From Curtanaerobium respiraculi (lineage in GTDB: Bacteria; Actinomycetota; Coriobacteriia; Coriobacteriales; Eggerthellaceae): 64,000 nt of DNA. The DNA lies in NCBI RefSeq assembly GCF_024609215.1, contig NZ_JANIPD030000001.1, positions 372,001 to 436,000 of the forward strand, read 5' to 3'. The notes under the pieces were generated by a model, which saw nothing but the letters and a program-made list of their open reading frames with translations, was not told the DNA's origin and made no database searches. The translations under genes and the position numbers were made by a program. Of this stretch, positions 1-64,000 are shown in pieces (the stretch's first letter is position 1; every line of letters starts with the position of its first letter).

Positions 1-2441
1 AGATTCCACCGCCCCATACTGCGGTATTTCCCCGTATCGTTCCTCCCCTGACGTTAACGGTCCCCTTCTCTTCCACTCGCACGGCACCGCCCGAATAAGG
101 GTAGTCGTTTTGTGTGAGCTTGTTGTTCTGCAGCACCGAACCTTCCCCGAGGGTGAGCGTCCCGCCGCTGACCTTGACGAGGGAGCTCTTCCCGGCATCG
201 GCGCCGTTCTTGTTCCCATCGATGACGATGTTCTTCAATGTCAGGTTCCCGCCGCCGGAAACCTTCACCAGGTTGTCATTGAATTCAGCATCCCTGAAGA
301 CGGCCACCTTCTCGGGGTCTTTGAATTCCCACGTCGCTTCGGAGCTGACTTCCACCGTATCGATGACGGAGATGATCACGTTCTTCCCCTGTGCGGAAAG
401 CGCCTCGGCAAGCTCTTTCGCCTTTTCGAACGTCTTGACGGCGTTGGCCTTCGTCGTGCCATCCTTCGAATCATCGCCGCCTACGCCGTTTAGATATACA
501 AACGTCCCCGGGTCTTTATGGACGACGAGATCGCCGGTCCCGCCGGATTCGGAGGCCGGCTTGAATTCGACCTTGACAAAGGGGTTGGTAACTCCGTACA
601 AGGCAACCTTATTCGCAAGATCGGCCGTGGCCCCATGGGCGATAACGATATCGTCCATCTCTTTTCCAAGGTCGTTGAGGTCGTCCTCGGATTCCGCAAG
701 GTCGAACATCAGGGTTGCTTCACCCCCGGTGTATTCAAAGCTCTCCCCGAAATTGACCGGCATCGTTTTGCCGTCGTTCAGTTCCTCGTAACTCGAGAGG
801 TAGAGTCTGTCATGAGATCCTTCGATGATCGTGTTCCCATTGTGGAGCAGGTAATCCTCAAGATTGATCTTATCTCCTACTGTCAGAGAGCAGTCGGTAT
901 CGGAGTTGCATATCCAACCTTTTAGAGAAACTTTGTCATCAGCGGAGTTGATAATGGAAAGCTTCCCCCCTGCTCCGGCGAGATAGAACGACCAACCATC
1001 TTCTGAGGTAGCATCCCTTCTGTTAAGATCGATGGTCAGCGCCTTGGTAATCTTAATCCGGAACTCTTTGGGTACTTCAATCGCTTTGACATCGCCAACT
1101 TCATCGGTGTTGATGATCTTGATGGTGTCGCCGTCTTTCGCGGCATCAACAGCTTCTGCGAGCTTCTTGTACTTCACCCCGTCGATTTCCGCTTCAAAAA
1201 CGGGAGCCGTGGGTTTGACCGTTCCCTTGGAATCAACGCCGTACCCGCTGAAATCCATGGAGGGGTCCGTGGGGTCTTTCATGGTCGTGACATCGACGTC
1301 GCTGCAATCTTCGCCTAGATCGGTTCGGCCGCCCGCAGTGTTCGTGTTGTTGTAAACGGCGCTGTTATCGAGAGTGAGATTATACGTATCCACGCCAGCA
1401 ACGCCATATTCATGCGTGCACGTATTATCTTTAACGACTGTCTTTATGAGAGCGACCCGATCGTCCTCCCAATTTCTGGCAGATACGACAGCTCCTTCAG
1501 CAACCTCGTTGCCCGTGAAAACGCAGTCGGTGTAAGTTCCCTCTACATCGGCGATTCCCTGGGCCTTATTGCCCTTGAACGTGCATTCGGAGAACGTCTT
1601 GCTCCCGACGCCGCCGAAAGCCAGGAGGCGGTTCGTGCCCTCGGGCGTGTTGCCATCGAAATGGCAGTTGGTGAAGGCGATGTTGTTTTTGGCTCCGCCC
1701 CAAATGACATGAGACTGGGTCCCGCTGACCGTCACGTTTGTGAAACGCAAGTCTTTACCCAGATCAGAGTAAGCTTCCATGGTTATCGCGTATCCCGGGC
1801 CCGTGCATCCCGAGATCGTGACATCCTCAAGATTGACGCCGCCCTCGGCATCGATCGCACTGGCGCTCGAACCGTATTTCGCTTCTCCGCCGACGATGGT
1901 TCCGTTTTTGATTGTAAGTATCTTATTGTCCCGAAGGACGATGGTCGCTTGATCCTCTCCGTCCGTGGATGTAGAGAGGGTATGCCCGCCCAAGTCAAGG
2001 GTGATGGACTTGCCGACCGTCACCGATTCGGTCCTGTCGGCAAGCAGGGTAACGGTATCGCCATCGACCGCTGCGTCGATAGCCTCTTGCAGAGAGGGGT
2101 AGTTCGTTCCCCCTACCGAAGCCACTGCGCCGGGGTCGCCACCGGCAGGTGCACGCAGCGGCACAGGGGCGGCGAAAAGTACGCCATCCGCCGAAACGCT
2201 GGAATCAGAATCGGCTGGTTCGGAGCTCGTCTCGGAAGAAACCGCACTCGAAGAGGTCGCGCTTGACGACGCGGCAGCATCGCCCGCACCCGAAACATCC
2301 GGCGAACCCGCTGCAACCGGGGCAGCGGAGCCGCTTGTCTCGGACACCTCATCAGCCAGGACGACACCCCCCCGAGGCGAGGAGGCCAACCGTTAGCATC
2401 AGGCTCATGATCAGTGGTACGAATATTCTGCGTTTTGTCAT
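1..2441 (-). CDS. Exported right-handed beta-helix surface protein, partial, out of frame at a G7 tract
   Basis: The reading frame enters from the left edge, so the C-terminus is missing. The ATG at 2441 has a GGTAGGGG ribosome site at 2445-2452 and opens a typical signal peptide (MTKRRIFVPLIMSLMLTVGL). After a run of seven G the frame hits TGA at 2352-2354. With one G fewer it reads through to an ADE cleavage site, an Ala/Ser-rich linker and about 790 open residues. These contain two SLQEAIDAAVDGDT-like openings followed by many short strands with N and G turns (for example TFSECTFKGNKAQG), the pattern of pectate-lyase-like parallel beta-helices seen in adhesins. The function is inferred as surface adhesion or polysaccharide contact; no catalytic motif was seen. 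The cell-wall anchor, if any, lies outside the window. Confidence 0.75.
2367..2373 (-). repeat. G7 homopolymer inside the adhesin signal-peptide codons
   Basis: Seven consecutive C on the plus strand read as G7 in the coding strand, about 70 bases after the start codon. The count present leaves the signal peptide and the mature protein in different frames; six or nine G would join them. Either a phase-variable contingency tract or a base-count error in the assembly would explain this. Confidence 0.7.
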
Positions 2442-2746
2442 GTTCCCCTACCTTCATCCCGTTGGATGGAGCTGTTAAGTTGTCAAATCGGCAACGAAAC
2501 CGAACTCGTTCTTGATTCTTGGATTCTACCACGATTTCCGTGCTGTAAGGGAGTCCTATCGTAAATCGTTGCGCCTATCCAGCGCTGTGGGCGGCAGTCG
2601 GCTCGTGCCCGACGAGCTCGACAAGTCGCAGGGATTCCGAGAAATGGGCGAACGCGGGCATGACGGGCGGGCGAGGGCGCTTCCTACGCGGAAAACGCGC
2701 TTGCCGCGGGGATTTCCCGCCTCATCAGCCAGGCAAGAGCGTGAAC
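2442..2746 (-). promoter_or_regulatory. 305-bp spacer with probable promoter of the beta-helix gene
   Basis: The spacer holds no convincing gene. On the minus strand TGG-TAGAAT (TAGAAT at 2523-2528) matches an extended -10 element, and a TTGACA hexamer lies nearer the gene without a good -10 partner. No strong terminator for the upstream amidohydrolase gene is visible. Promoter assignment is by motif only. Confidence 0.35.
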
Positions 2747-3586
2747 CTATTCTAAGATGCGGTAGAATCGCCCGAAATTATCGTAGAGGATGGCCTGGGT
2801 CTGCTCGGGAGGAAAACCGAATTCCATCAGGCGGTCGAACTCGACGCGCGGGTTCCACATGGGAAAATCCGTGCCCCACATGATGCGGTCCGCATCCAAT
2901 TCCCCGATGAGCTCCCGCACCTCGGGGACGGTTGCCCACTCCAGCATGCTGCTCGTGTCGAACACGATGTTCGCGCCTCCCTGAGCGTATTCCGCCAGCA
3001 CCAAAGGCCGGCGCTCCCATATGCGGCAGCACCCGAAATGGGCCGCATGCACCCGCAGGTCGGGAACCGCATCCAGCACGCGGGCCAAGCGCTCGGGCGC
3101 ACTGTAGTCGTACCGTTCGTCGCCCACGTGGAAGAGCATGACCAGGCCGGCTTCCGCCGCGCGGCGGTACAGCGGCATCATCTTCGAATCGTCCAGGTTG
3201 AACCGCTGAATGTCCGGGTGCAGCTTGATGCCCGCGAGCCCCAGCTCCTGCACCTGCGCGACCAGGGCGCCGAAGTCCTCCACATCCTGATGCGCGGTGC
3301 CCAGCCCGATGAACTCCGCATGGGCGGCGCATTCCTCGGCGATGAAACGGTTGATGCTTTCCACCTGGGGAACCGTCGTCGCCACGGAGAACACGAGGAA
3401 GCGATCGACCCCCATCCCCGCGCCCTCGATGCGGATCAGCCCTTCCGCCGTCGCATCTTCGGAATACATCTCCCAGTCGTAGAAACTTCCCGTCGCGCGG
3501 GATGCCTTCGCCGCGATCTTCTCTTTGTATATGTGCGCGTGGGCATCCGCCACACGGTAGGTGACACCACCTGTTGAAATGGCCAT
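2747..3586 (-). CDS. Amidohydrolase-2 family metal-dependent hydrolase
   Basis: A 279-residue TIM-barrel hydrolase of the amidohydrolase_2 group. Visible metal-site motifs in order are DAHAHIY near the N-terminus (H-x-H), HPDIQRF, HVGDERY, HAAHFG and GTDFPMWNP near the C-terminus (the Asp that closes the metal centre). The chosen ATG at 3586 has AAGGAG six bases upstream; a longer frame upstream lacks a ribosome site. Relatives include decarboxylases and lactone or amide hydrolases, so the substrate cannot be named. It faces away from the K+ transporter cluster and ends before the adhesin gene, with no clear operon partner. Confidence 0.75.
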   Translation of the reverse strand: MAISTGGVTYRVADAHAHIYKEKIAAKASRATGSFYDWEMYSEDATAEGLIRIEGAGMGVDRFLVFSVATTVPQVESINRFIAEECAAHAEFIGLGTAHQDVEDFGALVAQVQELGLAGIKLHPDIQRFNLDDSKMMPLYRRAAEAGLVMLFHVGDERYDYSAPERLARVLDAVPDLRVHAAHFGCCRIWERRPLVLAEYAQGGANIVFDTSSMLEWATVPEVRELIGELDADRIMWGTDFPMWNPRVEFDRLMEFGFPPEQTQAILYDNFGRFYRILE

Positions 3587-3654
3587 GAGCGCTCCTTTCG
3601 TTGAGAGCCCGTCCACTTTACCACTGTCGCACCGGTAAGTAGTATCATCCGGAT

Positions 3655-3789
3655 ATGCTTAACCGGCGCATCGAACAAACCGATTGGAAGAGCTCAGCCA
3701 TTGGGCTGTGCGTCATCATGCTGTCCGTCATCTTGTTCCTCGTCGCCCTCTATATCCTCATCGTTCTTGTGAAGCTGCTGATCGGATAG
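3655..3789 (+). CDS. 44-residue single-span membrane peptide upstream of trkH
   Basis: A short frame beginning MLNRRIEQTDWKSSAIG, then a hydrophobic helix of about 25 residues (ending VLVKLLIG) and TAG three bases before the trkH ATG. The charged start followed by one membrane span and the tight spacing argue for a real translationally coupled small protein, perhaps an accessory subunit of the transporter. No strong ribosome site is visible, so the start is uncertain. No family was recognised. Confidence 0.5.
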   Translation: MLNRRIEQTDWKSSAIGLCVIMLSVILFLVALYILIVLVKLLIG

Positions 3790-3792
3790 CGT

Positions 3793-5322
3793 ATGTGGCA
3801 GCGCTTCTCGTTCTACGACTTCCGCGTTATCGGCCATTACCTGGGGGTGCTCCTCTTTTTCACGGGTTTGATGATGCTCATCCCGCTTTCGGTCGCGCTC
3901 GCGCTGGGCGAATACGAACCGGCGCAGCGCTATCTGATGTCGATGGGCATCGGCATATGCGTGGGGTCGCTGCTGCGCATGCTGCGCATCGCCCCCGGCA
4001 AGCTCAGCCGCCAGCAGGCGGTGGCGGTTACCAGCTTCGCCTGGTTGGTGGTGGGGTTCATGGCAGCTGTGCCGCTCGCCCTATCCTCGCATTACGCATC
4101 CGTGCTCGACGCGGTGTTCGACGCGGTGTCGCTCGTCACCACCACAGGGGTCTCGATCGCCTCCAACCCCGACCACATCTCCTACGCCGACAACATGTGG
4201 CGCTTCAGCCTCAGCTATGCCGGCGGTTTGGGACTCATCGTCGTCGCCATGTCGTTCGGCCTGTTCGGACCCAGTTCCGGCCACCCCTCGCTCTACGAGA
4301 GCGAGGGCCGCAGCGAGCATGTGCTGCCCAACGTGGTGCAGACCGCGCAATTCATACTGAAATTCTCATCCAGCATCGTGGGCTTGGCAGCCATCGTGCT
4401 CGCCATCGTACTGGCCCTGCATGGCGTCGACCCGCTGCGATCGGCGTTCCACGGGCTTTGGCTGGCAATCACCAGCTTCATGACCACGGGCCTGACGCCG
4501 CAAAGCCTGGGCGTGGCGTACTACCACAGCGTCGGCATCGAGTTCGTGCTGATGATCCTCATGGTGCTGGGAAGCATCAACTTCGGTCTGCAGAGCGAGG
4601 TGCTGCGCGGCCGTGTCAAGGCGTTCATGCGCGATATCGAAGTGCATGCGGGCGTAGCCTGGGTAGCGGGCACGCTGATCGTGTTCATCTGCGCGCTGGC
4701 AGGATCGGAGCTGATGAACAACCTTCCCGCGATGATGCGCACAGGGCTGTTCACCCTCATAGCCGCTTCCACCACCTGCGGCCTTTCGGTGGTCAGCAGC
4801 AACCAGCTGACCACGGTGTTCCCCTCGGGGGCTCTTCTGGTGCTCGCCCTCGCCATGGCGGTCGGCGGCTCTTCGGGATCGACCGCCGGCGGCATCAAGC
4901 TGCGTCGTATAGCGATCATCGGGAAATCGGCATTCGAAACCATGAAGAGCACCGCGTCCCCCGAAAGCGCGCGCATCGTCACGAACTACTACCATATCGG
5001 TCGGCATCGTCTCGATGGGCCCGAGGTCAAGGAGGCCATGACGGTCTTCATCATGTTCGTGGCCGTCTACATCATCGGCGCGCTGGCCGGTATCGCCATG
5101 GGCTACGATGCGGTTGCCGCGGTCTCGGAAAGCGTCGCGATGGCAAGCAACGGCGGCATCTCCTCGGGAATCGCCGATTCGAGCGCCCCAGTACTGCTGA
5201 AGATCATCTACATCGCCGAGATGTGGGCCGGACGTCTCGAGTTCGTCACGTTCCTCGCCGTCTTCATCAAGATCTTCGCTTCGGTGCGGCCGCGCAGAAC
5301 GTGGATCAAGAGGGAGGATTAG
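3793..5322 (+). CDS. trkH: TrkH/KtrB-family potassium uptake protein, pore subunit
   Basis: A 509-residue polytopic membrane protein of the Trk/Ktr/HKT superfamily, which moves K+ across the cytoplasmic membrane. Characteristic filter and helix motifs are TTTGVSIA, a Gly-rich stretch at SYAGGLGLIVVAMSFG, SFMTTGLTP, and GGSSGSTAGGIKLRR before the final pore loops. Length and repeated pore-loop pattern fit TrkH. TrkA-type nucleotide-binding regulators normally gate this pore; two occur in this window but about 28 kb away (32154-33502). It lies first or second in an operon with the small peptide, an exported protein and rsgA. Confidence 0.88.
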   Translation: MWQRFSFYDFRVIGHYLGVLLFFTGLMMLIPLSVALALGEYEPAQRYLMSMGIGICVGSLLRMLRIAPGKLSRQQAVAVTSFAWLVVGFMAAVPLALSSHYASVLDAVFDAVSLVTTTGVSIASNPDHISYADNMWRFSLSYAGGLGLIVVAMSFGLFGPSSGHPSLYESEGRSEHVLPNVVQTAQFILKFSSSIVGLAAIVLAIVLALHGVDPLRSAFHGLWLAITSFMTTGLTPQSLGVAYYHSVGIEFVLMILMVLGSINFGLQSEVLRGRVKAFMRDIEVHAGVAWVAGTLIVFICALAGSELMNNLPAMMRTGLFTLIAASTTCGLSVVSSNQLTTVFPSGALLVLALAMAVGGSSGSTAGGIKLRRIAIIGKSAFETMKSTASPESARIVTNYYHIGRHRLDGPEVKEAMTVFIMFVAVYIIGALAGIAMGYDAVAAVSESVAMASNGGISSGIADSSAPVLLKIIYIAEMWAGRLEFVTFLAVFIKIFASVRPRRTWIKRED

Positions 5323-5326
5323 CCCC

Positions 5327-5917
5327 GTGGAACGCAGAGCCCTCCGTTCGTTGCCCGCCTTCCTCGCCATCGTTTGCGCGCTGGCCATCGCCCCGGTTCC
5401 CGCGGCCTTCGCCGACGAGACCTCGAGCGAGAACGTTATCAACACCCAGCAGATGCCGGACAGCTCGTTCCTCTACGACACGAGCATCTACGACCTGGCC
5501 AACGCCGACACCAGCTACGATGATGCCATCGTGCAGGTGACAGGCGAGGTGGTCGGCGATGCCATCAGCGATTCGACCGTCGCTGGCAAGACGTGGATCA
5601 CGCTTTCCAGCTTGGACGCGAACCGCGAGGGCTCCATCGCCGTGCTCATCGACGACGATGACCTGGACCTCATCGACACCTACGGAAAATACGGCGCCAC
5701 GGGCACGACGCTCACCGTCAAGGGCACATTCCATCTCGCCTGCGGCGTGCATGAAGGAGCGACCGACATCCATGCCGACGAGGTGAAGGCGACCGCGGCA
5801 GGCAAGGCGACGCCCGATGTGTTCGATATCCACGATTTCATCCCGGGCATCGTGCTGGTCTTCGTCGGGGCATTGCTCACGCTGCTGTACCATTGGATGC
5901 GCGAGAGGCAGCGCTAG
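5327..5917 (+). CDS. Exported membrane-anchored protein, possible OB-fold
   Basis: A GTG start at 5327 follows GGGAGG. The 196-residue product has a signal peptide cleaved near AFADE, a central acidic domain containing VQVTGEVVGDAI and LTVKGTFHL beta-strand patterns typical of small OB-like barrels, and a C-terminal membrane helix (PGIVLVFVGALLTLLYHW) ending in RERQR. It should sit outside the membrane facing the wall. Spacing to trkH and rsgA is minimal, so it is co-transcribed. The family is not firmly recognised and no enzymatic motif was seen. Confidence 0.65.
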   Translation: MERRALRSLPAFLAIVCALAIAPVPAAFADETSSENVINTQQMPDSSFLYDTSIYDLANADTSYDDAIVQVTGEVVGDAISDSTVAGKTWITLSSLDANREGSIAVLIDDDDLDLIDTYGKYGATGTTLTVKGTFHLACGVHEGATDIHADEVKATAAGKATPDVFDIHDFIPGIVLVFVGALLTLLYHWMRERQR

Positions 5918-6892
5918 ATGCGGGTTCGTGCGCGGGTCGTGCAACTTGATCGCGGGTTTCCCCTGGTCAAAACGGAGAATGAGGACGAATTCCGCTGCAA
6001 GCACGCCATATCCCTGGTGAAAGGACGCGACGTGCGCGCGGTAGTGGGGGACCGGGTGCTGGTGTCCGTGGACGAATCCGCCGATATCGCGCAGATCGTG
6101 GAAATTCTCCCCCGGACACGCTCCCTCGTGCGCAAGGACCCTGCCGAGCGCCAGCTACCGCAGACACTGGCGGCGAATTTCGACACGGTCATCATCGCGC
6201 ACCCCTTGGCTGAGCTCAACGTACGGCGCCTGGAGCGAGAGTTGGTACTGGCGCACGAAACCGGCGCGCAGGTGGTGGTTGCGCTGACCAAGGCGGATCT
6301 CGCCGAGGATGGGCAGACGGAGCGCGCGCTGGAGCACGTGCGACACATCGTCGCAGACGGCGTGCGCGTGCTGGGCATAAGCAATCAGGATCCCCGCAGC
6401 GTCGAGGAGCTGCGCTCCTGCATTCCCGTCGGATCGGTCGCCGTGCTCATCGGGCGCTCCGGTGTGGGAAAATCGAGCCTGGTCAATCTGCTCTCCGGCG
6501 AGGAGGTTCAGGTGACCACCCCCGTCCGCGAGGACGGGAAGGGGCGTCACACCACCGTGAACCGGTGCATGGTCGCCGTACAGGGCGGTGGCTACATCGT
6601 GGATATGCCGGGTGTGCGCGGGTTGGGCCTTTGGGATGCCGACGACGGCCTCGCGGCAGCCTTCCCCGATATCGAAAGGCTCGCCCGGGAATGCCGCTTC
6701 CGAGACTGCACGCATACCGACGAGCCGGGCTGCGCCGTGAAGGCGGCCGTCGAGGCGGGCACCGTCCGCATCGAGCGCCTCGATTCCTACGTGCATCTGC
6801 ACACCGAGAACGAGGAGCAGAGGCGCAAGCGGGAGGAAGCCCAACGACTGGCAACCCGAGGGCATAAGCCCGATCGGCACCGCACGCGCTAG
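5918..6892 (+). CDS. rsgA: Ribosome small-subunit-dependent GTPase RsgA
   Basis: A 324-residue circularly permuted GTPase that assists late 30S maturation. It shows the expected order: N-terminal OB domain (RARVVQLDRGFPLVKT), a TKADL (G4) motif, then G1 GRSGVGKSSLVN, the G3 motif DMPGVRGLG, and the C-terminal zinc knuckle C-RFRD-C-THTDEPG-C. The ATG directly follows the stop of the preceding gene, so translation is coupled. Length and motif order match RsgA well. Confidence 0.95.
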   Translation: MRVRARVVQLDRGFPLVKTENEDEFRCKHAISLVKGRDVRAVVGDRVLVSVDESADIAQIVEILPRTRSLVRKDPAERQLPQTLAANFDTVIIAHPLAELNVRRLERELVLAHETGAQVVVALTKADLAEDGQTERALEHVRHIVADGVRVLGISNQDPRSVEELRSCIPVGSVAVLIGRSGVGKSSLVNLLSGEEVQVTTPVREDGKGRHTTVNRCMVAVQGGGYIVDMPGVRGLGLWDADDGLAAAFPDIERLARECRFRDCTHTDEPGCAVKAAVEAGTVRIERLDSYVHLHTENEEQRRKREEAQRLATRGHKPDRHRTR

Positions 6893-6974
6893 CCAGCCGC
6901 TCGCGCCTCCCAGCCACCGCCACCTTTTCTCGACCCACCGCTACTCCCGTTGGGGTACCGGTTTCAGCGATCGA

Positions 6975-7173
6975 TACACTCACCGCGGTAAATTGCATGC
7001 AACCTTATCGCGGTTGCATGGGACGGCTTCCAATCGCCGGGCGGGAGCGTAGTATGCAACCTGTCCCTGACGCGGCAGGTTCGAACCCCCTCCTTTCCAC
7101 GGCCTGCCGCACTCTTTTCCTTGGCGAAAGGGCCGGCGGGAACCACGCTGCAGATGGCTCCCGCCGGCCCTTT
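6975..7173 (+). ncRNA. Candidate structured small RNA or untranslated hairpin cluster
   Basis: The 456-bp stretch between rsgA and the helicase has no believable gene. It holds three successive perfect hairpins: ATGCAACC/GGTTGCAT at 6997-7019, GCGGCAGG/CCTGCCGC at 7072-7110, and the 15-bp terminator at 7127-7173. Another ATGCAACC copy lies at about 7054. Upstream, TTGGGG-17-GATACA is a weak promoter match. This would suit a plus-strand RNA of about 190 bases, but the rsgA 3-prime end or pure terminator redundancy explains it equally. The remainder (7174-7348) shows nothing. Confidence 0.28.
7127..7173. terminator. Strong bidirectional terminator
   Basis: A perfect 15-bp stem (AAAGGGCCGGCGGGA and its complement) with a 17-base loop. 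T runs follow the stem in both directions because the stem ends in A/T triplets. It sits between the convergent rsgA and helicase genes. Confidence 0.85.
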
Positions 7174-7348
7174 TCGGCCCTCTCACCGCCCCGTTTCGAC
7201 CCTTTCGCCGCCCTGCTTCGCCGCCCGTGGCCGGGGACGCCCACCCATGCTCCCATGCTCCAATACAGACTCCCTGGCCATAGATCACGATAGGAGTGTC
7301 TTTCCTCACTGCATGAACCGATGTAAAAACCTTTGCCTTCCGAGACAT

Positions 7349-9460
7349 CTACCGCACCTTCAGCAAGGGGGTGAGCGGTCCGTTGGCGAGCACGGCGACC
7401 CGATGGGTCGCACGCGACAGCGCCGTATACAAGCGTCGGCGGTGGAGGTCGTCGTCGGGATAGCGATCCGCCGTCGCATCGGGGATGACGACCATGTCGA
7501 ACTCGAGCCCCTTGGCAAGCCGCAAATCCATCAGCACCACGCCGCTGCCGGGCAGGGAGTCCGTATCCCTCATCACATGCACGGAGGGGCACGCGGACGG
7601 GAGCCACTTCGCCAGGCTGTGGGCACTTGCGCCATCTTGGGCGACGATCGCCGTCAGCCCATCGCGTCGCACGGCGTCCTCGGCTAGGGAAACGAGCGCA
7701 GCCTTCCACTGGTCGGCATCTCCATACGAGACGATGCGAGGCACTTCCCCCTCGTGCTGAACGCTCGTCACCTGCACGCGCTTGTCCTCCGGCATCAAGC
7801 TCGTGAACAAAGCCGTCACCTCCGGGGAGGATCGGTAGCTGGTCAGCAGGCTGCACTCGTCAACGTTGCCGCGCGCTTCCCCGAAAATGGCGCGGATCTG
7901 CGCGAATGAAGCCGTGCCCGGGCGAATCGCCTGGTTCTCATCGCCCAGCAACAGGAAATTCGCGTTGCCGAAGAACCGGGCCAACGCCATCAGCTGCGCT
8001 TCGGTGTAATCCTGCACCTCGTCGATCATCACGTAGCGGGCATCGCGGTTGCCCGTGCCGGCAAAGAGCCCGCGCAGGTATATGAGCTCGGGTGCGCTCA
8101 TGGTGTCGGCGCCGTTCATGCGCATGCCGATACGGTCGAACCGGAGCCATTCAAGGTTCTCCACCGCTTCGTGCCCGCGGTCGAAATACGTTGCCTGCAC
8201 GTATTGCCGCGCCAGCTCCAAGACCTCCTCGTCGGTCGATGGGGCGACAGCGCTGCCGAAGACGGAGACCTGCGAATCGATATCGAGGGAGAGCATGGCG
8301 TCCTGCACATGCTCGTCGGTTGCCATCTGCGCAAGCCGTCGATCGAGCCGCTCATGCAGGTCCTCCACCACCAGCGCGGCGAAACGGGGTCCCAATGGCA
8401 CATGGGCATATTTCGCGACGGCGCCCTGCACCTGCGAAACCTTCAGAAGGCACGCACCGTCGATGACGATCTCGCGAAAATCGCGCTGCTCCAGCCGCAG
8501 CGAGCCCATACCCTCGCGCAGCGCGTGCAGCGCACGCGCGGACACCCCGAAGCCGAGCCCGCGATCCGCCAGCCCAAGCTGCTCAACGAAGCTCGCCCAC
8601 GTCAGGATGTGCGGATTGCGCTCGCCCATGTTGGGCAGCACGTCATCGATATAGCGCCCGAACACCGCATTGGGCGTGAGCAGGTACACCTGGTCGGGGC
8701 GCAAATCCTCGCGACGCTGGTAGAACAGGTATGCGATGCGCTGCAAGAGGACCGATGTCTTCCCGCTGCCGGCGATGCCGTCCACCAGCAGCACGGGCAC
8801 GTCCTCGTGCCGCACGACCTCGTTCTGCTCCTTCTGGATGGTGGCGGTGATCGCCTTCAGCTTTTCGCTGTGGCGAGAGCCGAGCGCGGCGAGCAGCAAC
8901 GGGTCCTCGATCGCCACGGTGGTATCGAAGCACGCCTTGAGCTTGTCGCGCGCGATGTCGAATTGCCGGCGCACCAGCAAGTCGCACTCGATCGTGCGCC
9001 CGTTCGCCTTGTAGCTGGTCTTCCCGTTGCTCTGGTTGTAGTACACCTCGGCGACGGGACTGCGCCAGTCCACGATGAAATGGCGGTGCGTCTCGTCCAC
9101 CATGCCGGCGGCACCCAGATACACATCGCGCGGCGGGCGGCTCCCCTTGAACTTCAGCGTAACCTTGGCGAAGTACGGCTGCCGCAGCAGGAGGTTCGCT
9201 TTGTTCAGGCGGTCTTCGACCACCGTCGCCACGCGGGAATACTCCTCGATTTGGCGGTTCATTGCCTCGAGTTCCACCAAGGTCTCGCTCGCCGCGCTGT
9301 CCATCGTATCAAGCGTCTGGTCCTGGTGGAAATCCTCAAGCTGCTGCGCCGCCTCGGCGCTCGTTGCCGCAAGCTTCGCCGACGCATCCGCGGCGATAGC
9401 CTCCAGCTTCGCATATGCGACGGTTAGCTGCTGCTGCTCTTCCTCGAAAACTTGATCCAT
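7349..9460 (-). CDS. helD: HelD-like superfamily 1 helicase
   Basis: A 703-residue UvrD/Rep-type ATPase with a long N-terminal coiled coil (about residues 1-95), as in HelD proteins that act on RNA polymerase. Motifs in order are Walker A GIAGSGKT at 228-235, Walker B IDEVQDYTEAQL, GDENQAI, TSYRSSPEV, KGLEFDMVVIPD and YTALSRATHRV at the C-terminus. ATG at 9460 has GAAGGG/GAGG upstream; the longer upstream start has none. HelD clears stalled polymerase from DNA; whether this copy does so or is a general DNA helicase cannot be read from sequence. It follows telA with an 81-base gap. Confidence 0.82.
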   Translation of the reverse strand: MDQVFEEEQQQLTVAYAKLEAIAADASAKLAATSAEAAQQLEDFHQDQTLDTMDSAASETLVELEAMNRQIEEYSRVATVVEDRLNKANLLLRQPYFAKVTLKFKGSRPPRDVYLGAAGMVDETHRHFIVDWRSPVAEVYYNQSNGKTSYKANGRTIECDLLVRRQFDIARDKLKACFDTTVAIEDPLLLAALGSRHSEKLKAITATIQKEQNEVVRHEDVPVLLVDGIAGSGKTSVLLQRIAYLFYQRREDLRPDQVYLLTPNAVFGRYIDDVLPNMGERNPHILTWASFVEQLGLADRGLGFGVSARALHALREGMGSLRLEQRDFREIVIDGACLLKVSQVQGAVAKYAHVPLGPRFAALVVEDLHERLDRRLAQMATDEHVQDAMLSLDIDSQVSVFGSAVAPSTDEEVLELARQYVQATYFDRGHEAVENLEWLRFDRIGMRMNGADTMSAPELIYLRGLFAGTGNRDARYVMIDEVQDYTEAQLMALARFFGNANFLLLGDENQAIRPGTASFAQIRAIFGEARGNVDECSLLTSYRSSPEVTALFTSLMPEDKRVQVTSVQHEGEVPRIVSYGDADQWKAALVSLAEDAVRRDGLTAIVAQDGASAHSLAKWLPSACPSVHVMRDTDSLPGSGVVLMDLRLAKGLEFDMVVIPDATADRYPDDDLHRRRLYTALSRATHRVAVLANGPLTPLLKVR

Positions 9461-9541
9461 GCTGCCTCGCCCTTCACCTTGAAATGCGGCAAAGTATTCT
9501 AGCAGCATTCGCCCTGACCCCTCAACTTGTGGGCAGGTCCG

Positions 9542-10690
9542 CTACTCCTTGCTCGCCTCGAGCAGCTTCTGCTTCAGCTGTCCCTCGATCGCCGAAAGCT
9601 CCGCCTCGGCGGCAAGGCGCTTCTCGCGTCCCTCGCGCTGCACCTGCATGACCTCATCGAGCGTGCCGATCAGCTGCTCGTTGGTATGGCGCAGCGTCTC
9701 GATGTCGACGATACCGCGCTCGCTTTCCTTGGCGGCCTCCACGGTTGCCACCTTCAGCGAGTCGGCATTCTTCTTCAAAAGCTCGTTCGTCATGTCCGTC
9801 ACCTGACGCTGGGCGGTCGCCGCGCGCGTGGCGTGCTCGACTCCGAGCGCGATGACCATCTGGTTCTTCCACAAAGGGATGGTGTTCACGACGGTGGTTT
9901 GGATCTTCTCGGCCATCACCGCGTCGCTCGCCTGCACCATGCGGATCTGCGGGGCGGTCTGCAAGGCGACCTGGCGCGTCAGCTCCAGGTCGTACACGCG
10001 CTTTTCGAAACGGTCGCACCGCGCGGCCAAATCGCGCGCGGCCTGCGCATCCTCCGGCTTGCCGCTCTCCTCGGCCTTCTTCCTGACGGCGGGAAGGTCG
10101 GTGGCGCGCACCTGCTCGAGCTTCTCCTTGCCCGCGATCACGTACATCGTCAGCTCCTTGAAGTACTGCTGGTTCAAGTCGTACATGCGGTCGAGCAGGT
10201 CGATATCCTTCAAAAGCTGCACCTGGTGGTTTTCCAACTGGTTGCTGATGGCGTTGACGTTGGTCTCCACCGAGCTGTAACGCGCCTTCAGGCTCTCAGC
10301 CTTATTCTTTCCGCGTTTGAACAGACCGAGCAGGCCGCCCTGCTCCTCTTCCCCGGGGTCGAGGTTGCCCAATTGCACCACCAGGGTTGAGAGCTCCTCG
10401 CCCACCTCGCTCAAATCTTTCGTGCGGACGTTGTCGAGCGCCTTCTGGCTGAAGTCCGCCACCTTGCGCTGGGCCCCCACGCCGTAGGAGAGCACGGCGG
10501 ACGAATCGGCGATGTCGATCTTCTGGACGAAGTTCTTCACCTGCTGCTTCTCCTCGGCGGAAAGGATGGAATCGTCGATGGCCGAAGGCGCCGCGGGAAC
10601 CGCAGGCTGCTCCGTCTTCGCCAGAGCGTCGTCGATCGTGGGCGCCTGAGGCGTTTCGCTGCCGAATTCGAGATTGATTTCATCTGCCAT
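9542..10690 (-). CDS. telA: TelA/KlaA-family toxic-anion resistance protein
   Basis: A 382-residue soluble, largely helical protein of the TelA family, named for tellurite resistance although its general role is unclear and may be envelope-stress related. It has an acidic leader, a long helical core and a C-terminal helix with SAIEGQLKQKLLEAS. Its gene begins 13 bases after the xpaC-family gene; XpaC and TelA are a common bacterial pair, which supports both calls. No membrane segment is seen. Confidence 0.85.
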   Translation of the reverse strand: MADEINLEFGSETPQAPTIDDALAKTEQPAVPAAPSAIDDSILSAEEKQQVKNFVQKIDIADSSAVLSYGVGAQRKVADFSQKALDNVRTKDLSEVGEELSTLVVQLGNLDPGEEEQGGLLGLFKRGKNKAESLKARYSSVETNVNAISNQLENHQVQLLKDIDLLDRMYDLNQQYFKELTMYVIAGKEKLEQVRATDLPAVRKKAEESGKPEDAQAARDLAARCDRFEKRVYDLELTRQVALQTAPQIRMVQASDAVMAEKIQTTVVNTIPLWKNQMVIALGVEHATRAATAQRQVTDMTNELLKKNADSLKVATVEAAKESERGIVDIETLRHTNEQLIGTLDEVMQVQREGREKRLAAEAELSAIEGQLKQKLLEASKE

Positions 10691-10703
10691 GGGGTGGATC
10701 CTT

Positions 10704-11807
10704 TCAGTCGGTCAGTCCGTCCTGGGTGAGCATGGTGCGCATCGCGCTGGCATCGCTTGCCACGTCGAGTTGCTGGTCGAGATAGATATCGTTCAGAAGG
10801 TTGTCCGTCGCGGAAGCGACCAGTTCAAGCATGTCGTCGACCTCGGCACGGGTGCGCTCTGCAGCCTCGCCCGTGGCGTTCGCCGCATCCAGCTCGGCGT
10901 ATGCATCGGCGAGTTTCGCGGTTGTGGGCAGGTAATAGGAGATGTAGCGCCTGAAACGCCCGCTATCTTCGGGATGCGCCTGCACGTACTCGGATACGCG
11001 CGCAACCTTCCCCGTCAACGTCGCCATCTTGTCCCGCGTGGCCTGGTGGGTGATCTTCCCCGATGCGGCGAGCATACGCTGGGCGAAGTCCTCGCAGGCG
11101 GCGACGATCGACCGGGCGGATTCCGGCAACGAAGCCGTATTCCGATGGGCGACCTCGTCCGCACGGACCCCCTGCTCGTAACGTTCGAATTCACGGTATG
11201 CGCCGTCGGTGAGGAACAGCGTCTCCATACCGTTCACCGATGCTACGCGCCCCTGGGGGATGAAACCGTTCCGGATGGCCTTCTGCACCCGATCGCGCAT
11301 CTTCGCTGCAGGGAATCCCATGCGTGAAGCCAGATCGTCGAGCGGAACCACCACTTGCGTGGAAACCATGGTGCGGATCCTCTCCGTGTCGGAGACAAGG
11401 CCGTGCAGGCCCGCCCCCTTCGCGATGAGCGCTACCGCGCCAGCCGCGCTGCCGACGCCGATCACGCCCATGGCAACGGCGAACGCGGGGACGACCAGGC
11501 CCAGCACCGCAGCGCCGAGCACGCCCCCGCACGCGATGGTCCCCAATACGATGCCGCCGGCGATCATCCCCGTCCCCTGCATGCGGCTGCCTGAGGGCAC
11601 GACGATGTTGCGGGACGGCTCGGGTTTCCGCACGATCGCGTCGACCCGGGTGGTGATGGCGTCCACCGCGCTCGAGAGCTTCGCGGCGGCAGCGTCGAAG
11701 TCGAAATTCGAGATGGCCCGGTTCGCGGCATCGGCCGCCCCGCGCACAACAGTCGCACCTGCGGCGACCATCTGGTCGAACTGTTCCTGCTGCGTGTTCT
11801 GAGGCAT
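10704..11807 (-). CDS. XpaC-family protein, partner of TelA
   Basis: A 367-residue protein starting MPQNTQQEQFDQM at 11807. A central hydrophobic region (GMIAGGIVLG to AGAVALIAKG, about residues 75-125) forms two membrane helices; a regulatory-looking wing follows. The C-terminal helical domain contains ISYYLPTTAKLADAYAELD and LLNDIYLDQQLDVASDA, which match the XpaC family (named for 5-bromo-4-chloroindolyl phosphate hydrolysis). True biochemical function is unknown. AAGGG lies about 12 bases before the ATG, a long spacing. Co-transcribed with telA. Confidence 0.75.
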   Translation of the reverse strand: MPQNTQQEQFDQMVAAGATVVRGAADAANRAISNFDFDAAAAKLSSAVDAITTRVDAIVRKPEPSRNIVVPSGSRMQGTGMIAGGIVLGTIACGGVLGAAVLGLVVPAFAVAMGVIGVGSAAGAVALIAKGAGLHGLVSDTERIRTMVSTQVVVPLDDLASRMGFPAAKMRDRVQKAIRNGFIPQGRVASVNGMETLFLTDGAYREFERYEQGVRADEVAHRNTASLPESARSIVAACEDFAQRMLAASGKITHQATRDKMATLTGKVARVSEYVQAHPEDSGRFRRYISYYLPTTAKLADAYAELDAANATGEAAERTRAEVDDMLELVASATDNLLNDIYLDQQLDVASDASAMRTMLTQDGLTD

Positions 11808-11991
11808 CGTGTGCGAGCCCTTCTGCTTCGACTGGTGGACCGGAACGGAGAGTACATGTGGGATAGTACCATGAAGGCGAGCTCTCCATGCCCGCCGTTT
11901 AGCGGACGTAGGGTATGCCGGCCACCAGGTTCCAGCCCATGCGCACCCCCAGCCCCTCTGTCGCTCCCTCGATGGGGCGGTTCGTGCGCAT

Positions 11992-13263
11992 CTACCCGAG
12001 TGCCTGGTCGATATCGGCGATGATATCCCGCGCTGCCTCGATGCCGCACGAGAAGCGCACCATATCGGCACCGATGCCCGCCGCTTCGAGCTCGTCATCG
12101 GTCATCTGCCGGTGCGTGCTGCTTGCCGGATGGAGCACGCAGGTGCGCGAATCCGCCACATGGGTTTCGATCTGCGCCATCTTCAAGCGGGCCATGAATG
12201 CCTCCGCCGCCGCTCGGCCGCCGGCGACGCCGAAGCTGATGACGCCGGCCGACCCGTCCGGCAGGTACTTCCGTGCCAATTCGTGGTAAGCATCGCCGGG
12301 AAGGCCGGGGTAGCGCACCCAAGCGACCCGCTGGTCGGCGGCGAGGAACTCGGCCACGGCCTGCGCGTTAGCGCAATGCTGGCGCATCCTCAAAGCCAAG
12401 CTCTCCAACCCGATGTTCAGATAATAGGCGTTCTGCGGTGCCTGGATGCTGCCGAAGTCGCGCATGAGCTGGGAGGTCGCCTTGGTGATGAAGGCGCCTT
12501 CCTTGCCGAAGCGCTCCGCATACACGATGCCGTGATAGCTTTCATCGGGTGCGCAGAGCCCCGGGAATTTGTCCGCATGGGCCATCCAGTCGAATTTCCC
12601 AGAATCCACAATGGCGCCGCCGGTGGCGCTCGCGTGGCCGTCCATGTACTTAGTGGTGGAATGCACCACGATGTCGGCGCCCCATTCGAAAGGGCGGCAC
12701 ATCACGGGCGTGGGGAAGGTGTTGTCGACGATCAGCGGCACACCGTGCTCGTGGGAGATGCGGGCGAACCGTTCGAGGTCGAGGATGGAAAGCGCGGGAT
12801 TCGCGATCGTTTCCCCGAAGACGCATTTTGTGTTCGGCTTGAATGCCGCCGCCAATTCCCCGTCGGATGCTGTGGGCGGCACGAAGGTGACCTCGATGCC
12901 CATACGCGCCATGGTGTGCGCGAACAGATTGAACGACCCCCCGTAGATGGCAGATGAGGAGATGAGATGGTCGCCGGCGCCGCACAGGTTGAACACCGAG
13001 AAGAAGACGGCAGCCATTCCCGATGACGTCAACATCGCCGCGGTGCCGCCCTCCAGCTCGGCGATGCGTGCCGCCACGAAATCGTTCGTGGGATTCTGCA
13101 GGCGTGTGTAGAAATACCCGGGTTCCTCCAGGTCGAACAGGCGCCCCATACGCTCGCTGGTTGCATAGCGCCAGGTCGTGCTTTGGTACACTGGAATCTG
13201 ACGGGGATCGCCGTCGCCGGGATGCCAGCCGCCCTGCACGCATACGGTCTCGATATCGCTCAT
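11992..13263 (-). CDS. metY: O-acetylhomoserine sulfhydrylase, PLP-dependent
   Basis: A 423-residue member of the Cys/Met-metabolism PLP enzymes, converting O-acetylhomoserine and sulfide (or methanethiol) to homocysteine (or methionine). Motifs include [28 protein letters not shown] (Asp contacting the pyridine ring), [12 protein letters not shown] with the Schiff-base Lys, and [14 protein letters not shown]. Start is ATG 13263, preceded by GAAGGGAAG. It is transcribed away from metA from a shared spacer. MetA carries the acetyl-CoA-type residue, so the pair forms a direct sulfhydrylation pathway. A palindrome ATGCGCAC/GTGCGCAT at 11939-11981 follows the stop, without a T run. Confidence 0.9.
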
Positions 13264-13295
13264 GGAACTTCCCTTCATCTTGGATATGCCGACCC

Positions 13296-13301
13296 ATTAT
13301 A
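13296..13301 (-). promoter_or_regulatory. -10 element of metY
   Basis: A perfect TATAAT on the minus strand, 33 bases before the metY ATG. No good -35 hexamer is placed 16-18 bases upstream. The 185-base divergent spacer (13264-13448) shows no SAM riboswitch or T-box that I can recognise. Confidence 0.5.
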
Positions 13302-13448
13302 GGAGTCCTGTTCCGCGTCTTGCGGAGTAGGGAGGGTTTCGCTCTTCGAATTTCCGATAACCAGTTAACGTTGCGCCGCCGGCCCCTCCGCACCGAGCGT
13401 TTTGCTCTATCATGGGCACCTACCCGACCATACCCGAAAGGCGACGCG

Positions 13449-14378
13449 ATGCCCATCAGGATCCCCGACAGCCTGCCCGCGACCAGCACCTTGGAAGGCG
13501 AGAACATCTTCGTGATGACGGAGTACCGCGCCATGCACCAGGACATCCGCCCGCTGCGCGTGCTTCTGCTGAACCTGATGCCCACCAAGGTCGCCACCGA
13601 GACCCAGATACTGAGGAAGCTGTCGAACACGCCGCTGCAGGTGAACGTGGGCCTGCTGCACACCGCCACGCACATCTCGAAAAACACCTCCGCAGAGCAC
13701 CTCTCGTCGTTCTATGTGAACCTGGACGACGTCCGCGACCAGCGATTCGATGGCTTGATCATCACCGGGGCGCCCGTCGAGCACATCGAGTTCGAAGACC
13801 TCGATTACTGGCCTGAGCTCGTTGACATCATGGAATGGAGCCGTACGCACGTGTTCAGCACGTTCTACATCTGCTGGGGAGCCGAAGCCGGCATGTACCA
13901 TCACTATGGCATCCCCAAACGCCCTCTCCATCAGAAGATGTCGGGCGTGTTCAAGCATAGGCTGGTGAAACCGACGTCTCCACTGGTGCGCGGGTTCGCC
14001 GACGAGTTCTGGGCGCCTCATTCCCACCACTATATGGTGAGCAGGAACGACGTGCTCGCCCAGCCGGAACTCGAGATCATCGCGGAAAGCGGCGAAGCAG
14101 GGCTCTATCTGGTGAAAAGCACCGACAGCAGGGACTTCTTCGTGTTCGGCCATTCCGAGTACGACACCGACACGCTGGCGAACGAGTACAGGCGCGATAC
14201 GGCGAAGGGGCTGGATCCGGCGGTCCCGCTGCATTACTTTCCCGGCGACGACCCCGCCAACGAACCGGAAAACACATGGCGCGCCGAGGGCCAGCTGCTG
14301 TACACGAATTGGCTCAACTACTACGTGTACCAGGCGACGCCGTACGACATCGACGCACTCGACGGTTTAGCGGTGTAG
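13449..14378 (+). CDS. metAA: Homoserine O-acyltransferase MetA, predicted acetyl-CoA type
   Basis: A 309-residue Met[16 protein letters not shown] near residue 40, the nucleophile in [10 protein letters not shown] at Cys142, and WAPHSHHY and FGHSEYD downstream. Position 111 is Glu ([11 protein letters not shown]). In characterised MetA enzymes Glu111 goes with acetyl-CoA and Gly with succinyl-CoA, so this should make O-acetylhomoserine, the substrate of the adjacent metY product. The ATG at 13449 follows AAAGG; the longer upstream frame has no support. Cytoplasmic, first committed step of methionine synthesis. Confidence 0.92.
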
Positions 14379-14398
14379 CGACCCCCACCTGGACACAA

Positions 14399-14444
14399 GA
14401 CAAAGGTGCCGTGTCGGATGACAAAAGTCTACGGTACCTTTGTC
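14399..14444. terminator. Hairpin between convergent metA and modD
   Basis: A 14-bp stem with one mismatch, GACAAAGGTGCCGT against ACGGTACCTTTGTC, loop of 18 bases. The right arm overlaps the last codons and stop of modD. Only weak T-rich sequence follows on the minus side, so it may act as a 3-prime end stabiliser or weak bidirectional terminator. Confidence 0.5.
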
Positions 14445-15271
14445 ATGCGGACGCTCATGTCGACGGGCTTCGCCGAATACAGGCAGGTGGTGGCTATTCC
14501 GTCGACGCCGGCCGCCGCATACGACTCGCAATTCGCCATGTTCACCCCGCCTGCGGCGATGAGCGTCAGATGGGGATCGATCGCGCGGAGCTGGGGCACC
14601 AGCACCGCCATCCGCTCTGCGGGGACCTTATCGAACTGGATACCGTCGACACCCACCTGCGCAAGCAAGAACGCTTGGTCGGCGGTTGCCTCCACGAACA
14701 CCTTCTTCTCGATGCAGCGACGCCTGATCGCGGGCAGCTGCTCCAGCAGCGCATCGAACCCGCCCATGAACTTGATATGGTTGTCGAAGATGAGGATGGT
14801 TTCGGAAAGCCCCATCCTATGCGGCCAGGCTCCACCCGTCATCACGGCCTTCGTCAGAAGGTCCTTCGCCCCCGGAAACACCTTGCGCGTGACGAGCACC
14901 TCGCAGCGGGGGTTCACCGCATGCACCTTGCCCACGAATTGGGCGGCTTTGGTGGCGACCGCCGATACGCTGTCGCATAGGTTCAGGCACACCTTCCAGG
15001 CCGCGTGCAGATCGGCGGCATCGCCCTCGACGCGCAAGAACGATTCGCCGGCGGCAAGCCGCGTCCCGCTGGGCCTGCACGCGTCAACCTCCAACCCCAG
15101 CTTCCGCGCCGCGCGCGCAGCCTCCTCCACGCCGCACAGCACGCACCCCTCGCGCGTGAAGTACTCCATACTGCCGACGGTGCCGGCGATGCCCAGCGCC
15201 TCGGTCGTCAAATCGATGGAGGGAACGTCCTCCGCTATGAATTGCTCGATGCGAGCGTCGCTGAACCTCAT
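14429..15271 (-). CDS. modD: ModD, nicotinate-nucleotide pyrophosphorylase-like protein of molybdate operon
   Basis: A 280-residue relative of quinolinate phosphoribosyltransferase (NadC) of the ModD subgroup found in molybdenum-transport operons. Matching segments are EDVPSIDLTTE, VLCGVEEAAR, CRPSGTRLAAGE, NPRCEVLVTRKVFPGAK, GGAWPHRMGLSETIL and IAAGGVNMAN. Reaction and substrate of ModD are not established; a role with the metal cofactor is inferred only from gene context. ATG at 15271 has GGGGAGGA about nine bases upstream, preferred over an upstream TTG that abuts it. It ends the modABC-D unit after a 46-base gap. Confidence 0.85.
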   Translation of the reverse strand: MRFSDARIEQFIAEDVPSIDLTTEALGIAGTVGSMEYFTREGCVLCGVEEAARAARKLGLEVDACRPSGTRLAAGESFLRVEGDAADLHAAWKVCLNLCDSVSAVATKAAQFVGKVHAVNPRCEVLVTRKVFPGAKDLLTKAVMTGGAWPHRMGLSETILIFDNHIKFMGGFDALLEQLPAIRRRCIEKKVFVEATADQAFLLAQVGVDGIQFDKVPAERMAVLVPQLRAIDPHLTLIAAGGVNMANCESYAAAGVDGIATTCLYSAKPVDMSVRMTKVP

Positions 15272-15317
15272 TGCATCCAATCCTCCCCTACCCCGTTCCG
15301 GCCTTGCCGTTCGGGGA

Positions 15318-16034
15318 TCATCGTATTCCCAAGAACTGCTTCACCTCGGGGTCGTATTCTGCATCGAACAGCTCCGCGGCGGGCACAACCGCCCATAGCC
15401 TGCCGCCGAGCACGATCGCCACACGGTCCGCAAGCGCCTGCGCCTCGTTGAAATCATGGGTCACGAGCATGATCGTGCAACCGATATCCTCATGCGCCCG
15501 CTCCACCATGCCGTACATGCGGAGCTTCGTCGCCGGGTCGAGGGCTGAAAACGGCTCGTCCATCAGAAGCAAGCGGGGCCGGAGGACCAGCGCTCGCGCA
15601 AGGGCGACCCTCTGGGCCTCGCCCCCGCTTATCGTCGATACATCGCGGTTCGCCAAATCGGCCACATCGAACCGTTCGAGCATCTCGATTGCGCGCTCAT
15701 GGGCCTCCCGTTTCGCAACGCGGTGGAGGCGCAGCCCGTACATGGCATTCTGCACCACCGTCATATGGGGAAACAAGGCACTCCCCTGGTATACGAATCC
15801 GATGCCGCGTTCGTGGACGGGCACGGACGCGATATCTACGCCGTCGATGCGGACCTCCCCCTCGTCGATCCCGTACCCGCCGGCAATCGACTCCAAAAGC
15901 ACGCTTTTCCCGCTGCCCGTATGGCCTACAACCGCCACGACCTCGTCCGGCGCGACGGAGAGGGTTACGTCGACCAGATTGAAATCACCGCATCGGACCG
16001 TGACGCGATCGAGCTCGACCCGCGCGCCCATCAT
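15318..16034 (-). CDS. modC: Molybdate/tungstate ABC transporter ATP-binding protein
   Basis: A 238-residue ABC ATPase. Walker A is GHTGSGKS, the Q-loop VYQGSALFP, the signature ISGGEAQRVA, Walker B LLLMDEPFSALD and the switch His in VTHDFNEA. It lacks the C-terminal Mop (molybdate-binding) domain that lengthens E. coli ModC, as in tungstate or short molybdate transporters. Its ATG overlaps the permease stop as ATGA, so the two are coupled. It energises oxyanion import on the cytoplasmic face. Confidence 0.88.
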   Translation of the reverse strand: MMGARVELDRVTVRCGDFNLVDVTLSVAPDEVVAVVGHTGSGKSVLLESIAGGYGIDEGEVRIDGVDIASVPVHERGIGFVYQGSALFPHMTVVQNAMYGLRLHRVAKREAHERAIEMLERFDVADLANRDVSTISGGEAQRVALARALVLRPRLLLMDEPFSALDPATKLRMYGMVERAHEDIGCTIMLVTHDFNEAQALADRVAIVLGGRLWAVVPAAELFDAEYDPEVKQFLGIR

Positions 16035-16876
16035 GCATCCTCACCCTTCACGGCGCTTCTTCCTCCGATGCGGCGCCCGGAGGCGCGGGTTCGCCTGCTG
16101 AGCACGTTCGCGGCAGCCATGGCCGCCGCGGACAGCAGGAGCATGATCATGGCGGTTGCCATGGCCGTCTCATTGTTGCTTGTGGAGATGTTCAAATACA
16201 CGCTCCCCGGCAGGGTTTCGGTCTTCATCCGCGTGACTCCGACCAACATCAGCGTCGCGCCGAATTCGCCCACACCGCGTGCCCACGTGAGAACGAACGT
16301 GCTGATGAGCGCGTTGCGGCACAGGGGGACGATGATGGTGCGGAACACCTGGAAGGGATTGGCCCCCAGCGTTTCCGCCACGAACTCCACCCGATGCCCC
16401 ACGTCCCCGAATGCGGTGCGGACCATGCGGATGGCGAAGGGGAGATTGACGATGAGCTGGGCGAACACGATGCCCGCCGGTTCGAACACGACGGCGAACC
16501 CCGCCTCCTTCAAAGCTTTCCCGAACGGCGAGCTGAATATGATCAGCAGGGCGAAGCCGAGGAGGATATAGGGCAGGGAGAGCGTCAGCTCCATCATCAC
16601 CTCTGCCAGGCGCACGCCGGGCAACCGCACATGGGTGATCGCATAGGCAGTGGGCATGGCGAGCGCAAGGCAGATGGCGGTGGAGATAATCGAGGTGACC
16701 ACGCTCATACGCAGGCTGAAAAGCACCTCGTTGGAGAAAAGCGCTTCCGTCAGATGCTGGAACCCCGTGACCACGATAGCCGTGATGGCGCTGCCGACGA
16801 ACAGCAGCACCACCAAGGTTATCGCAATCGTTCCGAAGGTGAAGGCGTCGAGGTGCGTATGGCGGAGTTTGGTCAA
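16031..16876 (-). CDS. modB: Molybdate/tungstate ABC transporter permease
   Basis: A 281-residue inner-membrane protein with about six spans and the ABC-contacting EAA-type loop around AETLGANPFQVFRTIIVPLC. The probable start is TTG at 16876, six bases after the modA stop; later candidate starts would remove the first membrane span. Gene order binding protein, permease, ATPase fits Mod, Wtp and Tup systems; sequence alone does not separate molybdate from tungstate. Confidence 0.85.
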   Translation of the reverse strand: MTKLRHTHLDAFTFGTIAITLVVLLFVGSAITAIVVTGFQHLTEALFSNEVLFSLRMSVVTSIISTAICLALAMPTAYAITHVRLPGVRLAEVMMELTLSLPYILLGFALLIIFSSPFGKALKEAGFAVVFEPAGIVFAQLIVNLPFAIRMVRTAFGDVGHRVEFVAETLGANPFQVFRTIIVPLCRNALISTFVLTWARGVGEFGATLMLVGVTRMKTETLPGSVYLNISTSNNETAMATAMIMLLLSAAAMAAANVLSRRTRASGRRIGGRSAVKGEDA

Positions 16877-16882
16877 CCGAGG

Positions 16883-17701
16883 TTACACGAGCTCGTAGCC
16901 GTAACCGATCCAGATATCCCGGGCGGTTCCGGTTTGCAGGAAATCGCTGAACGCGGATGCGGCATCCTCGTTCGAGCTGCAGGTGAGGGCAGCTGCGGGG
17001 ATGGTCTTGGTCGCCTTCTGCATCTCGGGCACGTCGATGACCTCGACGCTGTCGCCCGCGTTCTCCTTCCACACGATGCCCGCCTGGCCTTCACCCTTCG
17101 ACAGCGCCGTGGAAATCTGCGGGGCGGTCGTGGTGGTGGTCAGCTTGCCATCGGCCATCATGGAATCCCATATGCCCGCCTCGGTCATGGCCTTCTTCGC
17201 GATCTTTCCGATGGGGGTCGATTCGGGATCGCCCACCAAAACCGTGGAGCAGTTCGCCAGATCGGAAATGGAGCCGACACCGGCCGGGTTGCCCGTGGGC
17301 ACGACCAGGACGGGGATATGCTTCACCAAATCGGTGCTGGAAGCCACGTAATCCTTGACCGGCTCAAGCTCCTGCGCGCTGCCCGCGATGAAGAAGTCCC
17401 CCTCTTGAGTCTGTTTGATCTGGGTTTGAATCTGGGCCGCATTGGCATAGGTGACCTCGACCTTGCAGCCGGTCTCGTTTTCGAATGCATTCGTAATATC
17501 GGTGAAAGGCTTGGTCATACCCGCGCCGCAGTAGATCTTAAGCGTCTTGCCCTCCAAGCTGGCGGCGCCCGCCGAGGATGGGGCCGCGTCACCGGACGCG
17601 CTATCGGACGAGGCGGTCCCGCCTGAGCACCCCGCGACGAGCAGGCATGCGCACGCGGCAACACATGCCAAGACGATCATCTTCCAGAACCTACGTTTCA
17701 T
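16883..17701 (-). CDS. modA: Molybdate/tungstate-binding lipoprotein
   Basis: A 272-residue periplasm-side solute-binding lipoprotein. Signal MKRRFWKMIVLACVAACAC leads to the lipobox LVAGC, then a Ser/Ala-rich tether. The mature protein begins LKIYCGAGMTKPFTDI with VTYANAAQIQTQI and GDFFIAGSAQEL, the ModA/WtpA fold. ATG 17701 follows GGAGGGG; an in-frame upstream ATG has no ribosome site. It would hand oxyanion to ModBC. The molybdopterin oxidoreductase at 25852-28047 is an obvious consumer. Confidence 0.85.
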   Translation of the reverse strand: MKRRFWKMIVLACVAACACLLVAGCSGGTASSDSASGDAAPSSAGAASLEGKTLKIYCGAGMTKPFTDITNAFENETGCKVEVTYANAAQIQTQIKQTQEGDFFIAGSAQELEPVKDYVASSTDLVKHIPVLVVPTGNPAGVGSISDLANCSTVLVGDPESTPIGKIAKKAMTEAGIWDSMMADGKLTTTTTAPQISTALSKGEGQAGIVWKENAGDSVEVIDVPEMQKATKTIPAAALTCSSNEDAASAFSDFLQTGTARDIWIGYGYELV

Positions 17702-17735
17702 TGCCCCTCCAAGCATCGATCGACTTGCTTCGAGG

Positions 17736-17768
17736 ATTATAGGTATTTGGGAATTATTCTTCAAATAC
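17736..17768 (-). promoter_or_regulatory. mod promoter with palindromic operator
   Basis: On the minus strand TTGAAG (17759-17764), a 17-base spacer and TATAAT (17736-17741) form a near-consensus promoter. A perfect inverted repeat GTATTTG-N12-CAAATAC (17743-17768) fills the space from -35 to -10, as expected for a repressor such as a ModE- or TunR-like regulator. The rest of the spacer up to 17881 is AT-rich and otherwise empty. Confidence 0.65.
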
Positions 17769-17881
17769 TATAAATTAGATATGATTTGGGTTCCCCGTTC
17801 CCATGATGTCCGCCGGAAAATCGGTAGGCCGGTCTTCCGGCGGCGCGGCTGCATCGTCGCCTCCCCAGGCCGCGATACGGC

Positions 17882-18979
17882 CTATGCGGGATCGACGCAG
17901 TTGAGGATCATGTTCGCCTCATCCTCGGTGAGGCTGTAATCGTAGAACGTCTTGTAGAAAGCCTGCGTCTTAGCCACCATGTCGACATCCTCGAACTTGT
18001 CGGGGTTCAGCTTCTTCGCAGCCCACAGGACCTGCAGGGCCTCTTCGCCCGAATAGCGGTCCCAGGGGAACACGCCGCGGGGATTCGCGTACACGGCTCC
18101 GTTCTTCACGGCGGCGATACCGCTCCAGGCAGGATCCGCCACAAGCTCGTTCACGCCCTTCTCGTTCGCCGAGCCGATGATGATCACATCGGGATTGGCG
18201 GCGACGATCTCCTCCATCGACACCTCGATCATGTTCCCCGACTTCTGGATGGCGTTCACGCCGCCAGCCATCTTGATCCACTCGTCCACGATGCAGTCGG
18301 TACCGTCGATCTTCAGGAAGTTGGTGCCGTTGACGATATGCAGCACCTTCACCTTGTCGGCATCGGAAACTGAGGACATCTTATGGGCCACGAACTCGAT
18401 GTTCTCATCAAGCAGGGATTCCCAGGATTTCGCAAGATCCGGCGCATTATCACCCAGAACCTGAGCCGTCAGCTGGACGTTCTTCCTCAGGTTCTCATAG
18501 TTCTGGAACATCACGTTCACCGCGACAAGGCCGTTGTCGCGCGCCGTCTTCACCATATCCTTGTTCGAGGCGAAACAGACATCGGGATCGAGGCTGAGAA
18601 TCTCCTCGATATTCAGATTGTTGTCGGAATCAACGTTGGCCGGAACATCCTTCAGACCTGGGAAGACGACGTTCGCCCAAGCCATCTTTTTGAATGATGC
18701 CGTCGTGGAAACCAGTTTGCTCGCCGCGCCCAGCATGATGACAATCTGGTTGTGCGCGTGCCAGAAATCAGCCACGGTCTCAACCTTGGTCGGAACCTCG
18801 ACGGTGTCGCCGGCGAGGTCCGTGATGGTTTGCGTGGCGGACGCCGATGAACTGGATGCTGAGGATTTTACGGATTCCCCGGATGCACAGCCGAACAATC
18901 CGCCAACCCCCAGAGCCACGATGCCGGCGACTCCCAGTTTCGCGAACTGACGGCGGCTGAATCGGGTCTTCACTTCCAT
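17882..18979 (-). CDS. Iron-complex-type ABC transporter substrate-binding lipoprotein
   Basis: A 365-residue class III (FepB/FhuD/BtuF-like) binding protein. The leader RRQFAKLGVAGI ends in the lipobox LFGC with a twin-arginine pair, so it may be a Tat- or Sec-exported lipoprotein. The mature part begins TITDLAGDTVEVP, the hallmark of this family, followed by EEILSLDPDVCFAS and VAANPDVIIIGSAN. It is divergent from the permease and ATPase genes at 19101-21026 and shares their control region. The ligand may be ferric siderophore, haem or cobalamin; the sequence does not decide. Confidence 0.83.
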   Translation of the reverse strand: MEVKTRFSRRQFAKLGVAGIVALGVGGLFGCASGESVKSSASSSSASATQTITDLAGDTVEVPTKVETVADFWHAHNQIVIMLGAASKLVSTTASFKKMAWANVVFPGLKDVPANVDSDNNLNIEEILSLDPDVCFASNKDMVKTARDNGLVAVNVMFQNYENLRKNVQLTAQVLGDNAPDLAKSWESLLDENIEFVAHKMSSVSDADKVKVLHIVNGTNFLKIDGTDCIVDEWIKMAGGVNAIQKSGNMIEVSMEEIVAANPDVIIIGSANEKGVNELVADPAWSGIAAVKNGAVYANPRGVFPWDRYSGEEALQVLWAAKKLNPDKFEDVDMVAKTQAFYKTFYDYSLTEDEANMILNCVDPA

Positions 18980-19021
18980 GATGTCTCCTTTATCGAGATT
19001 TCCGTTTAACGGCCATGAAGA

Positions 19022-19069
19022 TTGTAGAATTTCCCGGTTCGATTATCATCATATAAAGAATAATCTCAA
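19022..19069. promoter_or_regulatory. Divergent overlapping promoters with palindromic operator for iron-type importer
   Basis: Plus strand: TTGTAG (19022-19027), 16-base spacer, TATCAT (19044-19049). Minus strand: TTGAGA (19064-19069), 16-base spacer, GATAAT (19042-19047). The inverted repeat GATTAT-N13-ATAATC (19041-19065) overlaps both, so one bound metalloregulator (Fur- or DtxR-like) could shut both directions. A further AATAATAATC half-site follows at about 19075. Confidence 0.55.
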
Positions 19070-19100
19070 ATAAGAATAATAATCGCGGCAAGGGATGCGT

Positions 19101-20201
19101 ATGGGAGAAATTCGGGATAAGGCTGAGAAGAAAGACGACGGCCGCTCCACGGAAGCGGGCCTGAGGCAAGATTCCGATGCATTGCGGGGTCTGGAGAGCA
19201 AATCCCTCGGCATCATCATGGCGGGCCTCGCCGTCGTCGTCATCGCGCTGGTCCTTTTCGCCTTATCCGCCGGACGGTACCAAGTCCCCCTCGATATCAC
19301 CGCCCAAATCCTCCTATCGCCCATTACGGGCCAAGCGGGGGATTGGACATCCAACGAGTACAACGTCGTCGTGTTTGTCCGGCTCCCTCGCGTGATCGCC
19401 GCTGTCCTCATCGGGATCGCATTGGCTCTTTCCGGGGCATCTTATCAGGGGGTGTTCCAGAATCTGCTCGTTTCCCCAGACATCTTGGGCGTATCGTACG
19501 GAGCCTGCGTGGGTGCCGCGCTCTCCATACTGCTCTCCCTTGGCTCATGGCAAACCCAGATCTTCGCGTTCCTCGGAGGTCTGCTGACCGTGCTCATCAC
19601 CGTTTCGATACCGCGCCTTATGCATCGACGCAGCAACATTATCATGGTGCTTGCCGGCGTGATCGTCGGCGGCTTCATGTCGTCGGTGCTCGGCCTGCTC
19701 AAATACGTAGCCGACCCGGAAACCCAGTTGCCCGATATCGTCTATTGGCAGCTGGGATCGGTTGCGAAAGCAGATTACGGCACGCTCTCGTACACCGCGC
19801 CCGTCATCGTCGTGGCGGCGGCGGTCATCATTTGCATGCGCTGGAGGCTGAACATCATCTCGCTTGGCGAGCAGGAAGCGCAGACCCTGGGAATCAACCT
19901 GCGCAAGGAACGCGGGGTCATCATCGTCGCGTCCACACTCCTCACCGCCAGCGCCGTCAGCATATCCGGCACCATCGGCTGGGTGGGGTTGATCATCCCC
20001 CACATCACGCGCCGCATCGTCGGGGCGGACAACAAGCGCCTGATTCCCTGCTGCACACTGGTCGCCGCCGCCTTCATGCTGATCATCGACACCATCGCCC
20101 GCGCCACCTCCGGATTCGAAATCCCGTTAAGCATTCTTACAGGATTCGTCGGAGCCCCCATCTTCTGCTACATCCTCATCAAACAGCGGAACCAGGAGTA
20201 A
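19101..20201 (+). CDS. FecCD-family ABC transporter permease
   Basis: A 366-residue polytopic permease of the iron-siderophore/cobalamin family. Family features are RLPRVIAAVLIGIALALSGA, QNLLVSPDILGVSYGA, LGINLRKERG and GTIGWVGLIIPHITRRIVG near the coupling helix. Start is taken as ATG 19101 with AAGGG six bases upstream; an ATG six bases earlier abuts that site. A charged cytoplasmic leader of about 38 residues precedes the first span, longer than usual. Works with the ATPase three bases downstream and the divergent binding protein. Confidence 0.87.
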   Translation: MGEIRDKAEKKDDGRSTEAGLRQDSDALRGLESKSLGIIMAGLAVVVIALVLFALSAGRYQVPLDITAQILLSPITGQAGDWTSNEYNVVVFVRLPRVIAAVLIGIALALSGASYQGVFQNLLVSPDILGVSYGACVGAALSILLSLGSWQTQIFAFLGGLLTVLITVSIPRLMHRRSNIIMVLAGVIVGGFMSSVLGLLKYVADPETQLPDIVYWQLGSVAKADYGTLSYTAPVIVVAAAVIICMRWRLNIISLGEQEAQTLGINLRKERGVIIVASTLLTASAVSISGTIGWVGLIIPHITRRIVGADNKRLIPCCTLVAAAFMLIIDTIARATSGFEIPLSILTGFVGAPIFCYILIKQRNQE

Positions 20202-20204
20202 GCC

Positions 20205-21026
20205 ATGGCGCATCTTCTCGAAGTCGACCGCCTCTCGTACGAATACCACCGCGGGTTCCCCATATTCACCGACGTATCCTTCGATCTGGAACAGGGCGAG
20301 GTGCTCACATTGCTCGGGCCGAACGGCGCCGGGAAATCCACATTGCTCAACTGCATCGCGAACCTGACCACACCGACGGATGGCTCGGTGCGACTGGAAG
20401 GGAGGAACCTCACCGAATTCGAGCCGCGCACGTTCGCGCAGCATGTCGCCTACGTTCCGCAGCAAATAAGCGTGACCTACGGATACTCGGTGCGCGAATA
20501 CCTGGTCATGGGCGCAGCGCCGCATCTGGGGATGTTCAGCACCCCGACGGCGCGCGACTACGAGCAGGTGGAGAAGGCGATCGAGGCCCTAGGGCTGCAG
20601 CCCCTCGCCAACCGAACGGTCTCCAACCTGTCCGGAGGCGAGCGCCAGCGCGTTGCGATCGCGCGGGCGATTGTGCAAAACCCCGAGCTGATCCTCTTCG
20701 ATGAGCCCACCAGCGCGCTCGACTATGGCAACCAGATCCGCGTATTGCGCACCATCAAGCAGCTCGCACGCGAGGGGTACGCCATCATCATGACCACCCA
20801 TAATCCGGATCACCCCATCCTGCTCGGGGGGAAGGTGGCGATGCTCGACCGGAGGGGATCGCTGGACGTAGGGGATTCGAAGCTGACACTCAGCGGGGAA
20901 ACGCTCTCGAAGCTGTACGGAATCGACCTGCATCTCGCCTATGTGGAGGAAGTCAATCGATTCGCCTGCGTTTCCGGGAATCTGGAGGAGGATGGGGAAC
21001 CGCTCGACGGGATCATCAAACGGTAG
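20205..21026 (+). CDS. FecE-family ABC transporter ATP-binding protein
   Basis: A 273-residue ATPase with Walker A GPNGAGKST, Q-loop YVPQQISV, signature LSGGERQRVA, Walker B LILFDEPTSALD and switch His TTHNPDH. Separated from the permease by three bases, so coupled. The C-terminal 40 residues after LDVGDSKL are typical of siderophore/cobalamin importer ATPases. The gene converges on the methyltransferase gene; no clear terminator lies in the 70-base gap. Confidence 0.88.
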   Translation: MAHLLEVDRLSYEYHRGFPIFTDVSFDLEQGEVLTLLGPNGAGKSTLLNCIANLTTPTDGSVRLEGRNLTEFEPRTFAQHVAYVPQQISVTYGYSVREYLVMGAAPHLGMFSTPTARDYEQVEKAIEALGLQPLANRTVSNLSGGERQRVAIARAIVQNPELILFDEPTSALDYGNQIRVLRTIKQLAREGYAIIMTTHNPDHPILLGGKVAMLDRRGSLDVGDSKLTLSGETLSKLYGIDLHLAYVEEVNRFACVSGNLEEDGEPLDGIIKR

Positions 21027-21096
21027 GAGGGAGGAGGGCTGTCCCCAAACCCATGGGCGTGCTAACGGATTCCGGCGGAAGATCGACCCGCCCGTC

Positions 21097-21939
21097 CTAA
21101 CCGGAAGGCTGGCAGAGTTGGTAGAAGGCGACGGCGCTTGCGGCGGCAACGTTCAGGCTGTCGACGTCGTGGGCCATCGGGATGCGCACGGTGTAATCGC
21201 ATTGCGCGATCGTACGCGGGGCGAGCCCATCCCCTTCGGTGCCCAAGACGATGGCGAGCCGCGGCTCTGAGTTCAACCGCTCATCTTTGATCGGCACCGA
21301 ATCGTCGGAAAGCGCCATGGCAGCCGTTTTGAATCCGCAGGCACGCAGCCGCCGCAGCCCCGCATCGGGCCAATCATGCACCGAATCCCCGATGCGCGTC
21401 CACGGTACTTGGAACACCGTCCCCATGGAAACGCGCACCGCGCGGCGATAGAGGGGGTCGCAGCAGGTGGGCGTCACCAACACCGCATCGACGCCCAACG
21501 CGGCGGCGCTGCGGAACGCGGCGCCCACGTTCGTGTGGTCGACGATGCCCTCCAGTACCGCCACGCGGCGCGCACCATCGAGCAGTTCCTCCACCGGAGG
21601 GAGCTGCGGACGCCTCATGGCGCAGAGCACCCCGCGCGTCAGCTCGAAACCGGTCAGGCCCGCAAGCACGCCGCTCTCGCCCGTGTACACCGGAACGGGA
21701 GCGCCCCCCTCGCCCGTGCAACCCTCGACCAGCGGTCGCGCGGTTCCAAGCCATCTACGCTCCATCAAAAACGAGAGGGGCTGCATCCCCGCGTTCAGGG
21801 CCCGCCGTATCACCTTAGGCGATTCCGCGATGAAGATGCCCTGCTCGGGTTCGAGCCTGTTGCGCAGTTGGGCTTCAGTCAGCTTGGCGAACGCGGCAAC
21901 CTTCGGGTCGCTCAGCGAACAGATCTCGACTACCTCCAC
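21097..21939 (-). CDS. TrmH/SpoU-family RNA 2-prime-O-methyltransferase
   Basis: A 280-residue SPOUT methyltransferase acting on tRNA or rRNA ribose. Motif 1 is DHTNVGAAFRSAAALGV (Asn and Arg), motif 2 ALVLGTEGDGL-like (LGTEGDGL) and motif 3 IPMAHDVDSLNVAAASAV. An N-terminal substrate-binding domain precedes the knot. The GTG at 21939 has AAGGGG five bases upstream, whereas the ATG at 21954 sits in the groEL terminator with no ribosome site, so GTG is preferred. The target nucleotide is unknown. Confidence 0.85.
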   Translation of the reverse strand: MEVVEICSLSDPKVAAFAKLTEAQLRNRLEPEQGIFIAESPKVIRRALNAGMQPLSFLMERRWLGTARPLVEGCTGEGGAPVPVYTGESGVLAGLTGFELTRGVLCAMRRPQLPPVEELLDGARRVAVLEGIVDHTNVGAAFRSAAALGVDAVLVTPTCCDPLYRRAVRVSMGTVFQVPWTRIGDSVHDWPDAGLRRLRACGFKTAAMALSDDSVPIKDERLNSEPRLAIVLGTEGDGLAPRTIAQCDYTVRIPMAHDVDSLNVAAASAVAFYQLCQPSG

Positions 21940-21959
21940 AATCGCCCCTTTCATGCAGA

Positions 21960-21988
21960 AGGCTCCCGCGCGCAGCGCACGGGAGCCT
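21960..21988 (-). terminator. Hairpin after groEL
   Basis: A perfect 9-bp stem AGGCTCCCG/CGGGAGCCT with an 11-base loop, followed on the minus strand by TTCT only. Probably the groESL terminator, with a weak T run that could allow read-through into the methyltransferase gene. Confidence 0.6.
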
Positions 21989-22015
21989 CTCCGAGTTGGC
22001 TATGAGCCGCTGAGC

Positions 22016-23680
<1,665 letters not shown>

Positions 23681-23693
23681 TCAATCGCGAAAT

Positions 23694-23718
23694 CCCCGCA
23701 TCTGACTGCCATGCGGGG
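23694..23718 (-). other. groES-groEL intergenic stem-loop
   Basis: A perfect 8-bp stem CCCCGCAT/ATGCGGGG with a 9-base loop in the 87-base gap between groES and groEL. No T run follows. Likely an mRNA processing or stability element that sets the GroES to GroEL ratio. Confidence 0.5.
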
Positions 23719-23743
23719 ACGGTTCCGGCAAGATGCTGCGGAA

Positions 23744-24031
23744 CTAGCCTTTGATGGCGTAGATGTCGTCGGCGCGGAGGATGACGACCTTCTCACCCTC
23801 GACCTCGACTTCGGTTCCACCGTACTTGGCATACAGCACGTGGTCGCCGACCTTCACCGGCATCGGCAGATGCTCGCCCTTGTCGTTGACTTTGCCTTCG
23901 CCAACCGCCAGCACCTCTCCACTCGTCGGCTTCTCCTTGTTGCTGTTGGCCAAAACAAGGCCGCCCGCGGTGGTTTCCTCAGCTTCATCCTGCTTGACGA
24001 TGATGCGATCGCCGATCGGTTTAAGGTTCAT
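23744..24031 (-). CDS. groS: Co-chaperonin GroES
   Basis: A 95-residue 10-kDa chaperonin beginning [16 protein letters not shown]. The mobile loop ([18 protein letters not shown]) and [15 protein letters not shown] match the family. Start is ATG 24031; AAAGGA lies about ten bases upstream and the longer frame upstream crosses the CIRCE operator. First gene of the heat-shock operon. Confidence 0.97.
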
Positions 24032-24101
24032 GCTTCGAATCCTTTCCTCGTTGTTGACGCCGCCGACGGCGGCATGGTTACCAAGCCCGGGTTGCTTCGC
24101 G

Positions 24102-24128
24102 TTAGCACTCGAGCGTGCCGAGTGCCAA
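24102..24128 (-). promoter_or_regulatory. CIRCE operator (HrcA binding site)
   Basis: TTAGCACTC-N9-GAGTGCCAA differs from the CIRCE consensus TTAGCACTC-N9-GAGTGCTAA at one position. It lies about 70 bases before groES, where HrcA represses until heat shock titrates it. Confidence 0.93.
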
Positions 24129-24140
24129 ACAACGGTTGAA

Positions 24141-24168
24141 ATCATAGCATCCACCTGGTTGCATGCAA
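24141..24168 (-). promoter_or_regulatory. groESL promoter
   Basis: On the minus strand TTGCAT (24163-24168), 16-base spacer, TATGAT (24141-24146), immediately upstream of the CIRCE element, as in other HrcA-controlled operons. Confidence 0.6.
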
Positions 24169-24214
24169 GGAATTTCAAGAAATATGAGTCCAAGTAACTC
24201 AACCGTTACTTTCG

Positions 24215-24255
24215 AAAAAACGCGGGGCACCAACCGGACGAAGGTTGATGCCCCG
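24215..24255 (-). terminator. Rho-independent terminator of the oxidoreductase operon
   Basis: A 13-bp stem with one mismatch, CGGGGCATCAACC/GGTTGGTGCCCCG on the minus strand, 7-base loop, then CG and six T. It ends the operon whose last gene stops at 24317. Confidence 0.88.
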
Positions 24256-24316
24256 ACTTGGGAGCGGGCGGAATTATGAGGAGGGAGACCGCCCGACCGC
24301 GTCTTCGCGTTGACGC

Positions 24317-25042
24317 CTATTTGTTTTCCGGAACGACGTGCGTTCCGTCTTCGATTTCCTTGCGTGCCCAGAATCCCCAATGGTAGAGTGCGTTCGATTC
24401 GGTGATCCTGCCATCGCCCCACATGACGCGCAGCATGCCGCGGTACGGCTGGAAGATCCCCGCGCCCAGGTAGATGTGGGCGATCAGGAAGATCAGCAGC
24501 AGGATGAAGAACAGATCGTGGATGAATCGCATCATGATCAGCGTGTCGTTGCTTGCGGCGAAGAAATCGGTGCCCAACCACAGGACCATGCCGGAGATGA
24601 TCATCATGATGGTGGAGACGATCAGGAACCCGTCGGCCACGCGCTGACCGGATTTCACTTCATCCTGGTCGGGCATGTGCACCTTCTTCGGAGCCAGCAT
24701 GTAGGGCACGAATTTAGCCATGAACTCGCCATCTTCGGGCGTCCATTTGGTGAAGTACTTGCCCAGAAACGCCTTGAAGCCGCGCGGAGATGCGAGTGCG
24801 CTCAGCAGGGGCACGACAAGGAGCACCACGCCGAGCACACGATGGCTGAGGCGAAACGCCTTGACCACGTCGGCGCCGACGGCGGTCGAAAGGGCGGGCA
24901 CGAAGACGAACAGGCCGGATATGGAAAGCCAGATGATGGCGATGGCGACGACGCCGTGCGTGAACCGCGTTTGAACGGAATGGCGCTGGATATCGCGCTT
25001 CTGCATCGCCGCGTATTTCTCGCGGCGCTCATCGTTGGTCAT
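24317..25042 (-). CDS. Cytochrome b subunit of molybdopterin oxidoreductase (PhsC/FdnI-like)
   Basis: A 241-residue membrane protein of the cytochrome b561/formate dehydrogenase gamma type. It has about four spans; His residues suitable as haem ligands occur in RFTHGVV, LSHRVLG, RFIHDLFF and IAHIYLGAG. It would exchange electrons between the menaquinone pool and the iron-sulfur subunit, whose stop overlaps this start. Gene order A-B-C and length match thiosulfate reductase PhsC or formate dehydrogenase gamma. A long cytoplasmic loop after span two (SPRGFKAFLGKYFTKW) is also seen in those families. Confidence 0.82.
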   Translation of the reverse strand: MTNDERREKYAAMQKRDIQRHSVQTRFTHGVVAIAIIWLSISGLFVFVPALSTAVGADVVKAFRLSHRVLGVVLLVVPLLSALASPRGFKAFLGKYFTKWTPEDGEFMAKFVPYMLAPKKVHMPDQDEVKSGQRVADGFLIVSTIMMIISGMVLWLGTDFFAASNDTLIMMRFIHDLFFILLLIFLIAHIYLGAGIFQPYRGMLRVMWGDGRITESNALYHWGFWARKEIEDGTHVVPENK

Positions 25043-25851
25043 TATCGCTCACCTGCTTCTTTATCGATGTGCTTGATGATCTCGCCCGTCTCGACGTCCA
25101 CGACATCGTGGGCCTCTTCGTCGTAGCGCATTTCGTCGCGGTGGTACCCTGCACCGCTGATGAAGCTGATGCCCAAGCCGGCGACCAACGCGGCGGCACC
25201 CACGCCGGCGATCGGCTTCATGGCGTCGAGTGCACCGACCATGCCGCTCGGTTTCGCATCGGCAGGCAGCTCGCCTTCGGCGATGTCGTAGCCGAGCACC
25301 GTGATCATGCTCATGCCTCCCATCTCGTCTTCGCCGTAGATGCAGGCCTTGTCCATGCCCCGCGCCTTCAGCTCCTCGACGCGCTTATGGGCCTCGTCGA
25401 TGATCTCGTCGCGCTTGCCTATCTTGCGGGCACCCGTGAGGCACGTGGCAACGCAGCTGCAGGTGGGTTCGCCGTTGTCGTCGTCGACGGCGCAGAACCG
25501 GCATTTATCCACCGTGTCATCGGCGATATTCACCTGGCGCACATCGAAGGGGCAGACCGAGATGCAGTACTTGCATCCGATGCAGCGATCGAGGTCGACC
25601 GATATGATGCCGCGGTCATCGATATGGGACGCACCCGTGGGGCATACGGCCACGCACGGGGAGTCCTTGCACTGCATGCACTGGATCGGCACGATCTGCG
25701 TATGCAAGTCGGGGGCGACGCCCAGCTCGACTTCCGCAAAGCGGATGAACTGAACGTCCGGTCCCAGATCATTCTGCTTCTGGCAGGATGTCACGCACGA
25801 ATAGCAGCCAACGCATTTCGTGGTGTCCATCAACATTCCGTAGTCGTTCAT
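25042..25851 (-). CDS. Four-cluster ferredoxin subunit with C-terminal membrane helix
   Basis: A 269-residue electron-transfer subunit of the DmsB/PhsB/FdnH group. Four Cys motifs are visible: CVGCYSCVTSC, CMQCKDSPCVAVCP, CIGCKYCISVCP and CRFCAVDDDNGEPTCSCVATC, together enough for four [4Fe-4S] clusters. After residue about 215 a hydrophobic stretch (PIAGVGAAALVAGLGISFI) suggests one membrane helix, as in formate dehydrogenase beta subunits, followed by an acidic tail. It bridges the catalytic and cytochrome subunits. Confidence 0.88.
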   Translation of the reverse strand: MNDYGMLMDTTKCVGCYSCVTSCQKQNDLGPDVQFIRFAEVELGVAPDLHTQIVPIQCMQCKDSPCVAVCPTGASHIDDRGIISVDLDRCIGCKYCISVCPFDVRQVNIADDTVDKCRFCAVDDDNGEPTCSCVATCLTGARKIGKRDEIIDEAHKRVEELKARGMDKACIYGEDEMGGMSMITVLGYDIAEGELPADAKPSGMVGALDAMKPIAGVGAAALVAGLGISFISGAGYHRDEMRYDEEAHDVVDVETGEIIKHIDKEAGER

Positions 25852-28047
25852 TTAGGCACCCACCTTCTTGACCTTCACCGCTATCTCGTTGCGCATGGAG
25901 CCGCCGTATCCGGGTTCCAGCTGGAAATCCAGGAAGTCGGGCGGGTTGAGGCCCACATCGTTGCCGATGTGCTGCTCCTCAACATGGCGGCCGTAGCAGT
26001 CGGGCAGGTAGATGACGCCTTCGACGATGCGATCGGTCACGTGCGCATGGGTCTTGCCCGTGTATTTTTCATTCGAGATCTCGATCGTGTCGCCGTCGGA
26101 GATCTTGCGCTTCTCGGCATCGGCGGTATTGATCCACGCCGCCGTGAGGTCGTAGCGCTTGGTGATGTTCATCAAACCCTTGACGTTCGAGGTCATGGTG
26201 TGGCTGTGGATGGGTTGTTTCGCGGCGATAAGGCGGAACTCGTCCTCGCCGGGCGTGACCGCGGGCGGGATCCAGCTGGGGGTGCGCTGATAGCCGGCTG
26301 CCGCTATCTCCTCGCTGACGAACTGCATCTTCCCGGAAGCGGTCTTCCACTTCGGCTTGGTGCCGGAGACGAACGCGGCGTCTTTGAATTTCATCGTGCC
26401 CTTGGAGCACAGCTCATCGTAGTCGATACCCGCCGAGTCGAGCATCGCGCGGGAGACCTCCTCGACCGTGAAGTCGAAGTACTGGCCGATGCCGCATGCC
26501 TTCGCCAGGCCGACGAAGATCTCATCGACCGGCTTGGTGTTCGGGTACGTCTTATCGAGCACCTGGCAGCGTATGAACACCGTCGGGGTCTTGCCGCCGT
26601 CGAACTGCGGGATCTCGGCGCGCTCCAGGAAGCTGGTGTCGGGGAGCACATACTTGCACGCCTTGGCGGTCTCGCTCATCTGGATGTCGATGCAAACGGA
26701 AAGCTCGCAGGCCTTCACGCATTCGGCCAGGTACGCGGGGTTGGAATAGCCGCCGACCATGTTCGAGTTGTAGAAGAACATGCCGCGGACCTCGCCGTCC
26801 ATGGCGGCCTTCGCCGCGGCAAGGGCGGTGCCCGCCTTCGTCATGGCGAGGGGGAACTCCTTCGAGCCCACCTGCTTCGCCGTCGGCTTCGGAGGCGTGG
26901 GGAACTTGGCCTCGTCGAGCTTGTACTTGACCGCGCCCGGCGTCAGCGTGACGCCGCCGTCGGCGTTCCATGCGCCCATCAGCCCGTTGAACAGCACGAC
27001 CGCGCGCGCCAGCTCGCCGGAGTTCACGTAGCTGTTGCCGGAGGGGCCGCGCCAGCCTGGCTCGATGCCGCACGCGGGGGCCGCCTCGGCCATCTGCGTG
27101 GCAAGCCGCTTGATGGTGTCGGAGGGGACGCCGGTGATGTCCGCAGCCCACTCGGGAGTGTACTGCTTGATCGCCTCCGCATACTCTTCGAATCCGTACG
27201 CGTGCTCCGCGATGAAATCGGCATCGTAGAGGTTGTTCTCGATGACGTGGTTCGAGAGGGCGAGCACGAACGCCAAGTCGGTGCCGGGCTTGATGGGCAC
27301 CCATTCGTCAGCCAATTGCTGGGAATTGGTGAAACGCGGGTCGACGCAGACTATGCGGGCGCCTCGCTCATGGGCCTTCACCATGTTGGCGAGGGCCGCC
27401 GGGCGGACGCCGTCGGCGTAGCTGCGGCCGATGAACATGACCATGTTGGTCTTCCCGAAGTCGACCGACCAGCTCTTCGTGCCGACGACGAGCGTGTAGG
27501 CCGACTCTCGCGAGATATTGCATGCCGCGGCATGCGTGTACACGTTTTTGCTCCCAAGAGCCTCCATGAACCGGCGGGTGTACCAGTCGCCCGAGGGACG
27601 GGGGTCCTGCACCATGGCAAGGGCGCCGGGGCCGCTCTCGGCGAGGATCTTCTTCACGGATTCGCCGATTTCCTCATACGCCTGATCCCAGCTTATCGCT
27701 TCGAACGTTCCGTCATCCTTGCGCTTCAGGGGGTCCTGCAGGCGGTCGGGCGACGTCGCCCATTCCGCCAGGGCGTATCCGCGCGCGCACAGCTTGCCTT
27801 TGGCCTTGGCGTGGTCCGCGTCGCCCACCATCCTCTTCAGCTTCCCATTTTCCACATACGCCGTAAATCCGCACTTGTTAGAGCATCCGTTGCATGCCGA
27901 GTGCACCGCGCGTGTTTGCCCGGCCTCGCCGTCACCGGATTCCTGCGCCCAGGCTTCGGACTCCACAGAGCCAGCGGCAAGCACGCCTCCCAGCATGCCG
28001 GCCGTTCCCGCCAGGAAGCCGCGCCTGGTAACAGTGTGGTCTGTCAT
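25852..28047 (-). CDS. Tat-exported molybdopterin oxidoreductase, PhsA/PsrA-like catalytic subunit
   Basis: A 731-residue member of the DMSO-reductase family. The twin-arginine leader TRRGFLAGTAG marks folded export. A [4Fe-4S] site is formed by Cys52, 55, 59 and 87. Cys176 in HAAACNISRESAY stands where the family has its Mo/W ligand, favouring thiosulfate/polysulfide reductase or formate-dehydrogenase-like chemistry over Ser-ligated DMSO reductase. The C-terminal molybdopterin-binding domain includes GRHVEEQHIGNDVG. SD GGAGGGG precedes the ATG. The substrate is not decided by sequence; Eggerthellaceae carry many such paralogues with diverse acceptors. Confidence 0.85.
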   Translation of the reverse strand: MTDHTVTRRGFLAGTAGMLGGVLAAGSVESEAWAQESGDGEAGQTRAVHSACNGCSNKCGFTAYVENGKLKRMVGDADHAKAKGKLCARGYALAEWATSPDRLQDPLKRKDDGTFEAISWDQAYEEIGESVKKILAESGPGALAMVQDPRPSGDWYTRRFMEALGSKNVYTHAAACNISRESAYTLVVGTKSWSVDFGKTNMVMFIGRSYADGVRPAALANMVKAHERGARIVCVDPRFTNSQQLADEWVPIKPGTDLAFVLALSNHVIENNLYDADFIAEHAYGFEEYAEAIKQYTPEWAADITGVPSDTIKRLATQMAEAAPACGIEPGWRGPSGNSYVNSGELARAVVLFNGLMGAWNADGGVTLTPGAVKYKLDEAKFPTPPKPTAKQVGSKEFPLAMTKAGTALAAAKAAMDGEVRGMFFYNSNMVGGYSNPAYLAECVKACELSVCIDIQMSETAKACKYVLPDTSFLERAEIPQFDGGKTPTVFIRCQVLDKTYPNTKPVDEIFVGLAKACGIGQYFDFTVEEVSRAMLDSAGIDYDELCSKGTMKFKDAAFVSGTKPKWKTASGKMQFVSEEIAAAGYQRTPSWIPPAVTPGEDEFRLIAAKQPIHSHTMTSNVKGLMNITKRYDLTAAWINTADAEKRKISDGDTIEISNEKYTGKTHAHVTDRIVEGVIYLPDCYGRHVEEQHIGNDVGLNPPDFLDFQLEPGYGGSMRNEIAVKVKKVGA

Positions 28048-28188
28048 GGTCGCCCCTCCTTCTCGCCCTTCTCCAAAGGCAATCTCATCCCAATACCGAC
28101 CGAGTCGGCCAGTGGGATCGAGGATACTTAAAGATGGTGGGGATGTTGTTAAATAATGTGGATACTATGATGGTTATAGCGTTATTTA

Positions 28189-28233
28189 TCGAATTTAGTC
28201 ATTAACTAGTGAGTTCGATTCAGTATTAACTGA
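28189..28233. promoter_or_regulatory. AT-rich control region with imperfect direct repeats
   Basis: The 274-base gap 28048-28321 is far more AT-rich than its surroundings. TCGAATTTAGTCATTAACTA (28189-28208) and TTCGATTCAGTATTAACTGA (28214-28233) are related repeats about 25 bases apart, spaced suitably for two dimers on one DNA face. The neighbouring NarL-type regulator is the obvious candidate to bind. No confident promoter hexamer pair was assigned. Confidence 0.35.
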
Positions 28234-28321
28234 CGATTGATTTCTCAATTCCTCCATTTTCCATATTATTCGCATTTCGCTATAATCCGAGGTTAAGTAG
28301 TCTGTTTTTGAAGTAGGCGAG

Positions 28322-29113
28322 CTACTTCTGGCCGGGTTTCACCAAGCCGCGCTCGTAGGCGATCACCACCAGCTGCGCGCGATCGTGCGCGTCCAGCTTT
28401 CCCATGATGCGAGCGACGTGGGTCTTGACCGTCGCGGGGGAGATCACCAGCTCCTCGGCTATGGCATCGTTGCCCATGCCCCGCGCCACAAGGCGCAGTA
28501 TCTCCCTCTCGCGGTCGGTGAGCTCGGGGAAGGCGTCGCCGACGGTCGTTTGCCGATCGCGCGCTTCGACGAACGTCTCGATGAGCCGCTTGGTGATGGA
28601 AGGTTCGATCAGGGCATCCCCCGCGGCAACCGCTCGGATGGCATGTTCGATGTCATCGGGCTCGGCGTCCTTCAGCATGAAGCCGGAGGCGCCTGCCTGC
28701 AGTGCATCGTAGACGTACTCGTCGATATCGAAGGTAGTGAGGACGAGGACGCGCACATCGGCGAGCTGCGGGTCGGCGCATATCCGCTTCGTGGCGGATA
28801 TACCGTCCTCGAGGGGCATGCGGATGTCCATCAGCACCACGTCGGGATGAAGCTTGACGGCAAGGTCGTACGCCTCGATGCCGTTCGAGCCTTCTCCGGC
28901 GACCTTGATTCCCTCGTAGGAGGAGAGGATCAGCTTGAAGCCATTGCGCACCAGATCCTGGTCGTCGACGATCAGGACGCGCACGTTCTCGCCGGCGTGC
29001 TGGGCGGCATCGGCGGCCAGCACCGCCTCTTCGCTGCGTTTGCGCAGGCGAGCCTGCACCTCCGCGTAATCCTTGCTGTACAACGAGCTTCCGCCGATCA
29101 GTTCCTCTGCCAT
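28322..29113 (-). CDS. NarL/LuxR-family response regulator
   Basis: A 263-residue transcription regulator. The receiver domain begins VRVLIVDDQDLVRNGF, with phospho-acceptor Asp in VVLMDIRMP and Lys in FMLKDAEP. The output domain has the LuxR helix-turn-helix LTDREREILRLVARGMGNDAIAEEL. About 42 residues precede the receiver, which is unusual for this family, and contain no known motif. It follows the kinase gene by 18 bases and sits upstream (in transcription order) of the oxidoreductase operon, which it probably controls. Confidence 0.9.
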   Translation of the reverse strand: MAEELIGGSSLYSKDYAEVQARLRKRSEEAVLAADAAQHAGENVRVLIVDDQDLVRNGFKLILSSYEGIKVAGEGSNGIEAYDLAVKLHPDVVLMDIRMPLEDGISATKRICADPQLADVRVLVLTTFDIDEYVYDALQAGASGFMLKDAEPDDIEHAIRAVAAGDALIEPSITKRLIETFVEARDRQTTVGDAFPELTDREREILRLVARGMGNDAIAEELVISPATVKTHVARIMGKLDAHDRAQLVVIAYERGLVKPGQK

Positions 29114-29131
29114 ACCGCTTTCGCTCTCCTT

Positions 29132-30400
29132 CTACTCGGAAGCTTCCATCGCGTGATCATCCGGCTCCTTGAGCGGCAGCGACACCCGCACGCGGAATCC
29201 GCCCTCGGGCCGATTGTCCGCCGAGCACCGCCCATGCAGCACTTTGGCGCGCTCCAGCATGCCGATGATGCCGTTGCCGCCCTTGGCGGCGTCTACATCC
29301 ACGCCGTCGTCGTCGAACGCGTCTGCCGACGGGCGACCCACGCCGTCGTCCTCTACGGTCAGGACCGCCTCCTCGGGGGTGGAGGAGAGAGCGACCCAAA
29401 GGTTCTTCGCATGGGCGTGCCGCACGACGTTGGTGATGGCCTCGCGCGCGATGCCGAACAGGGCGAGGTCCGCATATGCGGGAACCCCGTCCGCATTGTA
29501 CCCCGCCACATCCTCATGGACCGCAAGCCCCGCGTTGCGCGCGTATTGCAGCAGGTCGGGAATGCGGTCGGTGCCGTTGGTCGGCCGGGTCTCCGCCTCC
29601 TGGCCCTCGTTGCGCAGCACGCCGATCATGCTTCGGATCTCCTCGAGGGCGGTCTTCGAGGTCTGTCGCACCTGCCGGACCGCTTCGCGCGCCATGTCCG
29701 GATCGCGGTCGAGGAGGCGCTCCGCCGCGGCCGCTTGGATGCTCACCGCCGAGAGGGAATGAGCCGTGATGTCGTGGATCTCGCGCGCGATGCGCAGCCG
29801 CTCCTCCTCCACGCGGCGGGCGGCCTCGGCGTCGCGCGTCCGTTCCGCCTCCTCCGCGCGCTGGCGGATGGCGGCGACGTAGTTCACGTAGGTGCGCGCG
29901 GCCACCCCCGCCACCATGCTCGCGATGACGTACGAGATGTTCTGTATGCGCACGACCGCGGCGACCGTGTCGTTGTCGCTGGGTATGCGGGCGATCAGGA
30001 GCAGTATGAACGCAACGATGCCGGCGGTGATGATCTCGCGCTTCGGGCGCTCGTACACGATGGTGAACATGCTGATTGCCGGCCCGATGACCGAGAACGC
30101 ATAGCCGGGCGAGGTATCCTGCGCGCTGCTGAACACCACGAAGACGAGCAGGAAGCTGGGCCAGGGGAACTTGCGACGGAATACGAGGGGCAGCGTGGTT
30201 GCCGCCAGCGCGATATAGGTCGCGGCGCTGGGGTCGCGCACGATGATGCCCACCTGCGAGCGCAGCGAATCGTCGGTGAAGACGATGGGCGACGTCGACA
30301 GGTACAGCTGGAGGTATGCGACCAGAAAGGCCGCGCACGCGATGAAGACGTCGATGAGCCAATCCCGCGAGTCCAGATGATCTTTCATGAGGAAGTCCAT
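29132..30400 (-). CDS. NarL-partner sensor histidine kinase, membrane-bound
   Basis: A 422-residue kinase of the HisKA_3 type. About five to six membrane spans fill residues 15-160, with no large external domain, so it senses from within the membrane. The phospho-acceptor His is in REIHDITAHSLSAV, and ATP-binding motifs are REAITNVVRHAHA, VEDDGVGRPS and GGNGIIGMLERA. The start is taken as ATG 30400: a TATACT -10 lies six bases upstream and no ribosome site is present, suggesting a leaderless mRNA. Confidence 0.88.
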   Translation of the reverse strand: MDFLMKDHLDSRDWLIDVFIACAAFLVAYLQLYLSTSPIVFTDDSLRSQVGIIVRDPSAATYIALAATTLPLVFRRKFPWPSFLLVFVVFSSAQDTSPGYAFSVIGPAISMFTIVYERPKREIITAGIVAFILLLIARIPSDNDTVAAVVRIQNISYVIASMVAGVAARTYVNYVAAIRQRAEEAERTRDAEAARRVEEERLRIAREIHDITAHSLSAVSIQAAAAERLLDRDPDMAREAVRQVRQTSKTALEEIRSMIGVLRNEGQEAETRPTNGTDRIPDLLQYARNAGLAVHEDVAGYNADGVPAYADLALFGIAREAITNVVRHAHAKNLWVALSSTPEEAVLTVEDDGVGRPSADAFDDDGVDVDAAKGGNGIIGMLERAKVLHGRCSADNRPEGGFRVRVSLPLKEPDDHAMEASE

Positions 30401-30406
30401 GCGCAC

Positions 30407-30412
30407 AGTATA
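30407..30412 (-). promoter_or_regulatory. -10 element giving a leaderless kinase transcript
   Basis: TATACT on the minus strand ends six bases before the kinase ATG, so transcription would start at or next to the A of the ATG. No consensus -35 is seen. A like GCGCTATACT sequence precedes the TrkA-type gene at 33502. Confidence 0.45.
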
Positions 30413-30452
30413 GCGAAGGGCCCGATCCCGCCTTCCGCGAGGGGCAGCTCGA

Positions 30453-31796
30453 TCAGAATTCGAGCTCCCTCAGGCGGTCGAATACGATATCCTTGCGACG
30501 CAGGAAATCCCACGGATCGAAGATCTCATCCATCTGATCCGCGGTCAGCGTGCACTGCGGGTCTGCCTCGAGCCGTTCGCGATAGGTGGGACCCGGCTTC
30601 GCCTGCTGCACATCGCGCCACGTTGCCATCGCGTTGCGCTGCACGATGACGTAGGCGTCCTCGCGCGCGATGCCCGTCTGCACCAACGCGAGCAGCACCT
30701 TGCTGCTGAAGATCAGGCCGCGGGTCTTATCCATATTCGCCCTCATGGCCTCGGGATAGGCCTGCAGGCCGTCCAGGATCCACTGCAGCTTCTCGGCGAT
30801 GTAATCCAGGCAGATGAAGCTGTCAGCCAGCGCGACGCGCTCGGCGCCGGAATGGCTGATGTCCCGCTCGTACCACAGGGCCACATCGTCGAAGCCCACC
30901 TGGGCGTTCGCCTTCACCGTGCGCGCGAGCCCGCACACGCGCTCGGCGGTGATGGGGTTGCGTTTATGAGGCATGGCGCTGGAGCCCTTCTGCCCCGACT
31001 TGAACGGCTCCTCGGCCTCGATGACATCGGATTGCTGCAGAAGTCGCACCTGCATTGCCACGCCCTCGAAGCTCGATGCCACCGTGGCAAGCGTGGAAAG
31101 CACTTGCGCATGCCGGTCGCGCGCGAGGACCTGCGTCGACAGTGGATCGGGGGCAAGGCCCAGATGATCGCATACGTACTGCTCGACGAAGGGGTCGATG
31201 CTGCTGTATGTGCCCACGGCTCCGGAGATGGCGCCTGTCGCCGCGACCTCCCGCGCCTGCTGGAGGCGGACGATCGCGCGTTTCATCGCCCACGCCCAGG
31301 ACCCGAATTTCATGCCGAAGGTCATCGGCTCCGCATGTATGCCGTGCGTGCGGCCCGTGCAGAGCACGTTCTGGAACTCGAAGGCGCGTCGCTTGCATAC
31401 CTCGCCGATCTGCCTCACATCCTCGATGATGATGTCAAGCGCCTGCACCACCTGATAGGATAGGGCCGTGTCCCCCAAGTCGGAGCTGGTCATGCCGTAG
31501 TGCACCCAACGGCTGGGCTTTTCGGCGCCTTCGGGGACCTCGGCATCGATGTATTCGCCCATGCAGGTGAGAAACGCGATCACATCATGGTTGGTGACCG
31601 ACTCGATCTCGTCGATTCGGGCGACGTCGAAGTCGGCGTGCTCGCGGATCCACGCCGCGTCCTCCTTCGTGATGCCGCTCTGCCCGAGCTCGGCCTGGGC
31701 CTCGCACGCGAGCAGCTCGATTTCCTTCCAGATGGCGAATTTATTCTCGTTTTCCCAGATATGGCCCATGGCGGGTCGCGTGTAGCGGGGGATCAT
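30453..31796 (-). CDS. purB: Adenylosuccinate lyase
   Basis: A 447-residue fumarase/aspartase-superfamily enzyme that releases fumarate in AMP synthesis and from SAICAR in the IMP pathway. Landmarks are RYTRPAMGHIW at the N-terminus, HYGMTSSDLGDTALSY, GRTHGIHAEPMTFG (catalytic His) and the signature loop GSSAMPHKRNPI (Ser). Start is ATG 31796 with AAAGGA seven bases upstream. It stands alone here; purL is 8 kb away on the other strand. Confidence 0.95.
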   Translation of the reverse strand: MIPRYTRPAMGHIWENENKFAIWKEIELLACEAQAELGQSGITKEDAAWIREHADFDVARIDEIESVTNHDVIAFLTCMGEYIDAEVPEGAEKPSRWVHYGMTSSDLGDTALSYQVVQALDIIIEDVRQIGEVCKRRAFEFQNVLCTGRTHGIHAEPMTFGMKFGSWAWAMKRAIVRLQQAREVAATGAISGAVGTYSSIDPFVEQYVCDHLGLAPDPLSTQVLARDRHAQVLSTLATVASSFEGVAMQVRLLQQSDVIEAEEPFKSGQKGSSAMPHKRNPITAERVCGLARTVKANAQVGFDDVALWYERDISHSGAERVALADSFICLDYIAEKLQWILDGLQAYPEAMRANMDKTRGLIFSSKVLLALVQTGIAREDAYVIVQRNAMATWRDVQQAKPGPTYRERLEADPQCTLTADQMDEIFDPWDFLRRKDIVFDRLRELEF

Positions 31797-32153
31797 GGCA
31801 TGTCCTTTCAGGAGGAATTGCGATGCAGCAAGTATAAACGTCCCGGCACCGCACGCGGCAATGCTGCACATTTGGCGAACAAAAACGAGTACCGCGCTTG
31901 CGGAGGCGGTCTCTTTCCCCAAGGCAACCTGCCGACATTCCGAATATGCGCCGCCTCCGCAGCAATCGCAAGCAATGCGCAACGCCCCAGGTCCGCCCAA
32001 GGAAGCCGGCGAGGCGGACCTTGGCGGATGATTGGGGTCGATCCGGGGAAAGCGGGCCGGTCCCCGGCTGCCCTTTTCGCCGAGGGGATTCCGGGTGCCG
32101 CCAGGATCCGCCGCAGCATCCGGCGGTTGCGGCGTTCGGAAGAGCGCCGCATC
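31797..32153. other. 357-bp GC-rich spacer without a convincing gene
   Basis: No frame with plausible composition or ribosome site. A perfect 9-bp palindrome AGGTCCGCC/GGCGGACCT at 31989-32021 is present without a T run and may mark the 3-prime end of the TrkA pair or a weak terminator. No promoter for purB is clear. Confidence 0.4.
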
Positions 32154-32831
32154 CTACAACTGCCTGATGGCTGCGCGGCCTTGGGCGGTCACGTCTTTGT
32201 CGCTCGCCAAAACAACGGTATCGCCTGCGAACAGAAACGTATCCCCGCCGACCACTTCCATGTCATCGTCCTCGTCGCGCGATACCGCCACGATGAGGCA
32301 CCCTTCCGGTAGGGGAACATCCGCGATCGCCACGCCCTCCTCGGCGTCATGATGCCGGAACCGGGGCACGGTCACCTCGGTGAGCTCGACGTTGCCGTGG
32401 GAGAGGTTCGAAAGGACGCTCATGCCCCCCAGCATCGTGTCCTCTTCGATGATCTTCGCGATGATCGTCGTGCTGCTCACGCATTCGATGCCGGCTTCGC
32501 GGAAGATGCGCAGGTTCTTCGGGCTGTTCACGCGCGCGATGCAGCGCGGAACATTGAACACGCGCGTGGCGATCTCGCACGATACCAGGTTAGCATCATC
32601 CTGCCCGGTGGTGCTCACGAACACGTCCGCACGGCGGATGTCGGCATCTTCCTGATACCGCGACATGCAACCGTCGCCGTGGATGACGAGGAACTGCCCC
32701 GAAAGCTCGCTTGAGAGGTGGTCGGCAGCCTTGCGATCCTGCTCGATGATGGCAACCTGGTTTCCGTCGCGGAGCATGACCGACGCCAGGTATTCGCCGA
32801 TCTTCCCACCGCCGTTGATAACGATGTACAT
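32154..32831 (-). CDS. TrkA/KtrA-family potassium channel regulator (second of pair)
   Basis: A 225-residue RCK protein: Rossmann motif INGGGKIGEYLA, then the conserved acid in IIEQDRK and GDGCMSR, ending with a TrkA-C domain (VTVPRF to VVLASDK). It binds NAD(H) or ATP/ADP on the cytoplasmic face of a TrkH/KtrB pore. The gene starts eight bases after a second TrkA-type gene. The two proteins probably form a hetero-ring. The only pore subunit in the window is trkH at 3793. Confidence 0.85.
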   Translation of the reverse strand: MYIVINGGGKIGEYLASVMLRDGNQVAIIEQDRKAADHLSSELSGQFLVIHGDGCMSRYQEDADIRRADVFVSTTGQDDANLVSCEIATRVFNVPRCIARVNSPKNLRIFREAGIECVSSTTIIAKIIEEDTMLGGMSVLSNLSHGNVELTEVTVPRFRHHDAEEGVAIADVPLPEGCLIVAVSRDEDDDMEVVGGDTFLFAGDTVVLASDKDVTAQGRAAIRQL

Positions 32832-32839
32832 ACCGACCC

Positions 32840-33502
32840 CTAATTCTGAATCCAGCGGGAGAACGAGCCGATGAGCCTATGCCGCACGCAGGCAAGGACG
32901 CTGTCACCATGCCCCAACACGCTGTCGCTCGAGGGGATGGAGCTGGCGCGCCCGTCCGCGCGCTCGAAGGCGATGATACGGATGTCATGCGCCCGTTCCA
33001 ACTGGCCCACGCGGATGCTGGTCATGCCGTTGTCCTTCAGATCCAAGCTGAAGCGGAGCACCTCGAACTCGCCGAAGCTGTCGACGTGGAAACCATGGCC
33101 CGAGCTGATCTTGCTGAAGACTTCCTCCGCCACCAAGCTGGTGCCGCAGACGTAGTCGAGCCCCAACTGCTCGTAGGCACGTTCGTGCCCCGGGTTGTAC
33201 AAGCGGGCGATGACGTGGGGCACGTTGAACAGCCGCGCGGCGACTTCCGCGGTCATGAGGTTCGCGTTGTCGCTTTGCGTGACCGCGGCGACGCAATCGC
33301 AGGTTTCCACGCCCGCGCGCCGCAGCACGGCCTCGTCGAAGCCCACGCCCTCGATGACCGAGCCGTTGAACCCGCTCCCCAGATTCGCAAAGGAGGCCGC
33401 ATCCTTATCGACCACGCACACGTTGTTGTCGTTTTCGGAGAGCATGCTCGCCAGCTGCGAGCCTACCCTGCCGCATCCGACCACGATGATATTGCTGCCC
33501 AT
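32840..33502 (-). CDS. TrkA/KtrA-family potassium channel regulator (first of pair)
   Basis: A 220-residue RCK protein with VVGCGRVGSQLA, CVVDKDAASF and GVGFDEAVLRRAG, then a degenerate TrkA-C region with HGDSVLACV. ATG 33502 is preceded by AAAGG at seven bases. It is about 30 percent similar by eye to the following gene, consistent with an old duplication. It is co-transcribed with it. Confidence 0.85.
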   Translation of the reverse strand: MGSNIIVVGCGRVGSQLASMLSENDNNVCVVDKDAASFANLGSGFNGSVIEGVGFDEAVLRRAGVETCDCVAAVTQSDNANLMTAEVAARLFNVPHVIARLYNPGHERAYEQLGLDYVCGTSLVAEEVFSKISSGHGFHVDSFGEFEVLRFSLDLKDNGMTSIRVGQLERAHDIRIIAFERADGRASSIPSSDSVLGHGDSVLACVRHRLIGSFSRWIQN

Positions 33503-33612
33503 TCGATGCCTTTCATCTTTTTGGGGAAGTATAGCGCACGGGGACTGGCAGCCGCGGCCGCACTTCGCGCCCCATGGAGTCAACCCCCTTGGGCGCACCG
33601 CAGCCGAGGCGG

Positions 33613-34041
33613 CTAATAGCGGGGAAGCGCGAGCGCGAGCAGCAGGTACAGAAACGAGGTGAGAAGGGGGCTCGTGATGAAAAGCAGCAGCGCGATGATG
33701 CGGACGACGATGCTGTCGAGGTGCAGGTACTCAGCGATACCGCCGCATACCCCGGCGATGCGACGATCGACCGTGCTGGCGCGGAGCGTGCCCCGATCGC
33801 CCGTGGCGGCGCGGGAGAACTTGCCCGACCTCCATGCCCAGACCAGGTAGACCACCAGGGCGACGAGCGCGCAGGGGAACACGAGGTCGAGGATCGAAAA
33901 CGCGATGCCGACGAGGAGCCACCACCACCATACGCCCGAATACACGAAGAGCATCGCGGCGGCGCCTGCGGCCACCATGGCCGCGCCCACGGCCAAGAGC
34001 GAGCGCTGCCTGCGCGTGTAACGTTCCCACCGCCTAGACAT
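33613..34041 (-). CDS. PspC-domain membrane protein (short)
   Basis: A 142-residue protein with two N-terminal membrane helices (LLAVGAAMVAAGAAAML and WWWLLVGIAFSIL), a third near residue 60, and a C-terminal PspC domain (STVDRRIAGVCGGIAEYLHLDSIVVRIIALLL). PspC proteins take part in envelope-stress sensing with PspA/PspB or two-component kinases. Its start overlaps the end of the preceding PspC gene by eight bases. Confidence 0.78.
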   Translation of the reverse strand: MSRRWERYTRRQRSLLAVGAAMVAAGAAAMLFVYSGVWWWWLLVGIAFSILDLVFPCALVALVVYLVWAWRSGKFSRAATGDRGTLRASTVDRRIAGVCGGIAEYLHLDSIVVRIIALLLFITSPLLTSFLYLLLALALPRY

Positions 34042-34807
34042 TGAGCGCTCCGTCCTGAGACAGGATGGTGATTCCGATGGGGCCGGCGCCCAGATGGTGC
34101 GCGGCGGGGCCGATGTCGACGTAGAAAACCAGGCCGATGAAGCAGAACAGCACCATGATCGACAATGCCGCGACCGCCATCGCCCGGGAATCGATCGCCC
34201 GCGATTGGAGGGCCAAACCGGCGAAGATGAGAAGCAGGGGCCAATTCTGATCGAACCATTCGTCCACCCGCAGCGAGATGACGCCGGACAGGGCGAGCAG
34301 CGTCACCAGGCCGAGGAACGCCAATGTCCCGCCTTCGACGGTGCCGATGAACGTATACCCGGAGCGGCCGGGGACCACCAAGCGCACGACTCCGAGCGCG
34401 ATGGCGAACAGCGCCCAGAACCCCACCGCGGGAAAGCCGATGATGACCCGTGAAAGCAGCAGGGTCGCGGCCGCCGACACCACGGCGAGCCCGACAAGCA
34501 GCGCGATGAGGATCCCCGTCGCCTTGCGGTCGTGGAACGGCTTTTTGCCACCGGTGCCTCCGCAGGCGGCAGAGCGCTGATCAGGCGCGACATCGACGGG
34601 GCACCACACATCGGCCTCCCGGGGAAGCAAAAGCCAGAGGGCGAGGTAGACGAACGCGGCCAACCCGCAGCTGAGCACGGTCAAGGCGACCGCCAGAAGC
34701 CGCACGGACGTGGCGTCCACATCCCAATGATTGGCAATACCCCCGCATACCCCGCTGATGGGGCCGTCGTTCGACCGATAGAGGCTATGCGCGCGCCGCT
34801 GCGGCAT
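34034..34807 (-). CDS. PspC-domain membrane protein (long)
   Basis: A 257-residue protein with an N-terminal PspC domain (SLYRSNDGPISGVCGGIANHW to FVYLALWLLLP) followed by about five membrane helices. The domain order is the reverse of the shorter neighbour. ATG 34807 is chosen since GGGAAGG precedes it; an in-frame ATG at 34873 would overlap the CorC gene stop and is possible. Function is inferred as envelope-stress related; no enzymatic motif is seen. Confidence 0.75.
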   Translation of the reverse strand: MPQRRAHSLYRSNDGPISGVCGGIANHWDVDATSVRLLAVALTVLSCGLAAFVYLALWLLLPREADVWCPVDVAPDQRSAACGGTGGKKPFHDRKATGILIALLVGLAVVSAAATLLLSRVIIGFPAVGFWALFAIALGVVRLVVPGRSGYTFIGTVEGGTLAFLGLVTLLALSGVISLRVDEWFDQNWPLLLIFAGLALQSRAIDSRAMAVAALSIMVLFCFIGLVFYVDIGPAAHHLGAGPIGITILSQDGALNV

Positions 34808-34841
34808 TCCTTCCCTTCCCACCTGCGCCGATGGGAGCAGG

Positions 34842-36173
34842 CTATTTGGAGGAGTCACCCTCGGCGCCATCATGCGCCGATTCGGGCTGGGAAAGCTTCT
34901 CGACGCGAATGACCTGGATGCGATTGCGGCGCATATTCTGCACGGTGAAGCGATAGCCTTCGTATTCGAAGTCTTCGCCCACCTGCGGAATCGTATCGAT
35001 CAAATCGATGAGCCACCCGGCAATGGTCTCGTATTCATCGGACTCCACCAGCGGAAGCCCGGACTCGACCGCGTCCTCCACCGGAAGGCTGCCGTCTACC
35101 AGCCATTCCGTATCGGTAAGCCGCGTGATGTAGCGGCCTTCCATGTCAGTCTCGTCGACGATCTCTCCCACGATCTCCTCGACGATATCTTCAATGGTGA
35201 TTAAACCACTGACCCCACCGTACTCGTCGACGGCTATGGCCATCTGTTGCCGGTTCGTTTGCATTTCGGAGAGCATCGGGAAGATATCTTTGGTCTCGGG
35301 AACGAAGAACGCCTCGGTCGTGTAATCTCCCACCAGGTCATCCTCGCGGTCATCCAGCACCGCCGGCAGGAGGTCCTTGAACTTCACAACGCCGGTGATG
35401 CGGTCTTGATTCTCGTGGAACACCGGGAGGCGAGAGTACCCGGTTCCGCGCATGCGGTCGAGCGTCTGCTTCACGGTCTCGTTGTCCTCGGCGAATATGA
35501 TATCGGTGCGGGGCGTCATGATATCGCGTGCCACCGTCTCGCTCATGTCGAGGATCTCGTGGATCATGCGCTTCTCGTCGGGGAGCAGATCCTCATTGTC
35601 CGCCACGAGCACCTTGATCTCGTCTTCCGAAACCGCGTTGTGGTCTTCGGGCGAACCCACATGGAACAGGCGCGCAAGCGCTTCGCTCGATCCTGCCGTC
35701 AATTTGACCAAGGGCTTCGCTATCAGGCTGAACGCCTTCAGGCTGGGGGCAAGCGCCATGCTCACCGCCTCCGGATGGGCCCACCCCAACCGTTTGGGGA
35801 ACACCTCGCCGACGACGATGGTCACGTAGCTGACGATGAGGGTGATGATGACCGTCGCCAAGGGCGCGGAGATATCGGTCAGCCAGCCGACGCCCAAGCT
35901 GCGCATCCACGCCGAGAAGGGTCCTGACAGCGTGGTGGCGGAAACGGCGCTGGCGAAGAACCCCAGCAGCGTGATATAAACCTGGATCGTCGCGAAGAGG
36001 GCATCCGAATCCTCGCCCACCTCGAGCGCCGCCTGCGCGCGGGGATTGCCCTCGTCACGCGCTTGCTCCAAGCGCATCTTCTTCGAGCTCACCACCGCAA
36101 GCTCCGCCGCCGAGAAATAACCGTTGCCCAAAATGAGAACGATCGAGAAAGTAATCGGTATGGCTATGTCCAT
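34842..36173 (-). CDS. CNNM/CorC-family transporter protein with CBS pair
   Basis: A 443-residue protein with the order DUF21/CNNM membrane domain (about residues 1-200, GNGYFSAAELAVVSSKK), two CBS domains (ARDIMTPRTDI, MAIAVDEYGGVSGLITIEDIVEEIVGEI) and a C-terminal CorC/HlyC domain. Relatives mediate Mg2+/Co2+ efflux or regulation and were once named haemolysins; the transport direction cannot be read here. Start ATG 36173; AGGAG is about 13 bases upstream, a long spacing. First gene of a unit with the two PspC genes. Confidence 0.87.
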   Translation of the reverse strand: MDIAIPITFSIVLILGNGYFSAAELAVVSSKKMRLEQARDEGNPRAQAALEVGEDSDALFATIQVYITLLGFFASAVSATTLSGPFSAWMRSLGVGWLTDISAPLATVIITLIVSYVTIVVGEVFPKRLGWAHPEAVSMALAPSLKAFSLIAKPLVKLTAGSSEALARLFHVGSPEDHNAVSEDEIKVLVADNEDLLPDEKRMIHEILDMSETVARDIMTPRTDIIFAEDNETVKQTLDRMRGTGYSRLPVFHENQDRITGVVKFKDLLPAVLDDREDDLVGDYTTEAFFVPETKDIFPMLSEMQTNRQQMAIAVDEYGGVSGLITIEDIVEEIVGEIVDETDMEGRYITRLTDTEWLVDGSLPVEDAVESGLPLVESDEYETIAGWLIDLIDTIPQVGEDFEYEGYRFTVQNMRRNRIQVIRVEKLSQPESAHDGAEGDSSK

Positions 36174-36254
36174 GTGTGTTGCGCTTCTCCTTTTGGCGAC
36201 AACGATACCACACCGCAATTTTCTCACGTTCGGACGGCGCTACCCCCGCATTCA

Positions 36255-39200
36255 CTATTTATCAACACCGGAAGGACGGGGAACGGAAAGGCTGCGTCGC
36301 CGGAGAAGGCGGCGCGGACGCCGTACCGCATGGGCGCACAAGGCGAGCGACCCCGCTGCCGCCAAAGCGATCGGGTTCGCTAGGCGGAGCAGTTCGTCGC
36401 CCGTTTGCGCCAGCTCGGTTTCCGGAACGGGAGGTTTTGGGCCCTTGGGGGCAGGAACGCCCACGGCGACGGGGAAGACGACGGTCTGCCCCTCGTCGTC
36501 GATGTCCGCATGGGATGCGAAGAGCTCGTCGCCGTGGAACATCTCCTCGAACGCCACGACCGATGCGCCCTCCATCGCAGTCGAATCGAATTCGAATACG
36601 ACCTCGACGGCGCCTTCCGCCTGCTCCGCTTCGAATGTCGCATTGGCGGTAACCGGTTCTCCGTCGGAGCCGGCGATTTCCCCTCCATCCTTCATCGCCC
36701 CGTCGTCATCCTCGACGGCGCGATGAAGCGAGCCCTGCACGGTATAGGATTCGCCCGGCACGCAACCATGGTACTCCACCACATCGACGAGCCGTACGTT
36801 CGTGCCGAGCGTGCCCTCATGGCCGCCGTTCACCGTTGCGGTGGTCCCCAATGATACCGGAGCGTTGGACCGCTCGATTTCCAGCGAGGACCCCGATGCG
36901 ATCCCGCGTTCGCGCGACGTGATGAGCCCCCGCTCGTCCACGGTGAAGGAAAAGTCCCGGCTCTGGGAGCCATCCGCCCAATAGCCGGCGGGGGATTCCT
37001 CCTCGTGCACATGGTAGGTCCCCGGGGCAAGCCGGCTCACCTCGAGCACGCCCGCCCCATCGGTGGCAACCCGCTCATCGTACGCGCCATCGTCGGTCCA
37101 TATCCGGAATACCGCCCCCGGAAGCGGGGTGCCCGCAGCCGAATCGACCTTCTTCAACCGGAATGTCGTGGGCTCATTCGAAAACGAGCATCGAGCACCG
37201 ACCTTCTGCGGCCCTTCGGCACAGGCGCCCACTTCGACGCGGTGGGTCTCAGGGTCCACGGCATAGCCTTGGGGCGCCTTCACCTCGTAGACGTCATACG
37301 AACCTAGGTACAAGCCGTCGGCGCGGGCCGCGCCCGCCGCATCGGTTGTCAGGTTGGCGACGACCTGGCCGCGCACCGCATGAACCTCCCCGTCGAGGGT
37401 GACGATGTCCTCCGCCGCCTGCACCGCATAGCAGGCCCCCGCCAGCGGCGAGCCCGCACCATCCGATTTCGCAATCTCGATGGAACCCCTGAGGGGAGCA
37501 TCCGCGAACTCCACGACGAGCGGATCGTCCCAGGTGCGGTACTCGGCGGGCACCCCGAAGGAAATTGTTTCCTCCCCCAGCGCGTAGCCGCGTGGCGCCG
37601 ACACCTCCTGCACGCGGTACGTGCCCTGCTTGAGCATCAACGGAAGCATGACCTCCCCGTCGGCGTTCGTCGTCCATACCTCCTCCGAGCGCTCCTCGGG
37701 GTAGCGGGCGGTGTGAACGACCGCATCACCGTTCGCATCGAGCAGGCGGAACGAGCAGATGCCGCGAACCGGCAGGCCGCTTTCGGAATCGACTTTGACG
37801 ATCTTCAGAGGGGTCTGGGGGATTTTGTCCTCGACCAACGCGGCGGGAGCGTAGCAGCCCTCGCGCGGAATCGACATGCGCCAATCCGGTGCAGCCAGCA
37901 GCTCGGTACCGTGCCTTTCCCGGTAATCCGCTTGAACCGCCGGGGGGATGACCTCATGGACCCCGTACGTGCCACAGGCGAGCGCTCCCGACCATCCCTT
38001 CGGCACGCTCCAGCCGTTGACCTCCTTACCCGACCGCGTCGAAGCGTACCCGTTTTCGTCGGTGACGATGGTGCACACCACACCGCCGGGGGCGATTTTC
38101 GTTTTTCCATCCTCGGGGGAGACCACCGGCGCGGCGCTCGCGTTGATGATTTGGAACCGGATGCCCGCCACCAAAACGGATTCGGGCCGCTGCGGGTCGT
38201 TCCCGTCGAAGTCGACCTCGCCCGACTTGATGACGCGGAAATCCCCTCGCTGCACGGAATCTGCCTGGGAGTTGCCCGCAACCAAGGTGACGGGGTCATC
38301 GCCCGTCACAAGCGACGTGGCCGTGGGCGCGGGTCCTCCGCAGCCGTCGTCGAGGTTGTATCCCTCGGGCGCGGCGATCTCCCGGATCGTCACGGTTCCC
38401 CGGGGGAGGATGGGGCGCCCCGTGGCGCCCGGATAGCCGGTATCGAGGTAGAAGGGATCGCCCGACACCAGATGGCTTTCATCGAACGCCGCCCTGCCGG
38501 CGGCATCCGTCTCGAAGACCCACGACCGCGTCGGCTCGCCCGAGGCGTCGCCGTCCATATTCGCATAGTACTTCACGGCGAATCGCGCCCCCGCGAGGGA
38601 TGCGTTGCCCTGGGCGGAACCGCCGGTCTGCGCATCCACCTTCGAGACCAATGCCTCCACCGGCTGCCCCGCGGGAGCATCCGCTACCGAACCGCCGTTC
38701 ACGTGGGCGACCCCGCCGGCTTCGATCTCGACGGTATACGTCGAGGCATCGAGGCGGTACCCCGAAGGAGGTTCCGTTTCCCGCACGGTGTACGTCCCGA
38801 CCGGCAGGGGCTTTGACCGCGCCTTGCCCGAAGCATCGGTCACCAGCGTGTCGCAGGCCTCGCCGTCGTCCGCGCGGGAAACCGCGTAACGGGCCCCCGC
38901 GAGCGTATAGCATCCGTTGCCCTTCGTGATCGAGTCGTTCGCCGAGACCTTCGCGATATCCAACGAGCCGTAGGCCCTCCAGTACCCCTCGACCTTGGCC
39001 CACCCCACCGTCGCCTGGTCGTACTCGTCGCCCGTGCCGCTGCCGACCTCGTTGTTCACGTACAGGACGAAGACCCCGTGGTACACCGCGTGGGATGCAT
39101 CCCAGCCGCTTTCCGTCTCATCCAAGACGAGCACGGCTACGTGCGGAGCGGAGGTCGTGGTGTCGTTGTTCGACTGGCAGCAATGGCCGCGGTCGGGAAG

Positions 39201-39587
39201 GGCGGAAACCTCGATAGATCGCTTGTTGGCGATATCGACATAGGAATAGGCGAAGTTGGAATACCCCCACCCTTTGAAGTTCCCCTTGCCCGCGGCGTTC
39301 GAGGCCGTCAGGAACGCCGGGTACTCGAACGGAACGTCATCGTATCCACCCCCGTCGGGAGTCTCGTACAACGTTGCCCGGAAACCCGCGAGCACGTAGC
39401 TTTGGAAATAATCGCTCCAGTACAGGTCGCCGTTCGCTTTCGGATCCCCCTGGTTGGCGGCGGGCGGAGCGGCCCATGCCCGCTCCGCGGGGGCTGCCAT
39501 GCACGCGAAGGCGCCCGCAACGCACAGCGCCAGGGCAAGCGCCACGGCCATCCGCCCGATCCTCCATCGCTTTTCCCGCTCGTCCAT
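36255..39587 (-). CDS. Cell-wall-anchored SpaA/VaFE-repeat surface protein
   Basis: An 1110-residue secreted protein. The signal peptide ends near AERAWA-AP (residue 39). An N-terminal domain (to about 205) contains a CC pair and many beta strands. From 207 come about six SpaA/Cna-B modules, each with an opening like LAGARYAVS and a closing E-box like VRETEPPSGY, REIAAPEGY or YEVKAPQGY, expected to form Lys-Asn isopeptide bonds. Then a VaFE domain (SVVAFEEMFHGDELFASH, DEGQTV), which forms a Thr-Gln ester crosslink. LAQTG at 1059-1063, a hydrophobic helix and an RRPRRLLRRR tail give a sorting signal. No sortase is encoded nearby. Likely pilin or adhesin. Confidence 0.87.
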   Translation of the reverse strand: MDEREKRWRIGRMAVALALALCVAGAFACMAAPAERAWAAPPAANQGDPKANGDLYWSDYFQSYVLAGFRATLYETPDGGGYDDVPFEYPAFLTASNAAGKGNFKGWGYSNFAYSYVDIANKRSIEVSALPDRGHCCQSNNDTTTSAPHVAVLVLDETESGWDASHAVYHGVFVLYVNNEVGSGTGDEYDQATVGWAKVEGYWRAYGSLDIAKVSANDSITKGNGCYTLAGARYAVSRADDGEACDTLVTDASGKARSKPLPVGTYTVRETEPPSGYRLDASTYTVEIEAGGVAHVNGGSVADAPAGQPVEALVSKVDAQTGGSAQGNASLAGARFAVKYYANMDGDASGEPTRSWVFETDAAGRAAFDESHLVSGDPFYLDTGYPGATGRPILPRGTVTIREIAAPEGYNLDDGCGGPAPTATSLVTGDDPVTLVAGNSQADSVQRGDFRVIKSGEVDFDGNDPQRPESVLVAGIRFQIINASAAPVVSPEDGKTKIAPGGVVCTIVTDENGYASTRSGKEVNGWSVPKGWSGALACGTYGVHEVIPPAVQADYRERHGTELLAAPDWRMSIPREGCYAPAALVEDKIPQTPLKIVKVDSESGLPVRGICSFRLLDANGDAVVHTARYPEERSEEVWTTNADGEVMLPLMLKQGTYRVQEVSAPRGYALGEETISFGVPAEYRTWDDPLVVEFADAPLRGSIEIAKSDGAGSPLAGACYAVQAAEDIVTLDGEVHAVRGQVVANLTTDAAGAARADGLYLGSYDVYEVKAPQGYAVDPETHRVEVGACAEGPQKVGARCSFSNEPTTFRLKKVDSAAGTPLPGAVFRIWTDDGAYDERVATDGAGVLEVSRLAPGTYHVHEEESPAGYWADGSQSRDFSFTVDERGLITSRERGIASGSSLEIERSNAPVSLGTTATVNGGHEGTLGTNVRLVDVVEYHGCVPGESYTVQGSLHRAVEDDDGAMKDGGEIAGSDGEPVTANATFEAEQAEGAVEVVFEFDSTAMEGASVVAFEEMFHGDELFASHADIDDEGQTVVFPVAVGVPAPKGPKPPVPETELAQTGDELLRLANPIALAAAGSLALCAHAVRRPRRLLRRRSLSVPRPSGVDK

Positions 39588-39838
39588 AGCCTCCCCCTCA
39601 TCGGAATACCGGTGGGACGAACCTACCCGACCCATTCCCCGCGCCATCCCGCCCTGCATCGGCAAGGGGCGCACCGGATGCGTCGCGTGGGCATGTCGAA
39701 ACCCCCTCTTCGGCCGCCTCCTTCCCATACGCAGGGCATCCCCAGAAAATCCCCGCATTTACCTCGAGCCTGCTCGCAAACGTGATGAGCCGGTGTACCA
39801 TTGGCTTCATTCAAGGTTGCACCCCGGAAAGGACTGTC
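39588..39838. other. Divergent spacer between surface protein and purL
   Basis: A 251-base GC-rich spacer with no gene seen. Short promoter-like sequences near 39800 (TACCAT) could serve purL, without a clear -35. No PurR-like operator or purine riboswitch was recognised. Confidence 0.3.
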
Positions 39839-42800
39839 ATGGTTTCCCGTATCTATGTGGAAAAGAAGCCCGGTTTCGATGTGGAAGCCCAACAACTGCT
39901 TCACGAGCTGCAGAGCATATTAGGAATGAAAGGCCTCACGGGGCTGCGCCTCGTGAACCGCTACGATGTGGAGGGGATCGACGATGCTCTATTCGCCGCC
40001 TGCATCCCGACGGTGTTCAGCGAACCGCAGAGCGACGTGACGTACGCCAGCCTGCATGACGAGTGCCTCCCCTGCGCCAACGTATTCGCCGTGGAGCCTC
40101 TTCCCGGACAGTTCGACCAGCGGTCGGACAGCGCCGCGGAATGCGTGCAGCTGATCAGCCAGGGCGAGCGCCCGCTGGTCCGCGCCGCGAAGGTGTACCT
40201 GCTGCAAGGCGCGCTTTCCCGCGAGGATATCGACGCAATCAAGCGCTATGTCATCAATCCGGTGGAAGCCCGCGAAGCCCGGCTGGATACTCCGGAGACC
40301 TTGGCGAACGATTATGCCGATCCCGCGCCCGTCGAGGTCCTGGATGGATTCAACACGCTCAACGAGAAGCAGCTGGGGGAATTCATCGCCGACCATGGCC
40401 TGGCGATGGACCTCGCGGATATCAAGTTCGCCCAGCTCCACTTCGCCAGCGAGGGCCGTTGCCCCACCATCACGGAGATCAAGGTGATCGACACGTATTG
40501 GTCGGACCACTGCCGCCACACCACTTTCGGCACGCAGCTGCAGGAGGTCAAGATCGATGACCAGATCATCCAGTTCGCCTTCATGAAGTATTTGAAGATG
40601 CGCGAGCAGCTGGGCCACACGGACAAGCCCATGACGCTGATGGACATGGGGACGATCGGCGCCAAATGGCTGAAGGACCAGGGCATCCTCCAAAACCTCG
40701 ACGAGAGCGAGGAGATAAACGCATGCACCGTCAAGGTGACTGTGGATGTCGATGGCGAGGACCAGGACTGGTTGTTCCTGTTCAAGAACGAGACGCACAA
40801 CCATCCCACCGAGATCGAGCCGTTCGGCGGGGCCGCCACCTGCATCGGCGGGGCCATCCGCGATCCGCTTTCCGGGCGCAGCTACGTGTACCAGGCCATG
40901 CGCGTCACCGGCGCGGGCGATCCTCTGGCTCCGGTGGAGGAAACGCTGACGGGCAAGCTCCCCCAACGCAAGCTCGTGACCACGGCTGCGGAGGGATACA
41001 GCAGCTACGGCAACCAGATTGGCCTGGCCACCGGGCAGGTGGACGAGCTCTACCATCCCGGCTATGTGGCCAAGCGCATGGAGATCGGCGCCGTGGTGGC
41101 TGCCACCCCCGCCGACCACGTCCGCCGCGAGGTGCCCGCCCCAGGCGACGTTGTCGTGTTGCTGGGCGGACGCACCGGCCGCGACGGCATTGGCGGGGCG
41201 ACCGGCTCATCGAAGGCGCACAACAAGGAATCCCTTGAAAAGGATGGTGCCGAGGTGCAGAAGGGCAACGCGCCCGTCGAGCGCAAGCTCCAGCGGCTCT
41301 TCCGCCGCGGGGACGCCTGCCGTCTGATCAAGCGTTGCAACGATTTCGGGGCGGGCGGCGTGTCCGTCGCAATCGGCGAGCTGGCCGATAGCCTCTACAT
41401 CGACCTGGACAAGGTTCCCAAGAAGTATGAGGGCCTCGACGGCACCGAACTCGCCATATCGGAGAGCCAGGAGCGCATGGCATGCGCCATCGCAGCGGAT
41501 GACGTGGATGAGTTCCTCGCCTACGCTCGTGAGGAGAACCTGGAGGCAACCGTCGTCGCCGAGGTCACCGACACCGGCCGTATGCAAGAGGTGTGGAACG
41601 GCACGATGATCGTCGACCTGAGCCGCGAATTCTTGAACAGCAACGGCGCGCCCAAATTCCAGAAGGCGCATCTTGCGGCCCCGCGCCCCTATGAGCGCAC
41701 ATGGGAGGGCAACACCGTCGAGGAGCGCATGAATTCCCTGGTGCGCGATTTGAACGTCTGCGGCAAGAAGGGACTGTCCGAGCGATTCGACAGCACCATC
41801 GGCGCGGGCACCGTGCTCATGCCCTTCGGCGGGGCGCGCCAGCTCACGCCCGCCCTGGCCATGGCGGCGAAGCTCCCCGTGTTCGGCGAGACGCGCACGA
41901 TCAGCGGCATGGCATGGGGTTTCAACCCTTACCTGATGGAGGCGGACCCCTTCACTGGCGCGTATCTCTCCGTGGTCGAGAGCGTTGCGAAATTCATCGC
42001 CTCGGGCTTCGAGATAAAGAACGCCTACCTCACCTTCCAGGAATACTTCGAAAAGCTGCGCGACGATGCCGAGCGCTGGGGTAAACCAGCAAGCGCGCTC
42101 CTCGGAGCGCTGATGGCCCAGGTCGACCTCGGCGTAGGCGCCATCGGCGGCAAGGACAGCATGAGCGGGTCGTTCGAGGACCTGGATGTGCCGCCCACCC
42201 TGGTCTCGTTCTGCACGGGCATCGGCACGATCGACCGCGTGACGAGCCCCGAATTCAAAGGGGCGCGCCATCGCGTCATCGAAATCCGCCCCGAGTACTC
42301 CCTGGGGGGGCTGCTGCCCGACACGAGCGGGCTCATGGCCGCCTTCGACGTCGTGCAATACCTCATCGAAGAGGGCTTGGCGCTCGCCGTGACCACCCCG
42401 GGCTATGGATGCGCCGCCGAAGCGCTGTTCAAGAGCACGCTGGGCAACGCAATCGGAATCACGCTCGACCAGGCCAAGGACCCCGACGAGCTGTTCACGC
42501 CCGCCTACGGTTCTTTCTTCGTGGAGCTCGCCTGCGGCACGGACGTCCCCGAGGCCGAGGGGACGCTCTCCATCAGGGAAATCGGCATGACCACCGCCGC
42601 CTACGAGTTCGTTGCCGGCGGCGAATCCATCAGCCTCGCCCAGCTGCAGAAAGCCTGGGAGGGCAAGCTCGAGCCGGTGTTCCCGTACCGCAACCGCGCG
42701 GGTGAGACGGAGGCGGTCTCGAGCGGATCGCACCTCCCCCTCACCTTCAATGGGACGATTGCGAGGCCGCGCGTGGTCATCCCCGTGTTCCCGGGCAACA

Positions 42801-43564
42801 ACTGCGAATATGACAGCGCCGCGGCGTTCGAGCGGGCGGGCGCTATCCCGCAGACGCTCGTCATCAACAACCTCTCGCCGCAGGCCGTTGCGGAAAGCAC
42901 CGAGGCGCTGGTGCGGGCGATCGATGAGAGCCAGATCATCATGATCCCCGGCGGGTTCAGCGGCGGCGACGAGCCCGACGGCTCTGCGAAGTTCATCACC
43001 GCGTTCTTCCGCGCCCCGGCGGTGACGGAAGCGGTGCTCGATCTTTTGCAGAACCGCAACGGCTTGATGCTGGGTATCTGCAACGGCTTCCAGGCCCTCG
43101 TGAAGCTGGGGCTGGTGCCCTTCGGCAACATCCGCCCCATGGACGCCAGCTGCCCCACACTCACCTTCAACAGCATCGGCCGACACCAGAGCCGCCTGGT
43201 GCGCACGCGCGTGGCCAGCAATCTTTCTCCATGGCTGTCCCGCTGCAACGTCGGGGATGTGCATACCATGCCGATCAGCAACGGCGAAGGCCGATTCGTG
43301 GTGAGCGACGAGCTGTTCACACGGCTGAAAGACGCGGGGCAGATCGCGACCCAGTACGTCAACGCCTCGGGCGCCCCTAGCATGAACTGGGAAGACAACC
43401 CCAGCGGAAGCGCATGGGCCATCGAGGGCATCACGAGCCCCGACGGGCGCGTATTCGGCAAGATGGGCCACACCGAGCGCAACGGAACCGGATTGTACGC
43501 CAACTTCCCCGGCCAATCGATGCAACCGCTGTTCGAATCCGGCGTGGGCTATTTCACCGACTAG
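39839..43564 (+). CDS. purL: Phosphoribosylformylglycinamidine synthase, single-chain
   Basis: A 1241-residue FGAM synthase combining an N-terminal PurS-like part, the ATP-dependent synthetase and a C-terminal glutamine amidotransferase domain. Landmarks are DTYWSDHCRHTTF (catalytic His), FKNETHNHPTEIEPFGGAATC, GGKDSMSGSF and, in the amidotransferase part, MIPGGFSGGDEP and the nucleophile in GICNGFQALVKLG. ATG 39839 follows GGAAAGGA. The large fused form differs from the split PurSQL of many Gram-positives. Converts FGAR and glutamine to FGAM. Confidence 0.96.
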   Translation: MVSRIYVEKKPGFDVEAQQLLHELQSILGMKGLTGLRLVNRYDVEGIDDALFAACIPTVFSEPQSDVTYASLHDECLPCANVFAVEPLPGQFDQRSDSAAECVQLISQGERPLVRAAKVYLLQGALSREDIDAIKRYVINPVEAREARLDTPETLANDYADPAPVEVLDGFNTLNEKQLGEFIADHGLAMDLADIKFAQLHFASEGRCPTITEIKVIDTYWSDHCRHTTFGTQLQEVKIDDQIIQFAFMKYLKMREQLGHTDKPMTLMDMGTIGAKWLKDQGILQNLDESEEINACTVKVTVDVDGEDQDWLFLFKNETHNHPTEIEPFGGAATCIGGAIRDPLSGRSYVYQAMRVTGAGDPLAPVEETLTGKLPQRKLVTTAAEGYSSYGNQIGLATGQVDELYHPGYVAKRMEIGAVVAATPADHVRREVPAPGDVVVLLGGRTGRDGIGGATGSSKAHNKESLEKDGAEVQKGNAPVERKLQRLFRRGDACRLIKRCNDFGAGGVSVAIGELADSLYIDLDKVPKKYEGLDGTELAISESQERMACAIAADDVDEFLAYAREENLEATVVAEVTDTGRMQEVWNGTMIVDLSREFLNSNGAPKFQKAHLAAPRPYERTWEGNTVEERMNSLVRDLNVCGKKGLSERFDSTIGAGTVLMPFGGARQLTPALAMAAKLPVFGETRTISGMAWGFNPYLMEADPFTGAYLSVVESVAKFIASGFEIKNAYLTFQEYFEKLRDDAERWGKPASALLGALMAQVDLGVGAIGGKDSMSGSFEDLDVPPTLVSFCTGIGTIDRVTSPEFKGARHRVIEIRPEYSLGGLLPDTSGLMAAFDVVQYLIEEGLALAVTTPGYGCAAEALFKSTLGNAIGITLDQAKDPDELFTPAYGSFFVELACGTDVPEAEGTLSIREIGMTTAAYEFVAGGESISLAQLQKAWEGKLEPVFPYRNRAGETEAVSSGSHLPLTFNGTIARPRVVIPVFPGNNCEYDSAAAFERAGAIPQTLVINNLSPQAVAESTEALVRAIDESQIIMIPGGFSGGDEPDGSAKFITAFFRAPAVTEAVLDLLQNRNGLMLGICNGFQALVKLGLVPFGNIRPMDASCPTLTFNSIGRHQSRLVRTRVASNLSPWLSRCNVGDVHTMPISNGEGRFVVSDELFTRLKDAGQIATQYVNASGAPSMNWEDNPSGSAWAIEGITSPDGRVFGKMGHTERNGTGLYANFPGQSMQPLFESGVGYFTD

Positions 43565-43573
43565 AAGCTTGAT

Positions 43574-43606
43574 GCCCGGCGGGACATGGAACCCGTCCCG
43601 CCGGGC
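43574..43606 (+). other. Strong hairpin after purL
   Basis: A perfect 12-bp stem GCCCGGCGGGAC/GTCCCGCCGGGC with a 9-base loop, ten bases after the purL stop and just before the next gene. No T run. Probably limits read-through or protects the purL mRNA end. Confidence 0.55.
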
Positions 43607-43629
43607 GGAACGAGGGAGAAATTCAAAAC

Positions 43630-44289
43630 ATGGACATCTTCACCGGCACCCGCGGGTTCATATTCGACTGCGATGGCACCCTGCTCGATTCCATTCCTGC
43701 GTGGAACGCCTGCGAAGCGGAACTCGAACGGCTCGCAGGGGCCACGTTCACCGAAGATCAGCTGGAAGAGCTCAGAGCCGCCAGCATCACCGAAGCAGCG
43801 CGCATCTTCCACGAACGGTATGGAATAGGCCGGAGCGCCGAAGACGTGCTTCGCATGGAAGACGAGATGCTGTTGGACCTGTACCGAACGGAGGTGGGGG
43901 CGAAACCCGGGGCACGCGATCTGCTCGCCTATGCAGGGGAACGGAGCATACCCTGCACGGTGGTCACCAGCAGCCCCCTGCGTTACGTTCGGGCGGGATT
44001 GCAGCGGAACGGGCTGACTGCATACCTCCGCGAGATCTGCACCACCGACGAGCTGAACACGAGCAAGCAGGAGCCGGGGATCTACGAGCACGCCATGGCG
44101 ACTATGGGTTCAACCCCTGAAACGACCTGGGGATTCGACGATGCCGTCTATGCGATCCGCGTCATGGAGTCGATGGGGATCCGCGCAATCGGCGCGTATG
44201 ACTGCAACGAAACCGGCGCCTACGAAAACCTTGCCGCAGCAGCCACCATGATCGTCCGCTCCCTCTCAGAACTCGTTCCCGCCGAATAG
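43630..44289 (+). CDS. HAD-superfamily phosphatase
   Basis: A 219-residue HAD hydrolase. Motif I is FIFDCDGTLLDS (nucleophile and acid Asp), motif II VVTSSPL, the conserved Lys probably in NTSKQEPG, and motif IV TWGFDDAVYAI, where the usual DD pair is FDD. A helical cap of the beta-phosphoglucomutase or phosphoglycolate type fills residues 20-85. Substrate unknown. It follows purL after a hairpin and may be co-transcribed. Confidence 0.83.
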   Translation: MDIFTGTRGFIFDCDGTLLDSIPAWNACEAELERLAGATFTEDQLEELRAASITEAARIFHERYGIGRSAEDVLRMEDEMLLDLYRTEVGAKPGARDLLAYAGERSIPCTVVTSSPLRYVRAGLQRNGLTAYLREICTTDELNTSKQEPGIYEHAMATMGSTPETTWGFDDAVYAIRVMESMGIRAIGAYDCNETGAYENLAAAATMIVRSLSELVPAE

Positions 44290-44335
44290 CATCGAATTCC
44301 ATACCACCCGGATACCCGAGAGGGGTCCCTTCAGC

Positions 44336-44435
44336 GCGTGACGGCCAACCGTATTGGTTGTCACATAACGTGAGGAGATGCGGATGGGGTTATCTCAAGC
44401 TGTTATGTGACAACCAATACGGTTGGCCGTCACGC
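44336..44435. repeat. Long inverted-repeat element, copy 1
   Basis: Perfect 34-base arms (44336-44369 and 44402-44435) around a 32-base loop. The arm begins GTGACGGCCAACCGTATTGG and ends TTGTCACATAAC. It ends four bases before the stop codon of the minus-strand toxin gene and lies after the HAD gene stop. Copy 2 is at 45177-45273. Neither arm is followed by a T run, so it is not a classical terminator. Confidence 0.9.
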
Positions 44436-44439
44436 CACA

Positions 44440-44724
44440 TTACATGTTCGGCAGGTTGCCGTAGACGCCCTGCCGATGGCCTACGCGAACGACCTTGATT
44501 TCCAGCACATTGTCCAATATCCTCCCGAGTATCCGATACGAACCGACGCGCCAACGCCAGCCGCTTTCCGTACCCTGAAGCCGCTTGCCCCCGTGCACAT
44601 TCCTTGGATTCTCGCAGCCGGAAAGGTTCTCGTTGATCCACGAGAGGATCATCAATCGCTGCTTCTTGGGAATCTTCTTCAGATCCTTCACCGCAGCCCC
44701 GGAGAACTCTACCGCGTAGCTCAA
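44440..44724 (-). CDS. RelE/ParE-family toxin
   Basis: A 94-residue basic protein beginning MSYAVEFSGAAVKDLKKIPK, with WRWRVGSYRILGRI and VRVGHRQGVY near the C-terminus, the usual RelE-superfamily outline (basic residues and an Arg on the central sheet). Members either cleave mRNA at the ribosome or poison gyrase; this copy is not assigned. Its start overlaps the antitoxin stop by four bases. Confidence 0.85.
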   Translation of the reverse strand: MSYAVEFSGAAVKDLKKIPKKQRLMILSWINENLSGCENPRNVHGGKRLQGTESGWRWRVGSYRILGRILDNVLEIKVVRVGHRQGVYGNLPNM

Positions 44725-44942
44725 TCGGACATCACGGCCATGCGCATAACCTCGTCCATCGTGTACGTCGCGCCGTCATCCTCCGCTATGGCCTCTTCGT
44801 ACGCCTGCAAATCGGCCGCTTCTTCGATGCGCTCCAAAACGGACTCGCGTACGACTTCGGAAAAGCTCTTTCCGACGAAATCGGCGTAGGATTGGATCCA
44901 ATCGCGCTCTTCCGGAGCGAACCGGATCGCCGTCGCATTCAT
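44721..44942 (-). CDS. RelB-type antitoxin (DUF6290-like)
   Basis: A 73-residue protein beginning MNATAIRFAPEERDWIQSYA, a ribbon-helix-helix start, with FSEVVRESVLERIEEA and an acidic C-terminus that would wrap the toxin. ATG 44942 is chosen because similar antitoxins start T/N-ATAIRF and GGAGGAG lies nine bases upstream; an ATG six bases earlier is possible. Encoded first, as typical for type II modules. Confidence 0.83.
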   Translation of the reverse strand: MNATAIRFAPEERDWIQSYADFVGKSFSEVVRESVLERIEEAADLQAYEEAIAEDDGATYTMDEVMRMAVMSD

Positions 44943-44965
44943 GGCCATCCACTCCTCCAATCAAC

Positions 44966-44982
44966 GTGCTACATCGTAGTAC
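44966..44982 (-). promoter_or_regulatory. Palindromic operator of the toxin-antitoxin operon
   Basis: GTGCTAC-ATC-GTAGTAC, six of seven arm positions symmetrical, lies 24 bases before the antitoxin start. Ribbon-helix-helix antitoxins bind such short palindromes to repress their own promoter. The gap 44943-45176 otherwise holds only a GCCGCCTG/CAGGCGGC hairpin (45134-45168). Confidence 0.5.
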
Positions 44983-45176
44983 TTTTCAAGATACCACGAT
45001 CTTCTTTTGTTGAAAATGGACATGCAGGAAACCAAAAGGAGATGTTTGATTCTCCCTGAGTAGAATCTATCGACTCCGAGAATGTTCGGGTACCCCGCAT
45101 ACCGGTTGGAGATGCATGCGCCATAAACAACATGCCGCCTGGAGAATCAGCGCATCCCCGCAGGCGGCCAAGGCGA

Positions 45177-45273
45177 GTGACGGCCAACCGTATTGTTTGT
45201 CACATAACTGACGGACGACCGTATAGGGTTGTCTCAAGCTTGTTATGTGACAAACAATACGGTTGGCCGTCAC
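45177..45273. repeat. Long inverted-repeat element, copy 2
   Basis: Perfect 32-base arms (45177-45208 and 45242-45273) around a 33-base loop. Arms match copy 1 at 31 of 32 positions; the one change (G to T on the left) is mirrored by C to A on the right, keeping the pairing perfect. It ends four bases before the perR stop codon. The loop shares GGGTT, TCTCAAGCT with copy 1, giving the element an orientation. Confidence 0.9.
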
Positions 45274-45277
45274 GAAC

Positions 45278-45676
45278 CTACCCCTCCTCTGCTTTCCGTT
45301 TCTGGCAGGCGGGACACACCCCCTCGAACAGGGTGGCATGCCCGGTCACGCGATAGCCCGACGCATCTTCCGCCAACGCATCCGCCTGCGCGTCGTAGGG
45401 GATGGGGACGTCGTCCACCGCCCCGCAAACGCTGCAGACGATATGCCCGTGCCCCTCGACGCGATGATCGTACCTGCAACCGTCGCCCGTCTTCACGACG
45501 AGGATGCTCCCATCCTCTGCGAGCAGGTTGAGGTTCCTATACACCGTGCCCATGCTGATCTTTTTGTCCTGCGCATGCACGCGTTCGTACACCTGCGCGG
45601 CCGTGGGATGGCAATCGAGCCCCCGGACGGCATCGAGGACGATTTGACGTTGCCGGGTGCTCCTCCGTTTGACCAT
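45278..45676 (-). CDS. perR: Peroxide-responsive Fur-family repressor PerR
   Basis: A 132-residue Fur-family protein beginning MVKRRSTRQRQIVLDAV. The DNA-binding helix is HPTAAQVYERV. The regulatory metal ligands of PerR are present: His of CHPTAAQ, then YDHRVEGHGH and the Asp in GAVDD, the residue that is Asp in PerR and Glu in Fur. Structural zinc is held by CSVC and CPAC. ATG 45676 follows GGAGGA at seven bases. Divergent from ahpC, which it likely represses. Confidence 0.87.
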   Translation of the reverse strand: MVKRRSTRQRQIVLDAVRGLDCHPTAAQVYERVHAQDKKISMGTVYRNLNLLAEDGSILVVKTGDGCRYDHRVEGHGHIVCSVCGAVDDVPIPYDAQADALAEDASGYRVTGHATLFEGVCPACQKRKAEEG

Positions 45677-45701
45677 TCCAAATTCCTCCATAATTTTTCT
45701 C

Positions 45702-45747
45702 TTGACATCCTGTATCAATTATAAATAATAGGAACTGTTATTAATAA
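45702..45747 (+). promoter_or_regulatory. ahpC promoter with Per-box-like operator
   Basis: TTGACA (45702-45707), 16-base spacer, AATAAT (45724-45729) is a strong plus-strand promoter. ATTAT-AA-ATAAT (45718-45729) overlaps its -10 and also a TATAAT on the minus strand facing perR; it resembles the PerR box TTATAATnATTATAA. A second palindrome TTATTAATAA follows at 45738-45747. Confidence 0.7.
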
Positions 45748-45770
45748 AGGCAACCCTTAAGGAGCAGATT

Positions 45771-46334
45771 ATGTCCCTCATCGGCAAGCAAATCAAGGAT
45801 TTCAGCGTGCAGGCCTATCAGAACGGTGACATCAGGACCGTCACCAAGGAAGACGTCCTGGGAAAGTGGAACCTGTTCTTCTTCTACCCCGCGGACTTCA
45901 CCTTCGTGTGCCCGACCGAACTGGAAGATCTCCAGAACAATTACGAGAAGTTCCAAGCTGCAGGTGCGGAAGTGTACTCCGTCAGCTGTGACACCGAGTT
46001 CACCCACAAGGCATGGCACGACGAATCCGAACGCATCGGCAAGGTCACCTATCCCATGCTGGCGGACCCCGCGCATAAGCTGGCGAAGATGTTCAAGGTC
46101 CTCATAAAGGACGCCGGCCAGGCGGAGCGCGGCGCTTTCATCGTCGATCCCGAAGGTACCATCCAGGTCCAGCTCATCACCGCAGGCGGCATCGGCCGCA
46201 ACGCGGACGAACTGCTTCGCCTCTTGCAGGCAGCCCAGTTCGTGGCCGAGCATGGCGACCAGGTCTGCCCGGCGAAGTGGCAGCCCGGCGCCGAGACGCT
46301 TGCCCCCAGCCTCGATCTGGTCGGCCAGCTGTAA
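45771..46334 (+). CDS. ahpC: Alkyl hydroperoxide reductase subunit C, 2-Cys peroxiredoxin
   Basis: A 187-residue typical 2-Cys peroxiredoxin. Peroxidatic Cys47 is in FTFVCPTE, resolving Cys166 in QVCPAKW. AAGGAG precedes the ATG. It reduces hydrogen peroxide and organic peroxides and is re-reduced by the flavoprotein encoded 66 bases downstream. Confidence 0.97.
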   Translation: MSLIGKQIKDFSVQAYQNGDIRTVTKEDVLGKWNLFFFYPADFTFVCPTELEDLQNNYEKFQAAGAEVYSVSCDTEFTHKAWHDESERIGKVTYPMLADPAHKLAKMFKVLIKDAGQAERGAFIVDPEGTIQVQLITAGGIGRNADELLRLLQAAQFVAEHGDQVCPAKWQPGAETLAPSLDLVGQL

Positions 46335-46357
46335 TAACCCCTTACGCATTTTCGATC

Positions 46358-46381
46358 GGCCGCAATCCCACGGTTGCGGCC
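46358..46381 (+). other. Hairpin between ahpC and ahpF-like gene
   Basis: A perfect 8-bp stem GGCCGCAA/TTGCGGCC with an 8-base loop, no T run. Its position suits partial attenuation giving more AhpC than reductase. Confidence 0.5.
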
Positions 46382-46400
46382 TCCTTATGAGGAGGTTTTC

Positions 46401-48053
46401 ATGGAAAGCAAAGAAAACCTCTACGACGCGGCGATCATCGGCGGTGGACCTGCAGGCCTCACCGCCGCTTTGTATCTCGCACGCGCACGGTATCGCGTGC
46501 TTGTCGTAGAGAAGGATCGCTTCGGCGGTCAGATAACCATCACCAACGAAGTGGTGAACTACCCCGGCGTCCTGAGCGCTTCCGGCGAAGAGCTCACGAA
46601 CACCATGCGCCGGCAAGCGGAAAACTTCGGAGCCGAATTCAAGGTGGCGGAGGTCACCGGCCTGGATACCGACTCTGACGTCAAGGTCGTTCATACCGAC
46701 AAGGGCGATGTCGAGGCCCTCGCCGTGCTTCTGTCCTCGGGGGCAAATCCGCGCCACGTCGGATTCGACGGCGAAGAGGAATTCCAAGGCCATGGCGTCG
46801 CCTACTGCGCCACCTGCGATGGCGAATTCTTCACCGGCAAAGAGGTACTGGTGGTCGGGGGCGGCTATGCGGCTGCGGAGGAATCCGTCTTCTTGACCAG
46901 ATATGCCAAGCACGTGACCATCCTCGTGCGCAAGGACGACTTCTCATGCGCCGCTTCTGCCGCAGAGCAGGCGAAAAGCCATCCGAAGATCTCCGTGCGG
47001 TACAATACCCGCGTGAAGAGCGTCTCGGGCGACGCCGCACTGCGCAGCGCCGTGTTCGAGAACACGAAGACCGGGGAGACCGCGGAATGGCGCCCCGAGG
47101 ACGGCGGTTCGTTCGGCCTGTTCGTGCTGGCAGGATACATTCCCGCCACCGAGCTGGTGAAGGGCATCGCCAAAACCGACGAGCAGGGCTATGTGCTGAC
47201 CGACGAGCATCATATGACCTCGGTCGAAGGGCTGTTCGCAGCCGGAGACGTATGCCAGAAGCCGCTCCGCCAGGTCGCCACAGCCGTGGGCGACGCCGCC
47301 GCCACGGCGACGGAGATGGAGCGCTATCTTCAAGACGCCCAGAAGCGAGTGGGATACGTACCGCAGCAGCCCCAACGCAAAACAGAGGATCAACCGAGGG
47401 GAAGTGCATCGATCAACGAAGGGCAGGCGGATCCCGCCCAAGCTTCCCGTTTGTTCCCCCCGGATATGGTCGCCCAGTTGAAGGGCATGTTCTCCCGCAT
47501 GGCGAACCCCGTCGTGCTCAGGCTCTCGCTCGACGGGACCGAGCAGGCCGAAGAATTGCGCGCGTACGCGACCGAGCTTTCCTCCCTCACCGATAAGGTC
47601 GACATGGATGAGGTTGCCGGCGCGACGGGAGACGACCTCCCCAAGGTGGAGATCATGCGCGCCGACGGCACGTGGACCGGCCTGGCATTCCACGGCGTAC
47701 CCGCAGGGCATGAGTTCACCCCGTTCGTACTGGGACTCTACAACGCCGCGGGGCCGGGTCAGCCTATGAGCGGCGGCGACCGCGACAGGGTCGAGGGCAT
47801 TTCGGATAAGATCGACATGAAGATCCTCGTCAGCCCCACCTGCACCATGTGCCCCGACCTCGTGGTCGCAGCGCAGCGTATCGCCAACCTGAACGACAAC
47901 GTGACGGCGCAGGTGTACGATGCGGCGCGCTTCCCCACGCTTCGCGACCAATACAACGTCATGAGCGTCCCCTGCCTGATCGTGAACGATGGCGAAAAGG
48001 TCGAATTCGGCCGCAAGAACCTCTCGAAGCTGCTCGACTTCCTTTCCGCGTAG
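46401..48053 (+). CDS. AhpF-like reductase: thioredoxin-reductase domain followed by thioredoxin-fold domains
   Basis: A 551-residue flavoprotein. Residues 1-315 are thioredoxin-reductase-like: FAD motif IIGGGPAGL, NAD(P)H motif VVGGGYAAAEES, redox pair Cys136/Cys139 (YCATCDGEF) and FAD-binding AAGDVCQKPLRQ. A linker (about 315-350) leads to two thioredoxin-like folds with one active pair Cys481/Cys484 (SPTCTMCPD) and cis-Pro region SVPCLIV. In E. coli AhpF the double thioredoxin part is N-terminal, so the domain order here is inverted. AGGAGG precedes ATG 46401. It should reduce AhpC with NAD(P)H. Confidence 0.88.
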   Translation: MESKENLYDAAIIGGGPAGLTAALYLARARYRVLVVEKDRFGGQITITNEVVNYPGVLSASGEELTNTMRRQAENFGAEFKVAEVTGLDTDSDVKVVHTDKGDVEALAVLLSSGANPRHVGFDGEEEFQGHGVAYCATCDGEFFTGKEVLVVGGGYAAAEESVFLTRYAKHVTILVRKDDFSCAASAAEQAKSHPKISVRYNTRVKSVSGDAALRSAVFENTKTGETAEWRPEDGGSFGLFVLAGYIPATELVKGIAKTDEQGYVLTDEHHMTSVEGLFAAGDVCQKPLRQVATAVGDAAATATEMERYLQDAQKRVGYVPQQPQRKTEDQPRGSASINEGQADPAQASRLFPPDMVAQLKGMFSRMANPVVLRLSLDGTEQAEELRAYATELSSLTDKVDMDEVAGATGDDLPKVEIMRADGTWTGLAFHGVPAGHEFTPFVLGLYNAAGPGQPMSGGDRDRVEGISDKIDMKILVSPTCTMCPDLVVAAQRIANLNDNVTAQVYDAARFPTLRDQYNVMSVPCLIVNDGEKVEFGRKNLSKLLDFLSA

Positions 48054-48075
48054 ATGCCAACATCTCGCGCTCGCC

Positions 48076-48114
48076 GGCACGCACCCGCCTTCCAGGCTGG
48101 TGCGTGCCTTTTTT
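48076..48114 (+). terminator. Rho-independent terminator of the ahp operon
   Basis: A perfect 10-bp stem GGCACGCACC/GGTGCGTGCC with a 13-base loop followed by six T. Confidence 0.93.
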
Positions 48115-48173
48115 GCACCCATCCCCTTGAAATTTTCTTGAAACCGATCCTTCCTTTCCCTATCATCAATTTA

Positions 48174-48195
48174 TTAGGGTTACCTAACTTATACT
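48174..48195 (+). promoter_or_regulatory. feoAB promoter with DtxR/IdeR-like iron box
   Basis: TTAGGGTTACCTAACTTAT (48174-48192) closely follows the IdeR/DtxR consensus TTAGGTTAGSCTAACCTAA. It overlaps the -10 TATACT (48190-48195), so iron-loaded repressor would block feoAB. The -35 is poor. Confidence 0.7.
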
Positions 48196-48212
48196 CGTGG
48201 GGAAGGAAAGCT

Positions 48213-48431
48213 GTGAATCTCTCAGAAGCAAAGCCCGGAACGGAGGCGTGCATCGCGCACATCGATGGCGACATCCGCCTGCTTACGCGATTCGCATCCA
48301 TGGGGATGTCGCCAGGCGCCTCCGTCAAAATCGTCCGGAACGATCGGCGCAGGCCGGTTCTCCTGTTCGGACGCGACACCTTGCTCGCCATCAGCCGGAA
48401 GGATGCCTCTCTGGTGGAGGTGGCGCAATGA
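48213..48431 (+). CDS. feoA: FeoA, ferrous iron transport accessory protein
   Basis: A 72-residue SH3-like protein starting at GTG 48213 with AAGGAAAG upstream. It reads NLSEAKPGTEACIAHIDGD, then RFASMGMSPGASVKI and LLFGRDTLLAISRKDA, the usual FeoA pattern. It acts with FeoB on the cytoplasmic side. Its TGA overlaps the feoB ATG (ATGA). Confidence 0.92.
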   Translation: MNLSEAKPGTEACIAHIDGDIRLLTRFASMGMSPGASVKIVRNDRRRPVLLFGRDTLLAISRKDASLVEVAQ

Positions 48432-50455
48432 CCGCGGAGGTAGGGGCGCTGAACATCGCCCTGCTCGGCCAGCCCAACTCCGGCAAATCCACCTTGTTCA
48501 ACGGCCTTACAGGCGGGCATCAGCATGTTGGCAACTGGCCCGGGAAGACCGTTGAGAAGAAGACGGGGAGCTTCTCCGAACGGGGAATCAACTTCCTGGT
48601 CTGCGACCTCCCCGGAGCCTACAGTTTGTCCGCACAATCCGACGAGGAGCGCATCACCCAGGAATTCATCGAGCAGGGGCGGGCGGATGTCGTCTGCCTG
48701 ATGGTCGATGCGAGCCAGCTGGCGCGCAGCCTCTACATCCTCGCCGATTTCGTCGGTGCCTCCACCCCTAGCGTGCTCGTGCTGAACATGATGGATGTGG
48801 CCGAGCAGCAAGGCAGACGGGTCGATGACGCCAAACTCGAAAAGAGGCTCGGCATCCCGGTGGTTCCTTTCGTCGCCAACGATCGGTCATATTATCCGTC
48901 GCTGGTCGAAGCCGTCATCCGCGCACGCGAATCCGGCTCCCGCATCGATGACAAGGCACTCAAGGACCTGTACCGGGAAAACTCCCCCGATTGGCGGCGA
49001 GAGTACGCGCCGCTCGTCGACCGGGAGGAAGATACCCCTGACACCGCGAATGATCCCCGTCTTTCTGACGCTTCCGCACCGTCGAATGCGGGATTCAATG
49101 CCGTTTGGCTGGCAGCGCAACGGGCATGCAGGAGCAAGCAGGGGTCCGTCGACTGCGCGAAGGCGCGCTTCCTCTGGGTCGATCGCATTCTCGAGGGGGC
49201 CCAGTCCATCGTTCCGGTCAAATCGGGGTTCATGGCGCGACTTGATCGCGCTCTGCTTTCGCCACGGTGGGGCAAGCCCGTCTCGATCCTGGTGATCATC
49301 GTCGGCCTGCTCGTCGCATTCGCTGTCGCGGTCATCCCGATGATGGCGTCGATCAGCCTGCCGTCGCTGATCTCTCTTCCGCTGTACGAGGCGCTCGAGG
49401 CAATCGGGGCTCCGGTGTTCGTGGACGACCTGCTCGCATACGGCGTGGTGACCGCATTGGCGTATTCGCTTTCGATGGCCTCGTTCGTGTTCGGGGTGGG
49501 CTTCGCATTCGGCATGCTCGAGGAGATCGGCGTCGTCGCGCGCATATCGTACGTCTTCGACAGCTCGATGCAGAAACTGGGGCTGCAAGGCAAGGTCATC
49601 ATGTCATTCATCATGGGCCTCGGTTGCACCATGGCAGGCATCGTGGGAACGCGCGTCATCGATTCGTACGGGCAACGGCTGCTCGCCATCGCCGTCACCT
49701 GGGCGGTTCCTTGCGGAGCAACGCTCGCGATCGTCCCAACGATATCCCTCGTATACTTCGGGCCGGGCGGCATGATCGCCATCGTCCTTGCGATTTACCT
49801 GCTCATGGTCGCCGTCATGCTGCTGGTCGCGCGGGTGTTCGGAAACAGCTTGGCGCCCGAAGCGGAGCGAGCGGGGCTGGTGATGGAACTCCCCCCGTAT
49901 CATAAGCCGAAGTTCCGCGTCATCTTCACCACCAGCATCCGCCGCGCCGTGGATATATTCAAACGCGGGTTCCGCATCGTGCTCCTGGTTATGGTGCTCT
50001 TCTGGGCGCTCTCGTTCTCTCCGACGGGATCGGCCGATGATTCGCTCATCTTCGCGTTCGGCAAGGCGATCGAGCCGGTCACGCAGTTCTTCGGATTGGG
50101 GTGGAGAACCTTCCTCGCGTTCTTCTGCTCGATGTTCGCGAAGGAGGCGGCGCTGGGCGTCCTTTCGGCCGTTGCCGGGGCGGGAAACATGAGCCAGGGC
50201 CTGTTCGCCACCATGATCGCCGCAAAAGGCGGGGCGAGCGTCGGCCTCGGCGGGCTGACCGCCGTCGTCTCCGCACCCGAGATGCTCGCCTTCCTCTTCG
50301 CGTTGTCTTTCAACATGCCCTGCGCGATGAGCCTCTCGGTCACCTACGGGGAAACGCATTCCGCAAAATGGACCGGATTGATTGCGCTGTTCTACTTCGC
50401 ACTTGCCCTCTGCCTGAGCTTCATCGTGTACCACGTGGCGGTTCTCTTCCTCTAG
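48428..50455 (+). CDS. feoB: FeoB, ferrous iron transporter with GTPase domain
   Basis: A 675-residue protein. The N-terminal G-domain has G1 GQPNSGKST at about residue 14, G3 DLPGAYSLS and G4 LNMMDVAEQ. A cytosolic helical segment of about 130 residues follows; the membrane part starts near residue 270 with two Gate-type repeats, including LGCTMAGIVGTR and FAKEAALGVLSAVAG. It imports Fe2+, important for an anaerobe with many Fe-S enzymes. No FeoC gene follows. Confidence 0.94.
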   Translation: MTAEVGALNIALLGQPNSGKSTLFNGLTGGHQHVGNWPGKTVEKKTGSFSERGINFLVCDLPGAYSLSAQSDEERITQEFIEQGRADVVCLMVDASQLARSLYILADFVGASTPSVLVLNMMDVAEQQGRRVDDAKLEKRLGIPVVPFVANDRSYYPSLVEAVIRARESGSRIDDKALKDLYRENSPDWRREYAPLVDREEDTPDTANDPRLSDASAPSNAGFNAVWLAAQRACRSKQGSVDCAKARFLWVDRILEGAQSIVPVKSGFMARLDRALLSPRWGKPVSILVIIVGLLVAFAVAVIPMMASISLPSLISLPLYEALEAIGAPVFVDDLLAYGVVTALAYSLSMASFVFGVGFAFGMLEEIGVVARISYVFDSSMQKLGLQGKVIMSFIMGLGCTMAGIVGTRVIDSYGQRLLAIAVTWAVPCGATLAIVPTISLVYFGPGGMIAIVLAIYLLMVAVMLLVARVFGNSLAPEAERAGLVMELPPYHKPKFRVIFTTSIRRAVDIFKRGFRIVLLVMVLFWALSFSPTGSADDSLIFAFGKAIEPVTQFFGLGWRTFLAFFCSMFAKEAALGVLSAVAGAGNMSQGLFATMIAAKGGASVGLGGLTAVVSAPEMLAFLFALSFNMPCAMSLSVTYGETHSAKWTGLIALFYFALALCLSFIVYHVAVLFL

Positions 50456-50606
50456 GAAACCGTCTGCGCGAACCTCCCTCCACCTCGGTTCGACCGGATA
50501 GCCATATCGCTATCATTGAAGGAACCGTGGAGGAGGTGAGGAATCCCAAAAACGTCGCCAATGCGATGGATTTCAGGGTTGGTGAGGAATATCAGGGTAG
50601 CGCCTG

Positions 50607-53294
50607 CTACGAACGACGCTCGAACACCTGGTGGGTGAAGGCGACCCGTTCGAGGGTTTCCTCGTCGAGCTCGCAACCGAGCCCCGCTTCGTATCCCGTC
50701 GGGTTGACCTCCAGCGAACCATCCGTCAAATCGAACGGCGGAAGGCAGATATCCATGGGGAAATATCCGCTCGTCGGATTGATGTCCCCAGGAAGCGTGG
50801 CACCGGGAAGCGCCGCAAAGGCGCCGGCAAGGCGCTTTCCCACGCCTGTCTCGAACATGCCGCCTAGCCAGAAGTCGATGCCGCGCCCACGGGCCTGCGA
50901 GCAGAAATCGAGCGCGGGTCCGATGCCGCCGAATTTGGCAACCTTCACCACGACGCATCGGAGGTCGGGATACGCCTCCAGTACGGATTCGAGTTCGGCA
51001 GCGGTCGTCCAACTCTCGTCGAGCGCGATGGGGCAGCTGAGCTCGCGCTGAATCCGAGTCAGGCGGGCGTGAAGGCCGCGGGGGCCTACCTGCGGCGGAC
51101 GACGTGGGTCGAGGGGCTCCTCGATGCAGGCTATTCCCTCCGCGTCCAAAGCCTTCAGCGTGTCGAGGTCGCTCTCCGTATAGCTCTGGTTCGCATCAAC
51201 CGTGATGAGCAGATGGGGGAACCGCCGCCGCACCGCGCGCACGGTTTCGACATCGTGGCCGGGGGCAACCTTCAGCTTTACGCGAGCGTAGCCGGAATCC
51301 ACTGCCTGCGAAACCTTGTCGAGCATGCGGGTGACGCCTTCGATGCCGACCACGACCCCGCCTGGAACCCATCCCTCGGGCAGCGCGTGCAGGCAGGTAC
51401 CGTCATCCACCGCATCGCGCCCGCCGATCAGGGATCTGATCGAACGCCCGGTCATCTTCCCGTACAGGTCCCATACTGCGCTCTCGAGCGCCGCGCACGC
51501 TAAAGGATGACGGATGGTTTGGGAAAGCCGGCTAAAAAGCATGCTTACCTCTTCGGGCTTCCAGAACGAATGCTTTAAGAGCTCGGGGGCGAGAACGCGC
51601 TCTATCACCCGCATATCATCCGAGATCGTCTCTGGCAGGTACCAATCTGTCGCGAAGGCAACATCTTCTCCGATTCCGGTACGACCCGCAGAATCGGTAA
51701 TGCGGATAATGAGGGATTCCCTCTCTTTCAGGAGGGTTTTAGCAGTCTTCACTGGATGGATGAAGGGCAGTTTGATTCGCCACACCTCGATTCGCGAGAT
51801 GGCGATATGGCTCGCATAGCGGCGGAGCAGCGCCGCGCGGTTCACCTTCCCGATGCCCTTGCGCGGCAGGTCATCGAATACATAGACCTCCCTTGGCTGG
51901 TAGATTCGCGCCATCCGCGCTCGAGCGCTCTCCGCAACGTGTTCGGCGGCGAGCACGCGATCGAAACCGGGGGCTTTCGCTGCTTGGGCCATCTCCACGA
52001 ATGCGATGGGACGCCGACCCCATCGAATATCCTCGGCGCCAAAGACGAACGCCTCGGTGACATCGGGTATCTGCAACAACTTTCTGCGTATTTCCTCAGG
52101 GTAGACGTTCTCCCCACCCGAGACGAACATATCCCCCGTACGTTCCGCTACCACCAGCCGACCATCTTCGATCTTCCCCCGGTCTCCGGTGATGAAATAC
52201 CCGTCCGCGGTAAAATCCGCGCGTGCGTTGAGATAGCCGCCGAACACCCCCGGCCCCGCAACGGCAAGCCGGCCGAAGCCGCGCTCGTCGGGATCGAGCA
52301 CGATCGCCCGGTATCCGGGAAGCAGGCGCATCCCCTCGTCGGCGCCGACCACGGGAGAACACGCGATATGGCTACATGTCTCGGTCATCCCATAGCTCAC
52401 CACCACCGCGGCACCGAGATCCTGGGCCTTGCGGAGCATGGCGGCGTTGGGCGCGGCGCCGCCGAGCAGCACGCATTTGTAGCGCGGAAGGAGCGCTGCG
52501 GCCTCAGGAGCCGCCAACATATCCTGCAGCATCTTGTCCACCACCGAGATGTGAGTGCAGCCGTAGGCGCGGCCGTCACGCAGGATGGTTTGAGGATCGA
52601 ATGCACGGTAGAGGATGAAGGCGGTTTGCGAGAGCAGCGCGCGCACGACGATCTGCAAGCCCCCGACGTGGTACATGGGCAGGGTCAGCTGCCAGCGTGC
52701 ATGTGCGGATACGCCGAGCACCCTATTCGACGCACGCGATGCGCCCGTGAAATTGGACCAGGTGAGCGCCGCGGCCTTCGGCTTGCCCGATGTCCCGCTG
52801 GTGAACATCACCACCGCGGGGACGTCATCGTCGAAATCATGGATGCAAGCATGCGCGAAGATCATCTCCTGCGAAGCCGAGGAAAAGGAGGATGTGCGGA
52901 TGGCGGCGATCGCATCCCCCTCGGTGAAGGGATGCGATACCGCCCCCGCCCCATCGCCGACGGTGCGCTGCGGCGCGGCTATGTCCCGGAGACGATCCTC
53001 CTTCTCCGATTCCATCAAGCGCACGTTCAGCATCACCAGGCAGAAGCCGCCGTACGCGGCGGCAAGGACTGCGTACACCAACGCAGCTCCGTTCGCCATA
53101 TCGATCGGGATCCGATCACCGCGGTTGAATCCCTCCCGATGCCATGCGCGGGCGAGGCGCAGCGCGCACGACCGTGCGCGCTCCCAGCTGACGCTCCGGT
53201 ACTGCCGCGTCGCGTCGATGAAGCATGGCTCCGCGGCGCGCAGGGTCGCGCACGCCTCAAGCGATTCCAGGATATTCAGTGAGCGCTCTTCCAT
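50607..53294 (-). CDS. menE/menC: Fused o-succinylbenzoate-CoA ligase and o-succinylbenzoate synthase (MenE-MenC)
   Basis: An 895-residue two-domain enzyme. Residues 1 to about 495 are an acyl-adenylate-forming ligase (MenE): FTSGTSGKPK at 164-173, YGMTE at 301-305, ITGDRGKIEDGRL and catalytic Lys483 in GIGKVNR. Residues from about 500 are an enolase-superfamily MenC: Lys673 and Lys675 in RVKLKV, Asp700 in VDANQ, Glu725 region IEEPLD, Asp759 in ALDES and Lys784 in VVKVAKFGG. The two steps are consecutive in the pathway (SHCHC to OSB to OSB-CoA). Last gene of the men operon, 27 bases after menB. The gap to feoB (50456-50606) holds only imperfect palindromes. Confidence 0.9.
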   Translation of the reverse strand: MEERSLNILESLEACATLRAAEPCFIDATRQYRSVSWERARSCALRLARAWHREGFNRGDRIPIDMANGAALVYAVLAAAYGGFCLVMLNVRLMESEKEDRLRDIAAPQRTVGDGAGAVSHPFTEGDAIAAIRTSSFSSASQEMIFAHACIHDFDDDVPAVVMFTSGTSGKPKAAALTWSNFTGASRASNRVLGVSAHARWQLTLPMYHVGGLQIVVRALLSQTAFILYRAFDPQTILRDGRAYGCTHISVVDKMLQDMLAAPEAAALLPRYKCVLLGGAAPNAAMLRKAQDLGAAVVVSYGMTETCSHIACSPVVGADEGMRLLPGYRAIVLDPDERGFGRLAVAGPGVFGGYLNARADFTADGYFITGDRGKIEDGRLVVAERTGDMFVSGGENVYPEEIRRKLLQIPDVTEAFVFGAEDIRWGRRPIAFVEMAQAAKAPGFDRVLAAEHVAESARARMARIYQPREVYVFDDLPRKGIGKVNRAALLRRYASHIAISRIEVWRIKLPFIHPVKTAKTLLKERESLIIRITDSAGRTGIGEDVAFATDWYLPETISDDMRVIERVLAPELLKHSFWKPEEVSMLFSRLSQTIRHPLACAALESAVWDLYGKMTGRSIRSLIGGRDAVDDGTCLHALPEGWVPGGVVVGIEGVTRMLDKVSQAVDSGYARVKLKVAPGHDVETVRAVRRRFPHLLITVDANQSYTESDLDTLKALDAEGIACIEEPLDPRRPPQVGPRGLHARLTRIQRELSCPIALDESWTTAAELESVLEAYPDLRCVVVKVAKFGGIGPALDFCSQARGRGIDFWLGGMFETGVGKRLAGAFAALPGATLPGDINPTSGYFPMDICLPPFDLTDGSLEVNPTGYEAGLGCELDEETLERVAFTHQVFERRS

Positions 53295-53321
53295 TCGCTG
53301 GCGTCGGACCAGGATTCCATC

Positions 53322-54158
53322 CTAGGGGAATACCGGGTATTTCGAGAAGTCGGGTTTGCGCTTTTCCTTGAAGGCGTCGCGCCCCTCCTTCGCCTCATCG
53401 GTGGTGTAATACAGAAGCGTCGCATCGCCGCCAAGTTGGGCCAGGCCGGCGTATCCGTCGGTAGCGGCGTTCAGGCTCGCTTTCATGAATCGCAAGGCGG
53501 TCGGACTCCATTGCATCATCTCCTTCGCCCACGCCACGCACTCGTCCTCGAGCTGCTCGAACGGGACCACCTTGTTGACCATGCCCATGCGCTCCGCTTC
53601 CCGTGCGGTGTACTGACGGCACATGAACCATATCTCGCGTGCCTTTTTCTGCCCCACGATCGCGGCAAGGTATGCGGCTCCGTACCCGGCATCGAAGCTG
53701 CCAACCTTGGGCCCGGTCTGCCCGAATTTCGCGGTTTCGGCTGCGATAGTCAAATCGCACAGCAGGTGCAGTATGTGGCCTCCGCCGATGGCGTATCCAT
53801 TCACCATGGCGATGATGGGCTTCGGGACCACGCGCATCAGACGCTGCAGGTCGAGCACGTTCAGGCGTGCGATCTTATCCTCGCCGACATAACCGCCGTT
53901 GCCGCGGATCTTCTGGTCGCCGCCGCTGCAAAATGCCTCGTCCTCATGGCGTCCTCCATGGTTCATGCCGGTCAGAATGATCACCCCCACCTTGCTGTCG
54001 TCTCGCGCGCGGCTGAAGGCGTCGAACATCTCGCTCACCGTCAACGGGGTGAATGCGTTTCGCCTCTCCGGACGGTTGATCGTGATCTTCGCGATACCGT
54101 CGGCTTTCTCGTAGAAGATCTCACGGTATTCCGCCGCCTTCTCCCACTTCACACTCAT
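53322..54158 (-). CDS. menB: 1,4-dihydroxy-2-naphthoyl-CoA synthase
   Basis: A 278-residue crotonase-fold enzyme that closes OSB-CoA to DHNA-CoA. Motifs are [42 protein letters not shown] (oxyanion hole) and [14 protein letters not shown], all typical of MenB. GGAAGGAG precedes the ATG, which overlaps the menH stop by four bases. Confidence 0.95.
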
Positions 54159-54901
54159 GCAAACTCCTTCCGGATGATGTCCTCGTATGCTTGCGGATTT
54201 TCCATATGCACATTATGTCCTGCATTCACGCGATGGACGATGAAACTTTCGGGCAATCGGTCAGCCAGCGACGAATACTTCGCATCCCGCGTTCCCACGA
54301 TGTAGTGCACCGGGAAGGGGAGCCGGGTCAACGATTCAACCGTATCCCGTTCGAGCGGCATGGTCTGCACGCCGGCGTACCGCAGCTGGTTGGCAAGGCG
54401 CGCCGGATCGCACGCGCGGCGCATCCGGCGCTGGAGCTCTTGGACGCTTGCGGGAAGCTCCCTTTGGGTCGCGAACAGCGGCAAATCCTCCCACCGGTTG
54501 ATGAACTCCTCGAAAGCGAGGGGGGAGCCGTCATCCAATTGCGCGGCCCACGCTTCGTTCCGCTCGGCGCAGCACGTGCGATCCTCCTCGTCGATGCATC
54601 CGAGTCCGGCGCTTTCCAGCACCAGGCCCGCTACGGCATCGGGATGCCGGAGGGCGCATAAGGCCGCGATTCGACCCCCCATGGAGTAGCCGACCAACAC
54701 GGAGGCCCCTCCCATGCGGACCGATTCCTCGTGCACGGAGGCGATCAGCGAGCCCATCCGCCCGTCGCGGTGCGCAGCGTAATCGAAAGCATGCGCACCG
54801 GCGGGCAATCTGATCGAATCCCATGTGCGGGCATCCTGCATGAATCCGTGCAGGAGCAGCAGAGGTTTCGAACGCTTGTCGACCAGGTTACTGAAGGGCA
54901 T
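54155..54901 (-). CDS. menH: SHCHC synthase MenH, alpha/beta hydrolase
   Basis: A 248-residue alpha/beta hydrolase: [14 protein letters not shown], nucleophile Ser in [11 protein letters not shown], Asp in [11 protein letters not shown] and His in [12 protein letters not shown]. It removes pyruvate from SEPHCHC to give SHCHC. The gene overlaps menD by 14 bases and menB by four, so the three are tightly coupled. Position between menD and menB supports MenH over a general esterase. Confidence 0.9.
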
Positions 54902-57071
54902 ACCTCTCCGTCACGCCGGCAAGGGGGACGGGCACCTCGATGAGGGACACGCCAGGTTGCGCGATCGCGTTCTGATACGCGGTCCTGAACCCTGCGATCG
55001 TGCGAGCGCGCTCGTAGGGAACTCCGAAACCCTGGGCAATCTGCTTGAAGTTGACGTTCTGTGGGGTTAGGAACAACCGGGCGAAATGGTCCTCTTGGCT
55101 CTTCTGGGGCAGCATGTCGAAAATCCCCCCGCCGTTGTTATTCAGGAGCACCACGACGAGCGTCGGGGCGAGGCCCCCACCGTGCATTTCGCGCACGCGC
55201 AGCTCGTTTTGGAAGGCGAACGCGTTCACGTCGTGGAGAAGGGCGAGGTCGCCGGTGATGAACGTCGCCTGTCGATACGCTTGCGAGGCGCCGATCGCGC
55301 TGGACAGCGTTCCGTCGATGCCGTTGAGTCCCCGATTGCAGAGCACCCGAAGGTTTTTGCCGCCCTTGCGGTAATAGCGGTCCAGTGCGCGGATGCTCAT
55401 GCTGTTCGCGCAGAACACCAGCGAATCCTCGGGTGCGAGTTCGAGCGTCTTGGCGACGTAGGCTCCCTCGAAATCATCTCTCTGGGGTCGAATCGACGCA
55501 TTAATCCGATCCGCCGCGCGCTCGTTCGCCTCGACCCATTCCGCGCAGCCCGCTTCGTCCGCAGCCAGCTCCGAGGAGGCGTCGCGCAGTGCCGTTGCGA
55601 ACACCACCGGCAACGTGTGCACGAACAAGCTGGTTGAGCTGGTCATATCGCGCGTATCCCGCACGTCGACTGCGATGTGCACGGGATGCTGGTCTGCGAG
55701 GACCCGCGTCAGCATCTTGGAAACGGGCCATCGACCGAAGCGGATGACGACATCCGCCGCGGGGATCTCGTTCGAGTCCATGCCGCCGTAGGCATCGAGG
55801 ACGAGGGGGTCGCCATACGATCGGAGCCCCGAGAGCGGATCCGCGATGAGCGGGATATGGAGCTCGCGGGCGAACTCCAGAAGCACCTCGGCGTCTTCCG
55901 GGGAGTTGATCGAACCCTCGCCGCAGAGGGCTATGGTGCGCCTGCCGGCGAGGACCTTCCGGATGCCCTTGACATCGGCCGGATAGAGGCCCTGTCCGGC
56001 GACCACTGTGGGGGGAAGGGGGTTGGCATCGTCGTCACGCGTTTTAGCCGCGGGGATCAATGGCTCGTCGAAGGGGAAGTTCAGGTGCACTGGCCCAGCA
56101 TCGCAGCTTTGCATACCGGGCACTGCGCCATGCGCGGCTATGCATGCCTCGAGGGCCATCTGCCGGGCATACGAGAGGATGGTGGGGTCGGCGCTCGGCT
56201 CGGGCATCTGGATGAATTTCCTCACATGGGAGCCGAACATGTTCAATTGGTCGCATGTTTGGGGAGAGCCGACGTGCTGCAGGCGCGCAGGGCGGTCGCC
56301 GGAGAGGAATAGCAGGGGAACGCGGCTCGACTCCGCTTCGAGGACGGCGGGCATCCAATTCCCCACGGCGGTGCCGCTGGTGCAGATGACCGCGACGGGG
56401 CGGCGCTTCGCCTTCGCCAGGCCCAGCGCGAAGAAGGCCGCGCCGCGCTCGTCGACGTGGACGTACACGTCGTGGAAACGCTCGTACGCCTTCATCGCAA
56501 GACCGGTGGAGCGGGACCCAGGGCTGATCACGTAATCTACGACGCCGCACCGCTGGAGTTCCGCGAAGAAGGCATCCAGGAAGGCTGCGTTGACCTCCTC
56601 GGGGGCTAGGTTGGGGGAACCCTCCTCATCGGGATGGAGAACGGCCGCTTCGGGGCGAAGCTCGTTCCCGGACTGCTCCTGCGTCGCCGGTTCCAATGTC
56701 TGGGATCCCGTTTCCTCGGATTCGTCCACGAGGATATCGAGCCCGCTGGTCTCCTGCTCGTCGGTTTCGGTTTTCACATCCGTCCCTTCGTCCCGAGAGG
56801 GCTGCCTCGCCGCATCCGCCGCCTTTTCGCTCCGATTGGCGGGCGACTCATCCTCCGCCCTGTCGAGGGAGACGATCGGAACGCGATACCCCGACGTCAC
56901 ATTGGGCGACGTGAACCCCGCGGTGAACTCTTCTATCGACTGGCCGCCTCTCTCAAAAACCCCTCCCTGGCGGGCGCGTTCGCGCTGGACAGCCCTCATC
57001 GCAGCATCTATTATCCGCTGGTCGATCTGGACGGACTTATGCATGGGCTGCGTCGCGTCGTTCGATGTCAT
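54888..57071 (-). CDS. menD: SEPHCHC synthase MenD with long N-terminal extension
   Basis: A 727-residue thiamine-diphosphate enzyme joining isochorismate and 2-oxoglutarate. The MenD fold starts near residue 155 (NLAPEEVNAAFLDAFFAELQ), with VISPGSRSTGLAM, HVDERGAAFFALGLAK (catalytic Glu), and FITGDLALLHDVNAF with NNNGGGIFDMLP for ThDP-Mg binding. The first 154 residues are charged and mostly disordered, absent from E. coli MenD (about 556 residues). The start is firm because its ATG overlaps the menF stop (ATGA). Confidence 0.93.
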   Translation of the reverse strand: MTSNDATQPMHKSVQIDQRIIDAAMRAVQRERARQGGVFERGGQSIEEFTAGFTSPNVTSGYRVPIVSLDRAEDESPANRSEKAADAARQPSRDEGTDVKTETDEQETSGLDILVDESEETGSQTLEPATQEQSGNELRPEAAVLHPDEEGSPNLAPEEVNAAFLDAFFAELQRCGVVDYVISPGSRSTGLAMKAYERFHDVYVHVDERGAAFFALGLAKAKRRPVAVICTSGTAVGNWMPAVLEAESSRVPLLFLSGDRPARLQHVGSPQTCDQLNMFGSHVRKFIQMPEPSADPTILSYARQMALEACIAAHGAVPGMQSCDAGPVHLNFPFDEPLIPAAKTRDDDANPLPPTVVAGQGLYPADVKGIRKVLAGRRTIALCGEGSINSPEDAEVLLEFARELHIPLIADPLSGLRSYGDPLVLDAYGGMDSNEIPAADVVIRFGRWPVSKMLTRVLADQHPVHIAVDVRDTRDMTSSTSLFVHTLPVVFATALRDASSELAADEAGCAEWVEANERAADRINASIRPQRDDFEGAYVAKTLELAPEDSLVFCANSMSIRALDRYYRKGGKNLRVLCNRGLNGIDGTLSSAIGASQAYRQATFITGDLALLHDVNAFAFQNELRVREMHGGGLAPTLVVVLLNNNGGGIFDMLPQKSQEDHFARLFLTPQNVNFKQIAQGFGVPYERARTIAGFRTAYQNAIAQPGVSLIEVPVPLAGVTERYALQ

Positions 57072-58324
57072 CTTTCGCCCCCGTCGAATGCAGAGAGGAT
57101 CGTCTTCAACTTCATTTCTATCTCATCGTACTCGGAATCGGCACCGCTTCCCTCCACGATGCCGCAACCGGCATAGACATACCCCGCCTCGCCGTCGAAA
57201 ACCCCGCTCCGGATCGACACGTTGAACGCGCCGTCGCCCTCGGTGTCGACAACCCCTATGCTCCCGCCAAAGAACCCGCGGTTGTACGGCTCGATGCGCC
57301 GGATGAGCATCATCGCCTCGCCGACGGGAGAACCGGACAGCGCCGGCGTGGGTGAAAGCTGGTCGGCAAGATTCTCGATGCTGCGCCCGTCCATCATGCG
57401 GGCCCTTATCGGCGTGTGCAGATGCTGGACATGGGGAAGGACTTTGATCGTCGGGGAAGCGGGAATCGAGACGTCGTAGCAGTTGCGTTCCACGACAGCA
57501 CGGATGAAATCCACCACAAACGCATGCTCGCGGAGGTTCTTCTCGTCGTGGAGGAGACCGTTTGCCTTGATCTGCGAATCCGCTGGATCCGCCGACTGGG
57601 GGCAGGTGCCTGCGAGACACTCGGTTTCCATCAGCGAGCCGTGTTTCCGAACCAGCAGCTCGGGCGTGCATCCGCAGAAGAAAACGTCGCCGTACCGGTA
57701 CATGAACACCACGCCGCGCGACGGGCCGTCGATGAGGTTGATCAGCAGGTCCTTGCTTGAAAACGGATGCTCCGCGGTCAACCTCAGACGCCGGGAGAGC
57801 ACCACCTTGTCCACTTTTTCCCCGCGTATGGCGCGCAGCGCATCGGCAACCTCGCTTCGCCATGCATCGCGGGAATCCTCCGTCAGGGTGTAGGGGATGG
57901 TAACCCGCTCACGTCGCTTCGCACGGGCCGCTTCCCGGGCGAAGCGGTCGACTCGCCCCGGGTATACCGGGCCCAAGCTGTTCACCTGCAGGAAGGTACC
58001 CCGGTCATCCTGTACCAGAACGACTTCGGGGAGGAGGAACCGGAGCCTTGGATAGCTCGAGAACAGCTCATCCGCGGGAGCAGGGTTTTCAGCATCGAAC
58101 CGATCGTAGCTGAACAGCACCGTCGCTATATCTGCCGACCCCTGCCGAACCTCGTCTATCTCGTCGACCGACTGCACGGCGATGCAGCGACCCAGGCCGA
58201 AGAATCTGAGCCTCTTTTCCTTATCGTAGTACACGAATTGGTCCGTGAACCCTTTTTGGAGCGCGCAGAAGGCGTCGACGATATCGGCCGGCAACGTTTC
58301 GGAATATGTGTAGACCTTCGGCAC
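57068..58324 (-). CDS. menF: Isochorismate synthase MenF
   Basis: A 418-residue chorismate-utilising enzyme. C-terminal family motifs are VDKVVLSRRLRL, CGCTPELLVRK, TECLAGTCPQSAD, LRTEHAFVV-like EHAFVVDFIRAVVERN, LSPTPALSGSP and YNRGFFGGSIGVVD. GTG 58324 has AAAGGA five bases upstream and is preferred; an in-frame ATG at 58351 has no ribosome site, but TAGAAT six bases before it would suit a leaderless start. First men gene, 47 bases after gph on the chosen start. It commits chorismate to menaquinone. Confidence 0.9.
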   Translation of the reverse strand: MPKVYTYSETLPADIVDAFCALQKGFTDQFVYYDKEKRLRFFGLGRCIAVQSVDEIDEVRQGSADIATVLFSYDRFDAENPAPADELFSSYPRLRFLLPEVVLVQDDRGTFLQVNSLGPVYPGRVDRFAREAARAKRRERVTIPYTLTEDSRDAWRSEVADALRAIRGEKVDKVVLSRRLRLTAEHPFSSKDLLINLIDGPSRGVVFMYRYGDVFFCGCTPELLVRKHGSLMETECLAGTCPQSADPADSQIKANGLLHDEKNLREHAFVVDFIRAVVERNCYDVSIPASPTIKVLPHVQHLHTPIRARMMDGRSIENLADQLSPTPALSGSPVGEAMMLIRRIEPYNRGFFGGSIGVVDTEGDGAFNVSIRSGVFDGEAGYVYAGCGIVEGSGADSEYDEIEMKLKTILSAFDGGER

Positions 58325-58371
58325 CGCTTTCCTTTCCCTCGCGGGGCTCATCGACCCATTCTAACGCATCG

Positions 58372-59016
58372 TCACAGCAGTGCGAGAAGCTGGTCCGGTG
58401 CGGAGATTATGCGGTCGGGACGAGCTGCCTCCAGATTGCCGAGGGGGTTGAACCCCCAGTCAACGCATACCGTCCCGCATCCCGCATTCCGACCGACTTC
58501 CGCATCGACTGGCGAGTCACCGATGTACACCGTCGAATCCGTCGTGCTCCCCAGCTCATCTATCGTCATGAGCAGCCCTCGGGGATCGGGTTTGCGCGGG
58601 ATGCCCGGCCTCTCCCCGTGAACTGCATCGAATACGTTCGGAAAGTAGTTCTCGCAGACGGAACGCGTGGCGGCGTCGAACTTGTTGGACAGGACCGCGA
58701 GCTTGGCGCCCGCCGTTTTCAGTTCCGCAAGCGTCTCGGGAATCCCCTCGTATGCTTTCGTGTAAGTGAAACCGTACTCGGGATACAGCTCCTGCCATCG
58801 CGTGAGCGTCTTCTCCATCTCCTCCGGGGTGCACCCGGCGGGGACGGCCTGTTCGATCAAGCGTCGCGCCCCATGTCCGATGAATGTCTCGATTTCTTCC
58901 ACCGAGCGCTCGGGGAACCCCATCTCCCGAAGCGCTCCATTCGTCAGAGCGGCAAGGTCGGGAAGCGTGTTTAAGATCGTCCCGTCGCAATCGAATATGA
59001 ATGTGTCCACTGCCAT
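58372..59016 (-). CDS. gph: HAD-family phosphoglycolate phosphatase-like protein
   Basis: A 214-residue HAD phosphatase: motif I FIFDCDGTILNT, motif II AVLSNKFD, Lys in IPRKPDPRG and motif IV VYIGDSPVDAEVGR. The cap domain is of the Gph/PGMB kind. Substrate is not certain; 2-phosphoglycolate from DNA repair is the usual one. It is separated from menF by a short gap and may share its mRNA. The parS site lies just upstream. Confidence 0.83.
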   Translation of the reverse strand: MAVDTFIFDCDGTILNTLPDLAALTNGALREMGFPERSVEEIETFIGHGARRLIEQAVPAGCTPEEMEKTLTRWQELYPEYGFTYTKAYEGIPETLAELKTAGAKLAVLSNKFDAATRSVCENYFPNVFDAVHGERPGIPRKPDPRGLLMTIDELGSTTDSTVYIGDSPVDAEVGRNAGCGTVCVDWGFNPLGNLEAARPDRIISAPDQLLALL

Positions 59017-59032
59017 ATCGAACCTCTTTCAA

Positions 59033-59056
59033 ACGATGTTTCACGTGAAACATCGT
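59033..59056. promoter_or_regulatory. parS centromere site (ParB binding)
   Basis: TGTTTCACGTGAAACA (59037-59052) is an exact match to the bacterial parS consensus, inside a perfect 24-base palindrome. ParB/Spo0J spreads from such sites to segregate the chromosome; they cluster near oriC in most bacteria, so this window may be origin-proximal. No parA or parB gene is in the window. Confidence 0.92.
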
Positions 59057-59101
59057 AGTCGAACCGTTCTCGTCGCCCCCGCTCAGGGCACCGAATATAG
59101 A

Positions 59102-59129
59102 AGAAGAGGTTGATCTCTCAACCTCTTCT
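59102..59129 (-). terminator. Terminator after tRNA-Gly
   Basis: A perfect 12-bp stem AGAAGAGGTTGA/TCAACCTCTTCT with a 4-base loop, then TCTATATT on the minus strand. It ends tRNA-Gly transcription and separates it from gph. Confidence 0.8.
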
Positions 59130-59142
59130 GTCATGTAAAAAG

Positions 59143-59217
59143 TGGAGCGGGTGACGGGACTCGAACCCGCGAATACGAGCTTGGGAAGCTCGGGCCTTAC
59201 CACTTGGCGACACCCGC
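59143..59217 (-). tRNA. tRNA-Gly (anticodon CCC)
   Basis: A 75-base cloverleaf on the minus strand with encoded CCA: acceptor GCGGGTG/CACCCGC, D-stem GCC/GGC, anticodon stem CGAGC/GCTCG with loop TTCCCAA (anticodon CCC), T-stem GCGGG/CCCGT with TTCGAGT. Discriminator base is T. Confidence 0.95.
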
Positions 59218-59234
59218 AGCAACTAAGTAGTATA

Positions 59235-62200
59235 TCAGACGTTCTTCAGAATGTTCTCTACGAACATGATGTTCTGATCGAGAATCTCCTCGTCGACCGC
59301 TTCCAGCACATCGTCTCCTTGCGCGTAATAGGCTGGTTTGGCGCCATCCATGCCCGCAAGCGTAACCGCTTGCAAGCCACGGCGCATCGCGACCGTCGCG
59401 GCGCTCTCGCGCCACTTCATCGAACGGACGGCGGGATTGAAGCCCGAAGCCTGCGCGGCCGAATGCAGGTACCTCTTCACACGTGACGATGACCTGCGAG
59501 AAAGGATCAGGCCTTCCTCCTCGATCGCAGTCAGATCTCCGGCTCCGATGCCTTCGAGGTTGATGACAACTGATCCCCGCAACTCGCTCGCATGCTCGGA
59601 GAGGAACGCCTTCATACCGGCATTCCCGGCATGCTCCGCACCGAGGGCGACGAACCAGACTTCGGTTGTGATGCCCGCGTTGCGGAAGCCGTACACCCTC
59701 TTCGTCTCCTCGGCGATCTGATCGCCTTCGTTCTCCGCGGCGTACTTTGCGGCGGCGAGTCCTGCAACCTCGGCGAACTCGGCGGGCATGTGCTCCACGC
59801 TCCGACGATCGCGGCGGCGCGCCTGGGCATCCTCAGCGGAAGCATCATCCCTGCCGACGGAAGAGCGGATGCGGGAGAATGCCCCACCGTTCCAACGTTT
59901 GGTTTTGCCGGGATCGTCCGTTTCGACATAATTTTCGTAATCGACGTAATCGTCGTACACGTACCCATCGTCGGGCGCTTGCCCATATTCGTAATCGCCG
60001 CTCTCATTCTGGAAGCTCTCCCGGCCTCCGCGTCGAGCCCCGACCTCGGTCGGATTGAAATTCTCGTCGACGCCTAACCATTCGGCGGCGTTCTCCTCCT
60101 CGGGCTCGTCCTTCTTCTTCCGATGGAAGAGGCGGCCCAGCAGACCGCGATGCTTATCGGGCATCTCCATGTACCCGGGACCCGCATATGCTCCAGTCAC
60201 CGTCGCGTTCTCATCGAAGGCGGAATCGTCGGCATCATCGACGTAGCGCTCCTCCGGGGCGATGTCGGCGACTAGCTCGTCCCCGACGGGAGCGAAAGTT
60301 CGTTCCGCTCCGACGGCGGCAAACGAACCCGTAAGGCTGACCGCCTTGTTCTCTGGCTGAGGCGGAACCGCGGAAATCGTCCCGCTCATCGAGGGAAGCG
60401 TCTGCCGCAGGGCGGCGCGCTTATTATCGGGCAGCTGGGCGAACTGATCGCTGCCGTTCGCCTCGATGCGGGGAATGCGGCTCGAAAGCGAGGGATCGGC
60501 AGATGCCTCCTCCGCCTGCGCCAAGGGGGCTCGCTGCTTGAAGCTGTCGAGGGGGGGGAGATCGGGCGAGGTGGCGGGGACCTGCGGAAGAGTGACCGCG
60601 GGAACGGAACGCGCGGGCTGCGGCTCCTTGCGCGCAGACACGGCTTCCGATGAGGCAATCGGGGAGATTTCGTCGGTTCCGTCGACCATGACGCGATTCT
60701 GCGTGCGGCGCTGGGCCGGTTCGACGTGGCGGGAGGGTCGCTTCTGCAGACGTTCGGCTGCAGTATCGCGCGAAGGATCAGGAGCCGTCTTAAGCTCATC
60801 TCTCAAGGACGAGACGTCGAGAGGCGGGATGGCGGTCGTCGCGCTCGGATCGGATGGGGCGGCGCCCTCCTGAACAGGCATGGTCGGTGCGTCCTGCACG
60901 GATTCGAACTTCTCGGGGGGAGCGGGCTGTGCTGGAGCGGCGGCGGGGATATCAGCAGAACGGGTGGGGATAGCCGAGAAATCGTGGGGGGGTTTGGTCC
61001 CTCCGATCTGCGGGGCAGGCGCGGAATCGGAAGCGGCCTTCGGCTCCTCTGCCACCTGCGGCCGAGGAGGGATATCATCGGGCGATTCGGGCGCGCTCAC
61101 CTCGACAATGTCGCGGGCGCGGGCCTGGAGTCGCTGCTCCGCCTCATCTTCAAGGACCTTGTTCGCCTCGGCGAAGTACATGCTGCTCTCGGCAACGGCC
61201 GCGTCAAGCGCGTCCGCGTAGCGCGAGCGCTTGACCGTACCGGTGCTTCTGGGCTTGTTGGCCTTCTTCTGGGCGGCGGCGAACCAAGCAGGCACCGCAT
61301 GCCCGGATTCACCGTCCGGCTCCCGCTCCTTGCTCGTCTCCTGCTCCCCGTCCGACCCATCGGACGTCTCCACTGCGGCGCCTTCCGCAGCATCAAGAGG
61401 GGCCTGCCCGGTGAACACGGCGCGGGTTTCGGCACGCTGGGAGCTCGCATCCTCTTCGGAGGCCTTCTCCGCAGGGATCCCGATGGCGGCGTTCGGTTCC
61501 ACTTCGTATTCGACGGGCGCACCTTCAGGGAGAACCCCTTCCTGCTCCGCGGCGTCTAACCCGTAGATCCGCGGCTCCTGACCCTCTTCGAATTCGGGAA
61601 GCTCCTCCCACGCCCCATCTTGCACGCGCCGGGCGACTTCCACCAAGGCCGAGACACCTGCCGCGTTATTGTTGGCAGCCTCGTTGTAGGAGCTCGCGCG
61701 ATGGATGACGAATTGGATCACGGGAAGCAGGGCGAGCACCGACAGTACGGCTATGAGCACCATCATGACCATGCCGACCCCGGCGAAGATGGCGATAAGC
61801 CAGAACAGGGGAAGGAGGGCGGCGGCGCAGCACACGATTTTCTGGATGATGGGGAGGAAGCTCCCGAGGACGCCGAGCTCCGGCTCGACGCGACCGCTGT
61901 CATAATTCGCAACCAATATGATTTTGCGACGGCGGGCGCGGCCCTCCTGGGCGAGCAGGTATTTTGCAATCACATTCTGGCTCACCCCGCGCTGGAACAT
62001 GCGGGAAAGAACGGGTTTGTCCAGCAGCTCGAGCGCGATGAGCAATGCGCAGACGAGGGTGACGATGAACGCGGCAACCGTCAGCACCGGGAAAAAAATA
62101 CCGACCAGGGACACCAGCGCGGACACGCCGAAGAGGATCGGAGAGGTCAGGCCGGGTTGATTGGAACATGCGAACTCCTCGACCTCGGCCTTGAGGCCCG

Positions 62201-62318
62201 CACTTTTATCGAAGCGTTCGGCGATGAATTGCGCCGCTTGGTTTTCCTCTTCCGTTCCTGCGGGCCGGGGACCGATTTCCTGCGAGAGGTATGCGATATC
62301 GTCATACAGTTCTGACAT
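59235..62318 (-). CDS. Membrane M28-peptidase-like protein with degenerate metal site and large disordered insert
   Basis: A 1027-residue protein with two halves of an M28 aminopeptidase-like fold. The N-terminal half (1-235) holds about four membrane helices (58-78, 80-100, 150-175, 180-204) and the sites where Zn ligands belong: HYD is NYD (138-140) and the NDN Asp is Asn (217). The C-terminal half (about 890-1027) has GAEHAG where active enzymes have GEE, and QGDD where a His is expected. Between lie about 650 acidic, Pro/Ala-rich, low-complexity residues with a basic patch (LFHRKKKDEP). Probably a pseudo-enzyme acting as an envelope scaffold; this is inference. Confidence 0.65.
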   Translation of the reverse strand: MSELYDDIAYLSQEIGPRPAGTEEENQAAQFIAERFDKSAGLKAEVEEFACSNQPGLTSPILFGVSALVSLVGIFFPVLTVAAFIVTLVCALLIALELLDKPVLSRMFQRGVSQNVIAKYLLAQEGRARRRKIILVANYDSGRVEPELGVLGSFLPIIQKIVCCAAALLPLFWLIAIFAGVGMVMMVLIAVLSVLALLPVIQFVIHRASSYNEAANNNAAGVSALVEVARRVQDGAWEELPEFEEGQEPRIYGLDAAEQEGVLPEGAPVEYEVEPNAAIGIPAEKASEEDASSQRAETRAVFTGQAPLDAAEGAAVETSDGSDGEQETSKEREPDGESGHAVPAWFAAAQKKANKPRSTGTVKRSRYADALDAAVAESSMYFAEANKVLEDEAEQRLQARARDIVEVSAPESPDDIPPRPQVAEEPKAASDSAPAPQIGGTKPPHDFSAIPTRSADIPAAAPAQPAPPEKFESVQDAPTMPVQEGAAPSDPSATTAIPPLDVSSLRDELKTAPDPSRDTAAERLQKRPSRHVEPAQRRTQNRVMVDGTDEISPIASSEAVSARKEPQPARSVPAVTLPQVPATSPDLPPLDSFKQRAPLAQAEEASADPSLSSRIPRIEANGSDQFAQLPDNKRAALRQTLPSMSGTISAVPPQPENKAVSLTGSFAAVGAERTFAPVGDELVADIAPEERYVDDADDSAFDENATVTGAYAGPGYMEMPDKHRGLLGRLFHRKKKDEPEEENAAEWLGVDENFNPTEVGARRGGRESFQNESGDYEYGQAPDDGYVYDDYVDYENYVETDDPGKTKRWNGGAFSRIRSSVGRDDASAEDAQARRRDRRSVEHMPAEFAEVAGLAAAKYAAENEGDQIAEETKRVYGFRNAGITTEVWFVALGAEHAGNAGMKAFLSEHASELRGSVVINLEGIGAGDLTAIEEEGLILSRRSSSRVKRYLHSAAQASGFNPAVRSMKWRESAATVAMRRGLQAVTLAGMDGAKPAYYAQGDDVLEAVDEEILDQNIMFVENILKNV

Positions 62319-62411
62319 GGTGCGCCTTCCAATTGAATCGCCATTCAGAAATTTTCATTTCAATCGGATCAAGTATATCCCAAAACATGGGGTGGATACG
62401 TCGCGACCTGC

Positions 62412-64000
62412 CTATCCTTGCAGCTCCTCGACGATTTCGGCCATGGTGAGGATCCTGATATTCCTGCTCGGAAGCGAACGCAGGAAGGTCTTTCCGTACC
62501 CCTTGGTCGCCAACCTCCTGTCGGCGAGGACCAGATTGCCGGTATCCGTCGACGACCTGATCAGCCTGCCCGCGGCCTGCTTCACCTCGAGCACGGCGGC
62601 GGGCAGGACATAGTGGGCCCATGATTGCGAATCGATATGCTGGCGCGCCTGGGACAGGGGATCCGTCGGCTTGCCGAAGGGCAGTTTGGGGATCACCACG
62701 GTTTTGAGCGTGGCGCCGGGGGCGTCGAAGCCCTCCCAGAAGCTCTTCAGGGCGAACAGCGATAGGTGTTCGTCGGCGATGAACTCGTCGCGCAGGCCTT
62801 TCACGCTCACCCCCCATTTCTGGCAAACAACGCGCAGGTCGTGGGGTTTCAACGCGGGTTGAACGACATCGTGGCTCCGCTCCATCTCCCGGCGATTGGT
62901 GAACAGCGTGAGGGTGCTCCCCTGTTGCGCGAGGTGGATCCCGATGAGGAATCGCGCCAACGCATCGAGATAGCTTTGGTCGTTCGGGTCGGGCATATCT
63001 GACGCAACGAACACCGACATATTCCGGTCGAAGTCGTAGCTGCTATCCAAATGGCGGGTTTCAAAGGAGGAATGCTCGCTTTGCCCGAGTCCCAATGCGG
63101 AGGTGAAGATATCGAAGGAATCATCGATGGTCATGGTGGCGGATGTGAACACGATACTGTGCGTGCGGGCGTACAAGGTCTCATTCATCTCCGCACCGAC
63201 ATTCATCATGAGCGCTTCCAGAGATTCATATCCCTTGAACCGACCACCTGGGTGCTTGATCAGGTGCGCTGAATACGCGTAGGTGTCCGGCCCTTCGAAG
63301 AGGATGGTCTCGCATGCGCCGATTTGGTCTTTCAACGAAAGCGCCACGCTTGCGATATCGCGTTGCGCGGAAGCTGCCGCGGGGATGTCCTCCATGAGGG
63401 ATACCATACCCTGACAGGCTTTGATGAGATTTTCGGCGGCATCGCACAGGACATGGGCGAGGTCGCACAGGTTTTTGAACGAGTAGCTCGAACGCACTTC
63501 GTCGTTGATCCACACATCAACCGTGTCATATCCCTTCGACCTCGTGTTCTGGTCGAAGAACAGCAGGTCGTGGATATGGGCTATGAACTCTCGCGCCGCG
63601 TCAGCGTAGGCTGCGCCTGCACGCTGCGCACGGCCGCTGAGGGCGAACACCAGCGTGTCTCCCGGCGAGAGCCCTTCATCGGAGCCGGTGCGATCTTCGG
63701 TCGGGAGAAGCTCGGCGGCCCTCTCCTCGGAAATGTTCACCAGACCCACAAGGCGCCGCTCGGCTTGGGAGAACACGCTGCGGGAAGGGTCGGCGGGGGC
63801 GATCTTTCGAGTGATTCGATCAATCTCCCCGGCATCGAGTTTGCAGCTGAACGCCCGCCTGGCTTCGTCCTCGGCTCCGTGCGCCTCGTCGACCACCCAA
63901 TAGCGGAGGGGAGGGAGCAACCCCCCTTCAGCGTTGATGTCGCAGAACAGCATGGTCTGATTCGTGACGACGATCTCGGCACGCTCCGCTCGCAGGCGCG
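62412..64000 (-). CDS. DinG-family ATP-dependent helicase, N-terminal part outside window
   Basis: The frame is open to the right edge; the 529 residues visible are the C-terminal part of a DinG/XPD-like superfamily 2 helicase. They show AEIVVTNQTMLFCDI, the DEAH box YWVVDEAHGAEDEA, TSATMTIDD, SLFALKSFWEGFDAPGAT and the motif VI VKQAAGRLIRSS. The Walker A and any Fe-S Cys cluster would lie outside. It unwinds DNA (R-loops, repair intermediates). The frame must not be read as starting at the internal ATG near 63953. Confidence 0.87.
   Translation of the reverse strand, partial: RLRAERAEIVVTNQTMLFCDINAEGGLLPPLRYWVVDEAHGAEDEARRAFSCKLDAGEIDRITRKIAPADPSRSVFSQAERRLVGLVNISEERAAELLPTEDRTGSDEGLSPGDTLVFALSGRAQRAGAAYADAAREFIAHIHDLLFFDQNTRSKGYDTVDVWINDEVRSSYSFKNLCDLAHVLCDAAENLIKACQGMVSLMEDIPAAASAQRDIASVALSLKDQIGACETILFEGPDTYAYSAHLIKHPGGRFKGYESLEALMMNVGAEMNETLYARTHSIVFTSATMTIDDSFDIFTSALGLGQSEHSSFETRHLDSSYDFDRNMSVFVASDMPDPNDQSYLDALARFLIGIHLAQQGSTLTLFTNRREMERSHDVVQPALKPHDLRVVCQKWGVSVKGLRDEFIADEHLSLFALKSFWEGFDAPGATLKTVVIPKLPFGKPTDPLSQARQHIDSQSWAHYVLPAAVLEVKQAAGRLIRSSTDTGNLVLADRRLATKGYGKTFLRSLPSRNIRILTMAEIVEELQG

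Follow-up and report, generated by a model that had tools for sequence, protein, structure and literature searches.

The locus described here raises the question of what two long palindromes are doing on either side of a toxin-antitoxin module. Both lie in the window (the whole stretch of DNA analyzed, 64,000 nucleotides long), and they are its only inverted repeats of 25 nt or more (14-base seed, arms within 300 bases). The initial annotation had described perfect arms of 34 and 32 nt, a single compensated difference between the copies, an end four bases from the stop codon of a minus-strand gene, and the lack of a T run, all of which is borne out. The copies read TTGG versus TTGT at position 20 of the repeat unit contained in the arms, with the matching base in the partner arm; the neighboring stop codons are those of the toxin gene (44440-44442) and of a PerR-like gene (45278-45280); and no T run is found in the sequence 3' of either copy. 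The answer favored here is that the palindromes are very likely non-autonomous, REPIN-like mobile elements, moved most likely by a Y1 transposase encoded in the same genome (transposase 1, Table 1).

Table 1. Coordinates of the palindromes, their parts and the associated genes. Positions are those of the window unless a genome and contig are given (G000, the genome containing the window).
Feature	Position	Strand	Remarks
Inverted pair 1	44336..44435	.	long REPIN-like element, type ATAAC..GTTAT; perfect 34-nt arms, 32-nt center
Arms of inverted pair 1	44336-44369 / 44402-44435		34 nt, 100% complementary
27-nt unit GTGACGGCCAACCGTATTGGTTGTCAC in inverted pair 1	44338..44364	+	
Second 27-nt unit of inverted pair 1	44407..44433	-	same sequence as partner unit
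42-nt spacer of inverted pair 1	44365..44406	.	
Inverted pair 2	45177..45273	.	same long type (ATAAC..GTTAT); perfect 32-nt arms, 33-nt center
Arms of inverted pair 2	45177-45208 / 45242-45273		32 nt, perfect
27-nt unit GTGACGGCCAACCGTATTGTTTGTCAC in inverted pair 2	45177..45203	+	
Second 27-nt unit of inverted pair 2	45247..45273	-	same sequence as partner unit
ParE-type toxin gene (probable bystander)	44440..44724	-	PF05016, E 1.7e-10
Antitoxin gene DUF6290 (probable bystander)	44721..44948	-	PF19807, E 3.2e-17; start from rough gene call
FUR-family regulator, PerR-like (probable bystander)	45278..45691	-	PF01475, E 2.5e-20; start from rough gene call
Transposase 1, Y1 (HUH-type) tyrosine transposase	G000:C1:85663-86418		framed by two units
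Transposase 2	G000:C12:16950-17711		repeats at C12:16927-16953 and 17837-17863
Second-class unit in the window	14418..14444	+	3 mismatches; class flanking transposase 2 on contig C12

The gene pair between the palindromes had been labeled RelE/RelB, a name that Pfam does not support, as it assigns the toxin to ParE_toxin and its partner to DUF6290. The genes next to the FUR-family regulator are presumably ahpC-like and ahpF-like, and a HAD hydrolase gene is also found among the palindrome neighbors.

Searching the genome with the first 20 bases of the arm, at up to three mismatches, gives 38 matches, and the reversed control gives none. The arm contains a 27-nt unit (GTGACRGSCAACCGTATTGKTTGTCAC) that begins with GTGAC, continues with the core RGSCAACCG, as read from the column table, and with TATTGKTT, and ends with GTCAC; related units exist with variation in the TATTGK part. 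A degenerate pattern of this unit finds 63 copies in the own genome at up to two mismatches, and its reversed form none. Pairs, arms, spacers, loci and column tables are based on a set of 64 units, taken at up to four mismatches from 22 stretches around earlier matches. On rough gene calls, made with a codon-usage model trained on 31 window ORFs, 61 of the 64 are extragenic, the called genes taking up 91% of the window. The repeats occupy 31 loci, which are clustered: 13 neighbor gaps are shorter than 10 kb against 3.2 expected (maximum 11 in 5,000 simulations), among them that of the window pair and that of the two units around transposase 1.

A single unit is itself a hairpin in the main variants, with an 11-bp stem in two main forms and weak folds in the TAGGCT and CATGCT types. 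This stem is incompletely kept, pairs 8-11 being mismatched in 16-26 of the 64 units. The sequence before the unit carries no constant tag, its last two bases being diverse (the commonest, GC, in 13 of 64), and AT directly follows the unit in 39 of 64. The unit pattern was found in none of 137 other genomes of the taxonomic family, nor in any of 59 other relatives reaching into the order, which include one congeneric genome and overlap the set of 137. An exact-match scan of a species-genome collection, from which the own species is possibly left out, gave no match either, and an Rfam scan of the window lists one tRNA only. In the literature, no report of such repeats in Coriobacteria was found among the matches listed, and the main text of two REP surveys (PMC3733652, PMC6006769) makes no mention of Actinobacteria or Eggerthella. 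This is an untagged repeat family with a candidate transposase, so far found in one genome.

The units are arranged in a fixed way. All 18 inverted neighbor pairs are tail-to-tail and none is head-to-head, and a further 14 neighbor pairs are direct. Spacers of the inverted pairs measure 10 nt in six cases, 40-45 nt in another six, and other lengths in the last six. The same or related spacers are found at unrelated places, which is the pattern that dispersal of whole elements would leave. The spacer GCGATTCCGT is part of one 64-bp element present with different flanks at C10:41350, C2:90408 and C7:6592. The arms of this element have changed in both halves together, reading AGGC in one copy and AGCC in two, one of the latter with an extra change in a single arm. 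Similarly, the ATTAA..TTAAT type is found at C1:92091, at 93921 and, with the spacer reversed, at 101107, and the ATAAC..GTTAT type is shared by both window copies and C1:202836. In this last copy, whose spacer is related to that of inverted pair 1, a decayed third unit can still be read in the middle of the long type, at 5 mismatches.

The compensated difference had been put down to selection on a hairpin or to conversion from arm to arm. As a pattern this extends to the whole family: the arms are identical in 13 of the 18 inverted pairs (shuffled partners: mean 1.16, maximum 7 in 20,000) and unequal in five, and the mean arm difference is 0.78 against 3.70 for shuffled partners. The change seen in the window thus reflects a family-wide rule, which either of the two causes could produce. 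Since some variants have not retained the stem within the unit, the match at the level of the pair is the stronger signal. Identical arms are also found in five of seven inverted pairs of the repeat in a relative, G024 (units within 3 mismatches of one seed), where 0.1% of shuffles are as low in mean difference, and in one of three in another, G026, as read by eye from the list. Compensatory changes between REPIN arms are already on record and have been called common (PMC3116915). A compensatory change in a dispersed palindrome need not, then, imply selection on RNA.

The matching of arms can reach beyond the unit. Perfect pairing extends 10 nt past it at C2:90408 and 13 nt at C2:271636, and at C2:176309-176400 the match takes in even a 14-nt half-unit next to each arm. 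Compensating point changes would hardly produce such a matched half-unit, which is in keeping with templated copying or nested insertion. The half-unit itself may have arisen by slippage or by nested insertion. As a separate observation, this 14-nt half (GTGACRGSCAACCG) directly precedes 17 of the 64 units at a distance of 0-6 nt, as it does at C2:176309-176400.

Could the palindromes instead act in RNA, as 3'-end hairpins retained because they stabilize, process or terminate the messages of the toxin and PerR-like genes? Both are found four bases past a stop codon, and their folds are far more stable than those of shuffled sequences, as DNA (z -12.4 to -15.3) and, for either strand, as RNA (-64 to -75 kcal/mol). 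The lack of a T run speaks against such a role, and a terminator scan, which models loops of 3-8 only, lists no terminator at the palindromes. The four-base distance, moreover, is no family trait: distances from unit to nearest called gene vary widely. At the 30 scored of the 31 loci the flanking genes are unidirectional in 16 cases, convergent in 7 and divergent in 7, against 20, 6 and 6 for the gaps of the window. Because these orientations resemble the background, what the loci have in common is not a 3'-end function, and the divergent gaps contain no 3' end at all. Given also the absence of the repeat from the 137 family genomes, a role in RNA seems quite unlikely.

Another possibility is that the two similar palindromes together make up a composite mobile unit with the toxin-antitoxin genes as its cargo, or mark the boundaries of the module. 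Of the three members of the long-spacer type, two flank the module at a distance of about 740 bp from each other and the third is 213 kb away, and the module genes are found beside PerR homologues at none of 29 loci of relatives (flanks of up to 1.5 kb). However, repeat loci cluster generally, the window pair being one of the 13 close gaps; one of the seven ParE-type genes of the genome is found at such repeats; and a second copy of the composite is not seen. We regard this reading as very unlikely. An earlier proposal that the palindromes insulate the module is not supported, in view of the 31 loci, the one ParE-type gene in seven placed at them and the background-like orientations of flanking genes. 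With loci that cluster generally and one ParE-type gene in seven at repeats, the bracketing needs no special cause; the toxin-antitoxin genes are probably incidental, enclosed by chance, and the palindromes can be accounted for without them.

The REPIN-like reading draws its candidate enzyme from the genome itself, which holds two Y1_Tnp frames without stops. Both proteins match Y1_Tnp, and match the NCBIfam model REP_Tyr_transpos below its cut-off. Transposase 1, whose ATG is taken to be codon 20 of the listed frame, is framed by two units, 50 bp before the ATG and 19 bp after the stop codon, in the inverted orientation seen in REPINs. These two units differ from each other, each sequence occurring once among the 64, and share a perfect inverted repeat of only 9 nt, no more than shuffles do. 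The HUH and tyrosine motifs are retained, and NHVHLL and YIHxNP, which we take to be the catalytic motifs, are invariant in an alignment of 10 proteins. A profile of these 10 matches the solved TnpArep structure 4er8 (E 3.7e-4); transposase 1 alone gives no match at all by phmmer against the PDB. The homologues have in common a C-terminal extension (around SIRQIERLTGIGR) with sub-threshold matches to HTH_7 (E 0.042) and MarR_2 (E 0.044). There is no second close copy of transposase 1, as the genome yields two matches in all, the other being transposase 2 at 42% identity. Proximity alone makes transposase 1 the most likely partner of the repeat class.

In the proposed mechanism, an element would consist of two 27-nt hairpin units, with GTGAC..GTCAC ends and a CAACCG core, placed tail-to-tail around a short spacer. 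Since the gene of transposase 1 lies between two inverted units, a REPIN can be seen as this arrangement with the gene exchanged for a short spacer. The transposase would bind the hairpin of the unit in single-stranded DNA, cut at the paired ends, and paste the element into other intergenic gaps. The arms may stay identical while pairs diverge because one arm serves as template for the other when the hairpin is folded (template switching), because mobilization requires pairing, or for both reasons. The initial suggestion of a mobile palindromic family, MITE or REP-like, holds as to the family, with its many extragenic copies, fixed pair architecture and framed transposase; its mobility is what we infer.

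It has also to be considered whether the repeats are relics that owe their spread entirely to recombination and replication slippage, no transposase being involved, and their arm identity to template switching only. The half-unit duplications before 17 of the 64 units would agree with this, and template switching has been reported to homogenize the arms of inverted repeats (PMC8604942) and to create compensatory changes (PMC8794818). Yet the recurrence of one spacer at unrelated sites, the framed transposase and the coupled repeats in relatives are not readily explained in this way, and such an origin appears extremely unlikely.

Coupled repeats are indeed found in some relatives. Homologues of transposase 1 are present in 25 of 60 genomes, the own included, and a species-genome scan by protein alignment found at least 502 relatives, of which the best 80 were kept, in Coriobacteriia, Clostridia and others. 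The best-scoring named homologue among the matches listed is from Gordonibacter, and the literature search found nothing joining REPIN with this genus. Homologue loci were 38 hand-picked from the best 80 plus 27 of 30 (three being too short), which makes the following fractions indicative; after removal of duplicates (L085 = L149, L086 = L150), 63 distinct loci were left. Inverted flanking repeats of at least 12 bp are found at 48 of them (single-shuffle control 0). Among these 48, the ends pair over at least 5 bp in 37 (12% in base shuffles) and over at least 6 bp in 31 (2.8%), the best stem not always lying at the repeat's own ends (as in L083). Stem sequences vary from locus to locus and enclose a core that is often GGGGAC-like, and loci with such changing stems offer a ready series of substrates for studying hairpin recognition by these transposases. 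No flanking repeat is seen at the homologues of the congeneric genome G001 and of several other relatives. One 1.4-Mb relative, G009, has ten transposase matches, the most of the 60 genomes.

Each of the repeat populations followed further is private to the genome of its own transposase. G024 has 32 copies, G035 has 73 and transposase 2 of G000 has 14 (the same 8 genomes searched), and G026 has 13 (another 8 genomes). Head-to-head pairs occur in neither G000 nor G024; G035 has four, with one tail-to-tail pair, and most of its neighboring copies are in direct orientation, spaced at a 49-bp period (24 of the 27 direct neighbor pairs, e.g., C107:10959-11132). These direct arrays and head-to-head pairs indicate that the pair architecture is not universal.

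Among known systems, REPINs or BIMEs with their RAYT (TnpAREP) are similar in their short extragenic hairpin units, in a transposase framed by such units, in inverted doublets that are the likely replicating entity, and in compensatory changes between arms (PMC3116915). The hairpin unit, the many mostly extragenic copies, the inverted doublets with fixed spacing and the flanked Y1 gene, its match to REP_Tyr_transpos being below cut-off, are all found here. Unlike REPs, this family lacks the GTAG (or CGTC) tag at the hairpin foot, and its copies number tens, against hundreds or more in model genomes (PMC8266576). TIRtrons with their TIRYT (PMC3733652) and TnpA-Y1 subclass 2.1 (PMC6006769) share a Y1 transposase with a C-terminal extension between inverted repeats, an arrangement also seen here, though the units share only 9 nt perfectly. 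Such inverted repeats may reach moderate family sizes, with dimers and clusters (PMC3733652, PMC6006769). For the C-terminal helix-turn-helix domain of this group, the proteins here show the sub-threshold matches to HTH_7 and MarR_2 given above. Their GGGGWSAS motif, present in the majority of cases but not all, is absent from the unit, which has CAACCG as core instead; a GGGGAC-like core is found in many of the relatives' repeats. The unit also differs in its self-complementary ends, although the 2013 paper describes self-complementary tracts in some TIRs (PMC3733652). In the 2018 paper, REP-like sequences were not found in the vicinity of subclass 2.1 genes (PMC6006769).

The best reading is therefore a REPIN/TIRtron-like population, close to TIRtrons, without GTAG tag or GGGGWSAS motif, and with a framed Y1 transposase. 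MITEs of the IS200/IS605 type are short elements derived from a transposase-bearing one, whose end structure they keep. The repeats described here resemble them in sharing that end structure, but transposase 1 has no second close copy, and the units occur in inverted doublets and clusters. More tentatively, and with some doubt on our side, the repeats of this transposase clade (Coriobacteriia, Clostridia) could form a REP superfamily of their own. In it, the stem would be free to change between genomes, the loop core would vary less (CAACCG in this genome, GGGGACRG-like in many others), each transposase would have its private population, and the arms of doublets, including the 14-nt half-unit duplications, would evolve in concert by hairpin-templated copying.

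The repeat class of transposase 2 (GTGACAAAAGTCTACGGCCCCTTTGTC), with 14 copies at up to 3 mismatches, is kindred to the first class. Half of its unit (CCGTAGACTTTTGTCAC) resembles the first-class unit at C1:145997, and in the window (14399-14444) further similar sequence is seen just before the second-class unit.
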